Assembly (NCBI GenBank): GCA_017517705.1
Contig: JAFWYM010000025.1
Span: 36,830 to 100,829 of the forward strand
DNA length: 64,000 bases
Source: Alistipes sp.
GTDB lineage: Bacteria; Bacteroidota; Bacteroidia; Bacteroidales; Rikenellaceae
Direction of reading: 5' to 3'
Position numbers and translations under genes: made by a program. Under the pieces are notes generated by a model. It was given only the letters and a program-made list of their open reading frames with translations. It made no database searches and was not told the DNA's origin. Below, piece by piece: positions 1 to 64,000 of this stretch (position 1 is the first letter of the stretch; each line of letters starts with the position of its first letter).

Positions 1-823
1 CGGCAAACGAGTAACCCACGTAGCTGCCCGTAGAGGTCTTGATGATGGTATTGATGCCAACAAGCTCACCGCGTGTGTTGACGAGTGCTCCGCCCGAGTT
101 ACCGGGGTTCACGGCGGCGTCGGTCTGTATGAATGACTCTATACCTCCGCTATTATCCAAGGCTCCGAGGCGGCGTGCCTTGGCCGACACTATGCCTGCC
201 GTTATTGTCGACTGCAGTTCCATGGGGTAGCCTATGGCCAGCACCCATTCGCCGAGACGCAGGTCGTCAGACGAGCCAAAGGGTAGTGTGGGGAGTCCCG
301 AGGCATCAATCTTTATCAGTGCAACATCGGTGGCGGGGTCGGAGCCTATGATCTCGGCATCGTAGGCACGGCCATCGTGCAGCTTCACGCGCAGCTTCGA
401 GGCATTCTCGATGACGTGATTATTAGTGACGATATATCCATCCTCCGAGATTATAACGCCCGAGCCTCCGGCACGTCGCTCGCGTGGCGTCGAGCCATAA
501 CCCTGCGGGTAGCCGAAAAACTCGAAGAAGGGGTCGCGCTCGAAACCTCTACCTGCGACAGATACCGTAGCCTCGATATTTACTACGGCCTTCACAGCAT
601 TCTCGGCGGCGTATGTGAGGTCGGGGTATTCGGTAGAGACAACCTGCGAGGCAAAGTGGGCATCCGTAACCGGATTTTGACGGAAGGCAGCCTCGCTATC
701 TATTATGCTTGTTTGTGGCGTAGTCTCTGCGTCGATGCTGCCCACGGTAATATACATGGCCGCAGCTCCTGTTATCGCCGAGATGGCGATAACGCTAAGG
801 TAGAATAACATCTCTTTTTTCAT
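1..823 (-). CDS. degP: DegP/HtrA-type periplasmic serine protease (5' part only)
   Basis: Do-family trypsin-like protease/chaperone of the periplasm that removes misfolded envelope proteins. The first 274 residues are present; the C-terminus with the expected PDZ domains lies beyond the window start. An N-terminal hydrophobic segment (about residues 6-28) acts as signal or anchor. The catalytic triad is visible: His136 in TNNHV, Asp166 in ATDVALI and Ser243 in GNSGGAL. The start ATG at 823-821 encodes MKKEML and precedes the hydrophobic stretch directly. It lies downstream of the ftsB/divIC-like gene with a strong hairpin (897-932) between them, so it may be a separate transcript. The family call is secure; nothing can be said about the PDZ region. 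Confidence 0.93.
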   Translation of the reverse strand, partial: MKKEMLFYLSVIAISAITGAAAMYITVGSIDAETTPQTSIIDSEAAFRQNPVTDAHFASQVVSTEYPDLTYAAENAVKAVVNIEATVSVAGRGFERDPFFEFFGYPQGYGSTPRERRAGGSGVIISEDGYIVTNNHVIENASKLRVKLHDGRAYDAEIIGSDPATDVALIKIDASGLPTLPFGSSDDLRLGEWVLAIGYPMELQSTITAGIVSAKARRLGALDNSGGIESFIQTDAAVNPGNSGGALVNTRGELVGINTIIKTSTGSYVGYSFA

Positions 824-896
824 ACTCTTAAAAATTTTGGTTCTTAAAAGTAGAGTTTCTCACATAGGCAATATCGTTTTGTTTCTGCATACAAGA

Positions 897-932
897 ACGC
901 GCACGACAGCCTTGCTATTGTGTCGTGCGCGT
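897..932. terminator. 12-bp perfect hairpin between ftsB-like gene and degP
   Basis: Arms 897-908 and 921-932 (ACGCGCACGACA and its complement) enclose a 12-nt loop. A T-rich stretch (AAATTTTT, 933-940) follows on the plus strand, while the minus-strand side is only weakly T-rich. Both neighbours are on the minus strand, so it could end the hpt-queE-ftsB transcript inefficiently or be an mRNA stability element. Confidence 0.45.
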
Positions 933-970
933 AAATTTTTCGTAGAGGTGTAGACTCCCCTCCGTATGCT

Positions 971-1273
971 CTATTCGAGGATATATACCGTCTCGCCCTT
1001 GCGTTGCATGTGGTATGTCTCGCGGGCATACTGCTCCATAAACTCGGGCGACGTGGTTATCTGCTCGATGAAGGTGCTGTCGCGCGCAATCTTAGCCTCG
1101 AGGTGAGCAATCTTACGCTCCACGCTACGTCGGTTGTTGCGCGTGCGCATCATATCGCCAAGGGTGCTGATGGAGACAATGAGTGTGCAGATGGCAATGA
1201 CGGCTGTCATCGTCACCCAGAAGTAGTTGATGAACTTCTGTTTGCGGTTCTCCGGGGTATCCTTCTTAGCCAT
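971..1273 (-). CDS. FtsB/DivIC-family septum formation initiator
   Basis: Small bitopic division protein of 100 residues. A short charged cytoplasmic tail is followed by one membrane segment (about residues 17-37) and a coiled coil rich in Glu, Arg and Lys (about 45-75), ending in a conserved-looking tail with YARETYHM and KGETVY. This is the usual size and layout of FtsB/DivIC, which bridges FtsL and FtsQ at the divisome. It starts 6 bp after queE stops, so it is probably co-transcribed with hpt and queE. Recognition rests on topology and the short C-terminal motif. FtsB and DivIC cannot be told apart here. Confidence 0.85.
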   Translation of the reverse strand: MAKKDTPENRKQKFINYFWVTMTAVIAICTLIVSISTLGDMMRTRNNRRSVERKIAHLEAKIARDSTFIEQITTSPEFMEQYARETYHMQRKGETVYILE

Positions 1274-1279
1274 GGCCTA

Positions 1280-1915
1280 TTAGGGTATGTGCATAAACTT
1301 ATGCGTCTGTATCGATATGTTCCACTCGGGGTGCTCCTTGACCCACTCGACCATCATGGCGATGATGCTCTCATATACGCTCCATTCGGGCTGCACGTAG
1401 AGCAGACATTTGCGCCCAACCTTACGGCTACACTCCACCGCCCATGCGAGATCCTCCTCCGTCTGGATGATGACCTTTAGCTCATCGGCACGACGAAAGG
1501 CCTCCTCCAGTGGTGGCATCTGGCGCTTCGGCGAGAGACATATCCAGTCGAACTCGCCACTTATGGGGTTTGTGCCCGATGTCTCGATGAATATCTCGAG
1601 GCCGCGGGCGTGAAGCTCGCGTGTGAGCTCACCTAAAGGGTAGAGCAACGGCTCGCCACCCGTGATGACGATAGCCTGTGCCGAGCACCCGGCAGCACGC
1701 TCGACGATGGTGGCGATGTCGGTGGGTGGGTATATCTTCGGATTCCACGTATACTTGGCATCGCACCAACGGCAGCCTACATCGCAGCCACCGAGGCGTA
1801 TGAAGTAGGCCGGCTTGCCGGCGTGGAAGCCCTCACCCTGGATGGTGTAAAAATCCTCTACAAGGGGTAGCTTGCGCCCACCTTCGAGGAGCTCTATGTC
1901 GGGATTAATCTTCAT
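1280..1915 (-). CDS. queE: 7-carboxy-7-deazaguanine synthase QueE
   Basis: Radical SAM enzyme that ring-contracts 6-carboxytetrahydropterin to 7-carboxy-7-deazaguanine, the third step to queuosine/preQ0. The protein has 211 residues. The [4Fe-4S] site is the canonical CX3CX2C at C44, C48 and C51 (GGCDVGCRWCD), preceded by the substrate-loop motif FYTIQGEG. The SAM-binding ITGGEP is near residue 85. Its 5' end overlaps hpt by 11 bp, implying translational coupling. No queC, queD or queF lies in the window, so those steps must be elsewhere. Confidence 0.95.
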   Translation of the reverse strand: MKINPDIELLEGGRKLPLVEDFYTIQGEGFHAGKPAYFIRLGGCDVGCRWCDAKYTWNPKIYPPTDIATIVERAAGCSAQAIVITGGEPLLYPLGELTRELHARGLEIFIETSGTNPISGEFDWICLSPKRQMPPLEEAFRRADELKVIIQTEEDLAWAVECSRKVGRKCLLYVQPEWSVYESIIAMMVEWVKEHPEWNISIQTHKFMHIP

Positions 1916-2444
1916 CTAAAACGTAGATATCCTTAAGGTTGCGACCTATCTGATTGTAATCCAAGCCATAACCCACGATAAACTCGTTGCCGATAGGCAT
2001 TGCCACGTAGTCTATATCGTACTCGTACAAGAACTTCTCGGGCTTGAAGAAGAGGGTGCATATCGAGATACTGGCGGGGTTACGCTGGCGTAGGTAGTCC
2101 AGGAGGTAGTTCATACTATGTCCCGTCTCGACGATATCCTCGACGATGATGATATCCTTACCCTCGATGTCGAAGTCGATGCCAAGGTGCTGCTTGATGT
2201 TGCCGGTAGACTGTGTGCCCTCGTACGACGATATCTTAACGAAGGCGAGGCGGCTATCGAAGGTAGTCTTGCGCACAAGGTCGCTGAGGAAGAGGAAGGC
2301 ACCGCTGAGCACACCGAGGAATATGGGGGTCTTACCCTTATATCGCTCGTTGAGCTTGTCGGCAACGCGCTGAACGGCAGCGTCTATCTCCTCGGCGGGA
2401 ATCATCGTCTTAAACTTGCGGTCTAATAGCTGAATCTTATCCAT
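1905..2444 (-). CDS. hpt: Hypoxanthine phosphoribosyltransferase
   Basis: Purine salvage enzyme of 179 residues that joins hypoxanthine (often guanine) to PRPP. The PRPP-binding loop reads IIVEDIVETGHSM, the standard acidic pair plus TG loop of type I phosphoribosyltransferases, and LGVLSGAFLF is the family's early signature. First gene of a likely hpt-queE-ftsB unit. A promoter-like sequence lies in the 49-bp gap behind hydF (2461-2492), giving a leader of only about 10 nt. The enzyme is cytoplasmic and housekeeping. Confidence 0.95.
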   Translation of the reverse strand: MDKIQLLDRKFKTMIPAEEIDAAVQRVADKLNERYKGKTPIFLGVLSGAFLFLSDLVRKTTFDSRLAFVKISSYEGTQSTGNIKQHLGIDFDIEGKDIIIVEDIVETGHSMNYLLDYLRQRNPASISICTLFFKPEKFLYEYDIDYVAMPIGNEFIVGYGLDYNQIGRNLKDIYVLDED

Positions 2445-2460
2445 GGTATAAAATTTTGTC

Positions 2461-2492
2461 CAAAGTTACGCAATTAATTCCAATAGTGCAAT
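2461..2492 (-). promoter_or_regulatory. Putative promoter for hpt-queE-ftsB
   Basis: On the minus strand ATTG (2492-2489), 20 nt, then TAACTTTG (2468-2461) fits the Bacteroidetes TTTG / TAnnTTTG pattern with one mismatch in the upstream box. It lies between the hydF stop and the hpt start. Confidence 0.45.
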
Positions 2493-2493
2493 A

Positions 2494-3675
2494 CTACTCG
2501 GCCTTTACGCGGTCGAGGATGCCTGTGAGTGCAGCGAGTATTACGCCATAGTTCGTTATGGCCACGCCCTGCTCTCGAGCACGCTCCACGCGGCTGAGCA
2601 CATGGCGACGATTGAACATGCAGGCGCCACAATGAATCACGAGGTCGTAGGGCGTGAGGTCGGTGGGGTAGTCCGCACCACCGACGATGTCTATATGCAA
2701 CCCCTCGCCAAAGCGCTTGCGCAGGATGCGGGGTAGTTTCACGCGACCTATATCTTCGTTCTGGGGCGTATGCGTGCAGGCCTCGGCAATGAGTATGCGC
2801 GAGGTGGAGGTTATACGTTTCAGGGCCTTGACACCCTCCAAGAAGAGGGCGATGTCGCCCTTGTAGCGGGCGAAGAGTATCGAGAAGGATGTCAACGTCG
2901 ATGCCTCGGGCTTCATGCGATACACCTCCTCGAAGGCTTGCGAGTCGGTGATGATAAGCTCCGGAGGTGTGGCGTAGGCCTCGAGTGCCGTGGTCATACT
3001 CTCGGGCGTGCAACACATGGGCACACAGCCGCGGTCGAGGAGCTCGCGTATAGTCTGCACCTGAGGCTGTATGAGGCGACCCTTGGGTGCCGACTTATCC
3101 TGAGGCATGACCAGGAGCACGCGGTCGCCCGCCTTGCAGAAGCCCTCGGTGATGAGGCGCTCATCATTTGGGCGGCACGTAGCGATGCGCGCCTTAAGCT
3201 CGGCAATACCCTCGCCCTTGAGGGCGCTTATTACCGTAGGCTCCTTATCCGTGAGCGTAGCAACATTGCGGCGTAGCGACTCTATATCGCTAATACGGTC
3301 GCTCTGGGCTATGACTGCAAGGGTGGTTATCTCCCTTATGCGACACTCCCTCCAAATCTCCATCTCGACATCCGTGCCCTCGTCCGTAAAGAGGATGAGG
3401 GCTATGTCTGTGCGGTCGAGCACCTTTGCCGTGCGTGCCGTGCGTGCCGTGCCGAGCACCGTGTTGTCGTCCAAGCCCGGGGTGTCTATTATAGTGGCGG
3501 CACCTATGCCCTCGAGCTCCATAGCCTTCTGCACGGGGTCTGTCGTCGTGCCACGCTCCGCGGAGACGATGGCTACATCCTGATCCGTGAGGGCATTCAT
3601 CAACGTCGACTTGCCGGCATTACAGCGTCCAAAGAGCGCCACGTGTACGCGCTCCGATGTGGGTGTACTCTGCAT
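2494..3675 (-). CDS. hydF: [FeFe]-hydrogenase H-cluster maturation GTPase HydF
   Basis: Scaffold that assembles the 2Fe subcluster made with HydE and HydG and delivers it to apo-HydA. The protein has 393 residues. The N-terminal Era-like GTPase has a P-loop GRCNAGKS (about 16-23), a switch I threonine region RGTTTDP and DTPG. The C-terminal cluster domain shows CxH (C300, H302) and HCGAC (H348, C349, C352), the HydF Fe-S ligand pattern. Last gene of hydA-hydE-hydG-hydF, 10 bp behind hydG. Confidence 0.95.
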   Translation of the reverse strand: MQSTPTSERVHVALFGRCNAGKSTLMNALTDQDVAIVSAERGTTTDPVQKAMELEGIGAATIIDTPGLDDNTVLGTARTARTAKVLDRTDIALILFTDEGTDVEMEIWRECRIREITTLAVIAQSDRISDIESLRRNVATLTDKEPTVISALKGEGIAELKARIATCRPNDERLITEGFCKAGDRVLLVMPQDKSAPKGRLIQPQVQTIRELLDRGCVPMCCTPESMTTALEAYATPPELIITDSQAFEEVYRMKPEASTLTSFSILFARYKGDIALFLEGVKALKRITSTSRILIAEACTHTPQNEDIGRVKLPRILRKRFGEGLHIDIVGGADYPTDLTPYDLVIHCGACMFNRRHVLSRVERAREQGVAITNYGVILAALTGILDRVKAE

Positions 3676-3685
3676 AGTGTGGATG

Positions 3686-5110
3686 TTAGAATCTGAAATC
3701 GCGCTTACCCTCGATGATGGCCTTGAGGTTCTCCTCGGTGATGCGGCGCACCTTCTCCGAGGGTATTATCTGTGCTTGCTCGGCTATCATCTTCTTACCC
3801 AGTAGCTTGACGTTTGGCGAGGCGTAGTCCTCGAGGTACTCGGCAAGGGTCATGAGCGCATTTGGCGCGCAGCAGTTACCTATCAGTCCGCGCTTAGCCA
3901 ACGACATAAACCTATCACCCGTGCGACCCTCGCGGTAGCAGGCGGTGCAGAAGCTCGGCACGTAGCCCAGCTCCAGGAGCCAGCCCACAATCTCGTCGAG
4001 CGTGCGGTTATCCGAGATGTCGAACTGTGCCGACTCCTCGGCATCCTCCACACCCTCGGCATAGCCACCGACGCTTGTCTTTGAGCCACCGCTAAGCTGC
4101 GACACGCCGACATCCAACACGAGCTCACGCGAACGGCGTGACTCGCGCGTAGAGACAATCATGCCCGTGTAGGGCACGGCCAGACGCAAGACGGCAACGA
4201 TACGGCGGAATACCTCGTCGGTGACAGCATCGGGGAAGTCCTTGGGGTCGATGTCGCTGGCGGGGCGTATGCGGGGCACGCTGATGGTGTGCGGGCCTAC
4301 GCCGAAGCGTGCCTCGAGGTGCTCGGCGTGCATGAGGATGCCCACAACGTCGTAGCGGTAGTTCGTAAGTCCGAACAATGCACCCACGCCCACGTCGTCA
4401 ATGCCTCCGAGCATGGCGCGATCCATCGCCTCGGTGTGGTATGCCCAGTCGCTCTTGGGGCCCGTGGGGTGCAACTTCTCGTAGGTGGCACGGTCGTAGG
4501 TCTCCTCGAAGAGGATATATGTGCCGATGCCGGCATCCTTCAGGCGCGTGTAGTTCTCCACCGTCGTCGCTGCAATATTCACATTCACACGACGTATGGC
4601 GCCATTCTTATGGTGTATCGAGTATATCGTGTCGATAGACTCCAGCACATACTCTATGGGGTTCTTCGTGGGGTGCTCGCCCGTCTCCAGCGCCAAGCGC
4701 TTATGTCCCATATCCTGCAAGGCGATGACCTCGCGACGTATCTCCTCCTGCGTGAGCTTGCGGCGCGGTATTGTGCGATTCTTAGCGTGGTAGGGGCAGT
4801 ATACGCAGCCGTTGATGCAGTAGTTCGAGAGGTATAGCGGGGCGAACATCACTATGCGGTTGCCATAGATGCGCTGCTTAAGTCTGCGCGCGATGTCGTA
4901 CATGCGCTCCTCAATCTCCTTGTCATCGACCTCGATGAGCACGGCAGCCTCGCGGTGCGAGATGCCGTTACCCTGCTCCGCTTTCGTGAGTATCTCTTCG
5001 ATGAGCGCCTTGTCGTTGCGATGCTCGCGGGCATACTCCAGCGTGGCGCGTATCTCGCCGTCGTGGATAAACTCGGCGGCGTGTTCCGATTTTACGTTAT
5101 ATTCTGTCAT
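3686..5110 (-). CDS. hydG: [FeFe]-hydrogenase maturase HydG (radical SAM tyrosine lyase)
   Basis: Cleaves tyrosine to p-cresol and dehydroglycine and makes the CO and CN ligands of the H-cluster as an Fe(CO)2CN-cysteine synthon. The protein has 474 residues, the normal length. The radical SAM cluster site is C98, C102, C105 (YCINGCVYCPY). The C-terminal second cluster motif CX2CX22C is present at C388, C391 and C414, which separates HydG from ThiH. It overlaps hydE by 14 bp and is followed closely by hydF, so the three maturases are translationally linked. Confidence 0.96.
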   Translation of the reverse strand: MTEYNVKSEHAAEFIHDGEIRATLEYAREHRNDKALIEEILTKAEQGNGISHREAAVLIEVDDKEIEERMYDIARRLKQRIYGNRIVMFAPLYLSNYCINGCVYCPYHAKNRTIPRRKLTQEEIRREVIALQDMGHKRLALETGEHPTKNPIEYVLESIDTIYSIHHKNGAIRRVNVNIAATTVENYTRLKDAGIGTYILFEETYDRATYEKLHPTGPKSDWAYHTEAMDRAMLGGIDDVGVGALFGLTNYRYDVVGILMHAEHLEARFGVGPHTISVPRIRPASDIDPKDFPDAVTDEVFRRIVAVLRLAVPYTGMIVSTRESRRSRELVLDVGVSQLSGGSKTSVGGYAEGVEDAEESAQFDISDNRTLDEIVGWLLELGYVPSFCTACYREGRTGDRFMSLAKRGLIGNCCAPNALMTLAEYLEDYASPNVKLLGKKMIAEQAQIIPSEKVRRITEENLKAIIEGKRDFRF

Positions 5111-6167
5111 CTTGCGTAGTTTTAGTGTTGTTAAAATCTCCTCGCGAGTAATCTATGTGGTAGCCTATGGTCTTAAGCTCCTCCTCTAGAGCTGCCAACC
5201 CTTCGGCTGCCTCCTTACCCCACGAGGCCTTATTCTCATATATGGCATACTTAGCCCTCACGTCCGACGGCGATAGGTTGGGCATCACGACATTCGCACC
5301 CGAGAGTATACCCTCCAGACGCCCCGTGGGTGAGAGCGTTGCTAAGGCTGTTGTCGATGGTATCAGCGCCTTGGGTAGCATCAGTCGCACGATGGCCACC
5401 GTTGCCAGTGTCAGTCGCAGGTCGCCCGCGGGCTCCGTGCCAAGGGGCGTTGCGTGGTGGGGTAGGAAGGGGCCTATGCCCACCATCTCGGGCTGCATCT
5501 TTTCGATAAGCTTAAGATCCTCGACGATATGCTCTATGGTCTGACCCTTCACGCCTATCATCATGCCCATGCCCACCTGATAGCCGGCACGTTTGAGCGC
5601 CTCCAAGCAGCCTATGCGGTGTTCCAAGCCGCGCCCTGCGGGGTGCAGAGCGTCGTATAGAGCGCTGTTGGCCGCCTCGTGGCGTAGGAGGTAGCGGTTT
5701 GCTCCCGCACGCTTAAGACGTATATACGATGCCTCGCTGCGCTCGCCCAAGGATAGCGTTATGGCCACATCGGGGTATTGGCTGCGCATCATACATAGCA
5801 ACTCCTCGAGCCACTCGTCCGAGTGCGTGCCATCCTCGCCACCCTGAAGTACGAAGGTGCGGAAGCCTAAGCGGTAGCCCTCGGCACATGAGAGCATAAC
5901 CTCCTCGGGCGTGAGCCTATAGCGCTCGGCGGTGCGGTTACTGCGCCTAAGACCGCAATAGAGGCAGTCGCAGCGACAGTAGCTCGACAGCTCGATGAGA
6001 CCACGTATATATATGCCGAGTCCGAACTGCTCGCGGGCAGTTCGGACGGCACTATCGCGAAGAGGTTGAAGCACGCGGTCATCCGTTGTACACTCCCTGA
6101 GTAGTGTACTTAGGCTCTTGGCGTCGAGCCTATGGTCGGTGGCCAGCTGCTCAACTAACTCCTTCAT
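5097..6167 (-). CDS. hydE: [FeFe]-hydrogenase maturase HydE
   Basis: Radical SAM protein that acts on the HydG-derived iron-cysteine synthon on the way to the diiron subcluster. It has 356 residues. The CX3CX2C site is C64, C68, C71 (YCRCDCLYCG). Further on, ITLSLGERS and the GMMIGVKGQT segment match the HydE/BioB-like barrel. It begins 2 bp after hydA ends and overlaps hydG, so all four hyd genes form one transcript. Confidence 0.95.
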   Translation of the reverse strand: MKELVEQLATDHRLDAKSLSTLLRECTTDDRVLQPLRDSAVRTAREQFGLGIYIRGLIELSSYCRCDCLYCGLRRSNRTAERYRLTPEEVMLSCAEGYRLGFRTFVLQGGEDGTHSDEWLEELLCMMRSQYPDVAITLSLGERSEASYIRLKRAGANRYLLRHEAANSALYDALHPAGRGLEHRIGCLEALKRAGYQVGMGMMIGVKGQTIEHIVEDLKLIEKMQPEMVGIGPFLPHHATPLGTEPAGDLRLTLATVAIVRLMLPKALIPSTTALATLSPTGRLEGILSGANVVMPNLSPSDVRAKYAIYENKASWGKEAAEGLAALEEELKTIGYHIDYSRGDFNNTKTTQDDRI

Positions 6168-6169
6168 CC

Positions 6170-7618
6170 TTATCTCTTCTTTAACTCGGCATCGAAGGTC
6201 TTCTTACCATCGCTGTAGGCTGTGTGTACGCTCGGGCCCGAGATACAACCACCGTCGCAGACCATCACCTCGATGAACTGCGCAGGAGCCTTGCCTGTCT
6301 TACCGTAGGCCTTAAGCAGACCTACATTCTTCTTGTTGAGGCCGGCAATCTGCAATGTCGTAAAGTCGAGCTTGCCATCTACGAGCTCCTTCACGGCAGC
6401 CGTGACACCTCCATTCTCGGCAAAGCCGTGTGCCGAGCGACGCGATGCGCACTCTACGGGGTGGATGTGAGCCTCGCCGAGCTCGATGTTCATACCACCG
6501 AGGATGGCGTGTACCTCCTCGTATGTGAGTACGAAGTCTACCTTACCCTCCAAGCCCTCGCGACGTACCTCCTTACGCTTAGCGATACAGGGGCCTACGA
6601 ATACGAGCTTGGCATTGGGATACTTCTCGCGTGCGAGTTCTGCAGTGTAGATCATCGGCGAGTATGTCGTCGAGATATACTTCTTCAACTCGGGAGCATG
6701 CTTCGATGCCATCTCCATATATGAAGGACAGCACGACGTGGTCATGAAGGGCTGACCCTCAGCCATCTTCTCTGCAAACTCGTGTGTCTCTCGCTCTGTT
6801 GTGATCTCTGCGCCACGTGCCACCTCAATCACATCCTTGAAGCCTATGGCCTTGATAGCGCCATATACCTGCTCTGTGGGAGCATTGTACTGTGAGAGTA
6901 TCGAGGGGGCTACCATAGCCACAACCTCCTCGCCGCGACGTATGGCCTCGAGGATGTCGAATACCTGCGATATCTCGAAGATCGCACCGAAGGGGCAGGC
7001 GTTCATACACTTACCACAGTATATACACTTCGACTCGTCGATATGCTCCACGCCATACTCATCCTTCGAGATGGCACCCACGGGACAAGCCTCCTCGCAG
7101 GGTACGGGGATGTAGACGATAGCGTGATAGGGGCATGCAGAGTAACACTTACCGCAGCTGATACATATCTTGTGGTTGATCTTACCCTGCGATGTGTCGG
7201 GGTCGAACTCTATGGCACCCTTGGGGCAGGCGTGCTCGCAGGCACGCGCCACGCAGCCGCGACAAAGGTTTGTGATATCGTAGTTGGTACGCACGCACGA
7301 CGAGCAAGCCTCGTCGATTACGCACATAATGTTGTCCTTGATCTTTGTGCGATCGAGCGTCATCTTGGCATAGTCCGATAGGGGCATCAGCTCATCCTTC
7401 TCGTCGGTCATATCCCAGCCTAAGAGGGGGAGTGACTTGTACTTCCATACGGCGCGCTCCTTGTGGATGCAGCAGCGGCCACGCACCTGAGAGTTACGGG
7501 GACTGAACTCGATGGGCACTCTGTCGATTTTTTCAACGAGCTGGCCCTCATTCCAGAGGCTCACGAGTTTTGTGAGGAGTCTCTGGCGCACGATCATAAC
7601 GTTATTTTTAATTGCCAT
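6170..7618 (-). CDS. hydA: [FeFe] hydrogenase catalytic subunit, group B-like
   Basis: Cytoplasmic H2-evolving or H2-oxidising enzyme using ferredoxin-type electrons; 482 residues. Cys-rich ferredoxin-like clusters occupy about residues 119-208: C119/C122/C127/C131, C152/C155/C158/C162, C174/C178 and C198/C201/C204/C208. H-domain motifs follow: L1 TSCCPSY (C296 proton-transfer, C297 ligand), L2 GPCIAKRKE (C344) and L3 VCDGGCISGP (C454, C458). L2 begins with Gly-Pro-Cys instead of Met-Pro-Cys, and L3 has CDGGC instead of the A-type ACxxGC, which fits group B enzymes. There is no N-terminal [2Fe-2S] domain. First gene of the operon, with its own promoter (7646-7678). Subgroup assignment is by motif only. 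Confidence 0.93.
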   Translation of the reverse strand: MAIKNNVMIVRQRLLTKLVSLWNEGQLVEKIDRVPIEFSPRNSQVRGRCCIHKERAVWKYKSLPLLGWDMTDEKDELMPLSDYAKMTLDRTKIKDNIMCVIDEACSSCVRTNYDITNLCRGCVARACEHACPKGAIEFDPDTSQGKINHKICISCGKCYSACPYHAIVYIPVPCEEACPVGAISKDEYGVEHIDESKCIYCGKCMNACPFGAIFEISQVFDILEAIRRGEEVVAMVAPSILSQYNAPTEQVYGAIKAIGFKDVIEVARGAEITTERETHEFAEKMAEGQPFMTTSCCPSYMEMASKHAPELKKYISTTYSPMIYTAELAREKYPNAKLVFVGPCIAKRKEVRREGLEGKVDFVLTYEEVHAILGGMNIELGEAHIHPVECASRRSAHGFAENGGVTAAVKELVDGKLDFTTLQIAGLNKKNVGLLKAYGKTGKAPAQFIEVMVCDGGCISGPSVHTAYSDGKKTFDAELKKR

Positions 7619-7645
7619 ACGCTAAAAGTTGGGTTTTCAATTGAA

Positions 7646-7678
7646 CAAAGGTAATAATTTTTACGCCAAACATACAAA
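7646..7678 (-). promoter_or_regulatory. Promoter of the hydA-E-G-F operon
   Basis: On the minus strand TTTG (7678-7675), 21 nt, then TACCTTTG (7653-7646), an exact match to the Bacteroidetes -33/-7 consensus. It predicts a leader of about 20 nt before hydA. Confidence 0.65.
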
Positions 7679-7861
7679 TTTATTACTCTTTTTTATCGCT
7701 AACCCTAACTTTTATATCCTATGTGGTTATTTCCGTAAGAGAAATATTGCTTTTAAGTGGTGAAGTGGCGCTGTGCTGCGGGTCGCTCCGCTTGAAATGG
7801 CACTGCCAAAGCATAACCTTGAGGAGGTTTTTAGCTGTGTCATAAACCCTCAACCCGATAA

Positions 7862-7895
7862 TACAAAATAAAACTGCGCCCCGAGGAGCGCAGTT
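7862..7895 (-). terminator. Rho-independent terminator of the 1030-aa lipoprotein gene
   Basis: Read on the minus strand, an 8-bp stem AACTGCGC/GCGCAGTT (arms 7888-7895 and 7872-7879) is followed by a T-rich tail, 15 bp after the lipoprotein stop. The remaining sequence up to the hydA promoter (about 7,680-7,860) holds no convincing gene. Confidence 0.7.
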
Positions 7896-7909
7896 AGAGG
7901 TTATAATTA

Positions 7910-10900
7910 TTATTCAGGATTACCAGGGTAATAACTGTCTACATTGTATGACCACGTAGGTCTAAAAAGTGACCCACTTCTTTTCTGCTTATATTCAGCA
8001 TCCGTAAAACTTCCTCCTGTCCAACTTATAGAGTTTCCTTGTTTTACTTCCTCTGTTATCGTTACTGATGCAAAATTTAGAGCATTAAACGTGAGAGTTC
8101 CCGCGCAGTCGTTAACGTGAGTGAGGTCAATACCAAATAATTTAACATCCACACCAATGTAATATGCACATCCAACTACTTCGCAGTATTTTCCACTTGC
8201 ATAATTGTGGCTATATTTATTAGTACTTGTTGCTTGTATTCCATTGTATGAGTTCCCACTTACAGTGTAGTCTGATACTGTAATATTATAATCACTCCCT
8301 CCCTCTTTTCTTTCGGATACAACATCGCCAATAAACTGATTTACGTGTCTGCCTGCAACGTCAGTATTTCCTTTTGCGAAGATCTTGACACCAGATCTAT
8401 ATGGGTCGTTAATATTAAAATCTGCACTATCCCATACATTCGCTACAACGGGTTTGTTGTCTTGTCCCACACAATTAATTTCAGTGTTGGTTACGCTACA
8501 ATGATCTATTGTCGCGGTTTTAGACTTAATAAATCCAATAAGCCCTCCACACTCTCCATTAGTATACCACCACTGCAAACAATTGACTTCAGCTGTTGAA
8601 GGAATTTTACCAACGCCGAAAAGTGATGTAAGACCAGACACACTCTGTACACTCGATAGGTTAAGTGTATATCTTCTGGGCAGGGTATAGTAATTGGGGA
8701 CACCTGGCTCATAGTTTTCAACTACGTATTTGTCGACAGAGCAGTCTTTCATTTTGAAATTTGTCGAGCCAACGTATCCAATGGCACCACCCATTTTACA
8801 CACTGCATATACTGTTCCATTCTTGAAATGTACGTTTTCCGCTGTGTAGTCGCCACCTGTATGTGATACCAGCGTTCCAGCGTATGCATTACCTGCTCCA
8901 CCATCGTCAGTAACACCGTATGCAGGTGTAGGTATATTTGTATTGTGAACATTCTTAATATATGCACGTTCAAATGTAAGATTTTTATGCGTCGTAGTAC
9001 CACTCGCTGTCTGAATAAATGCAGCACCAGTGCCATCGTGCACCATATCTACATACAAGTCGTATAGTGTGTGCCCTTGGCCATCAAGGTTAGTGATCGT
9101 GCGAATAGGATTAAACTTATTCTTCGATTTCGTGTAGCTACCTCCAAGGTCTACATCACTCTTGAATGTTACCGATGAGTGAGAGCCCTTCTGCAAATAT
9201 GCCAAATCGAAGGCCGAGTAGATTGAAGTAGAGCCATCCTCTGTTAGGGGCTCGACCGTCGTTATGCCATCCCACTTGGGTACGAAGAGCTTATCGCCGA
9301 AATATACCGTGCCACGGTGGTACACCTCGTCGCCAAGCATAGCGTCGTACTTGCTATCTACGGGCTCGAGCCAGCAGCTCTGCTGTGCCGCGGTGTAGTG
9401 CGATACGTAGTCGTCGACACGTGTTGTGGCGTTATCGACAGTGCAGTTATCCTTGATGATCAGCGTCTCGCCACTGTCGTAGCCACTGAAGAGACCCACT
9501 AAGTGACCCTCGCTGAGGCTGCCCGCGGCAGTGACGTCAGTGAGCTGGCAGTTGTCGATGGTGACGCTATATGTCACATCGCGGTTTGTCTCGTCGGCAC
9601 GTCCGATATATCCTATAAGGCCACCCGCAGCGCCATTTGTCGTATTTACGCGGGCGTTGCGTATCGACACATTGCTGTACGTCACGTTGTCGCCATTGTC
9701 GAGCTTTACCTCGTCGAGGAGCACACCCACGTGGCCCGTGGTCGTGTCGTCACCGACGGTGATGGTGTCGACGTTGAGGTCGTGAATGGAGAGGGCCTTG
9801 TCGATGGTGAAGAGCGAGTTGCCATCGACAACGACATTCGAGATGCTCTTGTTGTTACCATCGAAGTCGCTGACCTGTACGGGGAAGGGTTTGACAACGT
9901 TGCCTCCCATATCCATATCTGTCGTGATGCGTATCTTGTTCTTACCCTTCGTATCTTCGTTTTGTAGCACCCATGCGAGCTCCTCGACCTCGTTCAGAAC
10001 AAGCCATTCGCCATCGATGGTCATAGGCTCAACGAGTGTAGTGCCATCCCAGCCGCCTGCGAGCATCTCGCCACGCAGCGTGGTGAGGTGGCCGCGCTTG
10101 AGTTTAACGTCGGTGATGGGGTCGAGGGCGTTGATCTCGTTGTCGCTACCATCGAGGAATGACGCCCTGATGCCGATGTTCATACCATCCTTCGGGACGA
10201 TGAGGTAGTCAACAAGCACCGTCTGGTTGGTCTTGAGCTGGTCGCCATCATCGCCATCCGTGTAGTTGAGGGTTGTGGCCGTGAGCGTGTGCGTCGTATT
10301 GTTGTCGGTGGTCGATGCCTCGCCCGTGGCTATGTTGAGCGTGTTGTAGAGCGTGCCGTCGTATGTTATCTCCACCTTGTCGGCCTTGGTGTCGGCGTCG
10401 GTGGCCATCATGCGGAGCTTGGCAAGGGGGCGTGTGAGGGTGGCAGTGAGGGCCTTATTGCCCGTAGCCTCCCAGTCGATCACGCCATAGAGAGCGTCGC
10501 GCGATTCGTCGTTGAGGCCATACTCCTCTTTGAGTGTTACGAGGGGTAGGTTCTCGGTGTTGTAGTGGAGGTCCACGCCCATGCCGTCGGCGCCATACTC
10601 CTTGACATAGTCCGCCCAGAGGTACACCTTGTATTCACGGCCGGCGGTGACCTCGAGGTCGAGCTTTATCGAGGCTGTGAGATCGCTCCTCTTGGTGATG
10701 AAGTATACATCCTCGTCGGCAATATCGTTGGCATTGTCGCCCGTGCCATAGGCCTTAGCTATGATACGTAGCACATAGCCATCAGCGTGACCATCATCCT
10801 TGAAGTCGACATTCACCGTGCCTCCCAAGGCGCTATCTACGGCGCGCGTTGTTCCTGCAAGGTTGGGGAGTATGGCGTCGATAGTCATCGTGGCGATGCC

Positions 10901-11002
10901 ATCGTCGGTGCTACCACCCACGTTGTCTATATCGCTATCGTGCGTACAGCCTACGGCGAGGATAAGGCCGAGGAGTAGTAAAATGAAGCCTCTGAGTCTC
11001 AT
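7910..11002 (-). CDS. Large surface lipoprotein: fimbrillin-like (DUF6562-like) domain plus beta-helix region
   Basis: 1030 residues with a lipoprotein signal (lipobox AVGC, C19). Residues about 35-330 match the N-terminal domain of the next two genes: a first strand ending in TTRA (R53), then REYKVYLWADY, DESRDALYG and LTRPLAKLRMM. I read this as a DUF6562/fimbrillin-like beta sandwich. The remainder is repetitive and rich in Asn, Thr and Gly with GLIGYIG and GGLIGFI motifs, suggesting a GLUG-like right-handed beta-helix. From about residue 594 (near 9,220) the DNA turns clearly more AT-rich, so the gene looks mosaic. Function unknown; adhesin or pilus-associated surface protein is plausible. 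Confidence 0.8.
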   Translation of the reverse strand: MRLRGFILLLLGLILAVGCTHDSDIDNVGGSTDDGIATMTIDAILPNLAGTTRAVDSALGGTVNVDFKDDGHADGYVLRIIAKAYGTGDNANDIADEDVYFITKRSDLTASIKLDLEVTAGREYKVYLWADYVKEYGADGMGVDLHYNTENLPLVTLKEEYGLNDESRDALYGVIDWEATGNKALTATLTRPLAKLRMMATDADTKADKVEITYDGTLYNTLNIATGEASTTDNNTTHTLTATTLNYTDGDDGDQLKTNQTVLVDYLIVPKDGMNIGIRASFLDGSDNEINALDPITDVKLKRGHLTTLRGEMLAGGWDGTTLVEPMTIDGEWLVLNEVEELAWVLQNEDTKGKNKIRITTDMDMGGNVVKPFPVQVSDFDGNNKSISNVVVDGNSLFTIDKALSIHDLNVDTITVGDDTTTGHVGVLLDEVKLDNGDNVTYSNVSIRNARVNTTNGAAGGLIGYIGRADETNRDVTYSVTIDNCQLTDVTAAGSLSEGHLVGLFSGYDSGETLIIKDNCTVDNATTRVDDYVSHYTAAQQSCWLEPVDSKYDAMLGDEVYHRGTVYFGDKLFVPKWDGITTVEPLTEDGSTSIYSAFDLAYLQKGSHSSVTFKSDVDLGGSYTKSKNKFNPIRTITNLDGQGHTLYDLYVDMVHDGTGAAFIQTASGTTTHKNLTFERAYIKNVHNTNIPTPAYGVTDDGGAGNAYAGTLVSHTGGDYTAENVHFKNGTVYAVCKMGGAIGYVGSTNFKMKDCSVDKYVVENYEPGVPNYYTLPRRYTLNLSSVQSVSGLTSLFGVGKIPSTAEVNCLQWWYTNGECGGLIGFIKSKTATIDHCSVTNTEINCVGQDNKPVVANVWDSADFNINDPYRSGVKIFAKGNTDVAGRHVNQFIGDVVSERKEGGSDYNITVSDYTVSGNSYNGIQATSTNKYSHNYASGKYCEVVGCAYYIGVDVKLFGIDLTHVNDCAGTLTFNALNFASVTITEEVKQGNSISWTGGSFTDAEYKQKRSGSLFRPTWSYNVDSYYPGNPE

Positions 11003-11339
11003 TATGTTGCTCTCTTTTTGTTATCGTAATGTTGCCACACGCAGTGCTTCGAGCCATCATCGTCATGCTTTCAGCCCGCTGTGTGACACGGGGTGTGGCG
11101 TCACTCATGCCACACCATGGTATATATCGTACGGGTGTCTGCAGTCCGTAGGATTTTCATATCTTGGGGCTCTATTAGAGCCGTCTGCGAGTGCTCTGCC
11201 GCCTATGTCGGCTATGCGTGGCACTCTGCCGTCATCGCGAGCGATGACACGCGCCACTATGGCGCTAATGGTAACTACCACCCTCGGGGCGAGTCCCTGC
11301 CCGCCCCATAAGTGGTTGTTGTGTGGGTGTCGAGGTATT
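11003..11339. other. 337-bp intergenic segment with several short perfect hairpins
   Basis: No credible gene. At least four inverted repeats are visible: 11092-11116 (8-bp arms GGTGTGGC/GCCACACC), 11168-11182 (GGCTCT/AGAGCC), 11231-11248 (GTCATCGC-GA-GCGATGAC) and 11286-11307 (GGGGCG/CGCCCC). None has a T-run, so they are not ordinary terminators. The segment lies between two paralogous minus-strand lipoprotein genes and could be a structured leader. Confidence 0.6.
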
Positions 11340-12302
11340 TTACTTCTCTACCCAGTTGCCGCTGCCATCCTGCTCGTATTCGATCTCGCCGGTGATGCCG
11401 TCGACTATCGTACACTCGATATTGGCAGTGCTTGTAAGTGTTGCTCCCTTAAGCGTTGTGAGCTTGTTGGGTCTCACGGGGATATCGGTGTTTACCACCA
11501 TCGTGTATATCTCCGCAGTGTCATCCTTCGAGGTGAGCGAGAACTGTATGGTCGTGGTATCGCCACCGAAGAGGTATGCCGTAAGGAGTGTGAGTTTATC
11601 TCCCGATGCCTCATTGCCATACTCCACGATGCTGGCTCCAGTGTTGGCCGATATGGTGGTGCTGAGAAGCTCGCCAGTCTTGAGGTTGTAGCCCGCAGGC
11701 AGCGTTGCGCAGCTGAACACCACGTTGTCGGGCTCCTGGCCAAACGATAGCTTCTTGGCATCGGTAGTTACCACGCGGAGCTTACCCATAGGACGGGTGA
11801 GGTTGAGTGTCACGCCTGTCTGTGTCTTGAGTATTGTGGCTGAGCCACAGTAGGCATCACGGCTCTCGTCGTTGACCTTCACGCCATCCTTGTATGTTAT
11901 GGCAGCGAAGTCCTCTGTGTTGTAGTGCAAGTCCGTACGGGTGCCCTCCTCGACGAAGTCGGCCCATACATATACCTTGTAGTCGCGACCCGCGGTGAGT
12001 GTTATCTCCTTGGTGTAGTTGTCGCCATTTGTAACATCCACAATACGATCGAAGGCCATCTTTGTGCCATCGTTGGCGTCGTATACCTCTATCTGGTAGC
12101 GAAGGTCGTACTTCGCCCAGTCGATATTCGACTTGCCACTTGTGGCGCTATCGTTGTTGGCACGTGTCTCCACCTCGGGGAGTGCTACGCTTAGGGTCAC
12201 GCACTTCTGGCCACCGATGTTAACATCGAGCTCACCTTTGGGCTCGGCGCAGCCAACACATGCTGCAGCTGCCGCTAAAAGCCAAAGTCTCTGTAGTTTC
12301 AT
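11340..12302 (-). CDS. Fimbrillin-like (DUF6562-like) lipoprotein, single-domain
   Basis: 320 residues, lipobox VGC (C18). The whole mature protein corresponds to the N-terminal domain of its two large neighbours: PEVETRANN (R47), DYKVYVWADF, NDESRDAYCG, LNLTRPMGKLRVV and RPNKLTTLKG. It lacks the beta-helix extension. The Arg after the first strand sits where Porphyromonas-type fimbrillins are cut by trypsin-like proteases, but such TRA motifs are common in Bacteroidetes lipoproteins, so pilus assembly is only a possibility. Middle gene of a three-paralogue set, separated from the upstream one by a hairpin. Confidence 0.8.
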   Translation of the reverse strand: MKLQRLWLLAAAAACVGCAEPKGELDVNIGGQKCVTLSVALPEVETRANNDSATSGKSNIDWAKYDLRYQIEVYDANDGTKMAFDRIVDVTNGDNYTKEITLTAGRDYKVYVWADFVEEGTRTDLHYNTEDFAAITYKDGVKVNDESRDAYCGSATILKTQTGVTLNLTRPMGKLRVVTTDAKKLSFGQEPDNVVFSCATLPAGYNLKTGELLSTTISANTGASIVEYGNEASGDKLTLLTAYLFGGDTTTIQFSLTSKDDTAEIYTMVVNTDIPVRPNKLTTLKGATLTSTANIECTIVDGITGEIEYEQDGSGNWVEK

Positions 12303-12334
12303 ACCTATATATATATTATAGGGTTACTTTAGGG

Positions 12335-12380
12335 GAAAATATTTTACCCTATGCGGGGCAGTCTCCCACCCCGCATGGGT
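12335..12380 (-). terminator. GC-rich hairpin between two fimbrillin-like genes
   Basis: Arms 12346-12358 and 12369-12380 pair as ATGCGGGG/CCCCGCAT plus four outer pairs across a one-base bulge. On the minus strand it is followed by AAAATATTTT. It lies directly after the 1101-aa gene and just before the 320-aa gene, so it may attenuate read-through. Confidence 0.55.
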
Positions 12381-12389
12381 TATAGAGGA

Positions 12390-15300
12390 TTACTCTGTTA
12401 CAACGTTGCTCCAGTCTGTAATCTTGTTGATTGTGCCGCATACACCTGCAACACCAGTGTTCTCCTTGCAAGTGCCACTTACAACGATATCACAGTTTGC
12501 ACTACCGATGAATGCGCCGCAACGAGGACCCTGAACCTCGAATGTGTTGCCAGTAACGGTGCAGTTTGTAATCACCGTACTAGTTGCGAAGTAGCCGATT
12601 ACGCCACCGCAGTGACCCTTATAGTTTACACCATTATCCTCGGTATACAAACTCTTAATGTTAGAGCCAGTTACTGAGCAGTTAATAATCTCTACTGCTG
12701 AAGCGCTACCATCCTTAAATGCTACCAAGCCACCTACATACTTTGCTGAACCGATGTTGCAACCCACAACGTGGCAGTTGGTGAGTTTATGATCCTTCGC
12801 TGAGTGAGCCTCCATAAAGCCGATAAACGCAGCAGCTGAATCCTCACCGTCGACATTCTGTGCTGAGAATGTAGCATCGGCAATCGTCAAATCAGAGATA
12901 TTGAAATTGTTGGTATCGCCAAAGAGGGCTGCCTGAGTCTTGTTAGTGATGCTAAAGTTAGAGATAGTCTTGTTATTACCCTTAACTACAATGCCGTCCT
13001 TAATGATAGGATTAATCTCTCTACCCTCGAGGTCGATATCAGCAAGGAATGTAAGACCGGTAACATCGCCCATACCGCGCTCGTTGATGTACATAAACTC
13101 CTCAACGTTGGTAATCTGGTAGGCACCATCAACAACAGCAGGTACGAGGATACCATCAAGTACCTCCTTAACCTTGGTGTCTGAAGGAATTACAACACAC
13201 TGTGCATCCACAATAGCCTCGCCATTGAGCGTACAAGTGTTCATCTCAACGAGGTTCTCGCCGCTCTGCTGGTAGTCGTATGCAAACTTAAGATCGTTGA
13301 ACTTTGTAGACTGAAGCGTGTTGCCCTCAATAGTGAATGCAACATTGTTCAAATCATAACCATTAGAGATCTGTACGCCTGCAGCATAGGGTTTGCCCGA
13401 TTTTACAGCAGGATTGATGATTGTGTTGTTAGTGAACTTTACTGTCTCAAGACCATTGTTCTTGTTACCATAGATCTGAACAGAGTAACGATACTGGTCA
13501 ACGAAGGTACAGCCGTCGATCTCAACATTAACCTTAGAGTAGATAGGACGGAAACCGTTGCAGTTGAATGTACAGTTCTTGATGGTACAGAACTCAGGAT
13601 AGTTGAATGAGTAGTAGTATACGCCACCATCGTCGTAAAGGTTGAATGTACAATCCTTAACGTTTACATAAGCACAGTACAAACCGATACATGACTTATC
13701 AGTGTGATTATCTACGTGACCCTTATCTGTTTCAAGGCTGCCAGTGTAGTTGTTAGAGAACTCAATGCCCTCAATGTTAACTACGCCACCGCCAGTGATA
13801 CCAACCTTACCATTGATCTTTGCACCGTCCTTGTTTACAGCCTTAAGTGTAAGACCCTTGTTAATATGGAAACCACCCTCGTAAAGACCGTCAGCAAGAG
13901 CAATCACAGCATCTGCCTTAACAGTTGCAAGTGCATTCTTAAGCTCCTCAGCATTCTTAACCACTGTTACGTCTGATGCGGGAGTGCCCTCGATAACCTT
14001 AGAGCCACCCTTAACCGTTACAAGGTCAGCATACTGCTTAGCATCCTCGTCAACCCATACAGCGTTGATAGGATCGGCTGCAACCTCATTGATGTCGACA
14101 TTCTCGAGAGTGATGTCTGCACCTGCAGATGACTTAACAAGAATTGCTGCCTTCTTATCTGTCTTGAACGATGTGTTGCTAACATTCAATGTGGTCTTAA
14201 TCACTGTGCCACCGTTCTGCTCAATATACTGATCGTCAATCTTGATACCGCGAGGTGATACAAACGCACTATTTGCGATGGTTACGTTCTTGTTGAACTT
14301 AGGACTAATCCACATAGCATAGTAGTCGCGAGTCTCGTTGAACGAGCAACCGTCGAACTTAGCTGTGCGGCAACCATTAAGGGCAACAGCACCGTTGAAC
14401 TTAACGTTGTTAGCCTCTACGTCAATGTCTAAAAGGAGATCATCAACATCCCATGTGTTAGCGCTGTTGCCATCTACGATAACAATGTCAACGTCATTGA
14501 GATAGAGTTTAGCCTCGGGATTAACAGCTCTAAAGTAGTAGTCGTATGAGCTCTCAAGAGTGATCACGGGACGCTCGGCAGCACGTGTGTATGCTGTACC
14601 ATTGATGGTGATAGACTTAGTGTCTGCGCCACCGAATATGAACTGGCCACTAAGCTCAACATCCTCAGTGAGAGTTACCTCGATAACCTCCTCGTTTGCC
14701 TTGAGAAGATCGACGATATTCTCCTTGTCAGCCTCGTCACCACCCTCAGTGATATAACCATCGAAGCCATCCACGACAGTAACCTCGAAGCCCTTACCGT
14801 CGGTCAAGAGATTACCCTTGATGGTGGTGAGGTGGTTGCGCTTAACGTTGATATCTGTCTGATAGCCATCAGATACGATAAGCTTAGTCTTTGCTGCATC
14901 CTCATATACCGCCAAGTTGAACTTAACGATGTCGTTATTTGCAAAGATGTAGTCGGTAAAGAGCGTGCGGTCAGCACCATTTGCTACATCCTCGTTGTAC
15001 GATGCGATAGTGTACTCATGAGTCTTCTTCTCAGTGCCAGCCTCAGCGTATGTACCCTTCACTGCGTTGAATGCGGGGCGGTACTCAGTGGTGTACTCCA
15101 AAGTAGCAGCTACGGGAGTGATGTTGAGGTGGTTAAGAAACTCAGTGTCGGTTGATACCACGCGGAGCTTAGCGAAGGGACGCTTAAGGTTAAGGGTAAT
15201 GTCCGACTGACCGTTGAAGTCCTTGATAAGCTCGGTAGTGGTGAAGGCATCACGGCTCTCGTCCATAGCTACCCACTCGCCCTTGAGTGTTACGTTCGTG

Positions 15301-15695
15301 AGATCCGATGTGTCGTAGTGGTTGTCGGTGTCTGTCTCACCGTTAACAACGTCGGCCCATACGACGAAGGTGTAGTCGCGATCGGGTACAAGACGTACGT
15401 CGAAGGCTACCTTCTTGCCATCGCTATATGCAACCTGGCGGTCGTGTGATGCTGCGCCTGTTGCATCGTAGATTTTAAGGATGTAACGCATTGTGGCATC
15501 GCCAGCCAATACGCCGTTGTCGAATACGCCAAGAGCGCTGTTCAAGCCTCCGGCACGTGTCTCAGTCTCGGGGACTGTTACGTTGATTGTAACGGCCTGC
15601 TCGCCACCGACATTCACATCGAGGCCCTCGGGCTCGTTCTGGCACGCTGCTAATCCAAGCACAAGTGCCACCAAAGCGAAAAATTTTGCTTTCAT
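12390..15695 (-). CDS. Large surface lipoprotein: fimbrillin-like (DUF6562-like) domain plus beta-helix region
   Basis: 1101 residues, lipobox LAAC (C18). Residues about 30-325 carry the shared domain: PETETRAGG (R47), DYTFVVWADV, MDESRDAF, LNLKRPFAKLRVV and KRNHLTTIKGN. From about 330 on, repeated short strands with Asn ladders (for example IEIINCSVTGSNIKSL, VNVKDCTFNL, CTIKNCTFNCNG) indicate a pectate-lyase-like right-handed beta-helix. Two GGV/LxG motifs near the C-terminus resemble GLUG repeats. No catalytic residues of a known lyase can be identified. First of three paralogues and the only one with a clear promoter, far upstream at 15974-16005. Confidence 0.82.
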   Translation of the reverse strand: MKAKFFALVALVLGLAACQNEPEGLDVNVGGEQAVTINVTVPETETRAGGLNSALGVFDNGVLAGDATMRYILKIYDATGAASHDRQVAYSDGKKVAFDVRLVPDRDYTFVVWADVVNGETDTDNHYDTSDLTNVTLKGEWVAMDESRDAFTTTELIKDFNGQSDITLNLKRPFAKLRVVSTDTEFLNHLNITPVAATLEYTTEYRPAFNAVKGTYAEAGTEKKTHEYTIASYNEDVANGADRTLFTDYIFANNDIVKFNLAVYEDAAKTKLIVSDGYQTDINVKRNHLTTIKGNLLTDGKGFEVTVVDGFDGYITEGGDEADKENIVDLLKANEEVIEVTLTEDVELSGQFIFGGADTKSITINGTAYTRAAERPVITLESSYDYYFRAVNPEAKLYLNDVDIVIVDGNSANTWDVDDLLLDIDVEANNVKFNGAVALNGCRTAKFDGCSFNETRDYYAMWISPKFNKNVTIANSAFVSPRGIKIDDQYIEQNGGTVIKTTLNVSNTSFKTDKKAAILVKSSAGADITLENVDINEVAADPINAVWVDEDAKQYADLVTVKGGSKVIEGTPASDVTVVKNAEELKNALATVKADAVIALADGLYEGGFHINKGLTLKAVNKDGAKINGKVGITGGGVVNIEGIEFSNNYTGSLETDKGHVDNHTDKSCIGLYCAYVNVKDCTFNLYDDGGVYYYSFNYPEFCTIKNCTFNCNGFRPIYSKVNVEIDGCTFVDQYRYSVQIYGNKNNGLETVKFTNNTIINPAVKSGKPYAAGVQISNGYDLNNVAFTIEGNTLQSTKFNDLKFAYDYQQSGENLVEMNTCTLNGEAIVDAQCVVIPSDTKVKEVLDGILVPAVVDGAYQITNVEEFMYINERGMGDVTGLTFLADIDLEGREINPIIKDGIVVKGNNKTISNFSITNKTQAALFGDTNNFNISDLTIADATFSAQNVDGEDSAAAFIGFMEAHSAKDHKLTNCHVVGCNIGSAKYVGGLVAFKDGSASAVEIINCSVTGSNIKSLYTEDNGVNYKGHCGGVIGYFATSTVITNCTVTGNTFEVQGPRCGAFIGSANCDIVVSGTCKENTGVAGVCGTINKITDWSNVVTE

Positions 15696-15973
15696 AGATT
15701 TGTTAATTAAGTGTTGTATGTGTTTGCTTTCAGTCTTACACCTTACGCACGGCTACGCCTCGCAGCATCGCCCAACCTCGCCCAACTACCATAGTAGGTC
15801 TGCAACTACTACAACAGTCGAACCAAAAATTGAGCATCCCCGCACGTTATACTCGCGAGCGCGCGTAATACACTGCTACACAGCGCAATAGGGTCTATAT
15901 GCCGGAGGTGGTCTCTGCAGTTCGACCAACTCTCTGATATGTTACCCATTACACGTAACTCGCTAATATGTTG

Positions 15974-16005
15974 CAAATATATATAAAATGGTACGAAACA
16001 CCAAA
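15974..16005 (-). promoter_or_regulatory. Promoter of the fimbrillin-like gene set
   Basis: On the minus strand TTTG (16005-16002), exactly 20 nt, then TATATTTG (15981-15974). Both boxes match the Bacteroidetes consensus perfectly. Confidence 0.65.
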
Positions 16006-16137
16006 CAATTTCAATGAAAAGTTTCGCGCGCGCGTATTATTAATTATGTTGCTCTGCCTTTACGGCGCACCGCTTTTCACGTCGCGTGATGCTTCGTTGC
16101 GATACGATAGCCGGGCCGTAGCGATGGGCTAATCATT

Positions 16138-16176
16138 AAAAAAGGCTATCCCCGAGGTGGTTGGCTCGGGGATAGC
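16138..16176 (-). terminator. Rho-independent terminator of yidC
   Basis: A 12-bp perfect stem (GCTATCCCCGAG, 16145-16156, with 16165-16176) followed on the minus strand by six T (16143-16138). It lies 28 bp after the yidC stop. Confidence 0.9.
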
Positions 16177-16204
16177 GATTAGTGGCGCGTGGCGCTACGT
16201 CGTA

Positions 16205-18136
16205 TTAGTGACGTTGGCGGCGCTGCTCGCGATTGAGGGTCTCCTGCTGCTGGCGCAGAGCCTCCTCGTAGCGCTCCTGGAACTTCGACTTCTTCTTAGG
16301 CTTATGCGAGAGAAGCTTCTCGCGCACCTTATCGTCGTTGACGCTGCGGCGGATGATGAACATAATAAGCATCGTGAGGAGCTGTGACAAGAAGTAGTAG
16401 TAGCACAAGCCCGACGAGAAGCTATTCATCACGCAGAGCATCATTATAGGCATGAAGTAGACCATCATAAACTTCATCATACCCGCACCGGGCTGGCCCG
16501 CCGTAGCTGCCGCCTGCTGCTTATAGGTGAAGAACGAGTAGCCGAAGATCGAGAGCGTCATGAGCAACGCAAAGAGGCTCACATGGTCGCCATAGAAGGG
16601 TATGTTAAAGGGTAACTCAACCACGCTATCGTACGACGACAGGTCGTCCGCCCACAAGAAACCCTCGCCACGAAGCTCGATGCTCGCAGGGAAGAAGCGG
16701 AACATAGCCCACAGAATAGGCATCTGGATAAGCAACGGCAGACAGCCACCCATGGGACTCACGCCAACCTTCTGGTAGAGCTCCATAGTAGCCTGCTGCT
16801 TCTTCATGGCATCCTCGGGGTTGGGGTACTTCTTGTTGATGGCCTCCATCTCAGGACGTATGGCGCGCATCTTGGCAGTCGACATGTAGCTCTTGTACGT
16901 GAGCGGCAGGATGACAAGCTTAACCAAGATGGTGAGAATAAGGATGATGAGGCCGAAGCCGAGGCCGTGGTTGCTAAGCCAGTGGAATACAGGAATAGTG
17001 ACGATGCGGTTGATCCAGCCGATAAGCCAGCCACCCATGGGGATAAGGTCTTCGAGGTGTGTGGCCTCGCCCTTGAACTCCACGCCCTGCATAATCTTGA
17101 AGTCGTTGGGGCCATAGTAGAGGGCAAGGTTGTACTGCTCCTGGCCGGCAGTGTGGGGGATGATCACACGTGTGTCAAACTCCTTGACAAAGCCCTGCTT
17201 GTCATCCTTGGCACGTCGGAAGCTCATACCCGCGTGGATGACATCCTCCGAGATAAGTGCCGACGAGAAGTACTGCTGCTTGAAGGCCACCCAGTTGAGG
17301 CCACGATGATGCTCACGGCCGCCATCAGTGTCGATCTCATCCATCTCCTCGTCCTCGTTTGAGTAGTAGGCTACGGTTGTGGCCATAGCCTCATTCTCGA
17401 AGCTGCGCTCGTTCTGATTGCCGCGGTTATTCCATTGTAGGACAATCTCGTTGGCGCGGCGCAACATCGGGTCGATGTTATGCTGGTTGATGGTAAAGTC
17501 GATGAGGTAGTCACGGCTCGGGTTGCCGGTGTTGTAGAGCGTGTAGACATACTGCACATAGCCGTTATTGTCGATGGGCAGCGTCATGGTAACCACCTGG
17601 CGGTCATCCTCCTTCGTGACCTCCGAGGTGAAGTAATAGTCGTTGGTATTGAGCGACTTGTCGCCCTGGTGGTGGTGAACATCCAGGCCGAAGCGTGCCG
17701 AGCCGGGTGTCATCATCTTCACCTTCTCGGTGCGCTCGCCCTCATCGTAGCGCGTGTAGTTCTCGAGCGTGACATCCACAATCTTGCCACCGTGGCTGTC
17801 AAAGACGACGGTCATAACATCGTTGCGCAACGTGTCGAGCTTCGAAACGCCCTCGCGTGCAGCGTAGAGCGTAGCGCCATGGCGGTAGAGCTCAGCATTC
17901 ATCTTCTCGGCCGCAGCCAATGAGTCGCGGTACTCTCTCTCCTCGGGCGTCATCGCCTCCTCAGCCATGCGTGCAGCCTCAACCTCGGCAGCACGCTGTG
18001 CTTGAGCGAGCTGCTCCTGGCGAGCCTTCTCGCGCGCAATCTTCTGCTGCTGCTCCATCTCGTTGCTCTGGTAGAACGAGAAGCCAACGAAGACAGCAAT
18101 CATCAGCACAATGCCAATAATAGTATTCTTATCCAT
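16205..18136 (-). CDS. yidC: Membrane protein insertase YidC
   Basis: Inserts and folds inner-membrane proteins with or without SecYEG. It has 643 residues: an N-terminal membrane anchor (about 5-20), a long Glu/Ala/Arg-rich linker, a large periplasmic beta domain, then the conserved C-terminal helices. Key stretches are LPLTYKSYMSTAKMRAIRPE, with the conserved hydrophilic-groove arginine region, and KVGVSPMGGCLPLLIQMPI. The tail is very basic (KPKKKSKFQERYEE), as expected for ribosome contact. It lies 56 bp behind pyrG on the same strand and has its own strong terminator. Length and layout are typical for Bacteroidetes. Confidence 0.95.
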   Translation of the reverse strand: MDKNTIIGIVLMIAVFVGFSFYQSNEMEQQQKIAREKARQEQLAQAQRAAEVEAARMAEEAMTPEEREYRDSLAAAEKMNAELYRHGATLYAAREGVSKLDTLRNDVMTVVFDSHGGKIVDVTLENYTRYDEGERTEKVKMMTPGSARFGLDVHHHQGDKSLNTNDYYFTSEVTKEDDRQVVTMTLPIDNNGYVQYVYTLYNTGNPSRDYLIDFTINQHNIDPMLRRANEIVLQWNNRGNQNERSFENEAMATTVAYYSNEDEEMDEIDTDGGREHHRGLNWVAFKQQYFSSALISEDVIHAGMSFRRAKDDKQGFVKEFDTRVIIPHTAGQEQYNLALYYGPNDFKIMQGVEFKGEATHLEDLIPMGGWLIGWINRIVTIPVFHWLSNHGLGFGLIILILTILVKLVILPLTYKSYMSTAKMRAIRPEMEAINKKYPNPEDAMKKQQATMELYQKVGVSPMGGCLPLLIQMPILWAMFRFFPASIELRGEGFLWADDLSSYDSVVELPFNIPFYGDHVSLFALLMTLSIFGYSFFTYKQQAAATAGQPGAGMMKFMMVYFMPIMMLCVMNSFSSGLCYYYFLSQLLTMLIMFIIRRSVNDDKVREKLLSHKPKKKSKFQERYEEALRQQQETLNREQRRQRH

Positions 18137-18192
18137 TACAATGTTTTAATTTTCAATACACTAATTGCCCTAACGTATGTTGGGGCCAATTA

Positions 18193-19821
18193 TTATTTTT
18201 TGCCAGCCTCGTCGCGGTATTTTAGTGCCTCGCGGACAAAACTTACGAACAATGGGTGAGGATTTGCCGCCGTAGAGTGGTACTCGGGGTGGTACTGTGT
18301 ACCCACAAACCAGCGGTGCTCGGGAATCTCGACAACCTCGACAAGGCCCGTGTCGGGGTTCTGACCCACGGCCTTCATGCCTGCAGCCTCAAAGTCGGCG
18401 AGGAAGGCGCTGTTGAACTCGTAGCGGTGGCGGTGACGCTCAACGACACTATTCGTGCCGTAAGCCTCGGCTGCATGTGACCCCTTGGTCAGGTGGCAGG
18501 GATAGCCACCAAGACGCATGGTGCCGCCCTTGGCTGTGACATTCTTCTGCTCCTCCATAAGGTCGATCACGGCGTGCTTCGTCTGTGCCATCTCGCTCGA
18601 GTTGGCATCGTGCCAACCGAGGACGTTGCGTGCAAACTCTATGACGGCGCATTGCATGCCGAGGCATATACCGAAGAAGGGTACATTATTCTCGCGGGCA
18701 TAGCGCACGGCAACGAGCTTACCCTCGATACCACGGTTGCCGAAGCCCGGGGCTACCATCACGGCCGACATATTGCCGAGGTGCTCCTTGACATTGTCGA
18801 TAGTAAGACGCTCAGAGTTGACATAGTGCAACTTGACCTTGACCTCATTGACGGCGCCCGCGTGGATGAATGACTCGCTGATAGACTTGTAGGCATCGGG
18901 GAGCTCCGTATACTTACCCACAAGTGCGATGTCTACCACGCTCTTGGGATTCTTGATACGCTCGACAAAGGCTCTCCACTCCGTCATGTCGGGCTCCTGC
19001 TCCGACGCCAGGCCGAGCTTTTCGAGGAGCACGCCATCGAGGTTCTGCTCGTGCATACGCAGGGGTACCTCGTAGATTGTGGGCACATCGATAGACTGCA
19101 CCACAGCCTCGGGGGTGACGTTGCAGAAGAGTGCCACCTTGCGACGTATATCCTGGCTCAGGTCGTGCTCCGAGCGAAGCACGAGGATGTCGGGCTGCAA
19201 TCCATACGACAGTAACTCCTTGACAGAGTGCTGCGTAGGCTTGGTCTTAAGCTCGCCTGAAGCTGCCATATAGGGTATGAGCGTGAGGTGTACAAGCACG
19301 GTGTTCTGGTAGCCGAGCTGATAGCGCAGCTGACGCACCGACTCGATGAAGGGCAGCGACTCGATGTCGCCAACGGTGCCGCCAATCTCGGTGATGATGA
19401 CATCGTACTTCTTTGTGGCGCCAAGCAACTGCACGCGACGCTTGATCTCGTCGGTAATGTGGGGTATCACCTGCACGGTCTTGCCGAGGAACTCGCCGCT
19501 ACGCTCCTTCTCGATCACGCACTGGTAGATCTTACCCGTGGTGACGTTGTTGTTCTTTGTCGTCTGTATCGATGTGAAACGCTCATAGTGGCCGAGGTCG
19601 AGGTCGGTCTCGGTGCCATCCTCCGTGACGTAGCACTCGCCATGCTCGTAGGGGTTGAGCGTGCCAGGGTCTACATTGATGTAGGGGTCGAGCTTCTGTA
19701 TTGTCACCGCGTAGCCACGTGCCTGAAGCAGGCGAGCGATAGATGCCGAAATGATGCCCTTGCCCAACGATGAGGCAACACCTCCCGTTACAAAAATGTA
19801 CTTTGGTTTAGATAGTTTCAT
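18193..19821 (-). CDS. pyrG: CTP synthase
   Basis: Makes CTP from UTP, ATP and glutamine; last step of pyrimidine nucleotide synthesis. The protein has 542 residues, full length. The synthetase domain begins KYIFVTGGVASSLGKGI with the P-loop and includes DPYINVDPGTLNPYEHGE. The C-terminal class I glutamine amidotransferase has the nucleophile elbow FGICLGMQ and the His-Glu pair in GTQYHPEYHS. It is followed by yidC and preceded by a DUF349 gene, both on the same strand. Confidence 0.97.
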   Translation of the reverse strand: MKLSKPKYIFVTGGVASSLGKGIISASIARLLQARGYAVTIQKLDPYINVDPGTLNPYEHGECYVTEDGTETDLDLGHYERFTSIQTTKNNNVTTGKIYQCVIEKERSGEFLGKTVQVIPHITDEIKRRVQLLGATKKYDVIITEIGGTVGDIESLPFIESVRQLRYQLGYQNTVLVHLTLIPYMAASGELKTKPTQHSVKELLSYGLQPDILVLRSEHDLSQDIRRKVALFCNVTPEAVVQSIDVPTIYEVPLRMHEQNLDGVLLEKLGLASEQEPDMTEWRAFVERIKNPKSVVDIALVGKYTELPDAYKSISESFIHAGAVNEVKVKLHYVNSERLTIDNVKEHLGNMSAVMVAPGFGNRGIEGKLVAVRYARENNVPFFGICLGMQCAVIEFARNVLGWHDANSSEMAQTKHAVIDLMEEQKNVTAKGGTMRLGGYPCHLTKGSHAAEAYGTNSVVERHRHRYEFNSAFLADFEAAGMKAVGQNPDTGLVEVVEIPEHRWFVGTQYHPEYHSTAANPHPLFVSFVREALKYRDEAGKK

Positions 19822-19879
19822 AGCTATATCGTTTTATTTTTTTGTCGACTATAATGCACTGAGTATCTGTTCTGTGGGT

Positions 19880-21832
19880 CTATTTGTTTTTGTTCTCCTC
19901 AGCGTCGATAAGCTTCACCTTCTCGATGAGCTCGGCCATATCGCGCTTCGTGCGCTCGATCTTCTCACGCACATCGGCGATAAGAGCCTCAGCATTCTTC
20001 GACTTCGAGAAGAAGCCTATGTTGTTCTCCAGGAGGGCGATGTCCTGCTCCATCTGGCGCACCTTGTTGTAGAGCTTCTCGCGCTCCGAGCGTAGCTGTC
20101 CGCCGCTCTTCATATTCGATACGCGCTCCTTGAAGCGGTTCATCGAGCGGTCGCGCTCCGACGAACGCAGCGTCGAGAACATTGCGTCAACCACAGCCTT
20201 ATACTCCTTCTGTAGGGCATCCTTCTGCTTGATGGGCACGAAGCCTATCTGGCTCCAGCGACGCTGGAACTCCTTGATGGCCTCGAAGCCTCCGGCCTTC
20301 ACATCTGCCGCCTTCATCTCCTCCAGGAGTGCCTGCTTCAGGCGTAGATTCTCGTCGTGCTCGGTGTCGATGTGCGAGAAGTGCTCGGCCTTACGCTCGA
20401 AGAACTTATCGCAGGCGGCACGGAAGCGCTTCCATACGACATCCGAGTGGCGACGTGCCACGGGGCCCGTCTGCTTCCACTTGGCCTGAAGTGCTATGAG
20501 CTCGTCGGTGGCGTGCTTCCAGTCCTCGCTGGTAGCTAACGCCTCAGCGGCAGCGCATAGCTCGTTCTTGATGGCGAGGTTATGCTCCATCTCGCTCTTC
20601 ACACCGGCGTAGAAGTCGCGCTTGAGGTCGAAGAATCTGTCGCAGGCGCTGCGGAAACGCTCGTATATGCGGTTGTTGTCCTTCTTGGGTGCGAAGCCTA
20701 TGGTCTTCCATACCTTCTGTATCTCGAGTAGCTCCTCGCTCGCCTTGTTCCAATCCTTGCGTGTGAGCATCGGGCGTGCCACAAGAGCCTCGGTCTTCTC
20801 GCAGAGCTCCTGCTTCAGGGCGAGGTTCTTCATCTGCTCGGCCTTGAGACTCTCGAAGTGCTCCTGGTGGCGCTTGTTTATGCGGCTCGATGCCTCCTTG
20901 AAGCGCTCCCACAACGACTCCTTGAACTCGAGAGCCACGGGGCCTGTCTCGCGCCACTGGTCGTGTAGTTTCTGCAACTTACGGAAGGCCTCGACAACCT
21001 GCGTCTCCAAGGCTAACTCCTCGGCCTGCTCGCAGAGGCTCAACTTAGCCTCGTAGTTCTTCTTGAGGTCGAGGTCGCGAAGCTCCTTGTTTATCTTGAT
21101 GAAGTTGTAGAAGTTCTCCACATGAAGGTTGTACGTCTCCCACAAGTCTTTCACGTTCTGCTGGGGTACAAGTCCCGTCTCCTTCCACTTGGTCTGAAGC
21201 TCGCGGAAGCGTGTGAATGTGGTGTTCATCGTCTCGTCCGAGTTGATGAGCTCCTTGAGTTCCTCGATAATCTGAAGCTTTATCTTGAGGTTCTCCTCCT
21301 TGCTTGCCTCCAACTCAGCGATGTGCTTGTCGCGCGCCTCGCGGTATACCGCAAAGAGCTCCTTGAAGCGCTGCTCCTCGGGGTCTGCAGTGGGGGTGAA
21401 TGACTCCTCGCTGCCACCAGCCTCGATGAAGGCGCGTTTCTGCGATTCCACCAATGCGCGGTGCTGCTTGTAGAATGCTATCTTGATGGCCTCAACCACC
21501 GGACGGAGTGTCTGTACGGGTTCCGACTCTATCTTCGCGGCAAAGAGTGCCACAAGCTCCTTCTCGTCGAGACCCGAGAGATCATCGCCCGCAGCGGGTG
21601 CGCTCTCCTCCTCGTCCGTCTCGTCGCCTATGTCCAAGCCCGCCTCGTCGGCAGCAAGGGCAGCCTCCTCATCGGCAAAGCTATCGTTCATAGTGTCGTC
21701 CTTAGCCTCGACATCCGCGGCCTCCTCAGCCGCAGGGGTCACACTCTGAGTGTCGGTAGTAGTCACAGCATCTTCGGCAATAGTGCCGACGGGCTCCTCA
21801 GGAGCCGTAAGAATAGTCTTTTCAGTAGCCAT
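19880..21832 (-). CDS. DUF349 repeat protein
   Basis: 650 residues, predicted cytoplasmic and almost entirely alpha-helical. The first 95 residues are very acidic and low in complexity. About five DUF349-type helical repeats follow, each with a W-K/R-x-x-G-x-x-P/A signature: KWKETGLVP, QWRETGPVA, VWKTIGFAP, KWKQTGPVA and RWSQIGFVP. The last about 90 residues form a coiled coil. DUF349 proteins are widespread in Bacteroidetes and their biochemical role is not settled. The upstream TATATTTG box (21886-21893) gives a leader of about 50 nt. Confidence 0.88.
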   Translation of the reverse strand: MATEKTILTAPEEPVGTIAEDAVTTTDTQSVTPAAEEAADVEAKDDTMNDSFADEEAALAADEAGLDIGDETDEEESAPAAGDDLSGLDEKELVALFAAKIESEPVQTLRPVVEAIKIAFYKQHRALVESQKRAFIEAGGSEESFTPTADPEEQRFKELFAVYREARDKHIAELEASKEENLKIKLQIIEELKELINSDETMNTTFTRFRELQTKWKETGLVPQQNVKDLWETYNLHVENFYNFIKINKELRDLDLKKNYEAKLSLCEQAEELALETQVVEAFRKLQKLHDQWRETGPVALEFKESLWERFKEASSRINKRHQEHFESLKAEQMKNLALKQELCEKTEALVARPMLTRKDWNKASEELLEIQKVWKTIGFAPKKDNNRIYERFRSACDRFFDLKRDFYAGVKSEMEHNLAIKNELCAAAEALATSEDWKHATDELIALQAKWKQTGPVARRHSDVVWKRFRAACDKFFERKAEHFSHIDTEHDENLRLKQALLEEMKAADVKAGGFEAIKEFQRRWSQIGFVPIKQKDALQKEYKAVVDAMFSTLRSSERDRSMNRFKERVSNMKSGGQLRSEREKLYNKVRQMEQDIALLENNIGFFSKSKNAEALIADVREKIERTKRDMAELIEKVKLIDAEENKNK

Positions 21833-21885
21833 CGTAAAATAGTTTTAGTTGATATACTTGCGCCTGCGTGCAAGCGTAATTCGTG

Positions 21886-21893
21886 CAAATATA
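21886..21893 (-). promoter_or_regulatory. Probable -7 box of the DUF349 gene
   Basis: TATATTTG on the minus strand matches the Bacteroidetes TAnnTTTG box. No good TTTG is found 19-21 nt upstream, only a T-rich run, so the call is tentative. Confidence 0.4.
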
Positions 21894-22256
21894 CTAATTC
21901 TTTTCCAAAGAAAAAAGGGGTGGCGGATAAAAAGTGATTTTTTGTTGCTTAGCAGTGTGGTTTATAGTAGCTTCAACCTCGGGCGGAGGTGCGTCACTTT
22001 GTCCGGTGTGGGCGCGGTGGTTGGTGCGATGCTTCGCTCGGGATGAGTAGGGCTAACCATGCAGGTGCGGCCTATCCTATTCCCCTTTTTGGAGTTCATC
22101 GCTTTGCCATATACTCTCTCTGTGCTATGCGATAAAAAGGATGTTTATTGGTCTATTTGTCGTGCGAATCAATGGATAGTTATCGATGTGCTGTGACCAT
22201 AAAAAAATATATAATCGAAGGAGTGAAAATGGGTTAGAAAAAAAATCCTAAAAATA

Positions 22257-22288
22257 GTTGGATTGTCGCGGTAAATTTAGTATCTTTG
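22257..22288 (+). promoter_or_regulatory. Promoter of the ackA-ptb-buk operon
   Basis: GTTG (22257-22260), 20 nt, TATCTTTG (22281-22288). The -7 box is perfect and the upstream box has one mismatch. A leader of about 110 nt follows. Confidence 0.6.
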
Positions 22289-22405
22289 TTGAGTTTTATG
22301 GGGTAATACTCCTTTCCCGTGGGAAGAGTGTCTCTAAATCGGATACTTAAGAGGCCATTAACTCGTGTCAACGATAATTATTAACTATATAAAACTGTAA
22401 CTGCA

Positions 22406-23608
22406 ATGGTAATTTTGGTTCTTAACTGCGGTAGCTCGTCTATCAAGTATCAGGTGCTTGATGTTCTGGAGTCGTCGCACACGCTTCTGGCCAAGGGTCT
22501 TGTAGAGCGTATCGGTCTTGCTGAGGGTGATCTTGTACACAAACCTCAGGGCAAGGATAAGTACGAGGTGTCGTGCCCCATTCCCGACCACACAACAGGT
22601 ATACGCCTTGTGTTGGATGCTTTGACACACCCCGAGCATGGTGTCATCAAGTCGCTCGACGAGCTTAAGGCTGCAGGTCACCGCGTAGCACACGGTGGCG
22701 AGTTCTTCCACGACAGCTGTCTTGTGGATGAGGAGGTTAAGGCTAAGATTGAGTCGTTGTACTCGATTGCACCGCTTCACAACCCCGCAAACCTCGAGGG
22801 TATACTCTCGATGGAGCGCGTGTTGCCCGGTATCAAGCAGGTGGCTGTGTTCGACACGTCGTTCCACCACACCATTCCCGCAATCAACTATATGTATGCC
22901 ATCCCCTATGAGTACTACGAGAAGTATCGCGTGAGAAAGTATGGCTTCCATGGCACGAGCCACAAGTATGTTGCCCGCGTGGGTGCCGAGATGTTTGGCC
23001 TTGACTTCGAGAACGCGAAGATTGTTACTTGCCACATTGGTAATGGTGCCTCGGTTACGGCTGTGAAGAATGGCAAGTCGTTCGATACATCTATGGGCTT
23101 CACGCCGCTCGATGGTCTTGTGATGGGTACACGTGCCGGCTCGATGGATGTGAGCGCTGCAACTTACATCGCCGAGAAGGAGGGTATGTCGTACAAGGAG
23201 CTTGACAGCATGCTTAACAAGAGGTCGGGTGTGCAGGGTCTCACAGGCATATCGAGCGATATGCGCGACATTGACGCTGCGTACGATGAGGGTAACGAGC
23301 GTGCAATCATGGCTCGCGATATGTACTGCAACCGCGTGAAGAAGTTCGTGGGTGAGTATGCTGCCGAGATGGGTGGCGTAGACCTCCTGGTATTCACCGG
23401 TGGTGTTGGCGAGAACTCACCCGAGTTGCGCGAGTATGTATTGAGCAACATGGAGTTCATGGGTATCGATTTCGACGCTGAGCGCAACCGTGGCAAGCGT
23501 GGTACGGATTACGAGATTACGGCTGAGGGCTCACGTGTGAAGGCTGCTGTCATCTGCACTGACGAGGAGCTCGTTATTGCTAAGGATACCTATCGCCTCA
23601 CAAAATAG
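22406..23608 (+). CDS. ackA: Acetate kinase
   Basis: Interconverts acetyl phosphate plus ADP with acetate plus ATP, the ATP-yielding step of acetate fermentation. It has 400 residues, the usual length, and belongs to the ASKHA fold. The N-terminal VLNCGSSSIKY, the FHGTSHKYV segment, HIGNGAS and GxRxGxxD-type GTRAGSMDV are all present. First gene of a plus-strand operon with ptb (32-bp gap) and buk. No pta gene lies beside it, so its acetyl phosphate comes either from a distant Pta or from the neighbouring acyltransferase. Codon choice is biased and uniform across the three genes, fitting high expression. Confidence 0.95.
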   Translation: MVILVLNCGSSSIKYQVLDVLESSHTLLAKGLVERIGLAEGDLVHKPQGKDKYEVSCPIPDHTTGIRLVLDALTHPEHGVIKSLDELKAAGHRVAHGGEFFHDSCLVDEEVKAKIESLYSIAPLHNPANLEGILSMERVLPGIKQVAVFDTSFHHTIPAINYMYAIPYEYYEKYRVRKYGFHGTSHKYVARVGAEMFGLDFENAKIVTCHIGNGASVTAVKNGKSFDTSMGFTPLDGLVMGTRAGSMDVSAATYIAEKEGMSYKELDSMLNKRSGVQGLTGISSDMRDIDAAYDEGNERAIMARDMYCNRVKKFVGEYAAEMGGVDLLVFTGGVGENSPELREYVLSNMEFMGIDFDAERNRGKRGTDYEITAEGSRVKAAVICTDEELVIAKDTYRLTK

Positions 23609-23640
23609 AAAAATCACTAACTAAAATACCTAAAACTATT

Positions 23641-24543
23641 ATGATTAAGCATTTGGATGAGATCGTTGCTGCGGCCGTGGCTCGTGGCAAGAAGAAGATG
23701 ATTGTGGCATACGGCCAGGATACGCACTCTATCGGCGCTACCGATATGGCTATCAAGGCTGGTCTTGCGGAGGTGACCCTTGTGGGTGATCCCGAGGAGA
23801 TCAAGAAGTCGTGCGAGGCTGAGGGCGTAGATATGAGCCAGTATACCATCATCGAGGAGAAGGAGGATGTTAAGGCTGTTGAGATTGCTGTTAAGGCTGT
23901 ACACAATGGCGAGTACGACGTCTTGATGAAGGGTGTTGTTCCCACGGATAAGTATATGCGTGGTATCTTGAACAAGGAGTGGGGTTTGTTGCCCGCAGGC
24001 ACAACATTGAGCCACGTTACTGTTCTCGAGATTCCCAAGTATCACAAGTTGCTCGTTGTTAGCGACGTGGCAGTTCTTCCCTGCCCCACGCTCGACCAGA
24101 AGAAGCAGATAGCGAAGTATCTCCTTGAGACAGCCAACAACCTCGGCGTTGAGTGCCCCAAGATGGCCTTCATCGCACCATCGGAGCAGCTTCTTCCTAA
24201 GGTAGTTAGCTCGGTTGAGGCTAAGGAGCTTGGTGAGTTGGGTGCTGCCGGTGAGCTAGGCAAGGGCTTGTTCCAGGGTCCCTTGGCATTGGATGTGGCT
24301 ATCGACGAGGAGAGCGTTAAGATCAAGAAGTTGCAGGGTCCCGTTGCCGGCGATGCTGACTGCTTGTTGTTCCCCAACCTCGAGTCTGGTAACGTATTCT
24401 TCAAGGCTTGCTCAAAGTTCGGTGGTGCTGAGTTGGCTGCTATGGTTGCAGGCCCTATGGCTCCCTGTGTGTTGACATCACGTGGCGATACAACTAAGAC
24501 GAAGCTCTACTCTATCGCTTTGGCTTGCTTGTCAGCAAAATAG
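23641..24543 (+). CDS. ptb: Phosphate butyryltransferase
   Basis: Transfers butyryl (or related short and branched acyl) groups from CoA to phosphate. Its 300 residues match clostridial Ptb closely in length, and the protein belongs to the PTA/PTB fold. Seen: MKGVVPTDKYMR in the active-site region, SDVAVLPCPTLDQK, and VAGDADCLLFPNLESGN, the family's C-terminal signature. Its position between ackA and buk, rather than beside a pta, supports Ptb over phosphate acetyltransferase, though some activity on acetyl-CoA is possible. Confidence 0.9.
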   Translation: MIKHLDEIVAAAVARGKKKMIVAYGQDTHSIGATDMAIKAGLAEVTLVGDPEEIKKSCEAEGVDMSQYTIIEEKEDVKAVEIAVKAVHNGEYDVLMKGVVPTDKYMRGILNKEWGLLPAGTTLSHVTVLEIPKYHKLLVVSDVAVLPCPTLDQKKQIAKYLLETANNLGVECPKMAFIAPSEQLLPKVVSSVEAKELGELGAAGELGKGLFQGPLALDVAIDEESVKIKKLQGPVAGDADCLLFPNLESGNVFFKACSKFGGAELAAMVAGPMAPCVLTSRGDTTKTKLYSIALACLSAK

Positions 24544-24571
24544 TAGTCTAACATAAGTAAAATATACGAAG

Positions 24572-25639
24572 ATGGCTTATAAGATATTGACCATTAACCC
24601 GGGCTCTACATCTACCAAGGTGGCATTGTTCCACGATATGGAGCAGGTTAAGACCTTGAAGCTCAGCCACTCGGCAGAGGAGATTGCTCGCTTTGCTTCG
24701 GTTGCTGACCAGCTCGACTGGCGCTTGGAGATTATCCTCGATGCGTTGAAGGCTGACGGCATAGAGCTCAAGTCGTTGGATGCTGTCATTGGCCGTGGTG
24801 GTCTTATGCGCCCCATCGAGGGTGGCGTATACCGCGTGGGTGAGGCTATGATTGCCGACCTCTCGGCTCCCAAGCGTCAGCACGCGAGCAACCTCGGTGC
24901 GCTGATTGCACGCCGCATAGCTGATGCAGCAGGTGTTGAGGCCTACATCGCTGATCCCGTTGTTGTGGATGAGCTTCAGGATATGGCTCGCGTGAGCGGT
25001 ATCAAGGAGTTGCCTCGTCGCTCTATCTTCCACGCTCTCAACCAGAAGGCTATCGCTCGTCGCTATGCTGCGGAGGTGGGTCGTCCCTATGAGGACTTGA
25101 ACCTCGTCGTAGTACACATGGGTGGCGGTATCTCTGTCTCGGCGCACTGCAAGGGTCGTGTTATCGACACTAACAATGCCCTTGATGGCGATGGCCCTAT
25201 CGCACCGGAGCGCGCAGGTACGTTGCCTGCGGGTGACCTTGTGGACCTCTGCTTCTCGGGCAAGTACGACAAGGGCGAGATTAAGAAGCTCTTGGCGGGT
25301 AAGGGTGGTCTTGTTGACCATGTTAACTGCAACAACGTGCAGGAGTTGAACGAGGTACGTGCGGCAGGTGGCGACAAGGAGGCTCGCTTTATGCTCGACA
25401 CGATGTCGTACTCTGTAGCCAAGTGGATTGGCGAGATGGCTGTTGTGTTGAAGGGTCAGGTGGATGCTATCCTGCTCACGGGCGGTATCGCATGGAACGA
25501 CTGCGTTAACGACATCATCGTTGACTACTGTAAGTTCCTCGCGCCTATTAAGATCTACCCTGGCGAGAACGAGCTCGAGTCGTTGGCCGAGAATGCGTTG
25601 CGTGTGCTTAAGGGTGAGACCGTGGCTAAGGAGTACTAA
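24572..25639 (+). CDS. buk: Butyrate kinase
   Basis: Converts butyryl phosphate (or isobutyryl/isovaleryl phosphate) and ADP to the acid and ATP. It has 355 residues and the ASKHA fold: INPGSTSTKVA at the N-terminus, GRGGLMRPIEGGVY, FHALNQKAIARR, VVHMGGGISVSAH and LTGGIAWN. These are Buk rather than AckA signatures. It follows ptb by 28 bp. Paired with ptb it gives a kinase route to butyrate or branched acids from leucine/valine breakdown; the upstream acyl-CoA genes are not in the window. Confidence 0.94.
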   Translation: MAYKILTINPGSTSTKVALFHDMEQVKTLKLSHSAEEIARFASVADQLDWRLEIILDALKADGIELKSLDAVIGRGGLMRPIEGGVYRVGEAMIADLSAPKRQHASNLGALIARRIADAAGVEAYIADPVVVDELQDMARVSGIKELPRRSIFHALNQKAIARRYAAEVGRPYEDLNLVVVHMGGGISVSAHCKGRVIDTNNALDGDGPIAPERAGTLPAGDLVDLCFSGKYDKGEIKKLLAGKGGLVDHVNCNNVQELNEVRAAGGDKEARFMLDTMSYSVAKWIGEMAVVLKGQVDAILLTGGIAWNDCVNDIIVDYCKFLAPIKIYPGENELESLAENALRVLKGETVAKEY

Positions 25640-25645
25640 TTTTAG

Positions 25646-25763
25646 TTTTATCGTGCCGAGGGTCGCGGTTGATGTTGTGCTTGTCTGAAGAGGCTTATTT
25701 ACCTCGTGTAAACTCCTCCTTTCAGCCTACGGCAACTATTCACCCTCCCTGCCGACGATAAAA
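25646..25763. repeat. 118-bp long imperfect palindrome with TTTAC-N5-GTAAA apex
   Basis: The outer ends TTTTATCG (25646-25653) and CGATAAAA (25756-25763) are inverted. CTGAAGAGG (25685-25693) faces CCTCCTTTCAG (25715-25725). The exact centre is TTTAC-CTCGT-GTAAA (25698-25712). The whole element could fold into one long bulged hairpin. A relative with the same apex followed by CTCC lies at 32441-32630. Confidence 0.6.
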
Positions 25764-25786
25764 TAGGGTAGGCCTACCCTCTATTT
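25761..25786 (+). terminator. Palindromic hairpin after buk
   Basis: A perfect 16-bp palindrome AGGGTAGGCCTACCCT (25765-25780) is flanked by AAAT and CTATTT arms. The short T-run (CTATTTCG) on the plus strand makes it a possible terminator of ackA-ptb-buk, though a 16-bp palindrome has no loop and would have to open at its centre. Confidence 0.4.
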
Positions 25787-25811
25787 CGTACACTGATTAA
25801 CCTATTGTGCG

Positions 25812-26228
25812 ATGAAAATTTTGATTATCAACGGTGCGAACCTCAATCTTTTGGGGCATCGCCAGCCTGAGATATACGGACGTGAGAGCTTCGAGGATTA
25901 CCTCGGGGCTCTTCGCGCACGTTATTCGGGCGTTGCTATTGACTACTACCAGTCGAATGTCGAGGGTGAGCTTGTCGATGCGCTTCAAGGTGCTTGTGGC
26001 AAGTACGATGGCATCATTCTCAATGCCGGCGGCTATACGCACACATCCGTAGTGTTGCGCGATGCTGTGGCGGCTATCTGTGTGCCTGTTGTTGAGGTAC
26101 ACATATCTTCAATCCTCGCGCGCGAGGAGTTTCGTCACGTGTCGATGATTGCTCCCGTGGCGTGTGGTACGATTATGGGCTTCGGCATGGAGTCGTATCG
26201 TTTGGCTGTGGAGTATTTTATGAAGTAG
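25812..26228 (+). CDS. aroQ: Type II 3-dehydroquinate dehydratase
   Basis: Third step of the shikimate pathway, 3-dehydroquinate to 3-dehydroshikimate. It has 138 residues, the usual size of this dodecameric flavodoxin-like enzyme. ILIINGANLNLLGHRQPEIYG contains the catalytic Asn/Arg/Tyr region (Tyr22 in the conserved YG), NAGGYTHTSVVLRDA follows, and VEVHISS carries the catalytic His. It is followed 4 bp later by a flippase gene. No other shikimate gene is nearby. Confidence 0.95.
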   Translation: MKILIINGANLNLLGHRQPEIYGRESFEDYLGALRARYSGVAIDYYQSNVEGELVDALQGACGKYDGIILNAGGYTHTSVVLRDAVAAICVPVVEVHISSILAREEFRHVSMIAPVACGTIMGFGMESYRLAVEYFMK

Positions 26229-26232
26229 TGCT

Positions 26233-27693
26233 ATGGCAGCGGAGAGGTTGGAACATAAGGTTGTGAGTGGCGTGGCATGGAGCTTCTCCGAGAAGCTCCT
26301 GTCTATGGTCGTGCAGATGGTAGTAAGCATCGTCGTTGCGCGACAGCTCGCCCCCGATGACTTTGGCATCATGGCTATTATGACCTTCTTTACCTCTGTT
26401 GCTCTTGCTATTGTCGACAGTGGCTTCTCGCAGACGCTCATACGCAAGCCGCATCCCACCGACACGGAGTACCGCTCGGTGCTCGGCTTCAATGTCGTGG
26501 TGTCGTTGGTGTTGTATGTTGTTTTTCTCGCAGTATCCTCGCCACTTGCCACGTTGTACGATGCTCCTGTTATTCGAGATATAGCCCCGGTGCTCTTCTT
26601 GGTGCTCCCTATCAACTCGCTCTGCGTGGTGCAGACGGTGATGTTCACGCGCGAGTTCCGCTTTGCGCTCCTTGCGAAGATAGTATTCTTCAGCACGTTA
26701 CTCAGTGGCATCGTGGCTGTCGTTATGGCTGTTGCGGGGTGTGGCATCTGGAGCCTTGTGGCTCAGCGCCTGCTGATGATGGGGCTTAAGGCTGCGGCCT
26801 TCTGGTGGATACGTCGCTGGCGCACATCGGCGCCCTTCAGCTTAGCATCACTTCGCGCCATGGCACCCTTTAGCTTGCGACTGCTTGCTACGGATCTTAT
26901 AGCCTCCATATATAATAATGTAGCGCAGCTCTTCATCGGCAAGATGCACTCTACTTCGGCCCTTGGCTACTACTCGCAGGCGCAGAAACTCAAAGACCTG
27001 CCCGTTACCTCTGCTGTGCAGGCGGTGCAGGGCGTGACGTATCCTGCTCTTGCAAAGCTTGCGGATGAGGATGATGATAAGTTTGCAGCGGGGTATATGC
27101 GCATCGTGCGCCTCTTGTCGTTTATTATCTTCCCGGTGATGCTCGGCCTTGTGGCCATCGCTCCCGACATGTTTATGTTGCTCCTCGGCCAGAGGTGGAT
27201 GCCCACGGTGCCCTACTTCGAGATATTGGCACTCTCGGGCATGGCATACCCCTTGGCTATGGTGTCGTATAATATCCTTAAGGTGCGTAGCAATGGAGGT
27301 GTCATTGTGCGCTTGGAGGTCGTCAAGCGTGTTGTGATGACGGCAATACTATGTTACACCATACCTCGTGGTGTGGAGTCTGTGGCGTGGGGTATGACAG
27401 CCATGGCCTTCGTGGAGTTTTCTATCAATAGCGCTGCTGCTCTGCGTTACCTCTCTTTAAGTGTTGTAGCCCTGCTTGCGAACACTCTCCCGCAGCTTGT
27501 GCTTGCCGCAGCGATGTTTGTGGCTCTCTATCTTGCTGAGCCATATATCGCTACGCTCACACTCGGCCTGAGGCTCCTCGTGGAGGTTGCCGCGGGTGTT
27601 GCTATCTACGCCTCGGGTGCCTATATCTTTAGGCTCAGGGCTATGAACGAGGCTCTCGCACTCCTTCGTGGCTATATATCTAAAAGTGCTTAA
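26233..27693 (+). CDS. Lipopolysaccharide/polysaccharide flippase (WzxC/TuaB-like, MOP superfamily)
   Basis: 486 residues with about 12-14 predicted membrane helices. N-terminal VVSGVAWSFSEKLLSMVVQ and RQLAPDDFGIMAIM are typical of the polysaccharide transporter branch of the MOP family, which moves lipid-linked sugars across the inner membrane. FxIGKMHSTSALGYYSQAQKLKDLP in the middle matches the WzxC-type signature. No glycosyltransferases or polymerase lie nearby. It begins 4 bp after aroQ and its end overlaps the convergent thiL end by 14 bp. The substrate is unknown. Confidence 0.85.
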   Translation: MAAERLEHKVVSGVAWSFSEKLLSMVVQMVVSIVVARQLAPDDFGIMAIMTFFTSVALAIVDSGFSQTLIRKPHPTDTEYRSVLGFNVVVSLVLYVVFLAVSSPLATLYDAPVIRDIAPVLFLVLPINSLCVVQTVMFTREFRFALLAKIVFFSTLLSGIVAVVMAVAGCGIWSLVAQRLLMMGLKAAAFWWIRRWRTSAPFSLASLRAMAPFSLRLLATDLIASIYNNVAQLFIGKMHSTSALGYYSQAQKLKDLPVTSAVQAVQGVTYPALAKLADEDDDKFAAGYMRIVRLLSFIIFPVMLGLVAIAPDMFMLLLGQRWMPTVPYFEILALSGMAYPLAMVSYNILKVRSNGGVIVRLEVVKRVVMTAILCYTIPRGVESVAWGMTAMAFVEFSINSAAALRYLSLSVVALLANTLPQLVLAAAMFVALYLAEPYIATLTLGLRLLVEVAAGVAIYASGAYIFRLRAMNEALALLRGYISKSA

Positions 27694-28615
27694 AGCCCTC
27701 GATATCTATCTCCGTGGGCTTGCCACCATCTAACCATCGTAGCTCGTTGCCATCGGTTATGCGACCTATGGCCGTGAGCGTTGTCCCTGTGGCTCTGTAT
27801 AGTGCCTCGGCAATGGCATCGAAGCTATCCTCCTGCACCGTGACAAGGAGCTCGTAATCCTCGCCACCGCCTATGGCGTAGCGTAGGTCGTAGTCTGTGG
27901 GTATGAGTGTAGTATCTATCTCGGCACCCACGTTGGACTGATTCATGATATGCTTGATGTCGGAGGCTATGCCGTCGGATATGTCCATCATGGCGTGTAC
28001 TTCGCATTGTGTGCCGAGCCATAGGCCCTCGGCTGTGCGTGCTTGTGCTACGCGGTGGTGCTGTGCTGCCAAGGTGTTGAGGTCGCCAAACATTATGTCG
28101 ACAAGACCCTTGGACGAAGCTCCGAGCTTACCCGTGACAGCGATGATGTCGCCTACGTGCGCTGCCGAGCGACGTTTGATATTGGACTGGGGTGCGCGAC
28201 CTATGGCTACGACATTTATCGTAATCCTGTCGCGCGATGCCGTGGTGTCTCCACCAACGAGGGCAACACCCTCGCGCTCCGATACTGCGTGGTAGCCACG
28301 CATAAAGGCCTCGGCCCACTCGCCCTGTGCGCCCTCGGGGAGTGCTATGCTTAGGAGCGTAGCCACGGGCTTAGCTCCCATGGCTGCCACGTCGCTGAGG
28401 TTTACATGTAGGCTCTTCATGCCCACCTCCTCGGCCGTGGATGCCGCACGCAGGAAGTGTACATCCTCAACGAGCATATCTGTCGTAATCACCAGCGAGT
28501 CATCGCCCATAGCTACGACCGTGCAGTCGTCGCCTATAGGCTCGAAGCCGTGGTGGGGTAGCGCGCCAAAGAGTGTGGCGATGTCGCCAATAAACGAAAA
28601 TTCAGACTTTTTCAT
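27680..28615 (-). CDS. thiL: Thiamine-monophosphate kinase
   Basis: Phosphorylates thiamine phosphate to the active cofactor thiamine diphosphate. It has 311 residues. Conserved motifs are IGDDCTVV, TTDMLVEDVHF, NLSDVAAMGAKP, VGGDTTAS and MDISDGIASD, all ATP- and metal-binding elements of the PurM-like fold. Its 3' end overlaps the flippase gene tail to tail. The promoter -7 box TATCTTTG ends only 4 nt before the ATG, so the mRNA may be leaderless. No TPP riboswitch-like sequence can fit in that space. Confidence 0.95.
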   Translation of the reverse strand: MKKSEFSFIGDIATLFGALPHHGFEPIGDDCTVVAMGDDSLVITTDMLVEDVHFLRAASTAEEVGMKSLHVNLSDVAAMGAKPVATLLSIALPEGAQGEWAEAFMRGYHAVSEREGVALVGGDTTASRDRITINVVAIGRAPQSNIKRRSAAHVGDIIAVTGKLGASSKGLVDIMFGDLNTLAAQHHRVAQARTAEGLWLGTQCEVHAMMDISDGIASDIKHIMNQSNVGAEIDTTLIPTDYDLRYAIGGGEDYELLVTVQEDSFDAIAEALYRATGTTLTAIGRITDGNELRWLDGGKPTEIDIEGFKHF

Positions 28616-28619
28616 ACGA

Positions 28620-28651
28620 CAAAGATAGGGCTTATTGCGCTATCGTGCAAC
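28620..28651 (-). promoter_or_regulatory. Promoter of thiL
   Basis: On the minus strand GTTG (28651-28648), 20 nt, TATCTTTG (28627-28620), then only TCGT before the ATG at 28615. The geometry predicts a leaderless or near-leaderless transcript. Confidence 0.55.
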
Positions 28652-28675
28652 TCTTAACCCTCGGATATGTAAATA

Positions 28676-28704
28676 GGGGGCTGACTAAGAAAGCCATCCC
28701 CCCA
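28676..28704 (-). terminator. Bulged GC hairpin after the Ig-like lipoprotein gene
   Basis: A G-run (28676-28680) faces a C-run (28698-28703), with inner GGCT/AGCC pairing and a 2-nt bulge. It lies about 20 bp past the stop at 28723. The tail on the minus strand is only moderately T-rich. Confidence 0.4.
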
Positions 28705-28722
28705 TAAACCTATTAATGCAAA

Positions 28723-30129
28723 TTAGTTAATAGCAAATCGATATGCTGCGCGCACACTATATTTCTTGTCGCGCGTAGATTCGAGGCAGACAACGCTATT
28801 CTTCATAAATGCAACAGCCACGGCGCTTGTTTTGTCCAGACCTGTTGACGACCAGTAGAATGTTTCAACTAAGGGCTCACCACCATTCTCGGTGAGAGTC
28901 TTATTGAATTCGGCAACGGTAGACGAATTAAAGTCGTGTGTGCCTCCCGATACTGCATCCCACATCCACGTCATCTCTTCCTGTGAGGGCAGGAACCAAC
29001 CCTCTCCGTGGTCTACACAGAACTTAAATGCGGGATAGTCGTTGATGTCGCGGTTGTCACGTTGCTCGCTGAAGATATCCTCGGTAATCCATGCTCCCCA
29101 TACGCTGTTGGCGTATTGTAGGTCTACCTGCTCTGTCGACCAGGCCAAGTCCTCCTCGTCCATAGACATAATATAGCAGTACATGGTGCCAGAGCTTTTG
29201 TGCTCACGGATAGTGAAGATAACACCCTTTACGCCATTCTCGTTGTAGAGCATGCCGGGCTCGTATTTTCCCTCCCAATTGGGGTCATATACGGTTACCG
29301 AGGTGCTTACTCCGGTTGTCACATCGTTGTAACGTGCGCGGAAGTTATATGTGCCCGGCTGGGTAGATGTGAATTTCTTACTCTCAATCAAGCTATTGTC
29401 GGCAGTGTTGTAGATCTCGGCATCGGCAGTAACATCCTCGTCGCCGTATGTTACGGTAAATACCGCCTCATCTGTGCCGTTAGCCTTGATTCGGCTTGGT
29501 GTAGCAACAAGTACAAGTTCCTTGGCTACGGGCACCTCTACAGCTATAGCTTTAACCTCTACCTCGTTTGATTTCTTGCCATCATACTCGGCAACAAAGC
29601 GGAAATTGCCAGCCACATCCGATGTGAAGGTGTTGCCCTCGAGATCGATGTTGTAGTTAAGGTTCTTGATAACATAACCCTCTGTTACGGCGGTGCCATC
29701 TACCGTTATGGTGAATGTCGCCATGTCGCTATCGTTGGCCTGAATCTCGCTCTTGTCGACGCTGAGTACCACGTTTGTCTCGGGCTCCTGCTCAACAGCG
29801 GTAGCTACGATGCTCTTAGTCTCCGAGAGTACGTCACCAAAGGCCGCCTTGAACTCGTAGGTGCCGGCCTTGGTGGTTGAGAACTTACCATCCTCGATGG
29901 TGCTATTGTCGTTAAGGCAGATGATCTGGCACTCTGCGGTGCGTACCGTGCCATCTACCGTAACCTCAAAAGTAGCGATGTCGGTGCCATCAGCCTTGAT
30001 TGTCTCCTTGTCGACATTGAGGACTACAACGTGCTCAGTCTGCTCGTTGCCGCCCTCGGGCTCCTGCTCGCAGGCTGCGAAGCCTGCAAGCAGTGCCATA
30101 GAGGTCAACATATATATAAGTCTTTTCAT
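28723..30129 (-). CDS. Surface lipoprotein with three Ig-like repeats and a C-terminal DUF1566/Lcl-like domain
   Basis: 468 residues, lipobox FAAC (C20). Three repeats of about 90 residues (about 30-290) each begin with a strand like VVLSVDKSEIQANDSDMATF and contain an AGTYEF/GNFRF/PGTYNF motif, resembling bacterial Ig-like folds. The C-terminal 180 residues contain GEGWFLPSQEEM, WSSTGLD and YSVRAAYRF, typical of DUF1566/Lcl-type C-lectin-like domains. It follows the 510-aa lipoprotein gene by 19 bp, so the two are co-transcribed. Its role is probably binding at the cell surface; the ligand is unknown. Confidence 0.8.
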   Translation of the reverse strand: MKRLIYMLTSMALLAGFAACEQEPEGGNEQTEHVVVLNVDKETIKADGTDIATFEVTVDGTVRTAECQIICLNDNSTIEDGKFSTTKAGTYEFKAAFGDVLSETKSIVATAVEQEPETNVVLSVDKSEIQANDSDMATFTITVDGTAVTEGYVIKNLNYNIDLEGNTFTSDVAGNFRFVAEYDGKKSNEVEVKAIAVEVPVAKELVLVATPSRIKANGTDEAVFTVTYGDEDVTADAEIYNTADNSLIESKKFTSTQPGTYNFRARYNDVTTGVSTSVTVYDPNWEGKYEPGMLYNENGVKGVIFTIREHKSSGTMYCYIMSMDEEDLAWSTEQVDLQYANSVWGAWITEDIFSEQRDNRDINDYPAFKFCVDHGEGWFLPSQEEMTWMWDAVSGGTHDFNSSTVAEFNKTLTENGGEPLVETFYWSSTGLDKTSAVAVAFMKNSVVCLESTRDKKYSVRAAYRFAIN

Positions 30130-30148
30130 AAGTGCTTATGTTTGTTTG

Positions 30149-31681
30149 TTACTCCTCGAACATATCGGGTGTTACACGTACCATGTACTGTGTGAGTGCG
30201 CCCTGAACATTCTCTACCTCGAAGAGGAAGATGCCGTCGAAGGGCTCGGTCTGAGAGAACGAGATAGTAGTACCCTCGCTGGTCTTAGCCTGAGCAAGAA
30301 TCTCGTCACTTGCGGTACGGAATTGTACAAAATTACGGATGCTGCCGCAATCGTTGGGGTCGTAGTACTGCTCTGTGAGCTCATCCCACTGGTCTGCACC
30401 ATAGCGAAGAATTGCAGCATTGTCATCAGTCTTAATGTTGAAGACAATATTGTAGTTGAAGCCCTCCTTGGTAATCTCGGGACCTACAACATTCAACGAA
30501 GCCTTTAGATTCTCATCGGGAGCCTTGGTTGTGAAGTTCACAGCCACGAAGTTATAGTCGTAGACGGTCGTGGGGTCGCTAATCTCGGGATCGATGTAGA
30601 ACATAGCCACAACATACTGCTTGTTAGGCTTCAAGGGCTCGTAGTTGATAATCTTGGTCGCACCCTTCTGACCCATAAGCTCGTTCATGAAGTAGTTAAA
30701 CGTGTGCTCGGTCTTGTTGATGATGTTGTACTCGTTGCAGAGGTTGAAGAGACCGTAGTATGCGCGCATAACCACCTGATGACGGCTACCGGCGATATAC
30801 TCGTCGTAGTTGCTCTTCTCGAAGATGTAGTATGCCCAGAGCTTATCATCGCCCTTTACAGGAGTTACGTCGAGGCTGAAGTCGGTGTGTCCAACCTCAA
30901 GATTCTTGTATGTGAAGAGGGTGTTAGGATCAACCTCGGGAGCATCCTCGGTGGTGAACTCGTAGCGGAAGAGATTGAGCTCGGCTGCGCCGGTTACAAC
31001 ATCCTCGTAGGTGTCTGAGTTGAAGGCAATAGCGATATACTCGAACTTGGGCGAGAGGTTTGTGCACTCGAGCGTGCGCTCACCCTTGCCGATGTAGTCG
31101 TTGCTGTAGGGGTTCTCGATGATGTAGTTGAAAATCTCGCGATCGTTTTCAAAGATACCCATCTCGCGAAGCTCGAGCTGTGTGAGCACGCGGAAGTAGT
31201 AGTTTACATCGTTGTCGTTAGGCACGGCCTTAGCGATAGCCGAGTCCGAGGTGATGGCATCTACGGTGATTCTCACGCTAAACTCCTCCTCAACCTCACC
31301 GGGAGCTGTGGTGCGGATGTTGAGCTTTGTAACCTTGTCTGTATCACCCATGTAGAATGCGATAGCTACATAGTCGGTCTCAGGTGTAAGGTTTTCAGCG
31401 TTGAGGAACTGCACGCCATTGTAGATTGTGAGCTTCTGGATGTACTCGGTGATGATGGCAGCGTCGTTCTTGTCAGCAATCTTGCTTGCCTCAACGATGC
31501 CGGCAAAGTAGCTGGCAGCGGTGTCCGAGGGAACGATACCTACCTCGATGGTGGTAGAGGTGGCTGTCGGCTCGCCAAAGTTCAAGGTGCGGCTATCTCC
31601 GCCCTTCTCCGATTCATTCTCGCAACCAAGTGCAAACGCGGCAACAAGTGCGATGCTGAAGATTGAAAGTAGTTTTCTCAT
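30149..31681 (-). CDS. Surface lipoprotein with fibronectin-III-like modules
   Basis: 510 residues, lipobox ALGC (C20). Contains repeating modules ending in LTPETDYVAIAF, LSPKFEYIAIAF and LKPNKQYVVAMF, with an intervening helix (AAIITEYIQ, DREIFNYII). This is the fn3-like pattern found in many Bacteroidetes lipoproteins and also in the 829-aa protein at 41027-43516. No catalytic residues are recognised. First gene of a two-gene unit with the Ig-like lipoprotein. A TATATTTG box at 31771-31778 gives a leader of about 85 nt. Confidence 0.75.
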   Translation of the reverse strand: MRKLLSIFSIALVAAFALGCENESEKGGDSRTLNFGEPTATSTTIEVGIVPSDTAASYFAGIVEASKIADKNDAAIITEYIQKLTIYNGVQFLNAENLTPETDYVAIAFYMGDTDKVTKLNIRTTAPGEVEEEFSVRITVDAITSDSAIAKAVPNDNDVNYYFRVLTQLELREMGIFENDREIFNYIIENPYSNDYIGKGERTLECTNLSPKFEYIAIAFNSDTYEDVVTGAAELNLFRYEFTTEDAPEVDPNTLFTYKNLEVGHTDFSLDVTPVKGDDKLWAYYIFEKSNYDEYIAGSRHQVVMRAYYGLFNLCNEYNIINKTEHTFNYFMNELMGQKGATKIINYEPLKPNKQYVVAMFYIDPEISDPTTVYDYNFVAVNFTTKAPDENLKASLNVVGPEITKEGFNYNIVFNIKTDDNAAILRYGADQWDELTEQYYDPNDCGSIRNFVQFRTASDEILAQAKTSEGTTISFSQTEPFDGIFLFEVENVQGALTQYMVRVTPDMFEE

Positions 31682-31770
31682 AGACTTAAAAATAAATAAT
31701 AAAATTAAATTGTTAATATTTCCTTAATATCGTTAGTAGGCTTTTACACCTTTATCCATATAATCGCACG

Positions 31771-31778
31771 CAAATATA
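31771..31778 (-). promoter_or_regulatory. Probable -7 box of the two-lipoprotein unit
   Basis: TATATTTG on the minus strand is a perfect -7 box. The expected TTTG 19-21 nt upstream is absent, so this is provisional. Confidence 0.4.
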
Positions 31779-31953
31779 GTAAAAGATTTTTTTAGTTAGG
31801 ATGTCTGGAAATAAAAAATTACACGAAAGAGCTTTTTTTTCACTTTAATTTGGATATTTGCGCCATTTTGCCTAAATTTGTATCACTAATAAAATAAATG
31901 AGAATTAGTTTGCGTTAGTCGTGAAATTGGAGAATACACATCAGAAAAAGACG

Positions 31954-32418
31954 ATGAATCAAAAGACCCAGCGCCTTTCAATCATCCGTAAGATTATACG
32001 TTCGGAGTATATATCTTCGCAAGAGGAGCTTATCGCACGCCTCGTAGAGTGTGGTGTACAGGTTACACAGTCGACACTCTCGCGCGATTTGAAGTTTATG
32101 CACGTGGCCAAGGTGCCCCACAAGGAGAAGGGGTATATCTACGTGCTGCCCAATAGCCCGCGCAGCGATCTCGTTGTCTCGACAAATATCACGGACAACA
32201 TTACCGACATTGCCTTCTCGGGTAACCTCTGCGTCATAACCACCAAGCCGGGCTATGCAAGTGCCATATCGGTGCCTATTGATAGCCGTGGCATAAGCGA
32301 TATCCTCGGCACCATCGCCGGTGATAACACGATACTTTTGGTGCTGCGTGAGGGCTTCGATATGGACAACCTTATGGAGCAGCTATGTGCGCTCTTTCCC
32401 TCGCTTAAATTGTTGTAA
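31954..32418 (+). CDS. argR: Arginine repressor ArgR
   Basis: Arginine-responsive regulator of arginine synthesis and catabolism, acting as a hexamer. I choose the ATG at 31954 (MNQKTQRLSIIRKII, 154 residues) over the upstream GTG at 31921, because ArgR proteins start close to the winged helix. The DNA-binding domain has ISSQEELIARL and VTQSTLSRDLKFM, the SR recognition-helix motif. The C-terminal arginine-binding domain has IAGDNTILLVLRE (GDDT-like GDN). It stands alone and is followed by a palindromic element and a strong terminator. Confidence 0.92.
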   Translation: MNQKTQRLSIIRKIIRSEYISSQEELIARLVECGVQVTQSTLSRDLKFMHVAKVPHKEKGYIYVLPNSPRSDLVVSTNITDNITDIAFSGNLCVITTKPGYASAISVPIDSRGISDILGTIAGDNTILLVLREGFDMDNLMEQLCALFPSLKLL

Positions 32419-32440
32419 TAGAGCGGTATAAGGTAAAAAT

Positions 32441-32630
32441 GAGGCTGAATAAAAAGTGTATTTTGTCGTTATGCTCGCCCTCAAAATGCTCATTTACGTC
32501 AAGTAAACTCCGCTTTTTCGGGCTTCGCAGCGCCGCGATTAAGCGAGGGCAGAGGCTACTTGTAGACTATGCCGAGCGTGAGCGGTGAAAAGGTACTTAA
32601 GCCTAAAACTACATCTTTTTATTCAACCTC
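32441..32630. repeat. 190-bp element with 16-bp inverted ends and TTTAC-N5-GTAAACTCC core
   Basis: GAGGCTGAATAAAAAG (32441-32456) is the inverted copy of 32615-32630 with 15 of 16 matches. Inside lies TTTAC-GTCAA-GTAAA (32493-32507) with imperfectly paired flanks (AAAATGC facing GCTTTTT, GCCCTC at 32477-32482 facing GGGC). It resembles the element at 25646-25763 in its apex and fold. No ORF is present, so it is a REP- or MITE-like extragenic element. Confidence 0.6.
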
Positions 32631-32639
32631 TTAACAAAG

Positions 32640-32682
32640 TGGGGATGACAAATTTACTTTTTAGTCATCCCCATTTTTTTTT
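32640..32682 (+). terminator. Strong Rho-independent terminator
   Basis: A 10-bp perfect stem TGGGGATGAC/GTCATCCCCA (32640-32649 and 32664-32673) followed by nine T. It serves argR and whatever is transcribed through the preceding element. Confidence 0.88.
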
Positions 32683-32720
32683 GTATTTTAGTATTACTCA
32701 CTACTCACTACTCATTGGTT

Positions 32721-33401
32721 TTACCCTATTGTGTGCATGCGTATCGATGCCTTAATAAGGGCGATGGCACGTATGCGGCTCATCTCTACCTCCTTGTCGG
32801 CATGGTGTTGGTTTTGGCTTACGAGCTTTATATATCCCTCATGCTCCGACTTCTGTACATATTTCACGGTGATGTACTCCTCGCCGTCGATGTCTATGGA
32901 TAGTAGATACATATCGCCCCAGAAAACATCCCTTACGTCGTTAAGCTGCTTGTATAGGACGATGTCGCCACTCTTAAGCAGCGGGTACATCGAGTCGCCC
33001 ATAACGTATATCGCCCCGTCGCACTTCGGCAAGTTGGGGATGTGGATGAAGTTTACAGGCTTGGCTGTCGACTCCTCGGCAAAGATGGGGACAAGACCCG
33101 CTGTGCCCTCTATCGAGTATAGGGGTACGCTCTGTAGTGGTAGCGACTTGTCGGTGCGGTGGAGATAGGGTGTGCAGTTGGGCTCGGCATTAAACATTCG
33201 CCCCTTGCCTGTCTCTATCCAATCGGGGTTGACATTCAAATCTTGAACTAATATATTCTTGTTGCGTGTCGATAGTCCGGCCTTGCCTGTCTCGATCATC
33301 GATAGTGCCGCCTTGCCGATGCCAAGTTGCTGAGCAAGTTGCTCTTGTGTTAAGTCAAGCTGCTTGCGTATAATCCTTACTCGTCCGCCAATAGTGTCCA
33401 T
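32721..33401 (-). CDS. CI/LexA-like repressor: XRE helix-turn-helix plus S24 peptidase
   Basis: 226 residues. An N-terminal XRE domain (about 5-62: LTQEQLAQQLGIGKAALSMIE) is joined to an S24/LexA-type domain with catalytic Ser137 in YVMGDSMYPLLKSGD and Lys180 in ITVKYV. An Ala-Gly pair at 101-102 in the hinge could be a self-cleavage site. Such proteins repress prophage genes and are inactivated by RecA during DNA damage. It diverges from a small ORF and a terminase gene. The intergenic region has the palindromes TTGTACAA and CTTGACAAG, the latter overlapping the plus-strand promoter. Confidence 0.88.
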   Translation of the reverse strand: MDTIGGRVRIIRKQLDLTQEQLAQQLGIGKAALSMIETGKAGLSTRNKNILVQDLNVNPDWIETGKGRMFNAEPNCTPYLHRTDKSLPLQSVPLYSIEGTAGLVPIFAEESTAKPVNFIHIPNLPKCDGAIYVMGDSMYPLLKSGDIVLYKQLNDVRDVFWGDMYLLSIDIDGEEYITVKYVQKSEHEGYIKLVSQNQHHADKEVEMSRIRAIALIKASIRMHTIG

Positions 33402-33425
33402 ATAAGAAAAATCTATATTAAATAA

Positions 33426-33446
33426 TTGTACAAAAATCTTGACAAG
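33426..33446. promoter_or_regulatory. Candidate operator of the S24 repressor
   Basis: Two small perfect palindromes, TTGTACAA (33426-33433) and CTTGACAAG (33438-33446), lie 4 nt apart between the divergent genes. The second overlaps the -33 box of the plus-strand promoter. Assignment to the repressor is an inference. Confidence 0.4.
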
Positions 33447-33469
33447 ATAAATATTTGAACGTATCTTTG
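33438..33469 (+). promoter_or_regulatory. Promoter of the small ORF/terminase pair
   Basis: CTTG (33438-33441), 20 nt, TATCTTTG (33462-33469). One mismatch in the upstream box and a perfect -7 box; leader about 75 nt. Confidence 0.55.
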
Positions 33470-33548
33470 TAGGGCAAAGTTAAACAATTTGTTTGTATTT
33501 GCAAAATTTAACCCCAAAATCTATTTAATAAACCCTAAAAAATCAATT

Positions 33549-33842
33549 ATGTACGAAATTACATCATCTATTTATCTTGAGATTGCCGAGCGTTTAGTGG
33601 TGGCGATTGCCGATAAGGAGTTCTATTCCGGTGTGGTTGTATGCTACGATGGCGATACCTGTTGTCGCCTTGTCTCGACGCTTGTGGTCTATCGTCGCCC
33701 GCAAGTCGAGGGCGGTAGTGTCGTAAGGCCCATTGTCGATGTTGTGCCTGTGTGGTGGGAGTTGCAGACGACGGTAGGGGCTGAGATTGTTGATAACGAC
33801 TTCTCGTTTAGAGAGTTGCGTAATACTATTGTGGGATGTTAG
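33549..33842 (+). CDS. Small hypothetical protein, upstream partner of the terminase
   Basis: 97 residues from the ATG at 33549. The upstream TTG at 33489 would add an unlikely 20-residue leader. I do not recognise a family. The sequence is beta-rich, with alternating strands (FYSGVVVCYDG, CRLVSTLVVYRRP, PIVDVVPVWWEL) and a short C-terminal helix (FSFRELRNTIV), and no signal peptide. It does not resemble helical terminase small subunits. It ends 12 bp before the terminase ATG and shares its promoter, so the two are probably made together under the S24 repressor. Confidence 0.65.
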   Translation: MYEITSSIYLEIAERLVVAIADKEFYSGVVVCYDGDTCCRLVSTLVVYRRPQVEGGSVVRPIVDVVPVWWELQTTVGAEIVDNDFSFRELRNTIVGC

Positions 33843-33854
33843 TGGTCGGGTTGT

Positions 33855-35291
33855 ATGAAGAGTAATGTGACACCCTCGGAGCCTATGCCCGGTTTCATCG
33901 ATTTTGCCGCGGAGGTCTACCCCTTCTTGGAGTTTACCCCCTTTCATCGTACCTACTACACCATCCTCGAGGCCTTTGCCACGGGGCGCATCAGGCGCCT
34001 CATTGTCTCGATGCCGCCACAGCACGGTAAGAGTGTGGGGGCCACGACGTTGCTACCCGCATATATGCTCGGCCTCGACCCCGATATGCGTATAGCCATA
34101 GCCTCATACTCGGGAACGCTCGCCTCGAAGTTCAATCGTCGCGTGCAGCGCATCATCGAGTCGCGCGAGTATGAGGCTATGTTTCCCGAGACGACCATCA
34201 AGCGTGGCACGCGCCCGCCGGGCTACATACGCACCTCGGATGAGGTGGAGATAATCGACCATAAGGGTGAGCTCTTAAGCGTCGGCCGCGAGGGGTCGCT
34301 CACGGGAAATCGTGTTGACTGCTTCATCCTCGATGACCTCTACAAGGATGCTATGGAGGCGCAGTCGCCCGTCATACGCGAGAACTGCTGGGAGTGGTAT
34401 ACTTCGGTGGTGCGTACGCGCATGCACAATGCCTCGCGTGAGCTGATAGTGTTCACACGCTGGCACGAGGATGACCTCATCGGCGCGCTGGGACGTACGG
34501 AGTCCTTTCGTATGCTGCGCTCGTGGCGCGACATCGACGAGGTGGGGGAGGATGAGTGGCTTGTGCTAAACTTCGAGGCGCTCAAGGCCTCGCCGGCAAC
34601 GGAGATAGATCCTCGCAGTGAGGCTGAGGCGCTCTGGCCCGAGCAGCAGAGCCGCGAATTGTTGCTCGCGAAGCGTCGCCTCGACCCTGTGCGCTTCGAG
34701 GCTATGTATCAGGGACATCCCTCGTCAAAGGAGGGGTTGCTCTATGGCGATGGCTTCCGTCAGTATAAGCTCCTGCCACGCGATATTGTGGCACGCTCGA
34801 ACTATACCGACACGGCAGATGCGGGCGATGATTATCTCTGCTCGGTGGACTATGTTGTGGATACGGATGGCATCATATATGTCACCGACGTGGTCTACTC
34901 GCGCGAGGCGATGGAGCATACCGAGCCTCTGGTTGCGGCGATGCTCAAGCGCGAGGGTATACGTCGAGCCTATGTGGAGAGTAATAACGGAGGTCGTGGC
35001 TTCGCCCGCTCGTTGCAACGCTTGGTTCCCGAGACGCGCGTAGAGTGGTTTCACCAGTCGGCAAATAAGGAGGCGCGCATCCTCTCCAACGCCGCGACGG
35101 TGCTCCACATGGTGCGTATGCCCGAGGATTGGTGTGTGCGCTGGGCGGAGTTCTATGCCCATGTGACTACCTATAAGCGCCTCTTTCGCGCCAATCGCCA
35201 CGACGATGCTGCCGATGTGCTTACGGGCATTGTCGAGCGTGAGGTTACGATGGACTCGAGCGGACGCTGGCAGCGTGTGCGGTTTATATGA
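33855..35291 (+). CDS. Phage-type terminase large subunit (isolated)
   Basis: DNA-packaging motor/nuclease family, 478 residues. ATPase: Walker A-like MPPQHGKS (53-60), Walker B DCFILDD (155-161) and a coupling motif in VFTRWHEDD (199-207). The RNase H-like nuclease has Asp332 (SVDYV), Glu375 (VESNN) and Asp450/451 (HDDAADVL), so both active sites look intact. There are no portal, capsid, protease, tail or integrase genes on either side; argR and potA flank the module. Either the last trace of a prophage or a domesticated motor kept under the adjacent repressor. Confidence 0.88.
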   Translation: MKSNVTPSEPMPGFIDFAAEVYPFLEFTPFHRTYYTILEAFATGRIRRLIVSMPPQHGKSVGATTLLPAYMLGLDPDMRIAIASYSGTLASKFNRRVQRIIESREYEAMFPETTIKRGTRPPGYIRTSDEVEIIDHKGELLSVGREGSLTGNRVDCFILDDLYKDAMEAQSPVIRENCWEWYTSVVRTRMHNASRELIVFTRWHEDDLIGALGRTESFRMLRSWRDIDEVGEDEWLVLNFEALKASPATEIDPRSEAEALWPEQQSRELLLAKRRLDPVRFEAMYQGHPSSKEGLLYGDGFRQYKLLPRDIVARSNYTDTADAGDDYLCSVDYVVDTDGIIYVTDVVYSREAMEHTEPLVAAMLKREGIRRAYVESNNGGRGFARSLQRLVPETRVEWFHQSANKEARILSNAATVLHMVRMPEDWCVRWAEFYAHVTTYKRLFRANRHDDAADVLTGIVEREVTMDSSGRWQRVRFI

Positions 35292-35332
35292 CGATAATTT
35301 GCTGCTGCGATGACTATTATTAGTAGAAAATT

Positions 35333-35362
35333 TTTGTTTTTTCACTTTTTATAGTATATTTG
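35333..35362 (+). promoter_or_regulatory. Promoter of the potABCD operon
   Basis: TTTG (35333-35336), 18 nt, TATATTTG (35355-35362). The -7 box is perfect and the spacing is one or two bases short. The leader of about 100 nt contains the palindromes GCACGCGTGC (35382-35391) and TTGATCAA. Confidence 0.6.
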
Positions 35363-35467
35363 CATTAGATACGGATAATATGCACGCGTGCGTGCGTGGC
35401 GGATTCGTTGCTGTGGTTGATCGGTTGTTGATCAATGTATTGTTAAACAACAAATTACGTTATTTTA

Positions 35468-36859
35468 ATGGCAGAGTCAAATCATATCATTGAGATTCGT
35501 CATATCACGAAGAATTTCCCCGATAAGGTAGTTCTGGATGATGTGAGCTTGTCGGTTAAGAAGGGTGAGTTCCTAACGATTCTTGGCCCCTCGGGCTGTG
35601 GTAAGACCACATTGCTACGTCTCTTGGCGGGCTTTAATTCGGCTACGAGTGGCGATATACTTATCGGTGGCGAGTCTATGACGGGGGTGCCTCCGCATCT
35701 CCGCCCCGTGAATACGGTATTTCAGCGCTATGCCCTCTTCCCCAACTACAATGTTTATGACAATATAGCCTTCGGTCTTAAGCTCCAGAAGGTCGATAAG
35801 CGCGAGATCGAGCAGCGCGTAAAGCGTGCCCTCAAAATGGTGGGTATGACCGACTACGAGCATCGAGATGTGCAGTCGCTATCAGGCGGTCAGCAGCAGC
35901 GTGTGGCTATTGCCCGCGCCATTGTCAACCGCCCGCAGGTGTTGCTCCTCGACGAGCCTCTTGCGGCCCTCGACCTCAAGATGCGTAAGGATATGCAGAT
36001 GGAGCTCAAGGAGATGCACCGCACGCTGGGCATCACCTTCGTGTATGTCACACACGACCAGGAGGAGGCGCTCACGCTCTCGGATACGATTGTCGTGATG
36101 AACGAGGGTAAGATTCAGCAGATAGGCACACCGACGGATATATACAACGAGCCGTGCAACGCCTTCGTTGCCGACTTTATAGGCGAGAGCAACATCCTCA
36201 ATGCCACGATGGTACACGATCGTCTGGTGCGCTTTATGGATAAGGAGTTCGAGTGTATCGACGAGGGCTTTGGCGAGAATGTGCCTGTCGACGTGGTTGT
36301 ACGCCCCGAGGATGTATACATCATCCGCAATGCCGAGGCGGCGATGTTCCACGGTGTCGTGCGCTCGTGCATATTCAAGGGTGTACACTACGAGATGTTT
36401 GTCGACACGCCCGATGGATATGAGATTCAGATTCAGGATTATAACGCCTTTGAGCCCGGCCAGGAGGTGGGTATGCTCATCAAGCCTGCCGACATCCACG
36501 TTATGGCTAAGGAGCGCACCGAAAACTGCGTTTCGGGCACTATGGTCGATGCCACGCACGTCGAGATTCTCGGCGAGCAGTTCGAGTGCTTGGCCGTTGA
36601 GGGTGTGGATAGTGGCGACGAGGTAGATGTGACCTTCGACTTCACGGCTGTGGAGCTCACGGACGACCCCGACGATGGTGTGTCGTGGGGAACGATACGC
36701 TTCATTCTCTACAAGGGCGACCGCTATCACCTCACCGTGCGCACGGACGAGGGCGAGAATATATATGTCGACACGCCCGACGTATGGGAGGATCTCGATG
36801 AGGTGGGCATAAAGATTGCGCCCGCAGCACTCAGAGTGGCTAAGCGCACCGCAAAGTAG
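35468..36859 (+). CDS. potA: Spermidine/putrescine ABC transporter ATPase PotA
   Basis: Energises polyamine import. 463 residues, clearly longer than the roughly 370-380 usual for PotA. The ATPase core is complete: Walker [10 protein letters not shown] (40-48), signature LSGGQQQR (138-145), Walker B VLLLDEP (158-164) and [12 protein letters not shown]. The extra length is C-terminal: about 220 residues that read as two TOBE-like regulatory units ([10 protein letters not shown] near 280 and a second beta-rich segment with [15 protein letters not shown]). First gene of potA-B-C-D plus a barrel protein, under the promoter at 35333-35362. Confidence 0.93.
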
Positions 36860-36927
36860 TTGACACGAAGTGTTAGGTTATAACCTCGAGGCGTAGTCGC
36901 TACGCCCCATATACCACCCAAAACGAA
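36860..36927 (+). promoter_or_regulatory. potA-potB spacer with three adjacent stems
   Basis: Contains ACAC-GAA-GTGT, the perfect 12-bp palindrome AGGTTATAACCT (36875-36886) and GGCGTAG-TCG-CTACGCC (36890-36906). No T-run follows. It may be an mRNA processing or stability element that sets the ATPase-to-permease ratio. Confidence 0.4.
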
Positions 36928-37719
36928 ATGAGAAACTTGGTAAAATTCTTCTCACGCCGACGCAGCTGGAGTCTGCCATACGTGCTCTTTATGGCGGTAT
37001 TCATCGTTATGCCGCTGGTGTTGATTATGCTCTACGCCTTCCAAACGAAGGATGGAGGCTTCTCGTTGGATAACTTCGAGCGTTTTATCAACCAGCCCGA
37101 GGCGGCAAATACGTTCATCTACTCTATAGGCATCGCGCTGATAACCACGATAATATGTCTGCTGTTGGGTTATCCCGCAGCCTATATCCTCTCGCGCCTG
37201 AAGCCCTCGACGGCAAGCCTTGTCGTTATGCTCTTCATCCTGCCGATGTGGATTAATGTCCTTGTGCGTACGCTTGCCACCGTGGCGCTCTTCGACTTCC
37301 TCACGTTGCCCTTGGGCGAGGGTGCGCTCATCTTCGGCATGGTCTACAACTTCCTGCCGTTTATGATCTACCCGATATACAACGTGTTGCAGAAGATGGA
37401 TCACTCGCTTATCGAGGCCGCCGAGGATCTTGGTGCCACACCACGTCAGGTATTTGGGCGTGTGGTATTTCCGCTCTCGATGCCCGGTATTGTCAGCGGC
37501 GTGATGATGGTATTTATGCCCACCATCTCGACCTTCGCCATCGCCGAGTTGCTCACGATGAACAACATCAAGCTCTTCGGTACCACCATCCAGGAGAATA
37601 TCAATAACGGTATGTGGCACTATGGTGCGGCGCTGTCGCTCATAATGCTCGTAATCATCGGTATCACCACGCTCTTCACCGACTCGTCGGAGGAGGGCAC
37701 TAACGAGGGACTGCTATAG
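36928..37719 (+). CDS. potB: Spermidine/putrescine ABC transporter permease PotB
   Basis: 263 residues, six membrane helices. The cytoplasmic EAA loop reads LIEAAEDLGATPRQVFGRVVFPLSMPGI, the ATPase-docking motif of type I importers. N-terminal VLFMAVFIVMPLVLIMLYAF is the first helix. It pairs with potC, which starts 1 bp after its stop. Confidence 0.93.
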   Translation: MRNLVKFFSRRRSWSLPYVLFMAVFIVMPLVLIMLYAFQTKDGGFSLDNFERFINQPEAANTFIYSIGIALITTIICLLLGYPAAYILSRLKPSTASLVVMLFILPMWINVLVRTLATVALFDFLTLPLGEGALIFGMVYNFLPFMIYPIYNVLQKMDHSLIEAAEDLGATPRQVFGRVVFPLSMPGIVSGVMMVFMPTISTFAIAELLTMNNIKLFGTTIQENINNGMWHYGAALSLIMLVIIGITTLFTDSSEEGTNEGLL

Positions 37720-37720
37720 T

Positions 37721-38557
37721 ATGAAACGCACATTATCAAACCTATATCTGGTCGTACTGCTCGTTATGCTCTACGCACCGATTGTTATCATCGCCATCTT
37801 CTCCTTCACGGAGTCTAAGGTGCTGGGTAACTGGACAGGCTTCTCCACGGAGTTGTACACCTCGCTCTTTTCGGGTGGCGTGAATAACTCGCTCATTGAT
37901 GCCATAAAGAATACCTTTATCATCGCCTTCGTAGCGGCTACCGTATCTACGCTTCTGGGCACGGTTGCCGCCATCGGCATCAACGACCTGAGGTATCGTA
38001 AGCGCAGGGTTGTTAACTTTGTGAATAACATACCTATCCTTAACCCCGACATCATCACGGGTATCTCGCTCTTTTTGCTCTTCATCACGCTGGGCATTAC
38101 GCAGGGCTATACCACGGTGATTCTCGCGCATATAACCTTCTGTACGCCCTATGTCGTTCTGAGCGTCATGCCGCGCCTTACGCAGATGAATCCCAATATC
38201 TACGAGGCGGCCCTCGACCTCGGTGCTACGCCTATGCAGGCTATGCGCCGCGTTATCATCCCGGAGATACGTCCGGGTATGATCTCGGGCTTCATCCTGG
38301 CCTTCACGCTCTCTATCGACGACTTCGCCGTGACCATCTTTACCAATGGTACCGATGGCCTCGAGACGCTCTCTACGTATATATATGCCGATGCCCGCAA
38401 GGGAGGACTCACGCCCGAGTTACGCGCGCTGTCGACAATAATCCTTGTTGCGGTGTTGGTATTGTTGATCGTCGTTAACTATCGCTCACATCGTCAGGCC
38501 AAGCGTGCCGCTGAGATGGAGCAGCAGTTGTCGAACAAAAAACTCTTGCGCCGATGA
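37721..38557 (+). CDS. potC: Spermidine/putrescine ABC transporter permease PotC
   Basis: 278 residues, six membrane helices. The EAA loop IYEAALDLGATPMQAMRRVIIPEI and the FxLSIDDFAVTIFTNG segment are typical PotC features. It overlaps potD by 4 bp, so translation is coupled. With PotB it forms the membrane channel. Confidence 0.93.
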   Translation: MKRTLSNLYLVVLLVMLYAPIVIIAIFSFTESKVLGNWTGFSTELYTSLFSGGVNNSLIDAIKNTFIIAFVAATVSTLLGTVAAIGINDLRYRKRRVVNFVNNIPILNPDIITGISLFLLFITLGITQGYTTVILAHITFCTPYVVLSVMPRLTQMNPNIYEAALDLGATPMQAMRRVIIPEIRPGMISGFILAFTLSIDDFAVTIFTNGTDGLETLSTYIYADARKGGLTPELRALSTIILVAVLVLLIVVNYRSHRQAKRAAEMEQQLSNKKLLRR

Positions 38558-39984
38558 AAAAGATGATATATAGCCTTTGGGCGATTGTTGCGTTATGCTT
38601 AGCCTTCGCTGCCACGTCGTGCAATAGCGACGCCAAGCGTAAACAGATACTCAAGGTCTACAACTGGGGTGACTATATCGACGAGGATCTGTTGCCCGAG
38701 TTCGAGGCGTGGTACGAGGAGCAGACGGGCGAGAAGGTTGAGGTCATCTACCAGACCTTCGACATCAACGAGGTTATGTTGGCCAAGATCGAGAATGGCG
38801 AGGCTGACTTCGATGTCGTATGCCCCTCGGAGTATATCATCGAGCGTATGATGCGCAATAAGCTGTTGTTGCCCATCCTCACGCCCGAGTTCGAGGCTGA
38901 GATCGACGCTCGCGGTATCAACTATTTCCACTGCGTGTCGCCATATATACGCGAGCAGTTTGCACTATTGGAGGCCCCCGAGGGTGTAGACCCCAACGAC
39001 TACTCCGTGGGCTATATGTGGGGTACTACGGGTATCCTCTTCAATGAGCGCTATGTCACTGCCGAGGAGGCGTCGTCGTGGGCGCTGATGTTCGATAAGA
39101 GGCTTAAGGATAAGATCTTCGTGAAGGATGCCTTTCGCGATGTTTACTCGCCCATGCTCATCTATGCAAGAACCCTCGAGGCGCGTGCTGCGGGTCTGTT
39201 GCGCGAGGATGAGTATCTCGACCTGGATACCATTCGTGAGTTGATGTACGACTCGTCGGACGGCTCCATAGCTCTCGTCGAGAGCTACTTGAAGCGTATG
39301 AAGGAGCTCGTTGCGGGTTGGGAGGCCGACTTTGGCAAGGAGATGATGACGCAGGAGAAGGCGTGGATAAACCTCATGTGGAGTGGCGATGCCGTATGGG
39401 CTATTGATGAGGCTACGGAGGTAGGTGTCGACCTCGGTTATGTTGTGCCCAAGGAGGGTAGCATCGTGTGGTTCGACGGTTGGGTGATACCCAAGTATGC
39501 CCGTAATGTGAGGGCGGCACGTTACTTTATCGACTATATGTGTATGCCCGAGAATGCCATACGCAATATGGAGGCAACGGGATATGTGAGTGTCGTAGCC
39601 ACGGATGAGGTCTTTGCGGAGCTCGAGAATATCGGCTGTGGCGATATGGAGGTGTGTGACCTCAGCTATCTCTTTGTCGACGAGGAGGGTACGCCCATAG
39701 AGGGCTCGGATAGCGTTCTTGTAGACCCCGTGTTGTATCCCGATCGTACGGTTATTGACCGCTGTGGCGTCATGCACGACTCGGGCGATAGGACGGATAA
39801 GATGCTCGAGATGTGGTCGCGCGTCAAGGGCGATAACCTATCTACGGGGATGCTCGTAGGTATCATCCTCTTCTTCTCGCTTATGCTTTGCTGGGGTATA
39901 TGGCGCAAGGTCGATGCCTATCGTAAGAAGCAGAAGCATATCAAGCGCCACCGCCAGCACTCGAAGAGTAATAAATCGAACTAA
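38554..39984 (+). CDS. potD: PotD-like polyamine-binding lipoprotein with C-terminal membrane helix
   Basis: 476 residues, over 100 more than typical PotD. A lipoprotein signal (lipobox ATSC, C23) is followed by the binding domain: VYNWGDYIDEDLLPEFE, DFDVVCPSEYIIERM, SVGYMWGTTGILFNE and a late IVWFDGWVIPKYA. After about residue 430 there is a hydrophobic helix (GMLVGIILFFSLMLCWGIW) and a very basic tail (KKQKHIKRHRQHSK). The protein may thus be held at the inner membrane by both ends. The family assignment is firm; polyamine specificity is inferred from the operon. Confidence 0.9.
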   Translation: MKKMIYSLWAIVALCLAFAATSCNSDAKRKQILKVYNWGDYIDEDLLPEFEAWYEEQTGEKVEVIYQTFDINEVMLAKIENGEADFDVVCPSEYIIERMMRNKLLLPILTPEFEAEIDARGINYFHCVSPYIREQFALLEAPEGVDPNDYSVGYMWGTTGILFNERYVTAEEASSWALMFDKRLKDKIFVKDAFRDVYSPMLIYARTLEARAAGLLREDEYLDLDTIRELMYDSSDGSIALVESYLKRMKELVAGWEADFGKEMMTQEKAWINLMWSGDAVWAIDEATEVGVDLGYVVPKEGSIVWFDGWVIPKYARNVRAARYFIDYMCMPENAIRNMEATGYVSVVATDEVFAELENIGCGDMEVCDLSYLFVDEEGTPIEGSDSVLVDPVLYPDRTVIDRCGVMHDSGDRTDKMLEMWSRVKGDNLSTGMLVGIILFFSLMLCWGIWRKVDAYRKKQKHIKRHRQHSKSNKSN

Positions 39985-40026
39985 ATACTTAATTATTAAC
40001 AACACCTTATAGTCCCAAATTTAACG

Positions 40027-40896
40027 ATGACAAGAGAGTCTATTACTACCTTCCTTGCCACCTTTGTGCTGCTATGTTCGGTGCAGGCAGAGGTGCGCCC
40101 CAGAATTATCGATACCGACCTTAATGCTCCTGCTGCTCAGACGCTTGCAGCCGAGGATGACGATGAGGATGACGACGGGCTTTTCTGGTGGAGTGCCGGT
40201 GCCAACATTAAGTCTAACTATCTCTGGCGTGGTTACGACCAGTCGTACTATGGCAATATGTTTGACCCCGCCATACAGCCCAGCGTGACGCTCGGCCTCG
40301 GTGCCTTCTATGTCGACCTATGGTATAACTTCTCGACTATCAGCACCTACCAGGAGCTCGATATGACACTTGGCTTCGACTATGGCAACCTCTCTGTTAC
40401 GGTCTATGACGTCTGGTGCGACTATGGCAAGGCCTTCTGGCAGAACGACTTCCTGGATGACGAGAACCATAGCCTTACGGCCACTATCGAGTATACCTTC
40501 TTTGACCGCCTACGCCTGCATTGGGGAACGACGTTCCTTCACTCTGCCGACTGGCTCTATAACGAGGATGGAACAAAGAGGCGTCGCGCCTTCTCGTCAT
40601 ACTTCGAGGTAGCCTACACTCAGCCTATTGGTGACCTCTTCGATATGGAGATTACCGCAGGTGCCTCACCTTGGACTGCGCCCTTCTGGTGTGCCGGACC
40701 GCGTAAGATGGTCGATGGCGGCTATGAGCTCGACTTCGACAACCTCCCCGAGGGCTTCAATGTTACTAACCTGAGCCTTACGTTGAATAGGGAGTTTGAG
40801 GTAGGCCCCATTACTATTCCTGTAGACCTCGGCTATACCTTTAACCCGACATCTAAGAGACATTATGCTATTGTGGCGACGGGATTTAGTTTCTAA
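40027..40896 (+). CDS. Outer-membrane beta-barrel protein linked to the pot operon
   Basis: 289 residues with a signal peptide (cleavage near VQA-E), a short acidic stretch (EDDDEDDDG, about 45-53), then alternating aromatic/polar strands ending in Phe (VATGFSF), the usual barrel C-terminal signature. WSAGANIKSNYLWRGYDQS resembles TorF/Gcw_chp-like putative porins. It begins 42 bp after potD and is followed by the bidirectional terminator, so it is the last gene of the pot transcript. It could pass polyamines through the outer membrane; that is inference. Confidence 0.75.
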   Translation: MTRESITTFLATFVLLCSVQAEVRPRIIDTDLNAPAAQTLAAEDDDEDDDGLFWWSAGANIKSNYLWRGYDQSYYGNMFDPAIQPSVTLGLGAFYVDLWYNFSTISTYQELDMTLGFDYGNLSVTVYDVWCDYGKAFWQNDFLDDENHSLTATIEYTFFDRLRLHWGTTFLHSADWLYNEDGTKRRRAFSSYFEVAYTQPIGDLFDMEITAGASPWTAPFWCAGPRKMVDGGYELDFDNLPEGFNVTNLSLTLNREFEVGPITIPVDLGYTFNPTSKRHYAIVATGFSF

Positions 40897-40903
40897 TCTT
40901 TCT

Positions 40904-40957
40904 AAAAAAAAGTAAGACCCCTCGGGATAGTACATGAAGTACAGCCCGAGGGGTCTT
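40904..40957. terminator. Bidirectional Rho-independent terminator
   Basis: A 13-bp perfect stem AAGACCCCTCGGG (40914-40926) with 40945-40957. On the minus strand it is followed by a long T-run (complement of 40904-40911); on the plus strand by TCATTTCC. It separates the pot operon from the convergent Sus-like locus. Confidence 0.88.
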
Positions 40958-41026
40958 CATTTCCAATAGGCCAAATCTAATACCCTCTGACAAGAAATTA
41001 GGTCTTGGCTTCGATAAGTCGTTATT

Positions 41027-43516
41027 TTACATCTCTACAACGCCTAAGCCTCCACCATAGTAGCTGTGAATGTTCACCTTGCCGTCGGTGTCGAGGATGA
41101 CCATGACGATAAGGTCACCACCAAAGTTGCTGTCGTAGCTTGACAGTGCCTCATATTTGGGGTTAAACGTGCTCGTGGTGTCGTCGGCATACTTGTACGC
41201 CCAGCCCTCCACTACACTCTTATACGAGCCCTTAGGCTTGTTCGTCTCGGCATAATCCTCAAGGCTTGTCTTCACGCGGCTCTCAATCTCCGAGGTCTTG
41301 CATTCGGCAAAGCGCATAAACCACACCTTGTCGACATTCGAGCTGAAGGTTGTCGCTGTGAGTGTTACGCTTACGCGCGACACACTCACGTCTGTATCCT
41401 CTTCGACGACTACTGTGCTCTCGTCCGATGCCGTGAGTCTAGCTGTGCCTGTGCCGTCGTAGCTCAGCGTGCTATCATCTGCTACCTCCTCCATCGTGGT
41501 GAAGTACTCCGTATCGTAGCCTGCAAGCTGTGCTACGCATGCCAACTCGCCGGCCAAGCCATCGTTATCGACAGCCGAAGCGTAGATATAGTACTTGTCG
41601 CCCGGGTGTGAGATATTGATGACGGCCGTAGCCACGCCATTTACCAGCTCATACTCCTCGCGGTAGTTCTGATACTCGTCGGCATCCATCACACCCTCCA
41701 TATTGTCGGCATAGGCTGCATGGTCGTTCGAGGGAGCGGCATAGAGGCGTACCTTCGCAGCATTGCTGTCGGCCGTGACCTTCACCGTAAGTGTCTCGTG
41801 CGATGTCTGAGCCTCAATCTCTGCTGCCGTAATCTTGGCTATGCCCGAGAGCGTGGGGCGTGTGGTCTTAAACTGAGTGTACGCCACCTCGCCAACCTTG
41901 TCATCCTTGATGGCTATGGCATAGGCGTAGTATGTCGAGCCTACCTCCAAGCGGTCGCTGAGCATGTGTGTAATAGGCTCATTGTAGACCATGGGTATGG
42001 CCTGTGCTACGGATATGATGTAGGCCTTAATCTCCTCGTCGCTCTTACCCTCAAAGTCGAAGGGGTTATCCATGTCCGACTTAGCAATTGCGGGGTCTAT
42101 GTAGCCTATAACCATCTTGCAAGCCTCGGCTGCCGTGACCTTCACCGTGGCGGCATTGTCGCTAATCTCGGTCATCTCCATATCTATTGCCACGCTACCG
42201 TTAATCTCTGCTTCGGGGACCACGAACTCAAGAGTCTCGACGTTGTACTTACCATCGCCATTTTCGCCATATACAGCGATGGTATACGATACACCCGAAA
42301 GCAACATGAGACCTGCGCTCTCCGTGCTATCTACGCGGGCGTTGTGTACGAGATCCTGCTCGGTGAATGTGCGGTCTTCGGTCGCTGTGTTGAAGGCCGC
42401 AAAGGGGTAGCTGGGGTCGGGGTTGAGTGCTGTTTGTGCCTGCTCGATAAATGTGTTGCGGTCGAATGCCGAGGTGTGTACAGCACCTGCGACGTAACGT
42501 GTACAATTATCACTCATAGCAACATGTGCATCTACGGTAAAGGCCGTGAGGTTGGAGATGGTTATCTCGGCCACATCGCCCAGGACAAAGAAGTCGACAA
42601 TCTCCTCGTTACCCTTATTTAGGGCGTTCTCCACGCGGAAGATGAAGCTATACTCCTTGTCGTACTCTACCTTATAGCTTACGGTCTTGGCCTCGCTGCC
42701 CTCGTATGTCTCATACTTAGCATCTAACGCATCGTCGTACAAGCCCCAGTACCAGTGGTGGGTATCCTCCGAGGGTGTAACCTTGAAGCTCACGGTCATC
42801 TGCTCGGCGTCGAACTCGGCCTTGCCCACATGGAGCGTAGGCACCGAGGGCTCGAAGAGGCATTGCTTGGTAACAACGTCGCTCGTTAGCGCATCACACT
42901 CGGCATAGGCGCGAAGCTCGTAGGTCTTACCCCACTCGTAGGCGAAGCTTATGGCTGTCTCGGTGTTGCCCTCGACGCTGGTCCACTCGAGAGTAGTAGT
43001 GTCCGTCCCTGCGGGGTAGCTCTGCCAGTACCAGGCAGTTGTCACCTTCGAGGGGTATATCGTAACCTCGGCCATCATCGTTGCCTCGTTGAGCGCGATG
43101 TCGCCTATGGTGATTGCCACCTCGCCCTCGGGCATGGCGCAGAACTTTTTAGTTGCGGTCTCGCTCTTGCCCGCCGCGTTCTCGGCATACGCCACAATGG
43201 TGTACTCAACACCATACATTGCGGTGAACTCTATCTCGTCGGCCACCGAGCCCTCAACCTTCGTAAAGGGCTTATACTCGTTGTCGATGCTGTGAATTAC
43301 CTGCCAATACCATGCTGTGGCATCTGACGAGGGGGCGATCATCACCTTCACGACCATTGTCTTGGCGTCGAATTCAGGCTCGAGGATGCCTATTGTCGGC
43401 TTCTCGGCTGCGGGCGTATTGCCCTTATCTGTGTCGGGATCCTTGTCGCAGCTCCATAGAGTGAGTGCGACGGTGGCGGTGAATATCATCACCATGATGT
43501 TGTGTAATGTTCTCAT
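41027..43516 (-). CDS. Large fn3-like repeat surface lipoprotein (last gene of Sus-like locus)
   Basis: 829 residues, lipobox LWSC (C23). At least three N-terminal repeats of about 95 residues share WYWQ/WYWG: TAWYWQVIHS, TAWYWQSYPA and HHWYWGLYDD, each ending in YTIVAYAEN-like strands. Later modules have SDEEIKAYI helices like the 510-aa lipoprotein at 30149. A C-terminal region of about 150 residues ends in GGGLGVVEM. No enzyme motif is seen. Probably a surface binding or scaffold protein that works with SusC/SusD upstream. Confidence 0.75.
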   Translation of the reverse strand: MRTLHNIMVMIFTATVALTLWSCDKDPDTDKGNTPAAEKPTIGILEPEFDAKTMVVKVMIAPSSDATAWYWQVIHSIDNEYKPFTKVEGSVADEIEFTAMYGVEYTIVAYAENAAGKSETATKKFCAMPEGEVAITIGDIALNEATMMAEVTIYPSKVTTAWYWQSYPAGTDTTTLEWTSVEGNTETAISFAYEWGKTYELRAYAECDALTSDVVTKQCLFEPSVPTLHVGKAEFDAEQMTVSFKVTPSEDTHHWYWGLYDDALDAKYETYEGSEAKTVSYKVEYDKEYSFIFRVENALNKGNEEIVDFFVLGDVAEITISNLTAFTVDAHVAMSDNCTRYVAGAVHTSAFDRNTFIEQAQTALNPDPSYPFAAFNTATEDRTFTEQDLVHNARVDSTESAGLMLLSGVSYTIAVYGENGDGKYNVETLEFVVPEAEINGSVAIDMEMTEISDNAATVKVTAAEACKMVIGYIDPAIAKSDMDNPFDFEGKSDEEIKAYIISVAQAIPMVYNEPITHMLSDRLEVGSTYYAYAIAIKDDKVGEVAYTQFKTTRPTLSGIAKITAAEIEAQTSHETLTVKVTADSNAAKVRLYAAPSNDHAAYADNMEGVMDADEYQNYREEYELVNGVATAVINISHPGDKYYIYASAVDNDGLAGELACVAQLAGYDTEYFTTMEEVADDSTLSYDGTGTARLTASDESTVVVEEDTDVSVSRVSVTLTATTFSSNVDKVWFMRFAECKTSEIESRVKTSLEDYAETNKPKGSYKSVVEGWAYKYADDTTSTFNPKYEALSSYDSNFGGDLIVMVILDTDGKVNIHSYYGGGLGVVEM

Positions 43517-43527
43517 ATATGTAATTG

Positions 43528-43980
43528 TTAGTTTAGTTCGGGTATCTCCTCAATGCGGGCATAGGTATATGTGTCGGATGTCGATGTCGACTCCCAGCGC
43601 ATCTCCTCTCCTGGCGTATACATCGTCACGCGGTATGTGTCGCTCCAGGCGCCCACGCCATAGTCGTACGTGCCCGTGAGGATGAACTCGCCATACTCAT
43701 TCTTTTCGATGGTGAAGCTCCCGCTGTGCTTGTCGGCATACATCGAGCCAATGTTATCCCACATCTCGAAGCGTTGCTCCGTGCGGTTGAACTCTATGTA
43801 GCAGTAGGTGCTCTCCTCGATAGGCTCGCCATTCCATGCTATGAGCTCCCAGCAGCCATCTATCGTCGAGTATGTCACATCCATACCCGGGTTTACAACG
43901 GCGGGTGTAGCTCCGCGGTTGCAGCTTGCAAGGAGTGCTAAGGCAGCGAGTGCCAGCATAATAACTCTTCTTGGTCTCAT
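43528..43980 (-). CDS. Lipocalin-like lipoprotein
   Basis: 150 residues, lipobox LLASC (C20). GCWELIAWNGEPI at about 43-55 is the opening strand typical of Bacteroidetes lipocalin-like domains, followed by antiparallel strands (YCYIEFNRTEQRFEMW, EFILTGTYDYG, DTYRVTMY). Lies 3 bp after the DUF1573 gene and 11 bp before the 829-aa gene, inside the Sus-like locus. Ligand unknown. Confidence 0.7.
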   Translation of the reverse strand: MRPRRVIMLALAALALLASCNRGATPAVVNPGMDVTYSTIDGCWELIAWNGEPIEESTYCYIEFNRTEQRFEMWDNIGSMYADKHSGSFTIEKNEYGEFILTGTYDYGVGAWSDTYRVTMYTPGEEMRWESTSTSDTYTYARIEEIPELN

Positions 43981-43983
43981 ATC

Positions 43984-44766
43984 TTATCTCTTAATCGTTA
44001 CTCTTATAATTCGCTCTGTTGCCGTAGCCTCCACGCCCTCGACGATGATTATCGTCTCAATGTCGTGTGAGGGTGTTTGTGCAGGCATATACTCTACGAC
44101 AATCTCGCCCTCGGCTCCCGGAGCCAATATTGCGGGCTCGCATCGCAGGCTCAGCCCCTCGACTGTTGTCCGAGCCTTGATGCTCAGCTCCCGCTCTCCT
44201 GCGTTTGCCACGGCAATATATTCGCGGCGTGTGACATCAGCCTTCACCTGCTCCAGCACCACGCTCTTGCGACTTAGCCGTAGCGCGCCCATATCCTCCG
44301 TTAGATGGCTGAAGGCACTGCTCGGCTCGATTATGCCCCTGAGCGTCAGTCGCTCCGTAGGTAGGCTCTCGTCGAGCGTCGTATATACCGCAATGTCGTA
44401 GCTAAACGTGCCACTGCGCCCTGCGGGATTAAACTCAGCGGTGAGGGTGTACTCCTCTCCTATGGCTATTGTCGCCCGCGGTGATGTTATCCTCAGGCAG
44501 CTGCACGATGCCCTCATCGTGGTTATTGCTATTGCCTCGCCATGGTTGTTTTGCAGCGTGTAGCTAACCCTCACGATGTCGCTATCGGCTATCGTACCCA
44601 CATCGCGCACCTTAACCCTCGCCTTAAGCATGCCCTCTGCTTTGGCAGATAATGCGGGACGTACGAGCGAGTCGAGTGCCGAGCGCGAGATGAAACTCTG
44701 CGCCGTGAGCTCGCAGTAGCATGTAAGCAGTATGCCGATAAGCACTATGTAGCCTCTGCGTACCAT
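43984..44766 (-). CDS. DUF1573 protein
   Basis: 260 residues with an N-terminal hydrophobic segment but no clear lipobox, so exported or anchored. The DUF1573 signature is ITTMRASCSCLRITSP (Cys-x-Cys at 88-90), followed by EFNPAGRSGTFSYDIAVYT. A second Ig-like half includes AILAPGAEGEIVVEYMP. The domain is an ASPM/SPD2/hydin-like Ig fold of unknown function. It sits between the S8 protease and the lipocalin-like gene with gaps of 3 bp on either side. Confidence 0.85.
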   Translation of the reverse strand: MVRRGYIVLIGILLTCYCELTAQSFISRSALDSLVRPALSAKAEGMLKARVKVRDVGTIADSDIVRVSYTLQNNHGEAIAITTMRASCSCLRITSPRATIAIGEEYTLTAEFNPAGRSGTFSYDIAVYTTLDESLPTERLTLRGIIEPSSAFSHLTEDMGALRLSRKSVVLEQVKADVTRREYIAVANAGERELSIKARTTVEGLSLRCEPAILAPGAEGEIVVEYMPAQTPSHDIETIIIVEGVEATATERIIRVTIKR

Positions 44767-44769
44767 ATC

Positions 44770-46812
44770 CTACAGCCAACCCTTGTCCGAGGCGCCCTCG
44801 CGCACGGTTATCGTAGCTCGCAGCTCCTTGCCGTTGCTTGTCTGCAGCCTGTATGTTGTCTGCCCCACGCCCTTTGCCACTATCGTTAGCGTTGTGCCGC
44901 TAAGCGTAACCTCGGCGATAGCGTTGTTGGCTACCGTCACGCCCGTGATACGCTCGGTGGTATACTCCGCGATGTCGAGTGTTGTCGTAGCCTCGGGTGC
45001 GAGGTATAGGTTTGGTAGACGCATATCGCGACCACTGCCATCAATGGCCTTGAGCAGTGCCCCGGCATCTATCAGGCGTCCCATCTTACCGCGGTAGTCC
45101 GCAAGGTTCATCTTTACGGGCACAGCACCTGCCGAGGTGTGGTTCATATAAAATAGCTTCTCGCCGACGAAGTATTTGTCGATGTCGCGTGCCGTCTCGA
45201 ACAATAACTCGCGATACTCCTCGGATGTAAAGTGGCGGTGTTGCTGCTTGGCATACGCGAGGCCGAGGGCCGCTACGCCCGATACGTGGGGACATGCCAT
45301 AGATGTTCCTTCGTAGTAGCCGTAGCCTGCAACCCCATCGAGAACAAGGGTAGAGAATATGCTGCCCTGCTCCAGCAGTGTGCCATTATCATCGTATACA
45401 TCGTCCTTCTGGCCCGGTGTGCCGTAGTACTCCATATCGCCACCCGGGGCCGAGAGAAGCACCTCGCTGCCGTAGTTGGAGTACGAGGCCGGCGTGTAAT
45501 CTGCAGCAATGGCCGCAACAGATATACACTTGGAGTAGGCCGCGGGGAACGACGACTGTGCCGCATATTCGTTGCCCGAGGCAAAGATGGCAAGGCCACC
45601 GTTGATGACGCCGTTAGGCGAGCCTGCGCAGTTGATGAAGTAGTCCAACGCCTCCTTCTCCAGGGGGTATGTCCGAGCCCACTCCTCTTCGGTCGCAGGG
45701 CCCGGGGTATAACCCATGATGAGGTTCGATTTTGCGGAGTTGTAGCCCCATGAGCACTGCAATATCACGGCGCCATTGTCTGCGGCATACTTCATGGCAC
45801 GTGCCTCCATGGCCAGTGAGCATGAGTTCATGCCGTCGAAGAGCTGCAGGGTCATAATCTTGACACCTCGCTTACCCTTGCCACCACCGGCAATGCCCGC
45901 AACGCCTATGCCGTTGTCGTTGACGGCCGCAATGGTGCCCGCCACGTGTGTGCCGTGACCGGTGCTTCCGTTCGATGTCCACGATGTTATGCCCGTGTTA
46001 CGCACGAAGTTGTAGCCGTAGCGGTCGTCTACATATCCGTTGCCATCGGCATCCTTGCCCGCGTGCAGCTCCTCCTCATGGTTTATCCATATATTGTCTG
46101 CAAGGTCGGGATGGCTCCACATGACAGCCTCGTCCATCACCGCCACGATGATATCCTCGTCGCCCGTCGTGAGCTCCCACGCCTCGCGACAGCCGGCATC
46201 GGCGCCCGCAACAACAGCGGCCCACTCCTGAGCAAAGGGTGCCGTACCATCGTTTATGTAGCACCACTGGCGATACATCTCGGGGTCGTTGAAGGGCATC
46301 GTCGCCGTCCGCGTAGTGGGGTGCGATGCAGCCTCAGCGCAGCTTATGAAGCGAGCCTCGGCATTGGGATTGTAGGCTCTATAAATCTTGCGATTGCACT
46401 GCACCTTATCCACCTCGCCGAGCTGTGATAGTTGCTCGAAGGCGAGCCTTAGGTTGGTATCCTCGTCGAATCGGACGATATACCATAGGTGTAGTCCCGC
46501 TTCGCGTGTGCGCTCCTCGTGGCGCATATCTACGGGAAATACGCGCTCGAAGGAGTAGGCATCGAGGATGTCTAACACCTCGTCGGTTGAGGGTATGCCC
46601 GAGCGCGTAGCCTCGCCCCTAGAGCGTGTCATCGTAGCCTCAAGAATATTCTCCATCTCGGGCATAAACTTAATGATCACCTCGCCACGATTGGCATCTA
46701 TGGGGATGCTAACCACGGGGTCTCTATCCTCCTCGAGGCGTGGTGCCTCGCTCTCCTTCACGCAGGCAGTCGCCAGTGCGACAGTTGCAATATATAATAA
46801 GTATCTCTTCAT
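44770..46812 (-). CDS. Subtilisin-like (S8) protease lipoprotein
   Basis: 680 residues, lipobox ATAC (C17). A prodomain of about 150 residues (IIKFMPEMENILEATM, LWYIVRFDEDTNLRLAFEQ) precedes the peptidase. The active site is complete: Asp227 (AVMDEAVMWSHPDL), His286 (GHGTHVAGT), oxyanion Asn414 (ASGNEYA) and Ser504 (GTSMACPHVSG). The last 80 residues form an Ig-like BIG2-type domain (ITGVTVANNAIAEVTLSG). A surface protease inside a SusC/SusD locus without glycosidases suggests a protein or glycopeptide nutrient. It starts 2 bp after the BACON/LRR gene ends. Confidence 0.92.
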   Translation of the reverse strand: MKRYLLYIATVALATACVKESEAPRLEEDRDPVVSIPIDANRGEVIIKFMPEMENILEATMTRSRGEATRSGIPSTDEVLDILDAYSFERVFPVDMRHEERTREAGLHLWYIVRFDEDTNLRLAFEQLSQLGEVDKVQCNRKIYRAYNPNAEARFISCAEAASHPTTRTATMPFNDPEMYRQWCYINDGTAPFAQEWAAVVAGADAGCREAWELTTGDEDIIVAVMDEAVMWSHPDLADNIWINHEEELHAGKDADGNGYVDDRYGYNFVRNTGITSWTSNGSTGHGTHVAGTIAAVNDNGIGVAGIAGGGKGKRGVKIMTLQLFDGMNSCSLAMEARAMKYAADNGAVILQCSWGYNSAKSNLIMGYTPGPATEEEWARTYPLEKEALDYFINCAGSPNGVINGGLAIFASGNEYAAQSSFPAAYSKCISVAAIAADYTPASYSNYGSEVLLSAPGGDMEYYGTPGQKDDVYDDNGTLLEQGSIFSTLVLDGVAGYGYYEGTSMACPHVSGVAALGLAYAKQQHRHFTSEEYRELLFETARDIDKYFVGEKLFYMNHTSAGAVPVKMNLADYRGKMGRLIDAGALLKAIDGSGRDMRLPNLYLAPEATTTLDIAEYTTERITGVTVANNAIAEVTLSGTTLTIVAKGVGQTTYRLQTSNGKELRATITVREGASDKGWL

Positions 46813-46814
46813 AG

Positions 46815-48503
46815 CTACTCTTCGCTCATTTCATCGTTAAACTCAAAGCGTCCGCGCATAAGGGGGTAACGTTCGAAGTAGGGCTCCGTCGATGAGGGCT
46901 CGTTTGTGAAGCCTACGACCGTGCCGTTGCTATCTATGCCATTCTCCTGCTGCGGGTATACGAGCACCTCGGCTGCCCACTCCAACAGACGCGGGTGGTA
47001 CAGCAACCAGTCGGGAATCTCGCCCGAGAAGAAGTTGAGGTTTATCTTCAGCACGCGGGCATTCGGAAGGATGCGCGGGAGGTTGTTCTCCACGGCCCAG
47101 AGCAGTGTGTCGCCACGCTCGGCTATATCCTCCATCGTGTAGGCGCGCACGCCCTCATCGCCCACCTTAAAGTCGGGTAATGCACCCTCGATGTAGTTGT
47201 ACGAGAGCGTCAGCTCCTCCAGCTCCTCCCATAGGAAGAGCTCTCTTACGACATCCTCATCTGCGGTGTTCGTGTAGAGGCCTATGCCATTGTCGTTTGC
47301 TGTCTCCCTCTTGCGCAGGTCGCTCAGCGATGCGCGGCGGTTGCTGGCGAGGTTCAGCGACTTGAGCTTCGGGAAGTTCTCGGGGGTGAGTACCTCGGGG
47401 AGGCTGTTGAAGTTGTTGGAGTTGAGGTCGAGAGTCTCGAGCGTGTCGCCCAAGCGTGCAAAGTTCTCGGGGAGCGACACGAGGCCATAGGCCGCAACAC
47501 GCAAGTCCTTCAAATACTCGAGGTCGCAGATCTCCTCGCCCATATCTATCGACTTGAGCATAGTGTTCACGTTGCCAAAGAGCGACAGCGTCTCGAGATA
47601 CTTGAGGTAGCGTATCTCCTGCGGTATGCCCTCCTCGGTGTTGAAGTAGCTGAGGTCGAGGTCGCGAACACGGCCTATAGCCTCGGGCTCCGGAAGACTC
47701 CTATCTGTCGCCTCCCACAGACGTACGCAGTCCCAGCGGTGCATACCCTCGGTGGTAGAGATGCCGTTGTCGCTCCAACACTCCATCTTCTCGAAGATGG
47801 TGACTACGGCTAACGAGTCGCCCTGGCGGTTATCCTCGATAAGAGGTGCTGCCTTTTGGCGCACGACGATCGTTGTGGGCATATCCATGCCCTGGCCCGT
47901 AAGGTGTAGCCTTGCTATGCGCTCCTTAGGCTCGGGGTTCATCTTCCACTCCACCCTTATGCGCGTATCACGTGGACGGGCGCCACGGTCGAGTGTCAGA
48001 GTGTGCTCCTTGACCGTGAGCCACTCGGCATCTGTCGTATACTCCGTGTTGACGTCGAAGGGTACGTTGGCACTCACCTCGATATCGAACCATCGCTCCG
48101 TGCGGCTTGCCGAGGCGGCGATGGTATGTTCGCTCTTCGCGGGTTTTACCATTTTGGCATATCCCTCTTGTGTGATGGCCACCTCCTGGAGTATCTCGCC
48201 TGCCGATGAGAAGCGTATCTCCGTCTCGCGGCGATCGTTCACGAGCGTCGAGTCGATCTTTATGATGCACTCCACATTGCCACGGCCATTTGCCGGCGAT
48301 ATCATCACCCAGGGCACATCGCTTATTGCCATCCACTCCTTCGATGAACGTATGGCGAGGGTATACTCGCCACCCTCGGCACGTGCCTCGATGACTCCAT
48401 TGTCGGCCTCGAAGGCAGGGATGGAGGTGTTGTCGTTAACACAGCCTATGAGCACCACCGATGCTACTGCTGCTGTTAGTAGTATGCTGTTATGTAGTTT
48501 CAT
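46815..48503 (-). CDS. BACON-domain leucine-rich-repeat lipoprotein
   Basis: I start at the Met at 48503 (MKLHNSILL); a Met two codons earlier (48509) is equally possible. About 562 residues, lipobox LIGC. A BACON-like domain (about 30-115: YTLAIRSSKEWMAISDVPWVMISP) is followed by a second Ig-like domain (WFDIEVSANVPFDVNTEY). Leucine-rich repeats then run from about 275 to 510 (LETLDLNSNNFNSLPEVL, LEELTLSYNYIEGALPDF, ARVLKINLNFFSGEIPDWLL). Probably a surface protein-binding factor. Confidence 0.85.
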   Translation of the reverse strand: MKLHNSILLTAAVASVVLIGCVNDNTSIPAFEADNGVIEARAEGGEYTLAIRSSKEWMAISDVPWVMISPANGRGNVECIIKIDSTLVNDRRETEIRFSSAGEILQEVAITQEGYAKMVKPAKSEHTIAASASRTERWFDIEVSANVPFDVNTEYTTDAEWLTVKEHTLTLDRGARPRDTRIRVEWKMNPEPKERIARLHLTGQGMDMPTTIVVRQKAAPLIEDNRQGDSLAVVTIFEKMECWSDNGISTTEGMHRWDCVRLWEATDRSLPEPEAIGRVRDLDLSYFNTEEGIPQEIRYLKYLETLSLFGNVNTMLKSIDMGEEICDLEYLKDLRVAAYGLVSLPENFARLGDTLETLDLNSNNFNSLPEVLTPENFPKLKSLNLASNRRASLSDLRKRETANDNGIGLYTNTADEDVVRELFLWEELEELTLSYNYIEGALPDFKVGDEGVRAYTMEDIAERGDTLLWAVENNLPRILPNARVLKINLNFFSGEIPDWLLYHPRLLEWAAEVLVYPQQENGIDSNGTVVGFTNEPSSTEPYFERYPLMRGRFEFNDEMSEE

Positions 48504-48514
48504 ACGCATAGTGT

Positions 48515-51121
48515 TTATTCGAGGTTAAGGGCGTCGCAGCCACGTATATCCTGTGTCGAGTCATATATAAGCTCGTAGTACCCCATCTCGATGTAGGGGC
48601 ATACGTTCGAGAGGTCTATCGATATGTTGGGGTTATCCTTAATCTCGAAAAGAAGGATGTAGGGCGAGATGGTATCCTCGATCTTACGCAGGTCGTTCGA
48701 GCCTATGTAGAATGCCGCCATTCGTGGGCACTGGCCTATGCCTGTGGGCCACTCGCTTAGCGTGCGGTTACCCTCGTCGTCGCGCTGTTGACGTACGCTC
48801 ATGACTGTGAGGTGGTCGATCGACAGCGGTGCATAGGGGAACGCCTCAAAGGCATTGCTCGAGAGGTCGATGCCGTAGAGATAGGGTAGATTCGAGGCGC
48901 TAAAGTCGGCATAGGGTATCTCCTTCAGGCGGTTGTAGCTGAGGTCTATGGTCGTCAGATGCTCGCTATTAGCACCTTGTAGTGCCCCCTCCTCAATCTT
49001 ACGCATGCCGTTGCCACTAAGCATCAGCGTCTGTATTATTGAGCCCGAGCCTATGAGACGCTTCGGTAGCTCCGCAAGGCGGTTGCCCGCAAGGTTGAGG
49101 GTCGCGGTGTTGACGCCGCGCCACTGGTCGCCATTCTCGAGTGCCGCAATGCGATTGTTCGCGAAGTTAACCGTCTGCATAACAAATATCGAGCGCGCGG
49201 TGAAGATGTCGGGAAGCTCTGTGAGGAGGTTCCCCGAGCATGAGAATGTCTCCATCTGGTTCACTCCGCAGAAGTATCCATCCTCGGCAGCCTTGAGCTC
49301 CGTGATGCGGTTGTTGTCGAGGTATATCGTCGCGGGCGTAATCTCCTTACCGAAGGGGTGTGCCACCTCCAACTCGTTGTTCGTGCAGTCTAAGAGTCCG
49401 AGCTTGGTCATGCGCTTGAGGTAGTCGTGCGAGGGCGTCTCCTTGAGTCGGTTGTAGCCGAGGTAGAGGATCTGTATCGTGGCACCCGAGCGACCATCGA
49501 TTATCGCCTCCCAGTCGCTCTTAAGCTGCTGGCCCGTGATTGTGCGGTTGAGGGCTACGTTGAGCGACTGTATGTTGGGCAGTGCGGTGAGAAGCTCCAG
49601 TGGCAGGCGCGTGAGCTTCGGACAGTTGTATATCTCCACATCTGTGAGGTTCTTGAAGTTCTCCCAGCTCCACTCTTCGCGCTCGTCGTAGAATGGCGAC
49701 TCGGGCTCCACCTCCACGAAGATGTCGTCGCTTAATGGGGCGTTGGCAATGAATAGCTGCTCGAGGAGCGTGAGGCGCATCACGGCACGCGATATGGCTG
49801 TTATGCCATTTGTGTAGTTGCCAAAGGCGACATCGCGCTTATGCACCGTGCTGAGTATCGAGGGCTGTGCCGGGTCGCTGTTTATCGTGCGCTTGAGCTC
49901 GTCGCTCAGTGCCTCGCGACCATCGCGCTTGAGCATCTTACGCTCATAGTCGTGGGCATCGATGCGACCATCTACGAGGCTGTTGTCGAAGCCTCCAATA
50001 AGCTCATTATGGTTGCCGAGGTATAGCACGCGGAGCTCCGTGAGCTGACCTATGGCGTCGGGCACAACGCCACGGGCACCGAAGCCTGAGATGTTGAGCG
50101 CCACAACGCGGCCGCTGCCATCGAGTGTTACGCCCGGCTGCTCGCCCCACATATCCTTGTCCTTGTTGAAGTCCCAGTTTGCCCCCGCGACATACTCCTC
50201 GCCGTGGAATGTCCAGTTGGGGCCATCGAGTGCCAGCCATATCTCCCTCAATGCCTCATAGTCGGCAATGTGCGCTGCCGTCTCGCTGAAGAGGATGGGC
50301 ACGGCGACATCCCTCGTCGTCGTGATGTCCTCGACCGAGAACTCGGCGCCTAAGTCGGTGATTGTGGCGCTCTCCAGGCGATTCTTACCACGCACGTCGG
50401 AGTATGTGGTGTAGCCCGTGATGGTGTAGTTGCCCGCCTCGAGCCATACGAGCGTGTCGCACGTAGCTCGCGAGCTAAGGTGGTTGCGGTCGCCATATAT
50501 GCTCTCATCCACAGCGCCCTCACCGAAGGTCTCGGTGTAGGTTACGGGGAGGTGCTCGAATGTCGTCGATGCCTGCGAGAACTTATTACGCACGGTGATG
50601 TCTACCGAGCGTATCGAGCGAAAGAGGTATGCCCCCTCGTCGCCACGCGTGAGCTCCTTCTCCAACACGAACGACACCTTGCCTCGCTCGACACACGCTA
50701 CACCTATATTCTTGACCTCGAGGCCTCCCTTTTGTACGGTGAAGGTGCCTGCGCCATCTCCCACAAGGAGCTCGTTGTCGAGGTTGTCGTAGAGGTAGTA
50801 GCCTATGATGTTGTACTGGCCAGCCATGAGGCGTAGCTTCTGGCTATATAGGCCCCACTCTGCCGCCTCCCTGTCGAATGATGATAGTGGCAGCGTCTGC
50901 TGTATCGTCGAGCCCTCGTGCTGCATGACGACCGTTATCTTGCACGCATCGGCCATCCACTCTAAGGCATCCGTGGCACGCGTCTCCAAGGCGCTATGCT
51001 TCACTAACTTGAACTGCACGTAGCCATAGTCGGCATCGAGGCTCTCGCCACCCTTCTCGCATGCTGTGATGCCAATAACGAGGGCTATGGCCACCGTACA
51101 TATATGTAGTAGTCTGTTCAT
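48515..51121 (-). CDS. DUF4458 leucine-rich-repeat lipoprotein
   Basis: 868 residues, lipobox ITAC (C21). The N-terminal domain (about 30-270) matches DUF4458 as I know it: DYGYVQFKLVKHSALETRATDAL, LRLMAGQYNIIGYYLYD and RGKVSFVLEKELTRGDEGAY. It repeats as a second sandwich with WLEAGNYTITGYTTY. From about 300 to the end are leucine-rich repeats (LRVLYLGNHNELIGG, IQILYLGYNRLKETP, IQTLMLSGNGMRKIEEGA). It lies 5 bp before the BACON/LRR gene, giving two LRR lipoproteins in tandem. Confidence 0.88.
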   Translation of the reverse strand: MNRLLHICTVAIALVIGITACEKGGESLDADYGYVQFKLVKHSALETRATDALEWMADACKITVVMQHEGSTIQQTLPLSSFDREAAEWGLYSQKLRLMAGQYNIIGYYLYDNLDNELLVGDGAGTFTVQKGGLEVKNIGVACVERGKVSFVLEKELTRGDEGAYLFRSIRSVDITVRNKFSQASTTFEHLPVTYTETFGEGAVDESIYGDRNHLSSRATCDTLVWLEAGNYTITGYTTYSDVRGKNRLESATITDLGAEFSVEDITTTRDVAVPILFSETAAHIADYEALREIWLALDGPNWTFHGEEYVAGANWDFNKDKDMWGEQPGVTLDGSGRVVALNISGFGARGVVPDAIGQLTELRVLYLGNHNELIGGFDNSLVDGRIDAHDYERKMLKRDGREALSDELKRTINSDPAQPSILSTVHKRDVAFGNYTNGITAISRAVMRLTLLEQLFIANAPLSDDIFVEVEPESPFYDEREEWSWENFKNLTDVEIYNCPKLTRLPLELLTALPNIQSLNVALNRTITGQQLKSDWEAIIDGRSGATIQILYLGYNRLKETPSHDYLKRMTKLGLLDCTNNELEVAHPFGKEITPATIYLDNNRITELKAAEDGYFCGVNQMETFSCSGNLLTELPDIFTARSIFVMQTVNFANNRIAALENGDQWRGVNTATLNLAGNRLAELPKRLIGSGSIIQTLMLSGNGMRKIEEGALQGANSEHLTTIDLSYNRLKEIPYADFSASNLPYLYGIDLSSNAFEAFPYAPLSIDHLTVMSVRQQRDDEGNRTLSEWPTGIGQCPRMAAFYIGSNDLRKIEDTISPYILLFEIKDNPNISIDLSNVCPYIEMGYYELIYDSTQDIRGCDALNLE

Positions 51122-51148
51122 AACCTATCTTGTTTGTCGTTCTTGTCG

Positions 51149-52699
51149 TTACTCCGTAGGAGGTGTCACCACCAGTAGCTTCTTAGCCACGCCGTCGAGC
51201 TTGAATAGTGCCTCGACATTATCCTCGAAGCCCGCCTTGGGGCCTAAGAGTCGTGCTGCCATAACCTCATCCTTGTTCTCGCCCACCTCATACTCGCCTT
51301 CACTTGCCTTGAGCTTCTCTCCGCGGTAGTAGAACTCCACCGTGGCACGTCCCTCGGTGAAGCTATCCGTCGTCCAGCCCTCGATGCGTGGGTCGATGAT
51401 GATGCCCGGTGTCTTGCCATCCATGGGTAGCGGGAAGGGGCAGGTGTAGGCATCCTCCACGCCATACTTTGCCATTACCTCCGCATCGGTATATCTCGTG
51501 CAGGGTATCTCGTATATTGTCAACGAGTGGTACACGTACATTCCCTCATAGGGGCTGCGCTCGGAGAAGTCCATCTGCGTAATCTCGCAGATGATGTACT
51601 GCAGATAATCATATTTTATGGTCTCGAGCTGTAGTCCCGAGGCATCGTCGTACTCGAAGATGTTACCCTTGATGTCGGCGCGTATCTTGTTGTATATGCC
51701 TCGCGGCAGTGCCATCGCCACACCATAGCGCGTCTTGTCCGTAGCCTTCACGCTGAGTGTCGCGCTCTCGTAGTCGTACTCCATCCACTTGGCGTCGAGC
51801 TCATACGAGGGTATACCACGGTCTACGACCTTCTCGAAGAGAATCACCTCGTAGTCGTTCTTGAGTGCCGTGATGCGGTATGTGAGTCCATCCTCTATGG
51901 TGATATAGTCGCCCGTGGCCTGATCCTTCTGTCGGAATGTCTTGCCGTCGAGTGACACCTCCCAGCCGAAGGTGTTGGCTGTGGGACCCGCGAACGATAA
52001 CTCGGTGTTGCTCATGCCCTTGAATATTATGGGGAAGGTGAAGGATGCTTTGCCGCTCTCGTCGGCGAAGGTTATTGTGTAACCATCCTCCTTGGTTATG
52101 GGGTACTGCTCGCGCTCACCGTCGCATACGATGCGTGCCATCGCCTCTGTCTGCTCGCCCGGGACACCCGTCACGGCACCGTCGTAGAACTCCACCCAGT
52201 CGGGGTAGTCTACGGCAGCAAAGCGGAAGTTAGCCTCGACACGGAATGGTATCCAGTCGACATAGCCGAGCTCTACGGCGCTTATCGGCGTGTCAGTGAT
52301 GTCGTATATGCGCATATATAGCTGGTTGGCACCACGCTCTACGGTGGCTATGATACCCTTGTTGCCACCCATCTTCATCGTTATGTTGGCAAACGTAGGC
52401 TCGTTCTTGATGTTCTCGTCGGTGATGCGTAGCGTTATGGTGTGTGTTCCCGCACGTCCCGACATGTCGAGCACCTCGCCTGCCGAGGTGATGAACTTAC
52501 ACCACGTGGCATCCGACGATAGCTGCCAGTTGCCCGTTACCGAGAATGTAAACGTTGGGCGATCCCCCGCCGAGCATATTATCTCCTTAGCATTGGGAAT
52601 TACGCTCACGGGCGTCTCCTTCTCGCACGCTACGGTGCCAACAACAATCATAGCGATGAGTGCCATCGTTGCACTCCTAAGTATCGAAACCTTCTTCAT
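51149..52699 (-). CDS. BACON-like surface lipoprotein (DUF5003-type)
   Basis: I start at the ATG at 52699 (MKKVSILRS, 516 residues), which places a clean lipoprotein signal (lipobox TVAC) at the N-terminus; an ATG nine codons upstream adds only RIKQKYY. The first domain has FTFSVTGNWQLSSDATWCKFITSAG, a BACON-like strand pattern with WC. Later strands include WVEFYDGAVTGVPGEQ and FGWEVSLDGKTFRQ. From memory of the family I would call it DUF5003. Its 5' flank is the tandem-repeat gap, so it may be transcribed less than susC and susD. Confidence 0.72.
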   Translation of the reverse strand: MKKVSILRSATMALIAMIVVGTVACEKETPVSVIPNAKEIICSAGDRPTFTFSVTGNWQLSSDATWCKFITSAGEVLDMSGRAGTHTITLRITDENIKNEPTFANITMKMGGNKGIIATVERGANQLYMRIYDITDTPISAVELGYVDWIPFRVEANFRFAAVDYPDWVEFYDGAVTGVPGEQTEAMARIVCDGEREQYPITKEDGYTITFADESGKASFTFPIIFKGMSNTELSFAGPTANTFGWEVSLDGKTFRQKDQATGDYITIEDGLTYRITALKNDYEVILFEKVVDRGIPSYELDAKWMEYDYESATLSVKATDKTRYGVAMALPRGIYNKIRADIKGNIFEYDDASGLQLETIKYDYLQYIICEITQMDFSERSPYEGMYVYHSLTIYEIPCTRYTDAEVMAKYGVEDAYTCPFPLPMDGKTPGIIIDPRIEGWTTDSFTEGRATVEFYYRGEKLKASEGEYEVGENKDEVMAARLLGPKAGFEDNVEALFKLDGVAKKLLVVTPPTE

Positions 52700-53106
52700 A
52701 TAGTATTTTTGTTTTATTCTTCTCAATTATGTTATCTACAATAGTGCCTGGTTGCGCCGGCTGTAGTCCTTCGGGAAGTATATCGCCTTGTTTAGCACTT
52801 CTGTTGTCCAAACTAACCATCGGCAGCGGTAGACCCTCGGGAAGTACATCGCCTTGTCGGTTAGCACTCAGCCCCCCACCTGTAGCCTAATGTGACCATC
52901 GGCAGTGGTAGACCTTCGGGAAGTACATCGCCTTGTCGGTTAGCACTCAGCCCCCCACCTGTAGCCTAATGTGACCATCGGCAGTGGTAGACCTTCGGGA
53001 AGTACATCGCCTTGTTTAGCACTTCCGTTGTCCAAACTAACCTTCGGTAGCGGTAGACCTTCGGGAAGTACATCGCCTTGTCGGTTATCACTCACTCCCC
53101 CGTAGT
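52700..53106. other. 407-bp gap inside the Sus-like locus, filled with tandem repeats
   Basis: No complete gene. It holds the A-B-B-A repeat array. In one minus-strand frame each repeat reads KA(M/I)YFPK(V/D)Y, and the copy nearest the lipoprotein continues to a stop just before it. This may be a decayed coding fragment. Confidence 0.7.
52762..53081. repeat. Tandem repeat array: five cores spaced 66-79-79-66 bp
   Basis: A core of about 30 bp, containing GACCTTCGGGAAGTACATCG and CGCCTTGT, begins at 52762, 52828, 52907, 52986 and 53052. The spacers are of two kinds: 66-bp A units with TTTAGCACTTCTGTTGTCC and 79-bp B units with CGGTTAGCACTCAGCCCCCC. The two B units are nearly identical over their full length. 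The core contains a CTTC-GG-GAAG mini-stem. Confidence 0.9.
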
Positions 53107-53985
53107 CTAAAAACCTTCGCGGAGGATACGCTCGGCTTCATCCTCCGATATCCACTCGAAGATGTTGACGTATGTACCTACGGTGCCCACGCCGTCGACA
53201 AACATCGTTGTGTAGAGCACAAGGAACCTCTCGCAGCTGCTGTAGTACGATGTGTAGCCCGTGGGTGTCATCATCTCGAGCTCGCCATTGCCGTATATCG
53301 TGCCGAAGGCCTCGCCCGTGGTACCTATGGTCTGCGTCGGCATCTCTACCGTGGGGTTTAGGCGGTCGTCGGTATGTAGCTCGAGGCTTATGTCGTAGCC
53401 ATCGTAGAACATATCCTTCACAACGATTGTGTTTGTGTTCTCTTCCGACCTATGTGTCGTCACCAAGCGCGCATCTGCACCCATATATTGCATTATCCAC
53501 GACGATGTAAGCTTCGCATAGCCCGTGAACATATCTATATCCGTGGGGCAGCATTTGTGTAGGCGAATCTCGGTGTCGGTGCCATACGTATCCCAGATGT
53601 TCTCCTTGTCGATAACTAATCGCAGTGCCACGCCGAGGGAGTCGGTGAGGGATATATTCTCGGGGTTACCCTTTATGCGTAGCGAGGTGTTAAGCTCGCC
53701 TGCAGGTATGCGCAGTGTGTTTGTCTCGAGGGTGTAGTGGAGCCCTTCGATGGCATTGCTACGCTCGGCGACGACCTCCACGCCTATCGTGCGGTCGTGG
53801 TTGGCTGTGCGTGTTGCCGTTATGGGTATCGAGAACCACTCCTCGCTATCGAGGATGCCTATGTCGTGGCTCTCGGCCGAGAACATAATGTAGCTATCGC
53901 CATTGTATGTTGTGTACTCGGTCTTGCATGCCGTGGCTATAAGCGCCACACCTGCGGTTATTAGTATAATGTCTCTTATATTCAT
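53107..53985 (-). CDS. SusE/F-position lipoprotein (DUF4843/DUF4984-like)
   Basis: 292 residues, lipobox ATAC (C20). The N-terminal half (YIMFSAESHDIGILDSEEWFSIPITATRT through LRLVIDKENIWD) has the Calx-beta-like strand pattern of DUF4843 proteins that follow SusD. The C-terminal half (CCPTDIDMFTGYAKLTSSWIMQYM) resembles DUF4984. It starts 5 bp after susD, as expected for the surface lipoprotein that helps the SusC/SusD pair. Domain names are from memory of the family. Confidence 0.75.
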   Translation of the reverse strand: MNIRDIILITAGVALIATACKTEYTTYNGDSYIMFSAESHDIGILDSEEWFSIPITATRTANHDRTIGVEVVAERSNAIEGLHYTLETNTLRIPAGELNTSLRIKGNPENISLTDSLGVALRLVIDKENIWDTYGTDTEIRLHKCCPTDIDMFTGYAKLTSSWIMQYMGADARLVTTHRSEENTNTIVVKDMFYDGYDISLELHTDDRLNPTVEMPTQTIGTTGEAFGTIYGNGELEMMTPTGYTSYYSSCERFLVLYTTMFVDGVGTVGTYVNIFEWISEDEAERILREGF

Positions 53986-53990
53986 AGATC

Positions 53991-55517
53991 TTATCTGTTG
54001 CTCTCGTTAGGTAGTATCATCGAGCCTGGCGACTCGAGTTCGTGCTGCGGTATGGGCCATACGAAGCGTGGGTCGTCGGCCTCGACCTTGAGTGATGAGC
54101 CGCTCTCGAGCGACTCGCTCTGCGGTGTGCGCTCGAAGCCCTTATGCCAGCGCTTGAGGTCCATCAGTCGGAAGCCCTCCATATATAGCTCCTTGACGCG
54201 CTCCTCTTGGATAATCTGCATGGCATTATCCTCGGTCATCGACACACCACCACCAAATGATGCGTAGCGTGCCTCGCGTAGCGTGGCTATATCCTCACCC
54301 GCAAGGGCATAGTTGCCGCGACCCTCGGCGTAGGCCTCGGCACGTATGAGGTGCTGCTCGGCAAGGCGCAGGGGCTTGGGCATCGAGGTGTGAAGTATCT
54401 GGCTCTGATAGAAGTTCATGTTGCCGAAGTACTTCACCAGGAGTGGCCATGTGAGGCCGTGGCTATGTCCCGTGGTGTAGCTGTAGAAGTAGTTGCCATA
54501 GCGTAGGTCGTTGGTGTCGTAGAGGCCCAGCACCCACTCTGCGGGGACGTAGTCGGGCTTCATCGACGAGTAGTCGTAGTTGAAGAATATGCTACCCAAT
54601 GCTCCGCCGTAGGAGTTTAGCGTAAATCCTACTTTCCAGATGATCTCCGTGGCATCGTCATACTGCCACATGTATGTGAAGTAGCTCATTCCCGAGGTGT
54701 ACTCCGTTGTTGCCGACGAGAGGATGTAGTAGCCACTGTCGATCACCTTCGACGAGTAGTCGATGGCAGCCTCGTAGTCCTTCATATATAGTGCTACGCG
54801 CGCCCGCAAGGCGTATGCCGTATACTCGTTGAAGTATGTGGCGTTGTATATGTTGCCGTTCAGACTCTTCTCGTCTATATCCATAAGCTCGGCAGCCTTG
54901 TCGAGATCCTTGATTACGCGCTCGTACGAGTCCTGGAGTGTGGCACGCATCATCGGCTCCTCGGTGTTGTACTTCGTCACGAGCACCACGCCGAGCTCCG
55001 CGTCAGCCTGCTCCTTGCTCTCGTACGCCTTGCAGTAGAGCTTTATGAGCTCCGAGTAGGCTAAGGCGCGGGCGAAGTATGCCTCGCCACATATCTGGTT
55101 GAAGCTATCTATCTCCTGGTCGGTTGTGAGCGTGAGCTCCACCCTCGGGGCGTACTCCAAGAGGAAGTTGGCGCGGGCAATGACGTCGTATAGCGATGCA
55201 TATACGGCTGTTATCTCGCTATTTGTAGCAAGGATATCCCAGCGCCAGATGTTACCATAGATGTTCGTGTAACCATTTATGGCGTATGCAAGGTCGCACT
55301 GTATGTCCGGCAGTAGCGTGAGGTAACCACTATAGAGGGCGCTGCTTTTGAAGGCGGCATATACGCCTATGGCTGCCTGGTCGAGCTCCTCGAGGGTATT
55401 TATGGCCTTATCTGCGGGGATGGCATGCTCGGGGTATTTGTCCAAGCAGGATGTGGCGGTGGACGCTATGAGTACCATCGTCGCGAGGCTTGTAAGTAGT
55501 ATCTGTATCTTTCTCAT
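53991..55517 (-). CDS. susD: SusD/RagB-family outer-membrane nutrient-binding lipoprotein
   Basis: 508 residues, lipobox TSC (C24) followed by LDKYPE, the usual SusD start. Tetratricopeptide-like helices: AAIGVYAAFKSSALYSGYL, CGEAYFARALAYSELIKLYCKAYE and ALRARVALYMKDYEAAIDYSSKVI. The C-terminal RagB region has RLAEQHLIRAEAYAEGRGNYALAGEDIATLREARY and EERVKELYMEGFRLMDLKRW. It forms the lid of the SusC channel. Lies 12 bp after susC. Confidence 0.95.
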   Translation of the reverse strand: MRKIQILLTSLATMVLIASTATSCLDKYPEHAIPADKAINTLEELDQAAIGVYAAFKSSALYSGYLTLLPDIQCDLAYAINGYTNIYGNIWRWDILATNSEITAVYASLYDVIARANFLLEYAPRVELTLTTDQEIDSFNQICGEAYFARALAYSELIKLYCKAYESKEQADAELGVVLVTKYNTEEPMMRATLQDSYERVIKDLDKAAELMDIDEKSLNGNIYNATYFNEYTAYALRARVALYMKDYEAAIDYSSKVIDSGYYILSSATTEYTSGMSYFTYMWQYDDATEIIWKVGFTLNSYGGALGSIFFNYDYSSMKPDYVPAEWVLGLYDTNDLRYGNYFYSYTTGHSHGLTWPLLVKYFGNMNFYQSQILHTSMPKPLRLAEQHLIRAEAYAEGRGNYALAGEDIATLREARYASFGGGVSMTEDNAMQIIQEERVKELYMEGFRLMDLKRWHKGFERTPQSESLESGSSLKVEADDPRFVWPIPQHELESPGSMILPNESNR

Positions 55518-55529
55518 AGTATTGCACGT

Positions 55530-58469
55530 TTAGAAGGTGAGGTCGATGCCCAGAGAGTATTGGCGCGACATGGGGTACTGTGCCTTGTAGACGTTCGACG
55601 ACGACTCGGGGTCGATGCCCGTGAAGGCGGTGAAGGTAAAGAGGTTCTGTGCCTGCACGTATATGCGTGCCGAGGTGAAGAACTTACTCTTGCGCAGTAG
55701 GTTTGTAGGTAGCGAGTAGCTGAGCATCATGTTCTTAAGACGTAGGAACGAGGCATCCTCCAAGAAGCGTGAGTCCATCTGCGGTGTCACGCCATAGCGC
55801 GGGATGTCTGTCACATCACCAGGCTCCTTCCAGCGGTCGTAGAGGAGGCGGCGCGACTGGTTGTATACCGAGTATAGGCCGTTGCTCTCCTCGAAGAAGC
55901 GATCGTTGTTGAATACCCACCTGTCGGCTACCCACGCAAACTGAGCCGAGAGCGTCAGCCCCTTCCATGAGAGCGATGTGCCGAAGCCTCCCTGCCAGGG
56001 GGCTATGTAGCTCTTTCCGATCATCACCTTGTCGCTCTCGTTGAACTCGGTTGTCACCTCGCCCTCCTTGGTGAGCCATAGGGCATCGCCATTTGCGGGG
56101 TTAACACCGGCATAGCGGTTGATGTAGAACTCGCCCACGGGGTGACCCACGACGAGCTTCGTGCTTGTCGACGAGAGCTCATACTCGTTGAGGCCGTTAT
56201 ATAGCTCCGTAATCTTATTCTTGTTGTACGACACGTTTGCCGAGACGTTCCACACGAAACTACGCGAGCGTATGATGTCGGCGTTGAGCGCGAGCTCGAA
56301 GCCTCGGTTGACCATGGCGCCGATGTTGTCCCAGCGGAAGCCCTCGCCCTTGTCGGCATACGACACGGGCACCGACATAAGCATATCGGTGGTGAGCTTA
56401 TTGTAGAACTCGAGGTCTACATTCAGGCGGCTCCAGAAGCCGAGGTGCAGCGCTACGTTTGTTGTCCACAGCTTCTCCCAGCCGAGATCCTCATTGCCGC
56501 TCTGCAAGGGGTAGATACCCATGTTGTCGTTGTAGTTGGCGCCACCACCCACAAGGGCAAGGTGGTCGTAGTTGGGTATCGAGGAGTTACCCGACGTTCC
56601 CGTGCTAAATGCTAACTGCGCATTTGTGAGCCAGTCGGCACCCTCGAGGAACGACTCACGCTTGATGTTCCACATAAGACCTACCGACCAGAAGGCAGCC
56701 CAGCGGCCACCCTTGCCGAAGCGCGATGAGGCGTCGGTACGTATCGAGAAGTCGGCATAGTAGCGGTCGTCGTAGCTATACTCGGCACGCCCGAAGAACG
56801 AGAGGTAGCTGTAGGCATCCGTAACATCGCCCCACTGCGTCACGCGCGAGCCCGAAGATAGGGTGGTGAGGAAGTCGTTGTTTTGCCCCTGCGTGATAGC
56901 CTGAAATCCCTCGTATTGGTAGTCGATGCCCTCCTGTCCGAGCATGAAGTTGAGCGAGTGACGGTCATCTACCGTCATGCGATAGTTTATGGTGTTTGTG
57001 ACGGTGAGGTTGAGGGTATTGTAGGCGGCACGCCCGGCAACGCCTATGCCGTTGTTGGGCGTATAGCTCGGCATCGACTGCGCAAAGGCCGTCGAGTTGG
57101 TGAAGTCGGCACCAAACTGTGAGCGTATCGTGAGGTTCTCGATGGGTGTCACCTCGGCAAAGAGGGTTGTGAGCACCTTAAATTTCTTATTCTCCTGCGG
57201 GTTGTTCTCCATCCACTCCAAGGGGTTTTGTCCCGTGCCCTTCCACGAGCCGTCGCTCTCGGAGGCTATGGTGCCATCCTCGCGATAGGGATCCCAGTAG
57301 GGTAGCATGAAGCGGCTGGCGGAGATGGGTGAGTATAACGCATACTCGCCATCCTCGGCCTGCTCCACCTGCTCGAATACAGCCATGGTGTTGGTGCCCA
57401 CGCGCAGCCAGCGCGAGGCACGCACATCGGTGTTGGCGCGTATGCTGTAGCGTCTGAACGTCGAGCCCTGAGCAATACCATCCTGGTCGTAGAACGAGCC
57501 CGACACGTAGTAGTTCATCTTATCCGTGGCACGGCTTACCGAGATGTCGTAGTTTTGCAACATGGCGCGGTCGTTAAATACGGCATCGAGCCAGTTGACG
57601 TTGGTCTTGGAGAGTATGTCATAGTTCTGGCCTGTGTCGAGTCCCACCTCCTTCTCGAAGGCTATGCGCTCGGGGGTGTTCATCAGCTCCCAGTTGCCGT
57701 GAGCAAGCTGCGAGATGCCGAGCTGTGTGCGGAATGTAACCTTCGCAGCATCCATCGCCGTACCTCGCTTTGTGGTTATCACGACGACACCATTGGCGGC
57801 ACGCGCACCATAGATTGAGGATGATGAGGCATCTTTGAGTACAGATACCGACTCGATGTCCGAGGGCGATATGGCGTTGAAGTCGGAGCTTGTGATAGGC
57901 ACGCCATCGAGGATGAAGAGGGGTGCCGTGCCCGAGTTTATAGAATTAGTACCGCGAATTTGGAACGAGGCGGCCTTTGAGGGCTCTCCCGAGTTCGAGA
58001 GCACCATAAGACCGGGGCTCTGTCCCTGCAACGCTTGGTCGAAGCCTGCAGCAGGCACGCTCTCGAGCTTCTCGCTCTTGACGGTCGACACGGAGCCTGC
58101 AATCGTACCCTTCTTACGAACGCCGTAGGCTACGACAACAACCTCCTCAACAGCCTGGGCATCGCTCTGCATAACGACGTCGTGCTTAATCGCGGTGATG
58201 CCCGAGGGTACTACCCACTGCTCCGTGGCGAAGCCGATGTATTGGTAGCTTAGCGTTGTGCCCTCCGCAACGGTTATCGTATAGGAGCCATCCACGCCCG
58301 TGGTTACACCGGATGCGGGCCCCGAGATGACACTCACACCGATGAGGGGTAGGGAGTCCTCGGCAGATGTGACAATGCCGCTTACGGTGACACGTTGCTG
58401 TGCAGATGCCGCAAACGCTGTCACAATAAGACCGAGTGTCACGAAAAGTTTTAGGTATATCTGTTTCAT
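55530..58469 (-). CDS. susC: SusC/RagA-family TonB-dependent transporter
   Basis: 979 residues from the ATG at 58469 (MKQIYLKLF), chosen because it begins a normal signal peptide ending ASAQ; the upstream ATG at 58514 would bury it. A carboxypeptidase-D-like regulatory domain spans about 27-105, a TonB-box-like EEVVVVAYG 108-116, and the plug follows with IRGTNSINSGTAPLFILDGVPI and SIYGARAANGVVVITTKRG, both SusC hallmarks. The barrel ends in SLGIDLTF. There is no N-terminal FecR-interacting extension. First gene of the locus, under the promoter at 58502-58532. Confidence 0.96.
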   Translation of the reverse strand: MKQIYLKLFVTLGLIVTAFAASAQQRVTVSGIVTSAEDSLPLIGVSVISGPASGVTTGVDGSYTITVAEGTTLSYQYIGFATEQWVVPSGITAIKHDVVMQSDAQAVEEVVVVAYGVRKKGTIAGSVSTVKSEKLESVPAAGFDQALQGQSPGLMVLSNSGEPSKAASFQIRGTNSINSGTAPLFILDGVPITSSDFNAISPSDIESVSVLKDASSSSIYGARAANGVVVITTKRGTAMDAAKVTFRTQLGISQLAHGNWELMNTPERIAFEKEVGLDTGQNYDILSKTNVNWLDAVFNDRAMLQNYDISVSRATDKMNYYVSGSFYDQDGIAQGSTFRRYSIRANTDVRASRWLRVGTNTMAVFEQVEQAEDGEYALYSPISASRFMLPYWDPYREDGTIASESDGSWKGTGQNPLEWMENNPQENKKFKVLTTLFAEVTPIENLTIRSQFGADFTNSTAFAQSMPSYTPNNGIGVAGRAAYNTLNLTVTNTINYRMTVDDRHSLNFMLGQEGIDYQYEGFQAITQGQNNDFLTTLSSGSRVTQWGDVTDAYSYLSFFGRAEYSYDDRYYADFSIRTDASSRFGKGGRWAAFWSVGLMWNIKRESFLEGADWLTNAQLAFSTGTSGNSSIPNYDHLALVGGGANYNDNMGIYPLQSGNEDLGWEKLWTTNVALHLGFWSRLNVDLEFYNKLTTDMLMSVPVSYADKGEGFRWDNIGAMVNRGFELALNADIIRSRSFVWNVSANVSYNKNKITELYNGLNEYELSSTSTKLVVGHPVGEFYINRYAGVNPANGDALWLTKEGEVTTEFNESDKVMIGKSYIAPWQGGFGTSLSWKGLTLSAQFAWVADRWVFNNDRFFEESNGLYSVYNQSRRLLYDRWKEPGDVTDIPRYGVTPQMDSRFLEDASFLRLKNMMLSYSLPTNLLRKSKFFTSARIYVQAQNLFTFTAFTGIDPESSSNVYKAQYPMSRQYSLGIDLTF

Positions 58470-58501
58470 CAGAAATATGTTTATTTCAAAACTTGATAAT
58501 G

Positions 58502-58532
58502 CAAATATATGCAATTTTATTGGAATGACAAA
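58502..58532 (-). promoter_or_regulatory. Promoter of the Sus-like locus
   Basis: On the minus strand TTTG (58532-58529), 19 nt, TATATTTG (58509-58502). Both boxes are perfect. Leader about 30-35 nt. Confidence 0.65.
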
Positions 58533-58550
58533 GTTGTATTACACAACTTT
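58530..58550. promoter_or_regulatory. Inverted repeat at the susC -33 box (candidate operator)
   Basis: AAAGTTGT-ATTAC-ACAACTTT: perfect 8-bp arms with a 5-nt spacer, overlapping the TTTG of the susC promoter and extending upstream. No regulator gene adjoins the locus, so the binding protein is unknown. Confidence 0.5.
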
Positions 58551-58715
58551 TGCTAAAGCAAAGATATTTATCTATAACATGTGATGTCATTGTAGTATAA
58601 TATGTTCTTTTTATCGGGCGGTGGAATTTGAATTTTTGTCGTCAGTTTAGGCTTTTTTTGCCGGCAGAGTGATGAATTAGGTATTTATACTACCCTTGGC
58701 GCATGATGAAATTCA

Positions 58716-58723
58716 TACCTTTG
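58716..58723 (+). promoter_or_regulatory. Probable -7 box of the Hdr-like operon
   Basis: TACCTTTG, a perfect TAnnTTTG, 23 nt before the ATG at 58747. The upstream box is poor (CTTG at a spacing of about 17). Confidence 0.4.
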
Positions 58724-58746
58724 CCTTGCAAAACATTAGGTGTATT

Positions 58747-59442
58747 ATGGGTAAATATTTCGATATGTTGGCAGAGGATGTACGCCTCCACGAGGGTCTC
58801 AAGGCCTGTATGAATTGTGGTGTTTGCACGGCCGTATGTCCCGCTGCGGAGTTCTACAACTACGATCCGCGACAGATTGTGGCCATAGTGCAGACGCGCG
58901 ACGATGATGAGATCGAGCGCCTACTTAAGGGCAATGCTATATGGTATTGCGGGGAGTGTATGTCGTGCCGCCCACGCTGTCCGCGAGGTAACACCCCGGG
59001 ATATGTGATTCAGGCTCTTAGGACGCTATCGCAGAGGCTCGGCTTCTTCGTCGAGAGCGAGAAGGGGCGTCAGCAACTGGCCCTGAAGCGTATGATTGGC
59101 GATAATATCTTGGCTACGGGCTACTGCCTCACGCCACGTAACATACGCCCCGAGTTGCACCCTGAGCAGGGTGCCGTATGGGAGTGGATATATGATAACC
59201 ACGAGGATGTATACGGGCGATTCACTGAGACATATCTCAAGGAGGGTGCCGGTGCTCTGCGTCGCATGGACAGCGAGTCGATGAAGGAGATACATCGCAT
59301 CTTCGAGGTGTCGGGCGGCAAGCAGTTTTTCGATACCATCGAGCAACACTCCGAGCGTAAGGCGCGAGAGATGGGCTACGATGGAGCAACGGAGGAGTAT
59401 ATGCTTGAAACATATACCTATAACTCCGAGAATCACTATTAG
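58747..59442 (+). CDS. HdrC-like 4Fe-4S dicluster protein
   Basis: 231 residues from the ATG at 58747 (MGKYFDMLAEDVRL); the in-frame TTG upstream overlaps the promoter and is rejected. Two [4Fe-4S] motifs: CMNCGVCTAVCP (about 22-33) and CGECMSCRPRCP (about 66-77), the HdrC pattern. A helical tail of about 130 residues is longer than in HdrC and is not recognised. First of five Hdr-like genes. It probably carries electrons between the flavin subunit and the HdrB-like subunit. Confidence 0.85.
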   Translation: MGKYFDMLAEDVRLHEGLKACMNCGVCTAVCPAAEFYNYDPRQIVAIVQTRDDDEIERLLKGNAIWYCGECMSCRPRCPRGNTPGYVIQALRTLSQRLGFFVESEKGRQQLALKRMIGDNILATGYCLTPRNIRPELHPEQGAVWEWIYDNHEDVYGRFTETYLKEGAGALRRMDSESMKEIHRIFEVSGGKQFFDTIEQHSERKAREMGYDGATEEYMLETYTYNSENHY

Positions 59443-59468
59443 TAAGTAACCTTAAAAAGAGTATTGAG

Positions 59469-60554
59469 ATGAGACGTGCCTCATGGCAGGAGTATCAGAA
59501 AGATATAGCCTCCGACAAATATTACTATGCGCGTAGCTGCATACGTCAGAATTTCTTTCCTGGTAGCGAGCGTGCATTCTTGGATATTTTGCACAACGAC
59601 CTCGGCATAGATGTCTTTGATGACCCGCTGCACACCTCATGTACGGGCATAGGCTACCACTCCGACGTGGTGCCCTTGGAGACGATAATGACCGTTGTGG
59701 CGCGTCAATTCGCGCTTATGGCCGAGGCCGGATACGAGAACTTTATATCGTCGTGCATAACATCCTTCGGCATATATAACGAGGTGCTCGCCACGTGGGA
59801 GGAGTTTCCCGAGACGGAGGAGCGCACGCGAAAGTACTTGAAGGAGGCCACGGGACGTGAGCTCGTGAAGCCCCGCTCGATAGCCCACACCTCGGACATT
59901 ATGTTTCACCATCGTCAGGCCATAGCGCGCAAGGCTAAGCTTCGCCTGGTAAATAGGCATACGGGCGAGCCACTCAAGGTGGTAGAACATATTGGCTGTC
60001 ACTATGCTAAGATATTTCCTAAGTCGGGCATCGGAGGCTCGGAGTTCCCCTACGTGCTGGCCGGAATGATAGAGGCGTGGGGCGGCGATGTGGTGGACTA
60101 TCCCGAGCGTCGTCACTGTTGTGGCTTCGGCTTCCGTAACTACCTCGTGCAGGCCAATAGAGGCTCCTCGGTGGCCAACTCGCACAAGAAGCTCGAGAGC
60201 ATGGCGCCATATAAGCCCGACTTCATCGTAGCCAACTGTCCCGGGTGTGCTATGTTCCTGGATAAGTGGCAGTATGCCATTGCCGAGATGGAGGGTATGA
60301 CCTATGGTGCCGATGGGCGTGGTATCCCCGTGCTTACGTATGAGGAGATGGCGGGCTTGGTGCTCGGCTACGACCCCTGGGAGTTGGGCATGCAGATGCA
60401 TCAGGTAGATGTGGAGCCACTGCTGGATAAGATGGGTGTGGAGTACTCGCCCGAGGCTAAGTATCTGGGTGCCGGCGGTAAATATATAGGTAAGCCTGCC
60501 GATGTGGCGGTGAACTGTTTCGATCAACGACGTATTTACGAAATAAAGCGATAG
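59469..60554 (+). CDS. HdrB-like CCG-domain protein with degenerate first domain
   Basis: 361 residues. HdrB has two CCG domains, each binding an unusual [4Fe-4S] cluster. Here the C-terminal domain is complete (C177, C217/C218, C257, C260 in CHYAK, CCGFGF and CPGC). The N-terminal one keeps only C24, C58 and C96: the CC pair is SC, and the last CxxC is CxxS. So only one noncubane cluster is likely. Gap of 26 bp to the gene before and 3 bp to the gene after. The substrate disulfide is unknown; a methanogen substrate is not expected. Confidence 0.85.
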   Translation: MRRASWQEYQKDIASDKYYYARSCIRQNFFPGSERAFLDILHNDLGIDVFDDPLHTSCTGIGYHSDVVPLETIMTVVARQFALMAEAGYENFISSCITSFGIYNEVLATWEEFPETEERTRKYLKEATGRELVKPRSIAHTSDIMFHHRQAIARKAKLRLVNRHTGEPLKVVEHIGCHYAKIFPKSGIGGSEFPYVLAGMIEAWGGDVVDYPERRHCCGFGFRNYLVQANRGSSVANSHKKLESMAPYKPDFIVANCPGCAMFLDKWQYAIAEMEGMTYGADGRGIPVLTYEEMAGLVLGYDPWELGMQMHQVDVEPLLDKMGVEYSPEAKYLGAGGKYIGKPADVAVNCFDQRRIYEIKR

Positions 60555-60557
60555 AGG

Positions 60558-61580
60558 ATGGCAAAGAGAGTTGTTATCGTAGGTGGCGGTGCTGCAGGTA
60601 TGCAGACAGCCTTGGAACTTAAGTCACGTGGCATAGATCCCATCATCGTCGAGCGCGACATCGAGCTTGGTGGTAAGGCGCGAGGATGGCATAAGCTCTT
60701 CCCCTCGTTCACGCCTGCCGATGCCATTATGCGCCCCATAGCCGACAGGGTGCGTGCCGAGCGCATACGCTGCTTCTATGGCCAGGAGGTTACCTCGATA
60801 GCCTCCGACGGTGTGATGCTACGCTCGGGTGAGCGCATACCGGCAGATGCTGTGGTTGTGGCCACGGGCTTCACGCTCTTCGATGCGCACCGCAAGCAGG
60901 AGTATGGCTATGGCCTCTACGACAATGTTATAACGTCGGTAGACCTCGAGCGCATGATGAATAGTGGCAAGGTGCTGCTTACCGATGGCACCGAGCCACG
61001 ACGCATAGCGATACTTCACTGCGTGGGCTCGCGCGACGAGAAGGTGTGCCAGAAACACTGCTCGAAGGTCTGTTGCATAACGGGTGTAAAGCAGGCCATA
61101 GAGCTTAAGGAGATGTTCCCCACGGCCGATGTCTTTAACTTCTATATGGATATACGTATGTTCGGCCCGGGATATGAGGAGCTCTATCGCGAGGCGCAGC
61201 AGCGCTACAACGTACACTTCGTGCGTGGCCGTATATCGGAGGCAGCGGAGACAATAAATAAACGCATACAGATAAAGGCTGAGGATACGCTCACGGGGCG
61301 CCCGCTGAAGATGACCGTCGATATGCTTGTGTTGCTTGTGGGCATGAGTGCCAACTATGAGAATGAGGCGCTGGCTAAGAGTGCAGGTCTCTCGCTCGCC
61401 CCTAATGGCTACTATAAGGCCAACGACTCCTTCCTCGGTGCCGTATGTAGCGAGCGCGAGGGTATCTTCTTTGCCGGAGCGGCCACTGCCCCCAAGAGCC
61501 TTGCCGACACCCTCGCCGAGGCGGCACTCACGGCATCGGCCGTGGATGAGTACCTGCGAAACAGATATAACGAACGTTAG
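60558..61580 (+). CDS. HdrA-like FAD subunit (short form)
   Basis: 340 residues, about half the length of methanogen HdrA. N-terminal FAD-binding VVIVGGGAAGMQTALEL, then ERDIELGGKARGW, ADAVVVATGFTLFD, and the HdrA-specific loop CVGSRDEKVCQKHCSKVCC (about 155-173). IFFAGAATAPKSLADTLAEA is the second flavin motif. The N-terminal thioredoxin-reductase-like insert and C-terminal ferredoxin domains of full HdrA are missing. Such short forms occur in bacterial Hdr-like complexes. It may accept or bifurcate electrons; bifurcation is not shown by the sequence. Confidence 0.88.
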   Translation: MAKRVVIVGGGAAGMQTALELKSRGIDPIIVERDIELGGKARGWHKLFPSFTPADAIMRPIADRVRAERIRCFYGQEVTSIASDGVMLRSGERIPADAVVVATGFTLFDAHRKQEYGYGLYDNVITSVDLERMMNSGKVLLTDGTEPRRIAILHCVGSRDEKVCQKHCSKVCCITGVKQAIELKEMFPTADVFNFYMDIRMFGPGYEELYREAQQRYNVHFVRGRISEAAETINKRIQIKAEDTLTGRPLKMTVDMLVLLVGMSANYENEALAKSAGLSLAPNGYYKANDSFLGAVCSEREGIFFAGAATAPKSLADTLAEAALTASAVDEYLRNRYNER

Positions 61581-61585
61581 AAGCT

Positions 61586-61921
61586 ATGCGTAACTTAAAC
61601 TTCGGATATGGCATCAGCCGCCCGCGTGCCATAGATATGGATAACAACGACCTGCGCAAGAGCAATGCCATCATCGCCGAGATGCCCGAGTTGCAGGCCT
61701 GCATAGGTTGCGGGTCGTGTACGGCATCGTGTACGGCGGGTAATATCACCAACTTCAACTTTCGCAAGCTGCATACAGCCGTGCGCCGTGGTGAGTATCG
61801 CGGTGCCTATGAGGAACTTAATAAGTGTATGCTCTGCGGTAAGTGCCGTCTGGTATGCCCGCGAGGTATTAATACGCGAGCGATGATCATGCTCATAAAA
61901 CGTAAACTCGGAGACCTCTAA
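61586..61921 (+). CDS. Second HdrC-like 4Fe-4S protein
   Basis: 111 residues with two motifs, CIGCGSCTASCTAG (about 39-52) and CMLCGKCRLVCPRG (about 81-94). Shorter than the first HdrC-like protein and without the helical tail. Gap of 5 bp before and 12 bp after. It probably links the soluble HdrA/B-like part to the membrane subunit. Confidence 0.85.
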   Translation: MRNLNFGYGISRPRAIDMDNNDLRKSNAIIAEMPELQACIGCGSCTASCTAGNITNFNFRKLHTAVRRGEYRGAYEELNKCMLCGKCRLVCPRGINTRAMIMLIKRKLGDL

Positions 61922-61933
61922 AGACCATCAGCT

Positions 61934-63727
61934 ATGACATTCTTCGCTCCATTTACCATACCCTTCATCGTCGGTGTATTCTTCCTCTTTGCTGTTGTCG
62001 CCATAAAGTGGACGCTGTGGATTGTGCATCTGCCCAGGGTCGACCGCCATCTTATACGTCACAACTTCTTCACGCGAGATACGCTTATTGCCGTGTGGGA
62101 GGTTGTGCGCGAGTCGTTGCTCCACGTGCGCATCTTTAGGGTAAATCCGCTGCTGGGCTTTATGCACATGTCGTTGGCCTTCGGCTGGTGTTTGCTTATC
62201 GTTGTGGGCTGGATCGAGATTACGGCATACCTCGGCTGGGGGTGGGTGCCTCTTCAAGGTCACGTATTCTTCAAATACTTTATGCCCGTGAACGGTATCG
62301 CGGGCGACATACATCTCTTCGAGCATCTTATGGATGCCTTGCTCCTTATGGTGCTCACGGGCGTGGCTTTGGCGTGGTTCAAGCGCTTGAGGTCTAAGGC
62401 TATGGGCATGCGTCGTACGACAAAGCATGTGCTTTTTGACCGTGTGGCACTCTCGGCATTGTGGTTTATATTCCCTCTGCGCCTTGTTGCCGAGAGCATT
62501 ACGGCTGCGGTACATGGTGGCGGTGGCTTTCTCACGGGAAGCATCGGCACATGGCTTGCGACGCTCGTGCCGAGCGACATCCTTCATCTGGCCTACGAGC
62601 CTGCCTGGTGGCTATACTCCTCAGCCCTCGGCATCTTCTTTGTCGCAATGCCCTTCTCGCGATATATGCACATACTTACGGAGATACCCCTTATCTTCCT
62701 GCGTCGCTGGAAGCTGCATCCCACCGCCGAGCGTAAGTCGTACGATAGATTCGAGGTCGAGGCCTGCTCGCGCTGTGGTATATGTATAGACCCCTGCCAG
62801 CTGCAGGAGGATCTCGGCATAAACGATACGCAGTCGGTGTACTTCCTACGTGACAGACGCTATAATATGCTCTCGCTAAAGGTCGCCAACAACTGTCTTA
62901 TGTGTGGGCGTTGCGAGCAGCAGTGTCCTGTGGGTATCAACCTCGCGACGCTCCGTCTCAACTCGCGTGCCAAGCGTCGTAACATCCCGCACGAGGGGCG
63001 CTTCAACTATCTCCGTGGCATCGATCGCTCGTCGGGTACGGGGCGCGTAGGTTACTTCGCTGGATGTATGACGTCGCTGACACCCGCCGTACAGCGCTCT
63101 ATGGAGGAGATCTTTAGCGCTGCAGGCGAGGATGTGTGGTATGCCGATAAGGATGGAGGTGTATGCTGTGGCCGCCCGCTGATGCTCTCGGGCGAGACCG
63201 ACGCGGCACGTAAGATGGTGGCGTATAATACCGACCTCTTCCGTCGCCACGAGATAACGACACTCGTGACGTCGTGTCCTATATGCCTTCGTGTCTTTCG
63301 TGAAAGCTACCGCCTCGATGGCATCGAGGTGCTCCACCATACAGAGTATATTGATAGGCTTATCGCCTCAGGGCGCATTAGCGTGCGTGCCGGCGAACAC
63401 GCCTATACCTACCACGACCCCTGCGAGCTGGGTCGCGGATGTGGCATCTACGACGAGCCACGACGCATTATTACAGCCGTAGGACGCCTCCTCGAGCCTA
63501 AGCACTCGCGCCGCGATGCACTATGCTGCGGTGCCTCGCTGGCAAATACGGTCATCGACGATGAGCAGCAGAAACGTATCGCTAAGCGTATGACCGACGA
63601 GCTGGTAGCTACGCACTGCGATACCATCGTCACGGCGTGCCCGCTGTGCAACAAGGCTATATCGCGTGCTCAGGGTCTCCCTGCACAAGATGTCGCTGAG
63701 ATTGTGGTAAAAAATATTGTCAAATAG
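61934..63727 (+). CDS. Membrane HdrD/HdrE-like fusion: NarI-like domain plus Fe-S and two CCG domains
   Basis: 597 residues. The N-terminal 260 residues contain about five to six membrane helices with several histidines (LGFMHMSLAFGWCL, HLFEHLMDALLL, SRYMHILTEI), like a NarI/HdrE cytochrome b. Two ferredoxin motifs follow (CSRCGICIDPC, CLMCGRCEQQCP), then two complete CCG domains (GCMTSLT, VCCGRP, SCPICL; and HDPCELG, LCCGAS, ACPLCN). It resembles DsrMK/HdrED-type fusions that exchange electrons with quinone. Last gene of the operon; no terminator is visible behind it. Confidence 0.88.
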   Translation: MTFFAPFTIPFIVGVFFLFAVVAIKWTLWIVHLPRVDRHLIRHNFFTRDTLIAVWEVVRESLLHVRIFRVNPLLGFMHMSLAFGWCLLIVVGWIEITAYLGWGWVPLQGHVFFKYFMPVNGIAGDIHLFEHLMDALLLMVLTGVALAWFKRLRSKAMGMRRTTKHVLFDRVALSALWFIFPLRLVAESITAAVHGGGGFLTGSIGTWLATLVPSDILHLAYEPAWWLYSSALGIFFVAMPFSRYMHILTEIPLIFLRRWKLHPTAERKSYDRFEVEACSRCGICIDPCQLQEDLGINDTQSVYFLRDRRYNMLSLKVANNCLMCGRCEQQCPVGINLATLRLNSRAKRRNIPHEGRFNYLRGIDRSSGTGRVGYFAGCMTSLTPAVQRSMEEIFSAAGEDVWYADKDGGVCCGRPLMLSGETDAARKMVAYNTDLFRRHEITTLVTSCPICLRVFRESYRLDGIEVLHHTEYIDRLIASGRISVRAGEHAYTYHDPCELGRGCGIYDEPRRIITAVGRLLEPKHSRRDALCCGASLANTVIDDEQQKRIAKRMTDELVATHCDTIVTACPLCNKAISRAQGLPAQDVAEIVVKNIVK

Positions 63728-63792
63728 CATATTGATAATCAGCGTGTTCTGTGCGGTATAGTAGCTCTTTGATGCTAAAAAGCGCAATTTTA

Positions 63793-63824
63793 TTTGCACG
63801 AAACAATTATTTGTATTATCTTTG
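63793..63824 (+). promoter_or_regulatory. Promoter of the initiator tRNA gene
   Basis: TTTG (63793-63796), exactly 20 nt, TATCTTTG (63817-63824). Perfect consensus, about 45 nt before the mature tRNA start. Confidence 0.7.
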
Positions 63825-63868
63825 CACTCGCAATTGGGAAATACGTCGCAAGACTATTAACGATACAT

Positions 63869-63941
63869 CGCGGGGTAGAGCAGTTGGCAGCTCGTCGGGC
63901 TCATAACCCGGAGGTCGGAGGTTCGAGTCCTCCCCCCGCTA
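63869..63941 (+). tRNA. Initiator tRNA-fMet (CAT)
   Basis: 73-nt cloverleaf: acceptor CGCGGGG/CCCCGCT, D-stem GAGC/GCTC, anticodon loop CTCATAA, T-arm GGAGG-TTCGAGT-CCTCC, discriminator A. Initiator marks: no 1:72 pair (C1 opposite U72), three G-C pairs next to the anticodon loop (GGG/CCC), and A11:U24 in the D-stem. CCA is not encoded. Positions 1:72 read C:U rather than the C:A of Escherichia coli. Confidence 0.95.
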
Positions 63942-63944
63942 CTA

Positions 63945-63986
63945 AAAGACCGTAATCATACTGAAAATCAGTTGATTGCGGTCTTT
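63945..63986 (+). terminator. Terminator of the initiator tRNA gene
   Basis: A long stem AAAGACCGTAATCA (63945-63958) with 63973-63986, one G-T wobble, and an inner ACTG/CAGT extension. It ends in TCTTT and lies 3 bp after the tRNA. Confidence 0.8.
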
Positions 63987-64000
63987 CCCGTAAAAACGAC

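Follow-up and report, generated by a model that had tools for sequence, protein, structure and literature searches.

The window, a stretch of 64,000 nucleotides, comes from an Alistipes-like genome (G000) of 1.99 Mb in 48 contigs and holds, on contig C38, a compact group of three genes. A repressor of the S24/LexA type diverges from orf97, the gene for a 97-residue protein, and from the gene for a terminase large subunit, TerL, the only one of its kind in the genome (Table 1). The first-pass annotation had described the trio in these terms; all frames are open and correctly placed, and since they are also conserved in relatives the trio is not a chance occurrence. The two flanking genes it had named, the arginine repressor gene argR and potA, which encodes an ABC ATPase with a TOBE domain, were confirmed by domain matches in a Pfam scan.

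Table 1. Features of the trio locus in the window and of the second operon on contig C15 of the same genome
Feature	Position	Strand	Evidence
S24/LexA-type repressor, N-terminal XRE helix-turn-helix, 226 aa	32721-33401	-	Pfam, phrog_4, conserved residues, omega
Divergent promoter region between repressor and orf97	33402-33548		Script on 73 homologous intergenic regions
orf97, orphan protein, 97 aa	33549-33842	+	78 loci among the best 80 of 154
TerL, large terminase subunit of 478 aa with intact motifs for ATPase and nuclease	33855-35291	+	phrog_38, TIGR01630
Second-operon protease			PF00574; phrog_94, E 1e-34
Second-operon capsid			phrog_11320, E 9.8e-7; phrog_1623, E 2.8e-5
Second-operon portal	C15:72616-73806		Profile A3; PF04860; phrog_11226, E 2.7e-18
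Second-operon connector			DUF6712, E 2.9e-4, below cut-off
Second-operon holin			PF05105, E 2.8e-12
Second-operon endolysin			phrog_873, E 1.4e-41

TerL matches the terminase large subunit family phrog_38 (E 4.6e-90) and TIGR01630 (68.3 bits, cut-off 41.65). Its catalytic residues had been described as intact, which is true of Walker A (P54-S60), D160/D161, E375 and D451; these and D454 are invariant in 115 TerLs. The description does not hold for D332 and D450, positions that are not conserved in the same 115 sequences and where the commonest residues are C (43%) and H (64%). A DTAD stretch that includes D319 is at least 97% conserved in this set, and we take D319 to be more likely than D332 as the first nuclease aspartate. 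The dN/dS comparison that had been proposed for the terminase shows strong purifying selection and not neutral evolution, with an omega (Nei-Gojobori throughout) of 0.04-0.16 in the twelve closest pairs and a median of 0.17 over 392 pairs with dS 0.05-1.2.

The repressor contains Peptidase_S24 (E 2.7e-13) and HTH_3 (E 7.8e-11) domains according to Pfam and belongs with the transcriptional repressors of phrog_4 (E 4.1e-33). Omega is 0.03-0.07 in the twelve closest pairs and the median over 422 pairs is 0.10. All 74 homologues compared within the genus share a putative LexA-type cleavage site, A101-G102, and the dyad S137/K180, as expected of a self-cleaving repressor stimulated by RecA. Because the site and the dyad are conserved, self-cleavage of the repressor triggered by DNA damage is a plausible switch for the trio. 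The promoter had been called regulated-looking, and the intergenic region does contain a promoter of the Bacteroidota type, made up of TTGACA at position 33439 and TATCTTTG at 33462-33469; a script found TAnnTTTG in 72 of 73 homologous regions. Downstream of TATCTTTG there is a conserved AAAGTTAA..AATTT stretch, which is possibly an operator.

The orf97 family is characterised by the motifs FxSG, VPVWWE and NDFSF. Searches of Pfam, PHROGs, NCBIfam, PADLOC and PDB sequences yielded nothing convincing for it. The protein had been thought beta-rich, which is roughly right; AlphaFold2 predicts strands with a helix at either end (mean pLDDT 97), and a fold search with this model gave no clear relative. 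An order-wide profile search had hits in 6 of 393 genomes, five of them inside Rikenellaceae and the other a weak partial match, and we regard orf97 as an orphan family seen only in Rikenellaceae. Omega is 0.08-0.37 in the twelve closest pairs, with a median of 0.36 and a maximum of 0.88 over 175 pairs.

At a cut-off of E <= 0.001, 169 of the 180 genus genomes have TerL, as do 68 of the 70 that are of good quality; for Rikenellaceae the corresponding counts are 243 of 268 and 106 of 110, with 18 of 22 genera represented. Among the best 80 of 154 loci, the arrangement and orientation of S24, orf97 and TerL are the same in 78, and the other two (L037 and L095) end at a contig edge; in five loci (L077, L100-L102 and L108) orf97 was first assigned from its position and afterwards with a profile to which three of the five contribute. 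The order of the trio is constant in the 78 loci while the flanks vary, so that argR and the pot operon are neighbours of only some of them. Another 38 loci were compared, leaving aside L186 and L187, which have a different, prophage-type TerL. Both S24 and orf97 were found in 31 of the 38, and the exceptions belong to the genera g10 (two loci, with a diverged S24), g16 (one) and g19 (four). The orf97 profile did not match in these three genera, and g19 gave no S24 hit.

Far from being rare and decaying, the trio is thus carried by most of the family and few copies are broken. The S24 frame is split in L189, TerL is broken in L185 and in G012, and single internal stops are found in the TerL of G100, G114, G209 and G210; nearly all TerL matches listed have open frames. 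The near-universal presence of TerL, the low omega, the invariant active-site residues and the fixed trio amid changing flanks bear out the earlier suggestion that selection maintains the three genes together. They also argue against a fixed ancestral prophage in slow decay and without present function, a reading which would agree with the partial losses, the few broken copies and the failure to recognise tail, replication or integration genes. We rejected this reading as highly improbable because omega is low for both TerL and S24, and because of the conserved sites and the prevalence in Rikenellaceae.

The annotation had also stated that no other phage gene is present. This is correct for the neighbourhood, where the six proteins nearest the trio were scanned and the remaining neighbours judged by eye from their translations, but the description of the module as isolated and without structural genes holds only locally. 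In the basal genera g16 and g19, TerL stands beside a head protease of the ClpP type, a capsid protein, a portal of family PF04860 and a protein with DUF6712 that is here taken as a connector; host genes follow. All five g16/g19 loci read share one contiguous, ancestral-looking arrangement: a small gene where terS would be expected, then terL and the genes for protease, capsid, portal and connector. We call the small gene terS-like by its position, the sole other support being a weak match (E 0.019) to phrog_645, to which the protein encoded immediately ahead of TerL in phage B40-8 belongs.

In G000 the head genes lie elsewhere in the genome. Profile A2 of the g16/g19 capsids has a match in 244 of the 268 family genomes and in 106 of the 110 good ones, mostly once and also in G000, and the portal profile A3 has a match in 49 of 55 chosen genomes, some of them without TerL. 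The corresponding operon of G000 (L252, on contig C15) encodes, in order, proteins of 318 and 778 amino acids, the protease, capsid, portal, connector, holin and endolysin, all in open frames. The capsid was assigned from its position and weak PHROG matches (E 2.8e-5 in G000, 7.2e-9 in L170) and has no match in Pfam; the two proteins at the head of the operon have no recognisable function. Among 20 second loci, which were picked for carrying the portal, capsid and connector were detected in 20, protease in 19, g778 in 18, g318 in 12, holin in 10 and lysozyme in 9, and the gene order is constant wherever the genes were detected. Median omega, with dS near saturation, is 0.27 for the portal, 0.36 for the capsid, 0.42 for the protease and 0.55 for g778, and it is 0.11-0.15 for the second-locus genes of the closest pair (L255-L257). 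No tail was recognised in G000, from which a tail-tube-like gene (17 of 37 genomes), a chaperone-like gene (5 of 37) and the small-terminase-like gene of the basal genera are missing. Host-type genes flank both loci, and the contiguous integration, replication and tail modules of a prophage were not encountered in the six proteins scanned or in the others judged by eye.

Several observations connect the two loci. Among the 268 genomes, 233 have both TerL and capsid, 10 have TerL only, 11 capsid only and 14 neither (Fisher p 7e-11, which ignores kinship and completeness; 5 and 4 of the genomes lacking TerL or capsid were identified by elimination). Distances correlate with those of the host marker PyrG in 30 genomes (r 0.60 for TerL, 0.64 for portal and 0.66 for capsid) and more closely within the genus (12 genomes; 0.90, 0.88 and 0.92), with 0 of 2000 permutations as high in any case. 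The family-wide correlation of TerL with capsid (r 0.33, 0 of 2000 permutations) is weaker than that of either with PyrG; the values are 0.44 for TerL with S24 (13 of 2000) and 0.19 for S24 with capsid (123 of 2000), and all three lie between 0.78 and 0.93 within the genus. The TerL and portal trees largely follow the host marker: g1, g2, g19, g20, g16+g19, g5+g14, (G018,(G000,G031)) and G144+G015 are clades common to the TerL, portal and PyrG trees, g5+g14 having weak support in the tree of TerL. The positions of G149 and G194 differ between trees at low support, and the deep nodes are unresolved. Six phage TerLs form one clade, whose position among the TerLs of Rikenellaceae is not fixed.

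On closed chromosomes the distance between TerL and the head locus is 0.2 to 2 Mb for G152, G180 and G182 and about 20 kb for G181. This physical separation and the LexA-type switch of its own would suit a module in which repressor, orf97 and TerL act alone in damage-induced or anti-phage DNA processing, unrelated to the capsid locus, as would the good genomes G137 and G174, which retain TerL without capsid or portal. Two others, G161 and G169, have capsid and portal without TerL. The known activity of TerL requires a portal, and the co-occurrence of TerL with capsid and portal genes and their adjacency in g16 and g19 speak against independent action. Neither TerL nor orf97 has a match in PADLOC-DB 2.0.0, and the S24 protein has weak matches only (best E 3.9e-8), which we read as reflecting its helix-turn-helix. 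The defence role suggested earlier is not supported by these results, and a stand-alone module of this kind was rejected as very unlikely.

Outside the family the same kinds of genes are sporadic. In an order-wide sample, TerL was found at E <= 1e-30 in 9 of 286 genomes, three of which are Rikenellaceae, leaving 6 of at most 283 genomes outside the family; the family genome G191 misses this stricter cut-off. The two outside relatives that were read (G327 and G531, 45-47% identical) are, as judged by eye, in a prophage setting with methylase, SSB, ParB-like, small-terminase-like and other phage-type genes. Prophages as neighbours of homologues are thus found for these two, but not within Rikenellaceae, where no tail or integration genes were recognised with the head genes of g16 and g19. 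In a sample of 374, relatives of the portal were seen in 9 genomes from outside the family and in 5 family members, and four of the outside loci (L297-L299 and L301, from three of the nine genomes; L300 and L302 were left out) appear by eye to be prophage-like with other terminases. These gene kinds are thus sporadic outside Rikenellaceae, whereas inside it they are near-universal and scattered.

The closest phage TerLs among the matches listed are from Bacteroides and Parabacteroides phages (44-48% identity), and those of the B40-8/B124-14 group from Bacteroides fragilis are nearest (47-48%). The portal and structural proteins of B40-8 are of other PHROG families than the Alistipes head genes, so only the terminase lineage is common to the two, and unlike the Alistipes loci this group consists of phage genomes with many further genes. 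In the phage collection, the capsid and the 778-aa protein each matched a single record, an unverified faecal scaffold. The portal matched 218 records, none of which covers 80% of the query, with 21-24% identity among the matches listed. The idea of a full phage elsewhere was rejected on the grounds of these lone, distant or partial matches. Of ten IMG/VR contigs, seven have the gene order of the second locus and three do not. A homologous locus occurs in the 7.4-kb record MT838736.1, a warning that genes of this kind can be catalogued under phages.

The retention of both the packaging half and the shell half in most relatives suggests an undescribed means of DNA transfer from cell to cell, such as a gene transfer agent (GTA). 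Six GTA features are given in PMC9662315. Proteins derived from caudoviricetes are represented in Alistipes by the TerL, protease, portal, holin and endolysin families, and by the capsid through its weak phrog_1623 match and position. Endogenisation, often at multiple loci, is seen in the location of TerL on C38 and of the head and lysis operon on C15, and in their separation in G152, G180 and G182, and mostly vertical inheritance with co-diversification is indicated by one host marker in 30 genomes. The remaining three features concern the particles, and for Alistipes they would be predictions: a cargo of mostly random host DNA, a head that cannot take up all of the agent's own genes, and delivery of the cargo to other cells. 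We consider it probable that the trio provides packaging and switch for a domesticated phage-head system with dispersed genes, most likely a vertically inherited GTA of Rikenellaceae, perhaps one turned on by DNA damage. Points that weigh against a GTA are the unrecognised tail in G000, the weak assignments of capsid and connector, the good genomes with one half only, the broken TerL of G012, the detection of holin and endolysin in about half of the 20 second loci, the higher median omega of the second-locus genes, the lack of a convincing operator common to both loci, the weak correlations of capsid with S24 and TerL across the family, and the missing matches to orf97 in g10, g16 and g19 and to S24 in g19.

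In such a GTA the S24 repressor would hold down the divergent orf97-terL promoter until DNA damage causes its self-cleavage, as the cleavage site and dyad suggest. TerL would then be made, dock on proheads built from the protease, capsid protein, portal and connector of the second operon, and package lengths of the host chromosome. Packaging in Alistipes would probably be sequence-unspecific because the small-terminase-like gene of the basal genera is missing, and orf97 may replace the small terminase or modulate TerL. Joint packaging of both loci is unlikely because they are unlinked in G000. No convincing operator common to the two loci was seen when they were compared by eye. The particles would be released by the holin and endolysin, to judge from their families, and the 318- and 778-aa proteins might, at a guess from where they lie and how large they are, make up a short tail or a part for host contact.

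It is also conceivable, if rather unlikely, that the particles package DNA without delivering it and serve in killing or in lysis as part of a damage response. PBSX of Bacillus subtilis, which is damage-inducible and encoded in one gene cluster with a tail, offers a precedent. It is described as GTA-like and as packaging random host DNA, and as a bacteriocin-like particle that does not transfer DNA (PMC7667829, PMC12946183). Head, packaging and lysis genes without a recognisable tail in G000 would agree with such a particle. A killing particle usually requires a tail and a receptor-binding protein, however, and neither is evident in G000; the conserved TerL and portal suggest selection on packaging itself.

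The GTA reading can be compared with systems already described. Few GTAs have known genes, and these are mostly alphaproteobacterial (PMC12946183). RcGTA, BaGTA and BhGTA, as outlined in PMC9662315, resemble the Alistipes system in being caudoviricete-derived, endogenised often at multiple loci and vertically inherited; they differ in their phage ancestor, and in Alistipes packaging and transfer are predictions from the genes. A close parallel is FpGTA of Faecalibacterium prausnitzii, also a gut commensal, which was reported in 2026 as the first GTA of the human gut microbiome (PMC12946183). It has two separate operons, one with packaging and head genes and the other with further structural genes, holin and endolysin, and its particles are without identifiable tails, as the Alistipes genome is without recognised tail genes (PMC12946183). 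FpGTA belongs to another phylum, however, and is backed by particle, DNA and proteomic evidence (PMC12946183), whereas in Alistipes the neighbours of TerL are a LexA-type repressor gene and an orphan gene, and the capsid, portal and lysis genes are together in the other locus. In its main text PMC12946183 mentions Rikenellaceae a single time, among abundant families, and does not mention Alistipes, and no GTA in Rikenellaceae was found in titles and abstracts of the literature searched, which comprised few subscription papers and no preprints.

A more specific history is possible but is proposed tentatively. A single ancient domestication might have endowed most Rikenellaceae with a GTA that is switched by damage and whose packaging locus is unlinked from its head/lysis locus, and in Alistipes the small terminase might have been lost, with orf97 in its place and TerL freed from sequence-specific packaging; this would be the first GTA known in Bacteroidota. 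If this is true, members of a common gut genus exchange DNA by a route that has gone unrecognised. A GTA in Alistipes would also add an independent phage origin to the known GTAs, with deletion of terL or S24 as a simple genetic handle. Patterns in virus particles that fit generalised transduction or GTAs have been described for 46 mouse-gut contigs (PMC7667829), and a GTA in Alistipes could account for some of the host DNA that turns up in virus-particle data from the gut. A family-wide candidate in this genus would make the capsid-borne share of gene flow in the gut directly testable.

A conserved promoter (CTTGACAAGGGGGTA...TATATTTG) lies 5' of the second operon, which carries the capsid and portal genes, in 9 of 20 loci, and is followed by spaced repeats of TTATC(A/C/G)ACA. 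Across 12 loci, one of which is in G000, the genome containing the window, 13 of these repeats fall in 6.2 kb upstream of the operon versus 11 in the other 228 kb. In sequence they resemble DnaA boxes. Some genera carry a gene of a variable family that separates the capsid gene from the portal gene and possibly encodes a tail-tube protein.

Relatives of the capsid (52.5%) and of the 778-aa gene of this operon occur together (the latter at 38.9%) on MT838736.1 (L296), an unverified human faecal scaffold of 7.4 kb recorded as 'Bacteriophage sp.', and because both are present the scaffold may be a bacterial locus labelled as phage.

In G012 the repressor, orf97, capsid and portal genes are still there despite a broken TerL. 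In a sister genus the trio lies in a DNA-damage neighbourhood, going by gene names assigned by eye.

Coordinates of the features discussed
Feature	Location	Remarks
Conserved promoter and spaced repeats	L252:3813-4088	Upstream of second operon; likewise L253-L255, L257, L263
Variable 144-178-aa family	L277:1388-1837 and relatives	
Broken TerL	G012:C13:45609-46641 (L185)	
Trio neighbourhood, sister genus (G183)	L166 6181-11866	Flanked by uracil-DNA-glycosylase-like and umuC/umuD-like genes (names by eye)
Acetate kinase, phosphate butyryltransferase and butyrate kinase look-alikes	window 22406-25639	Three adjacent genes, judged by eye

Elsewhere in the window, the three adjacent kinase- and butyryltransferase-like genes suggest butyrate metabolism in this Alistipes-like genome.
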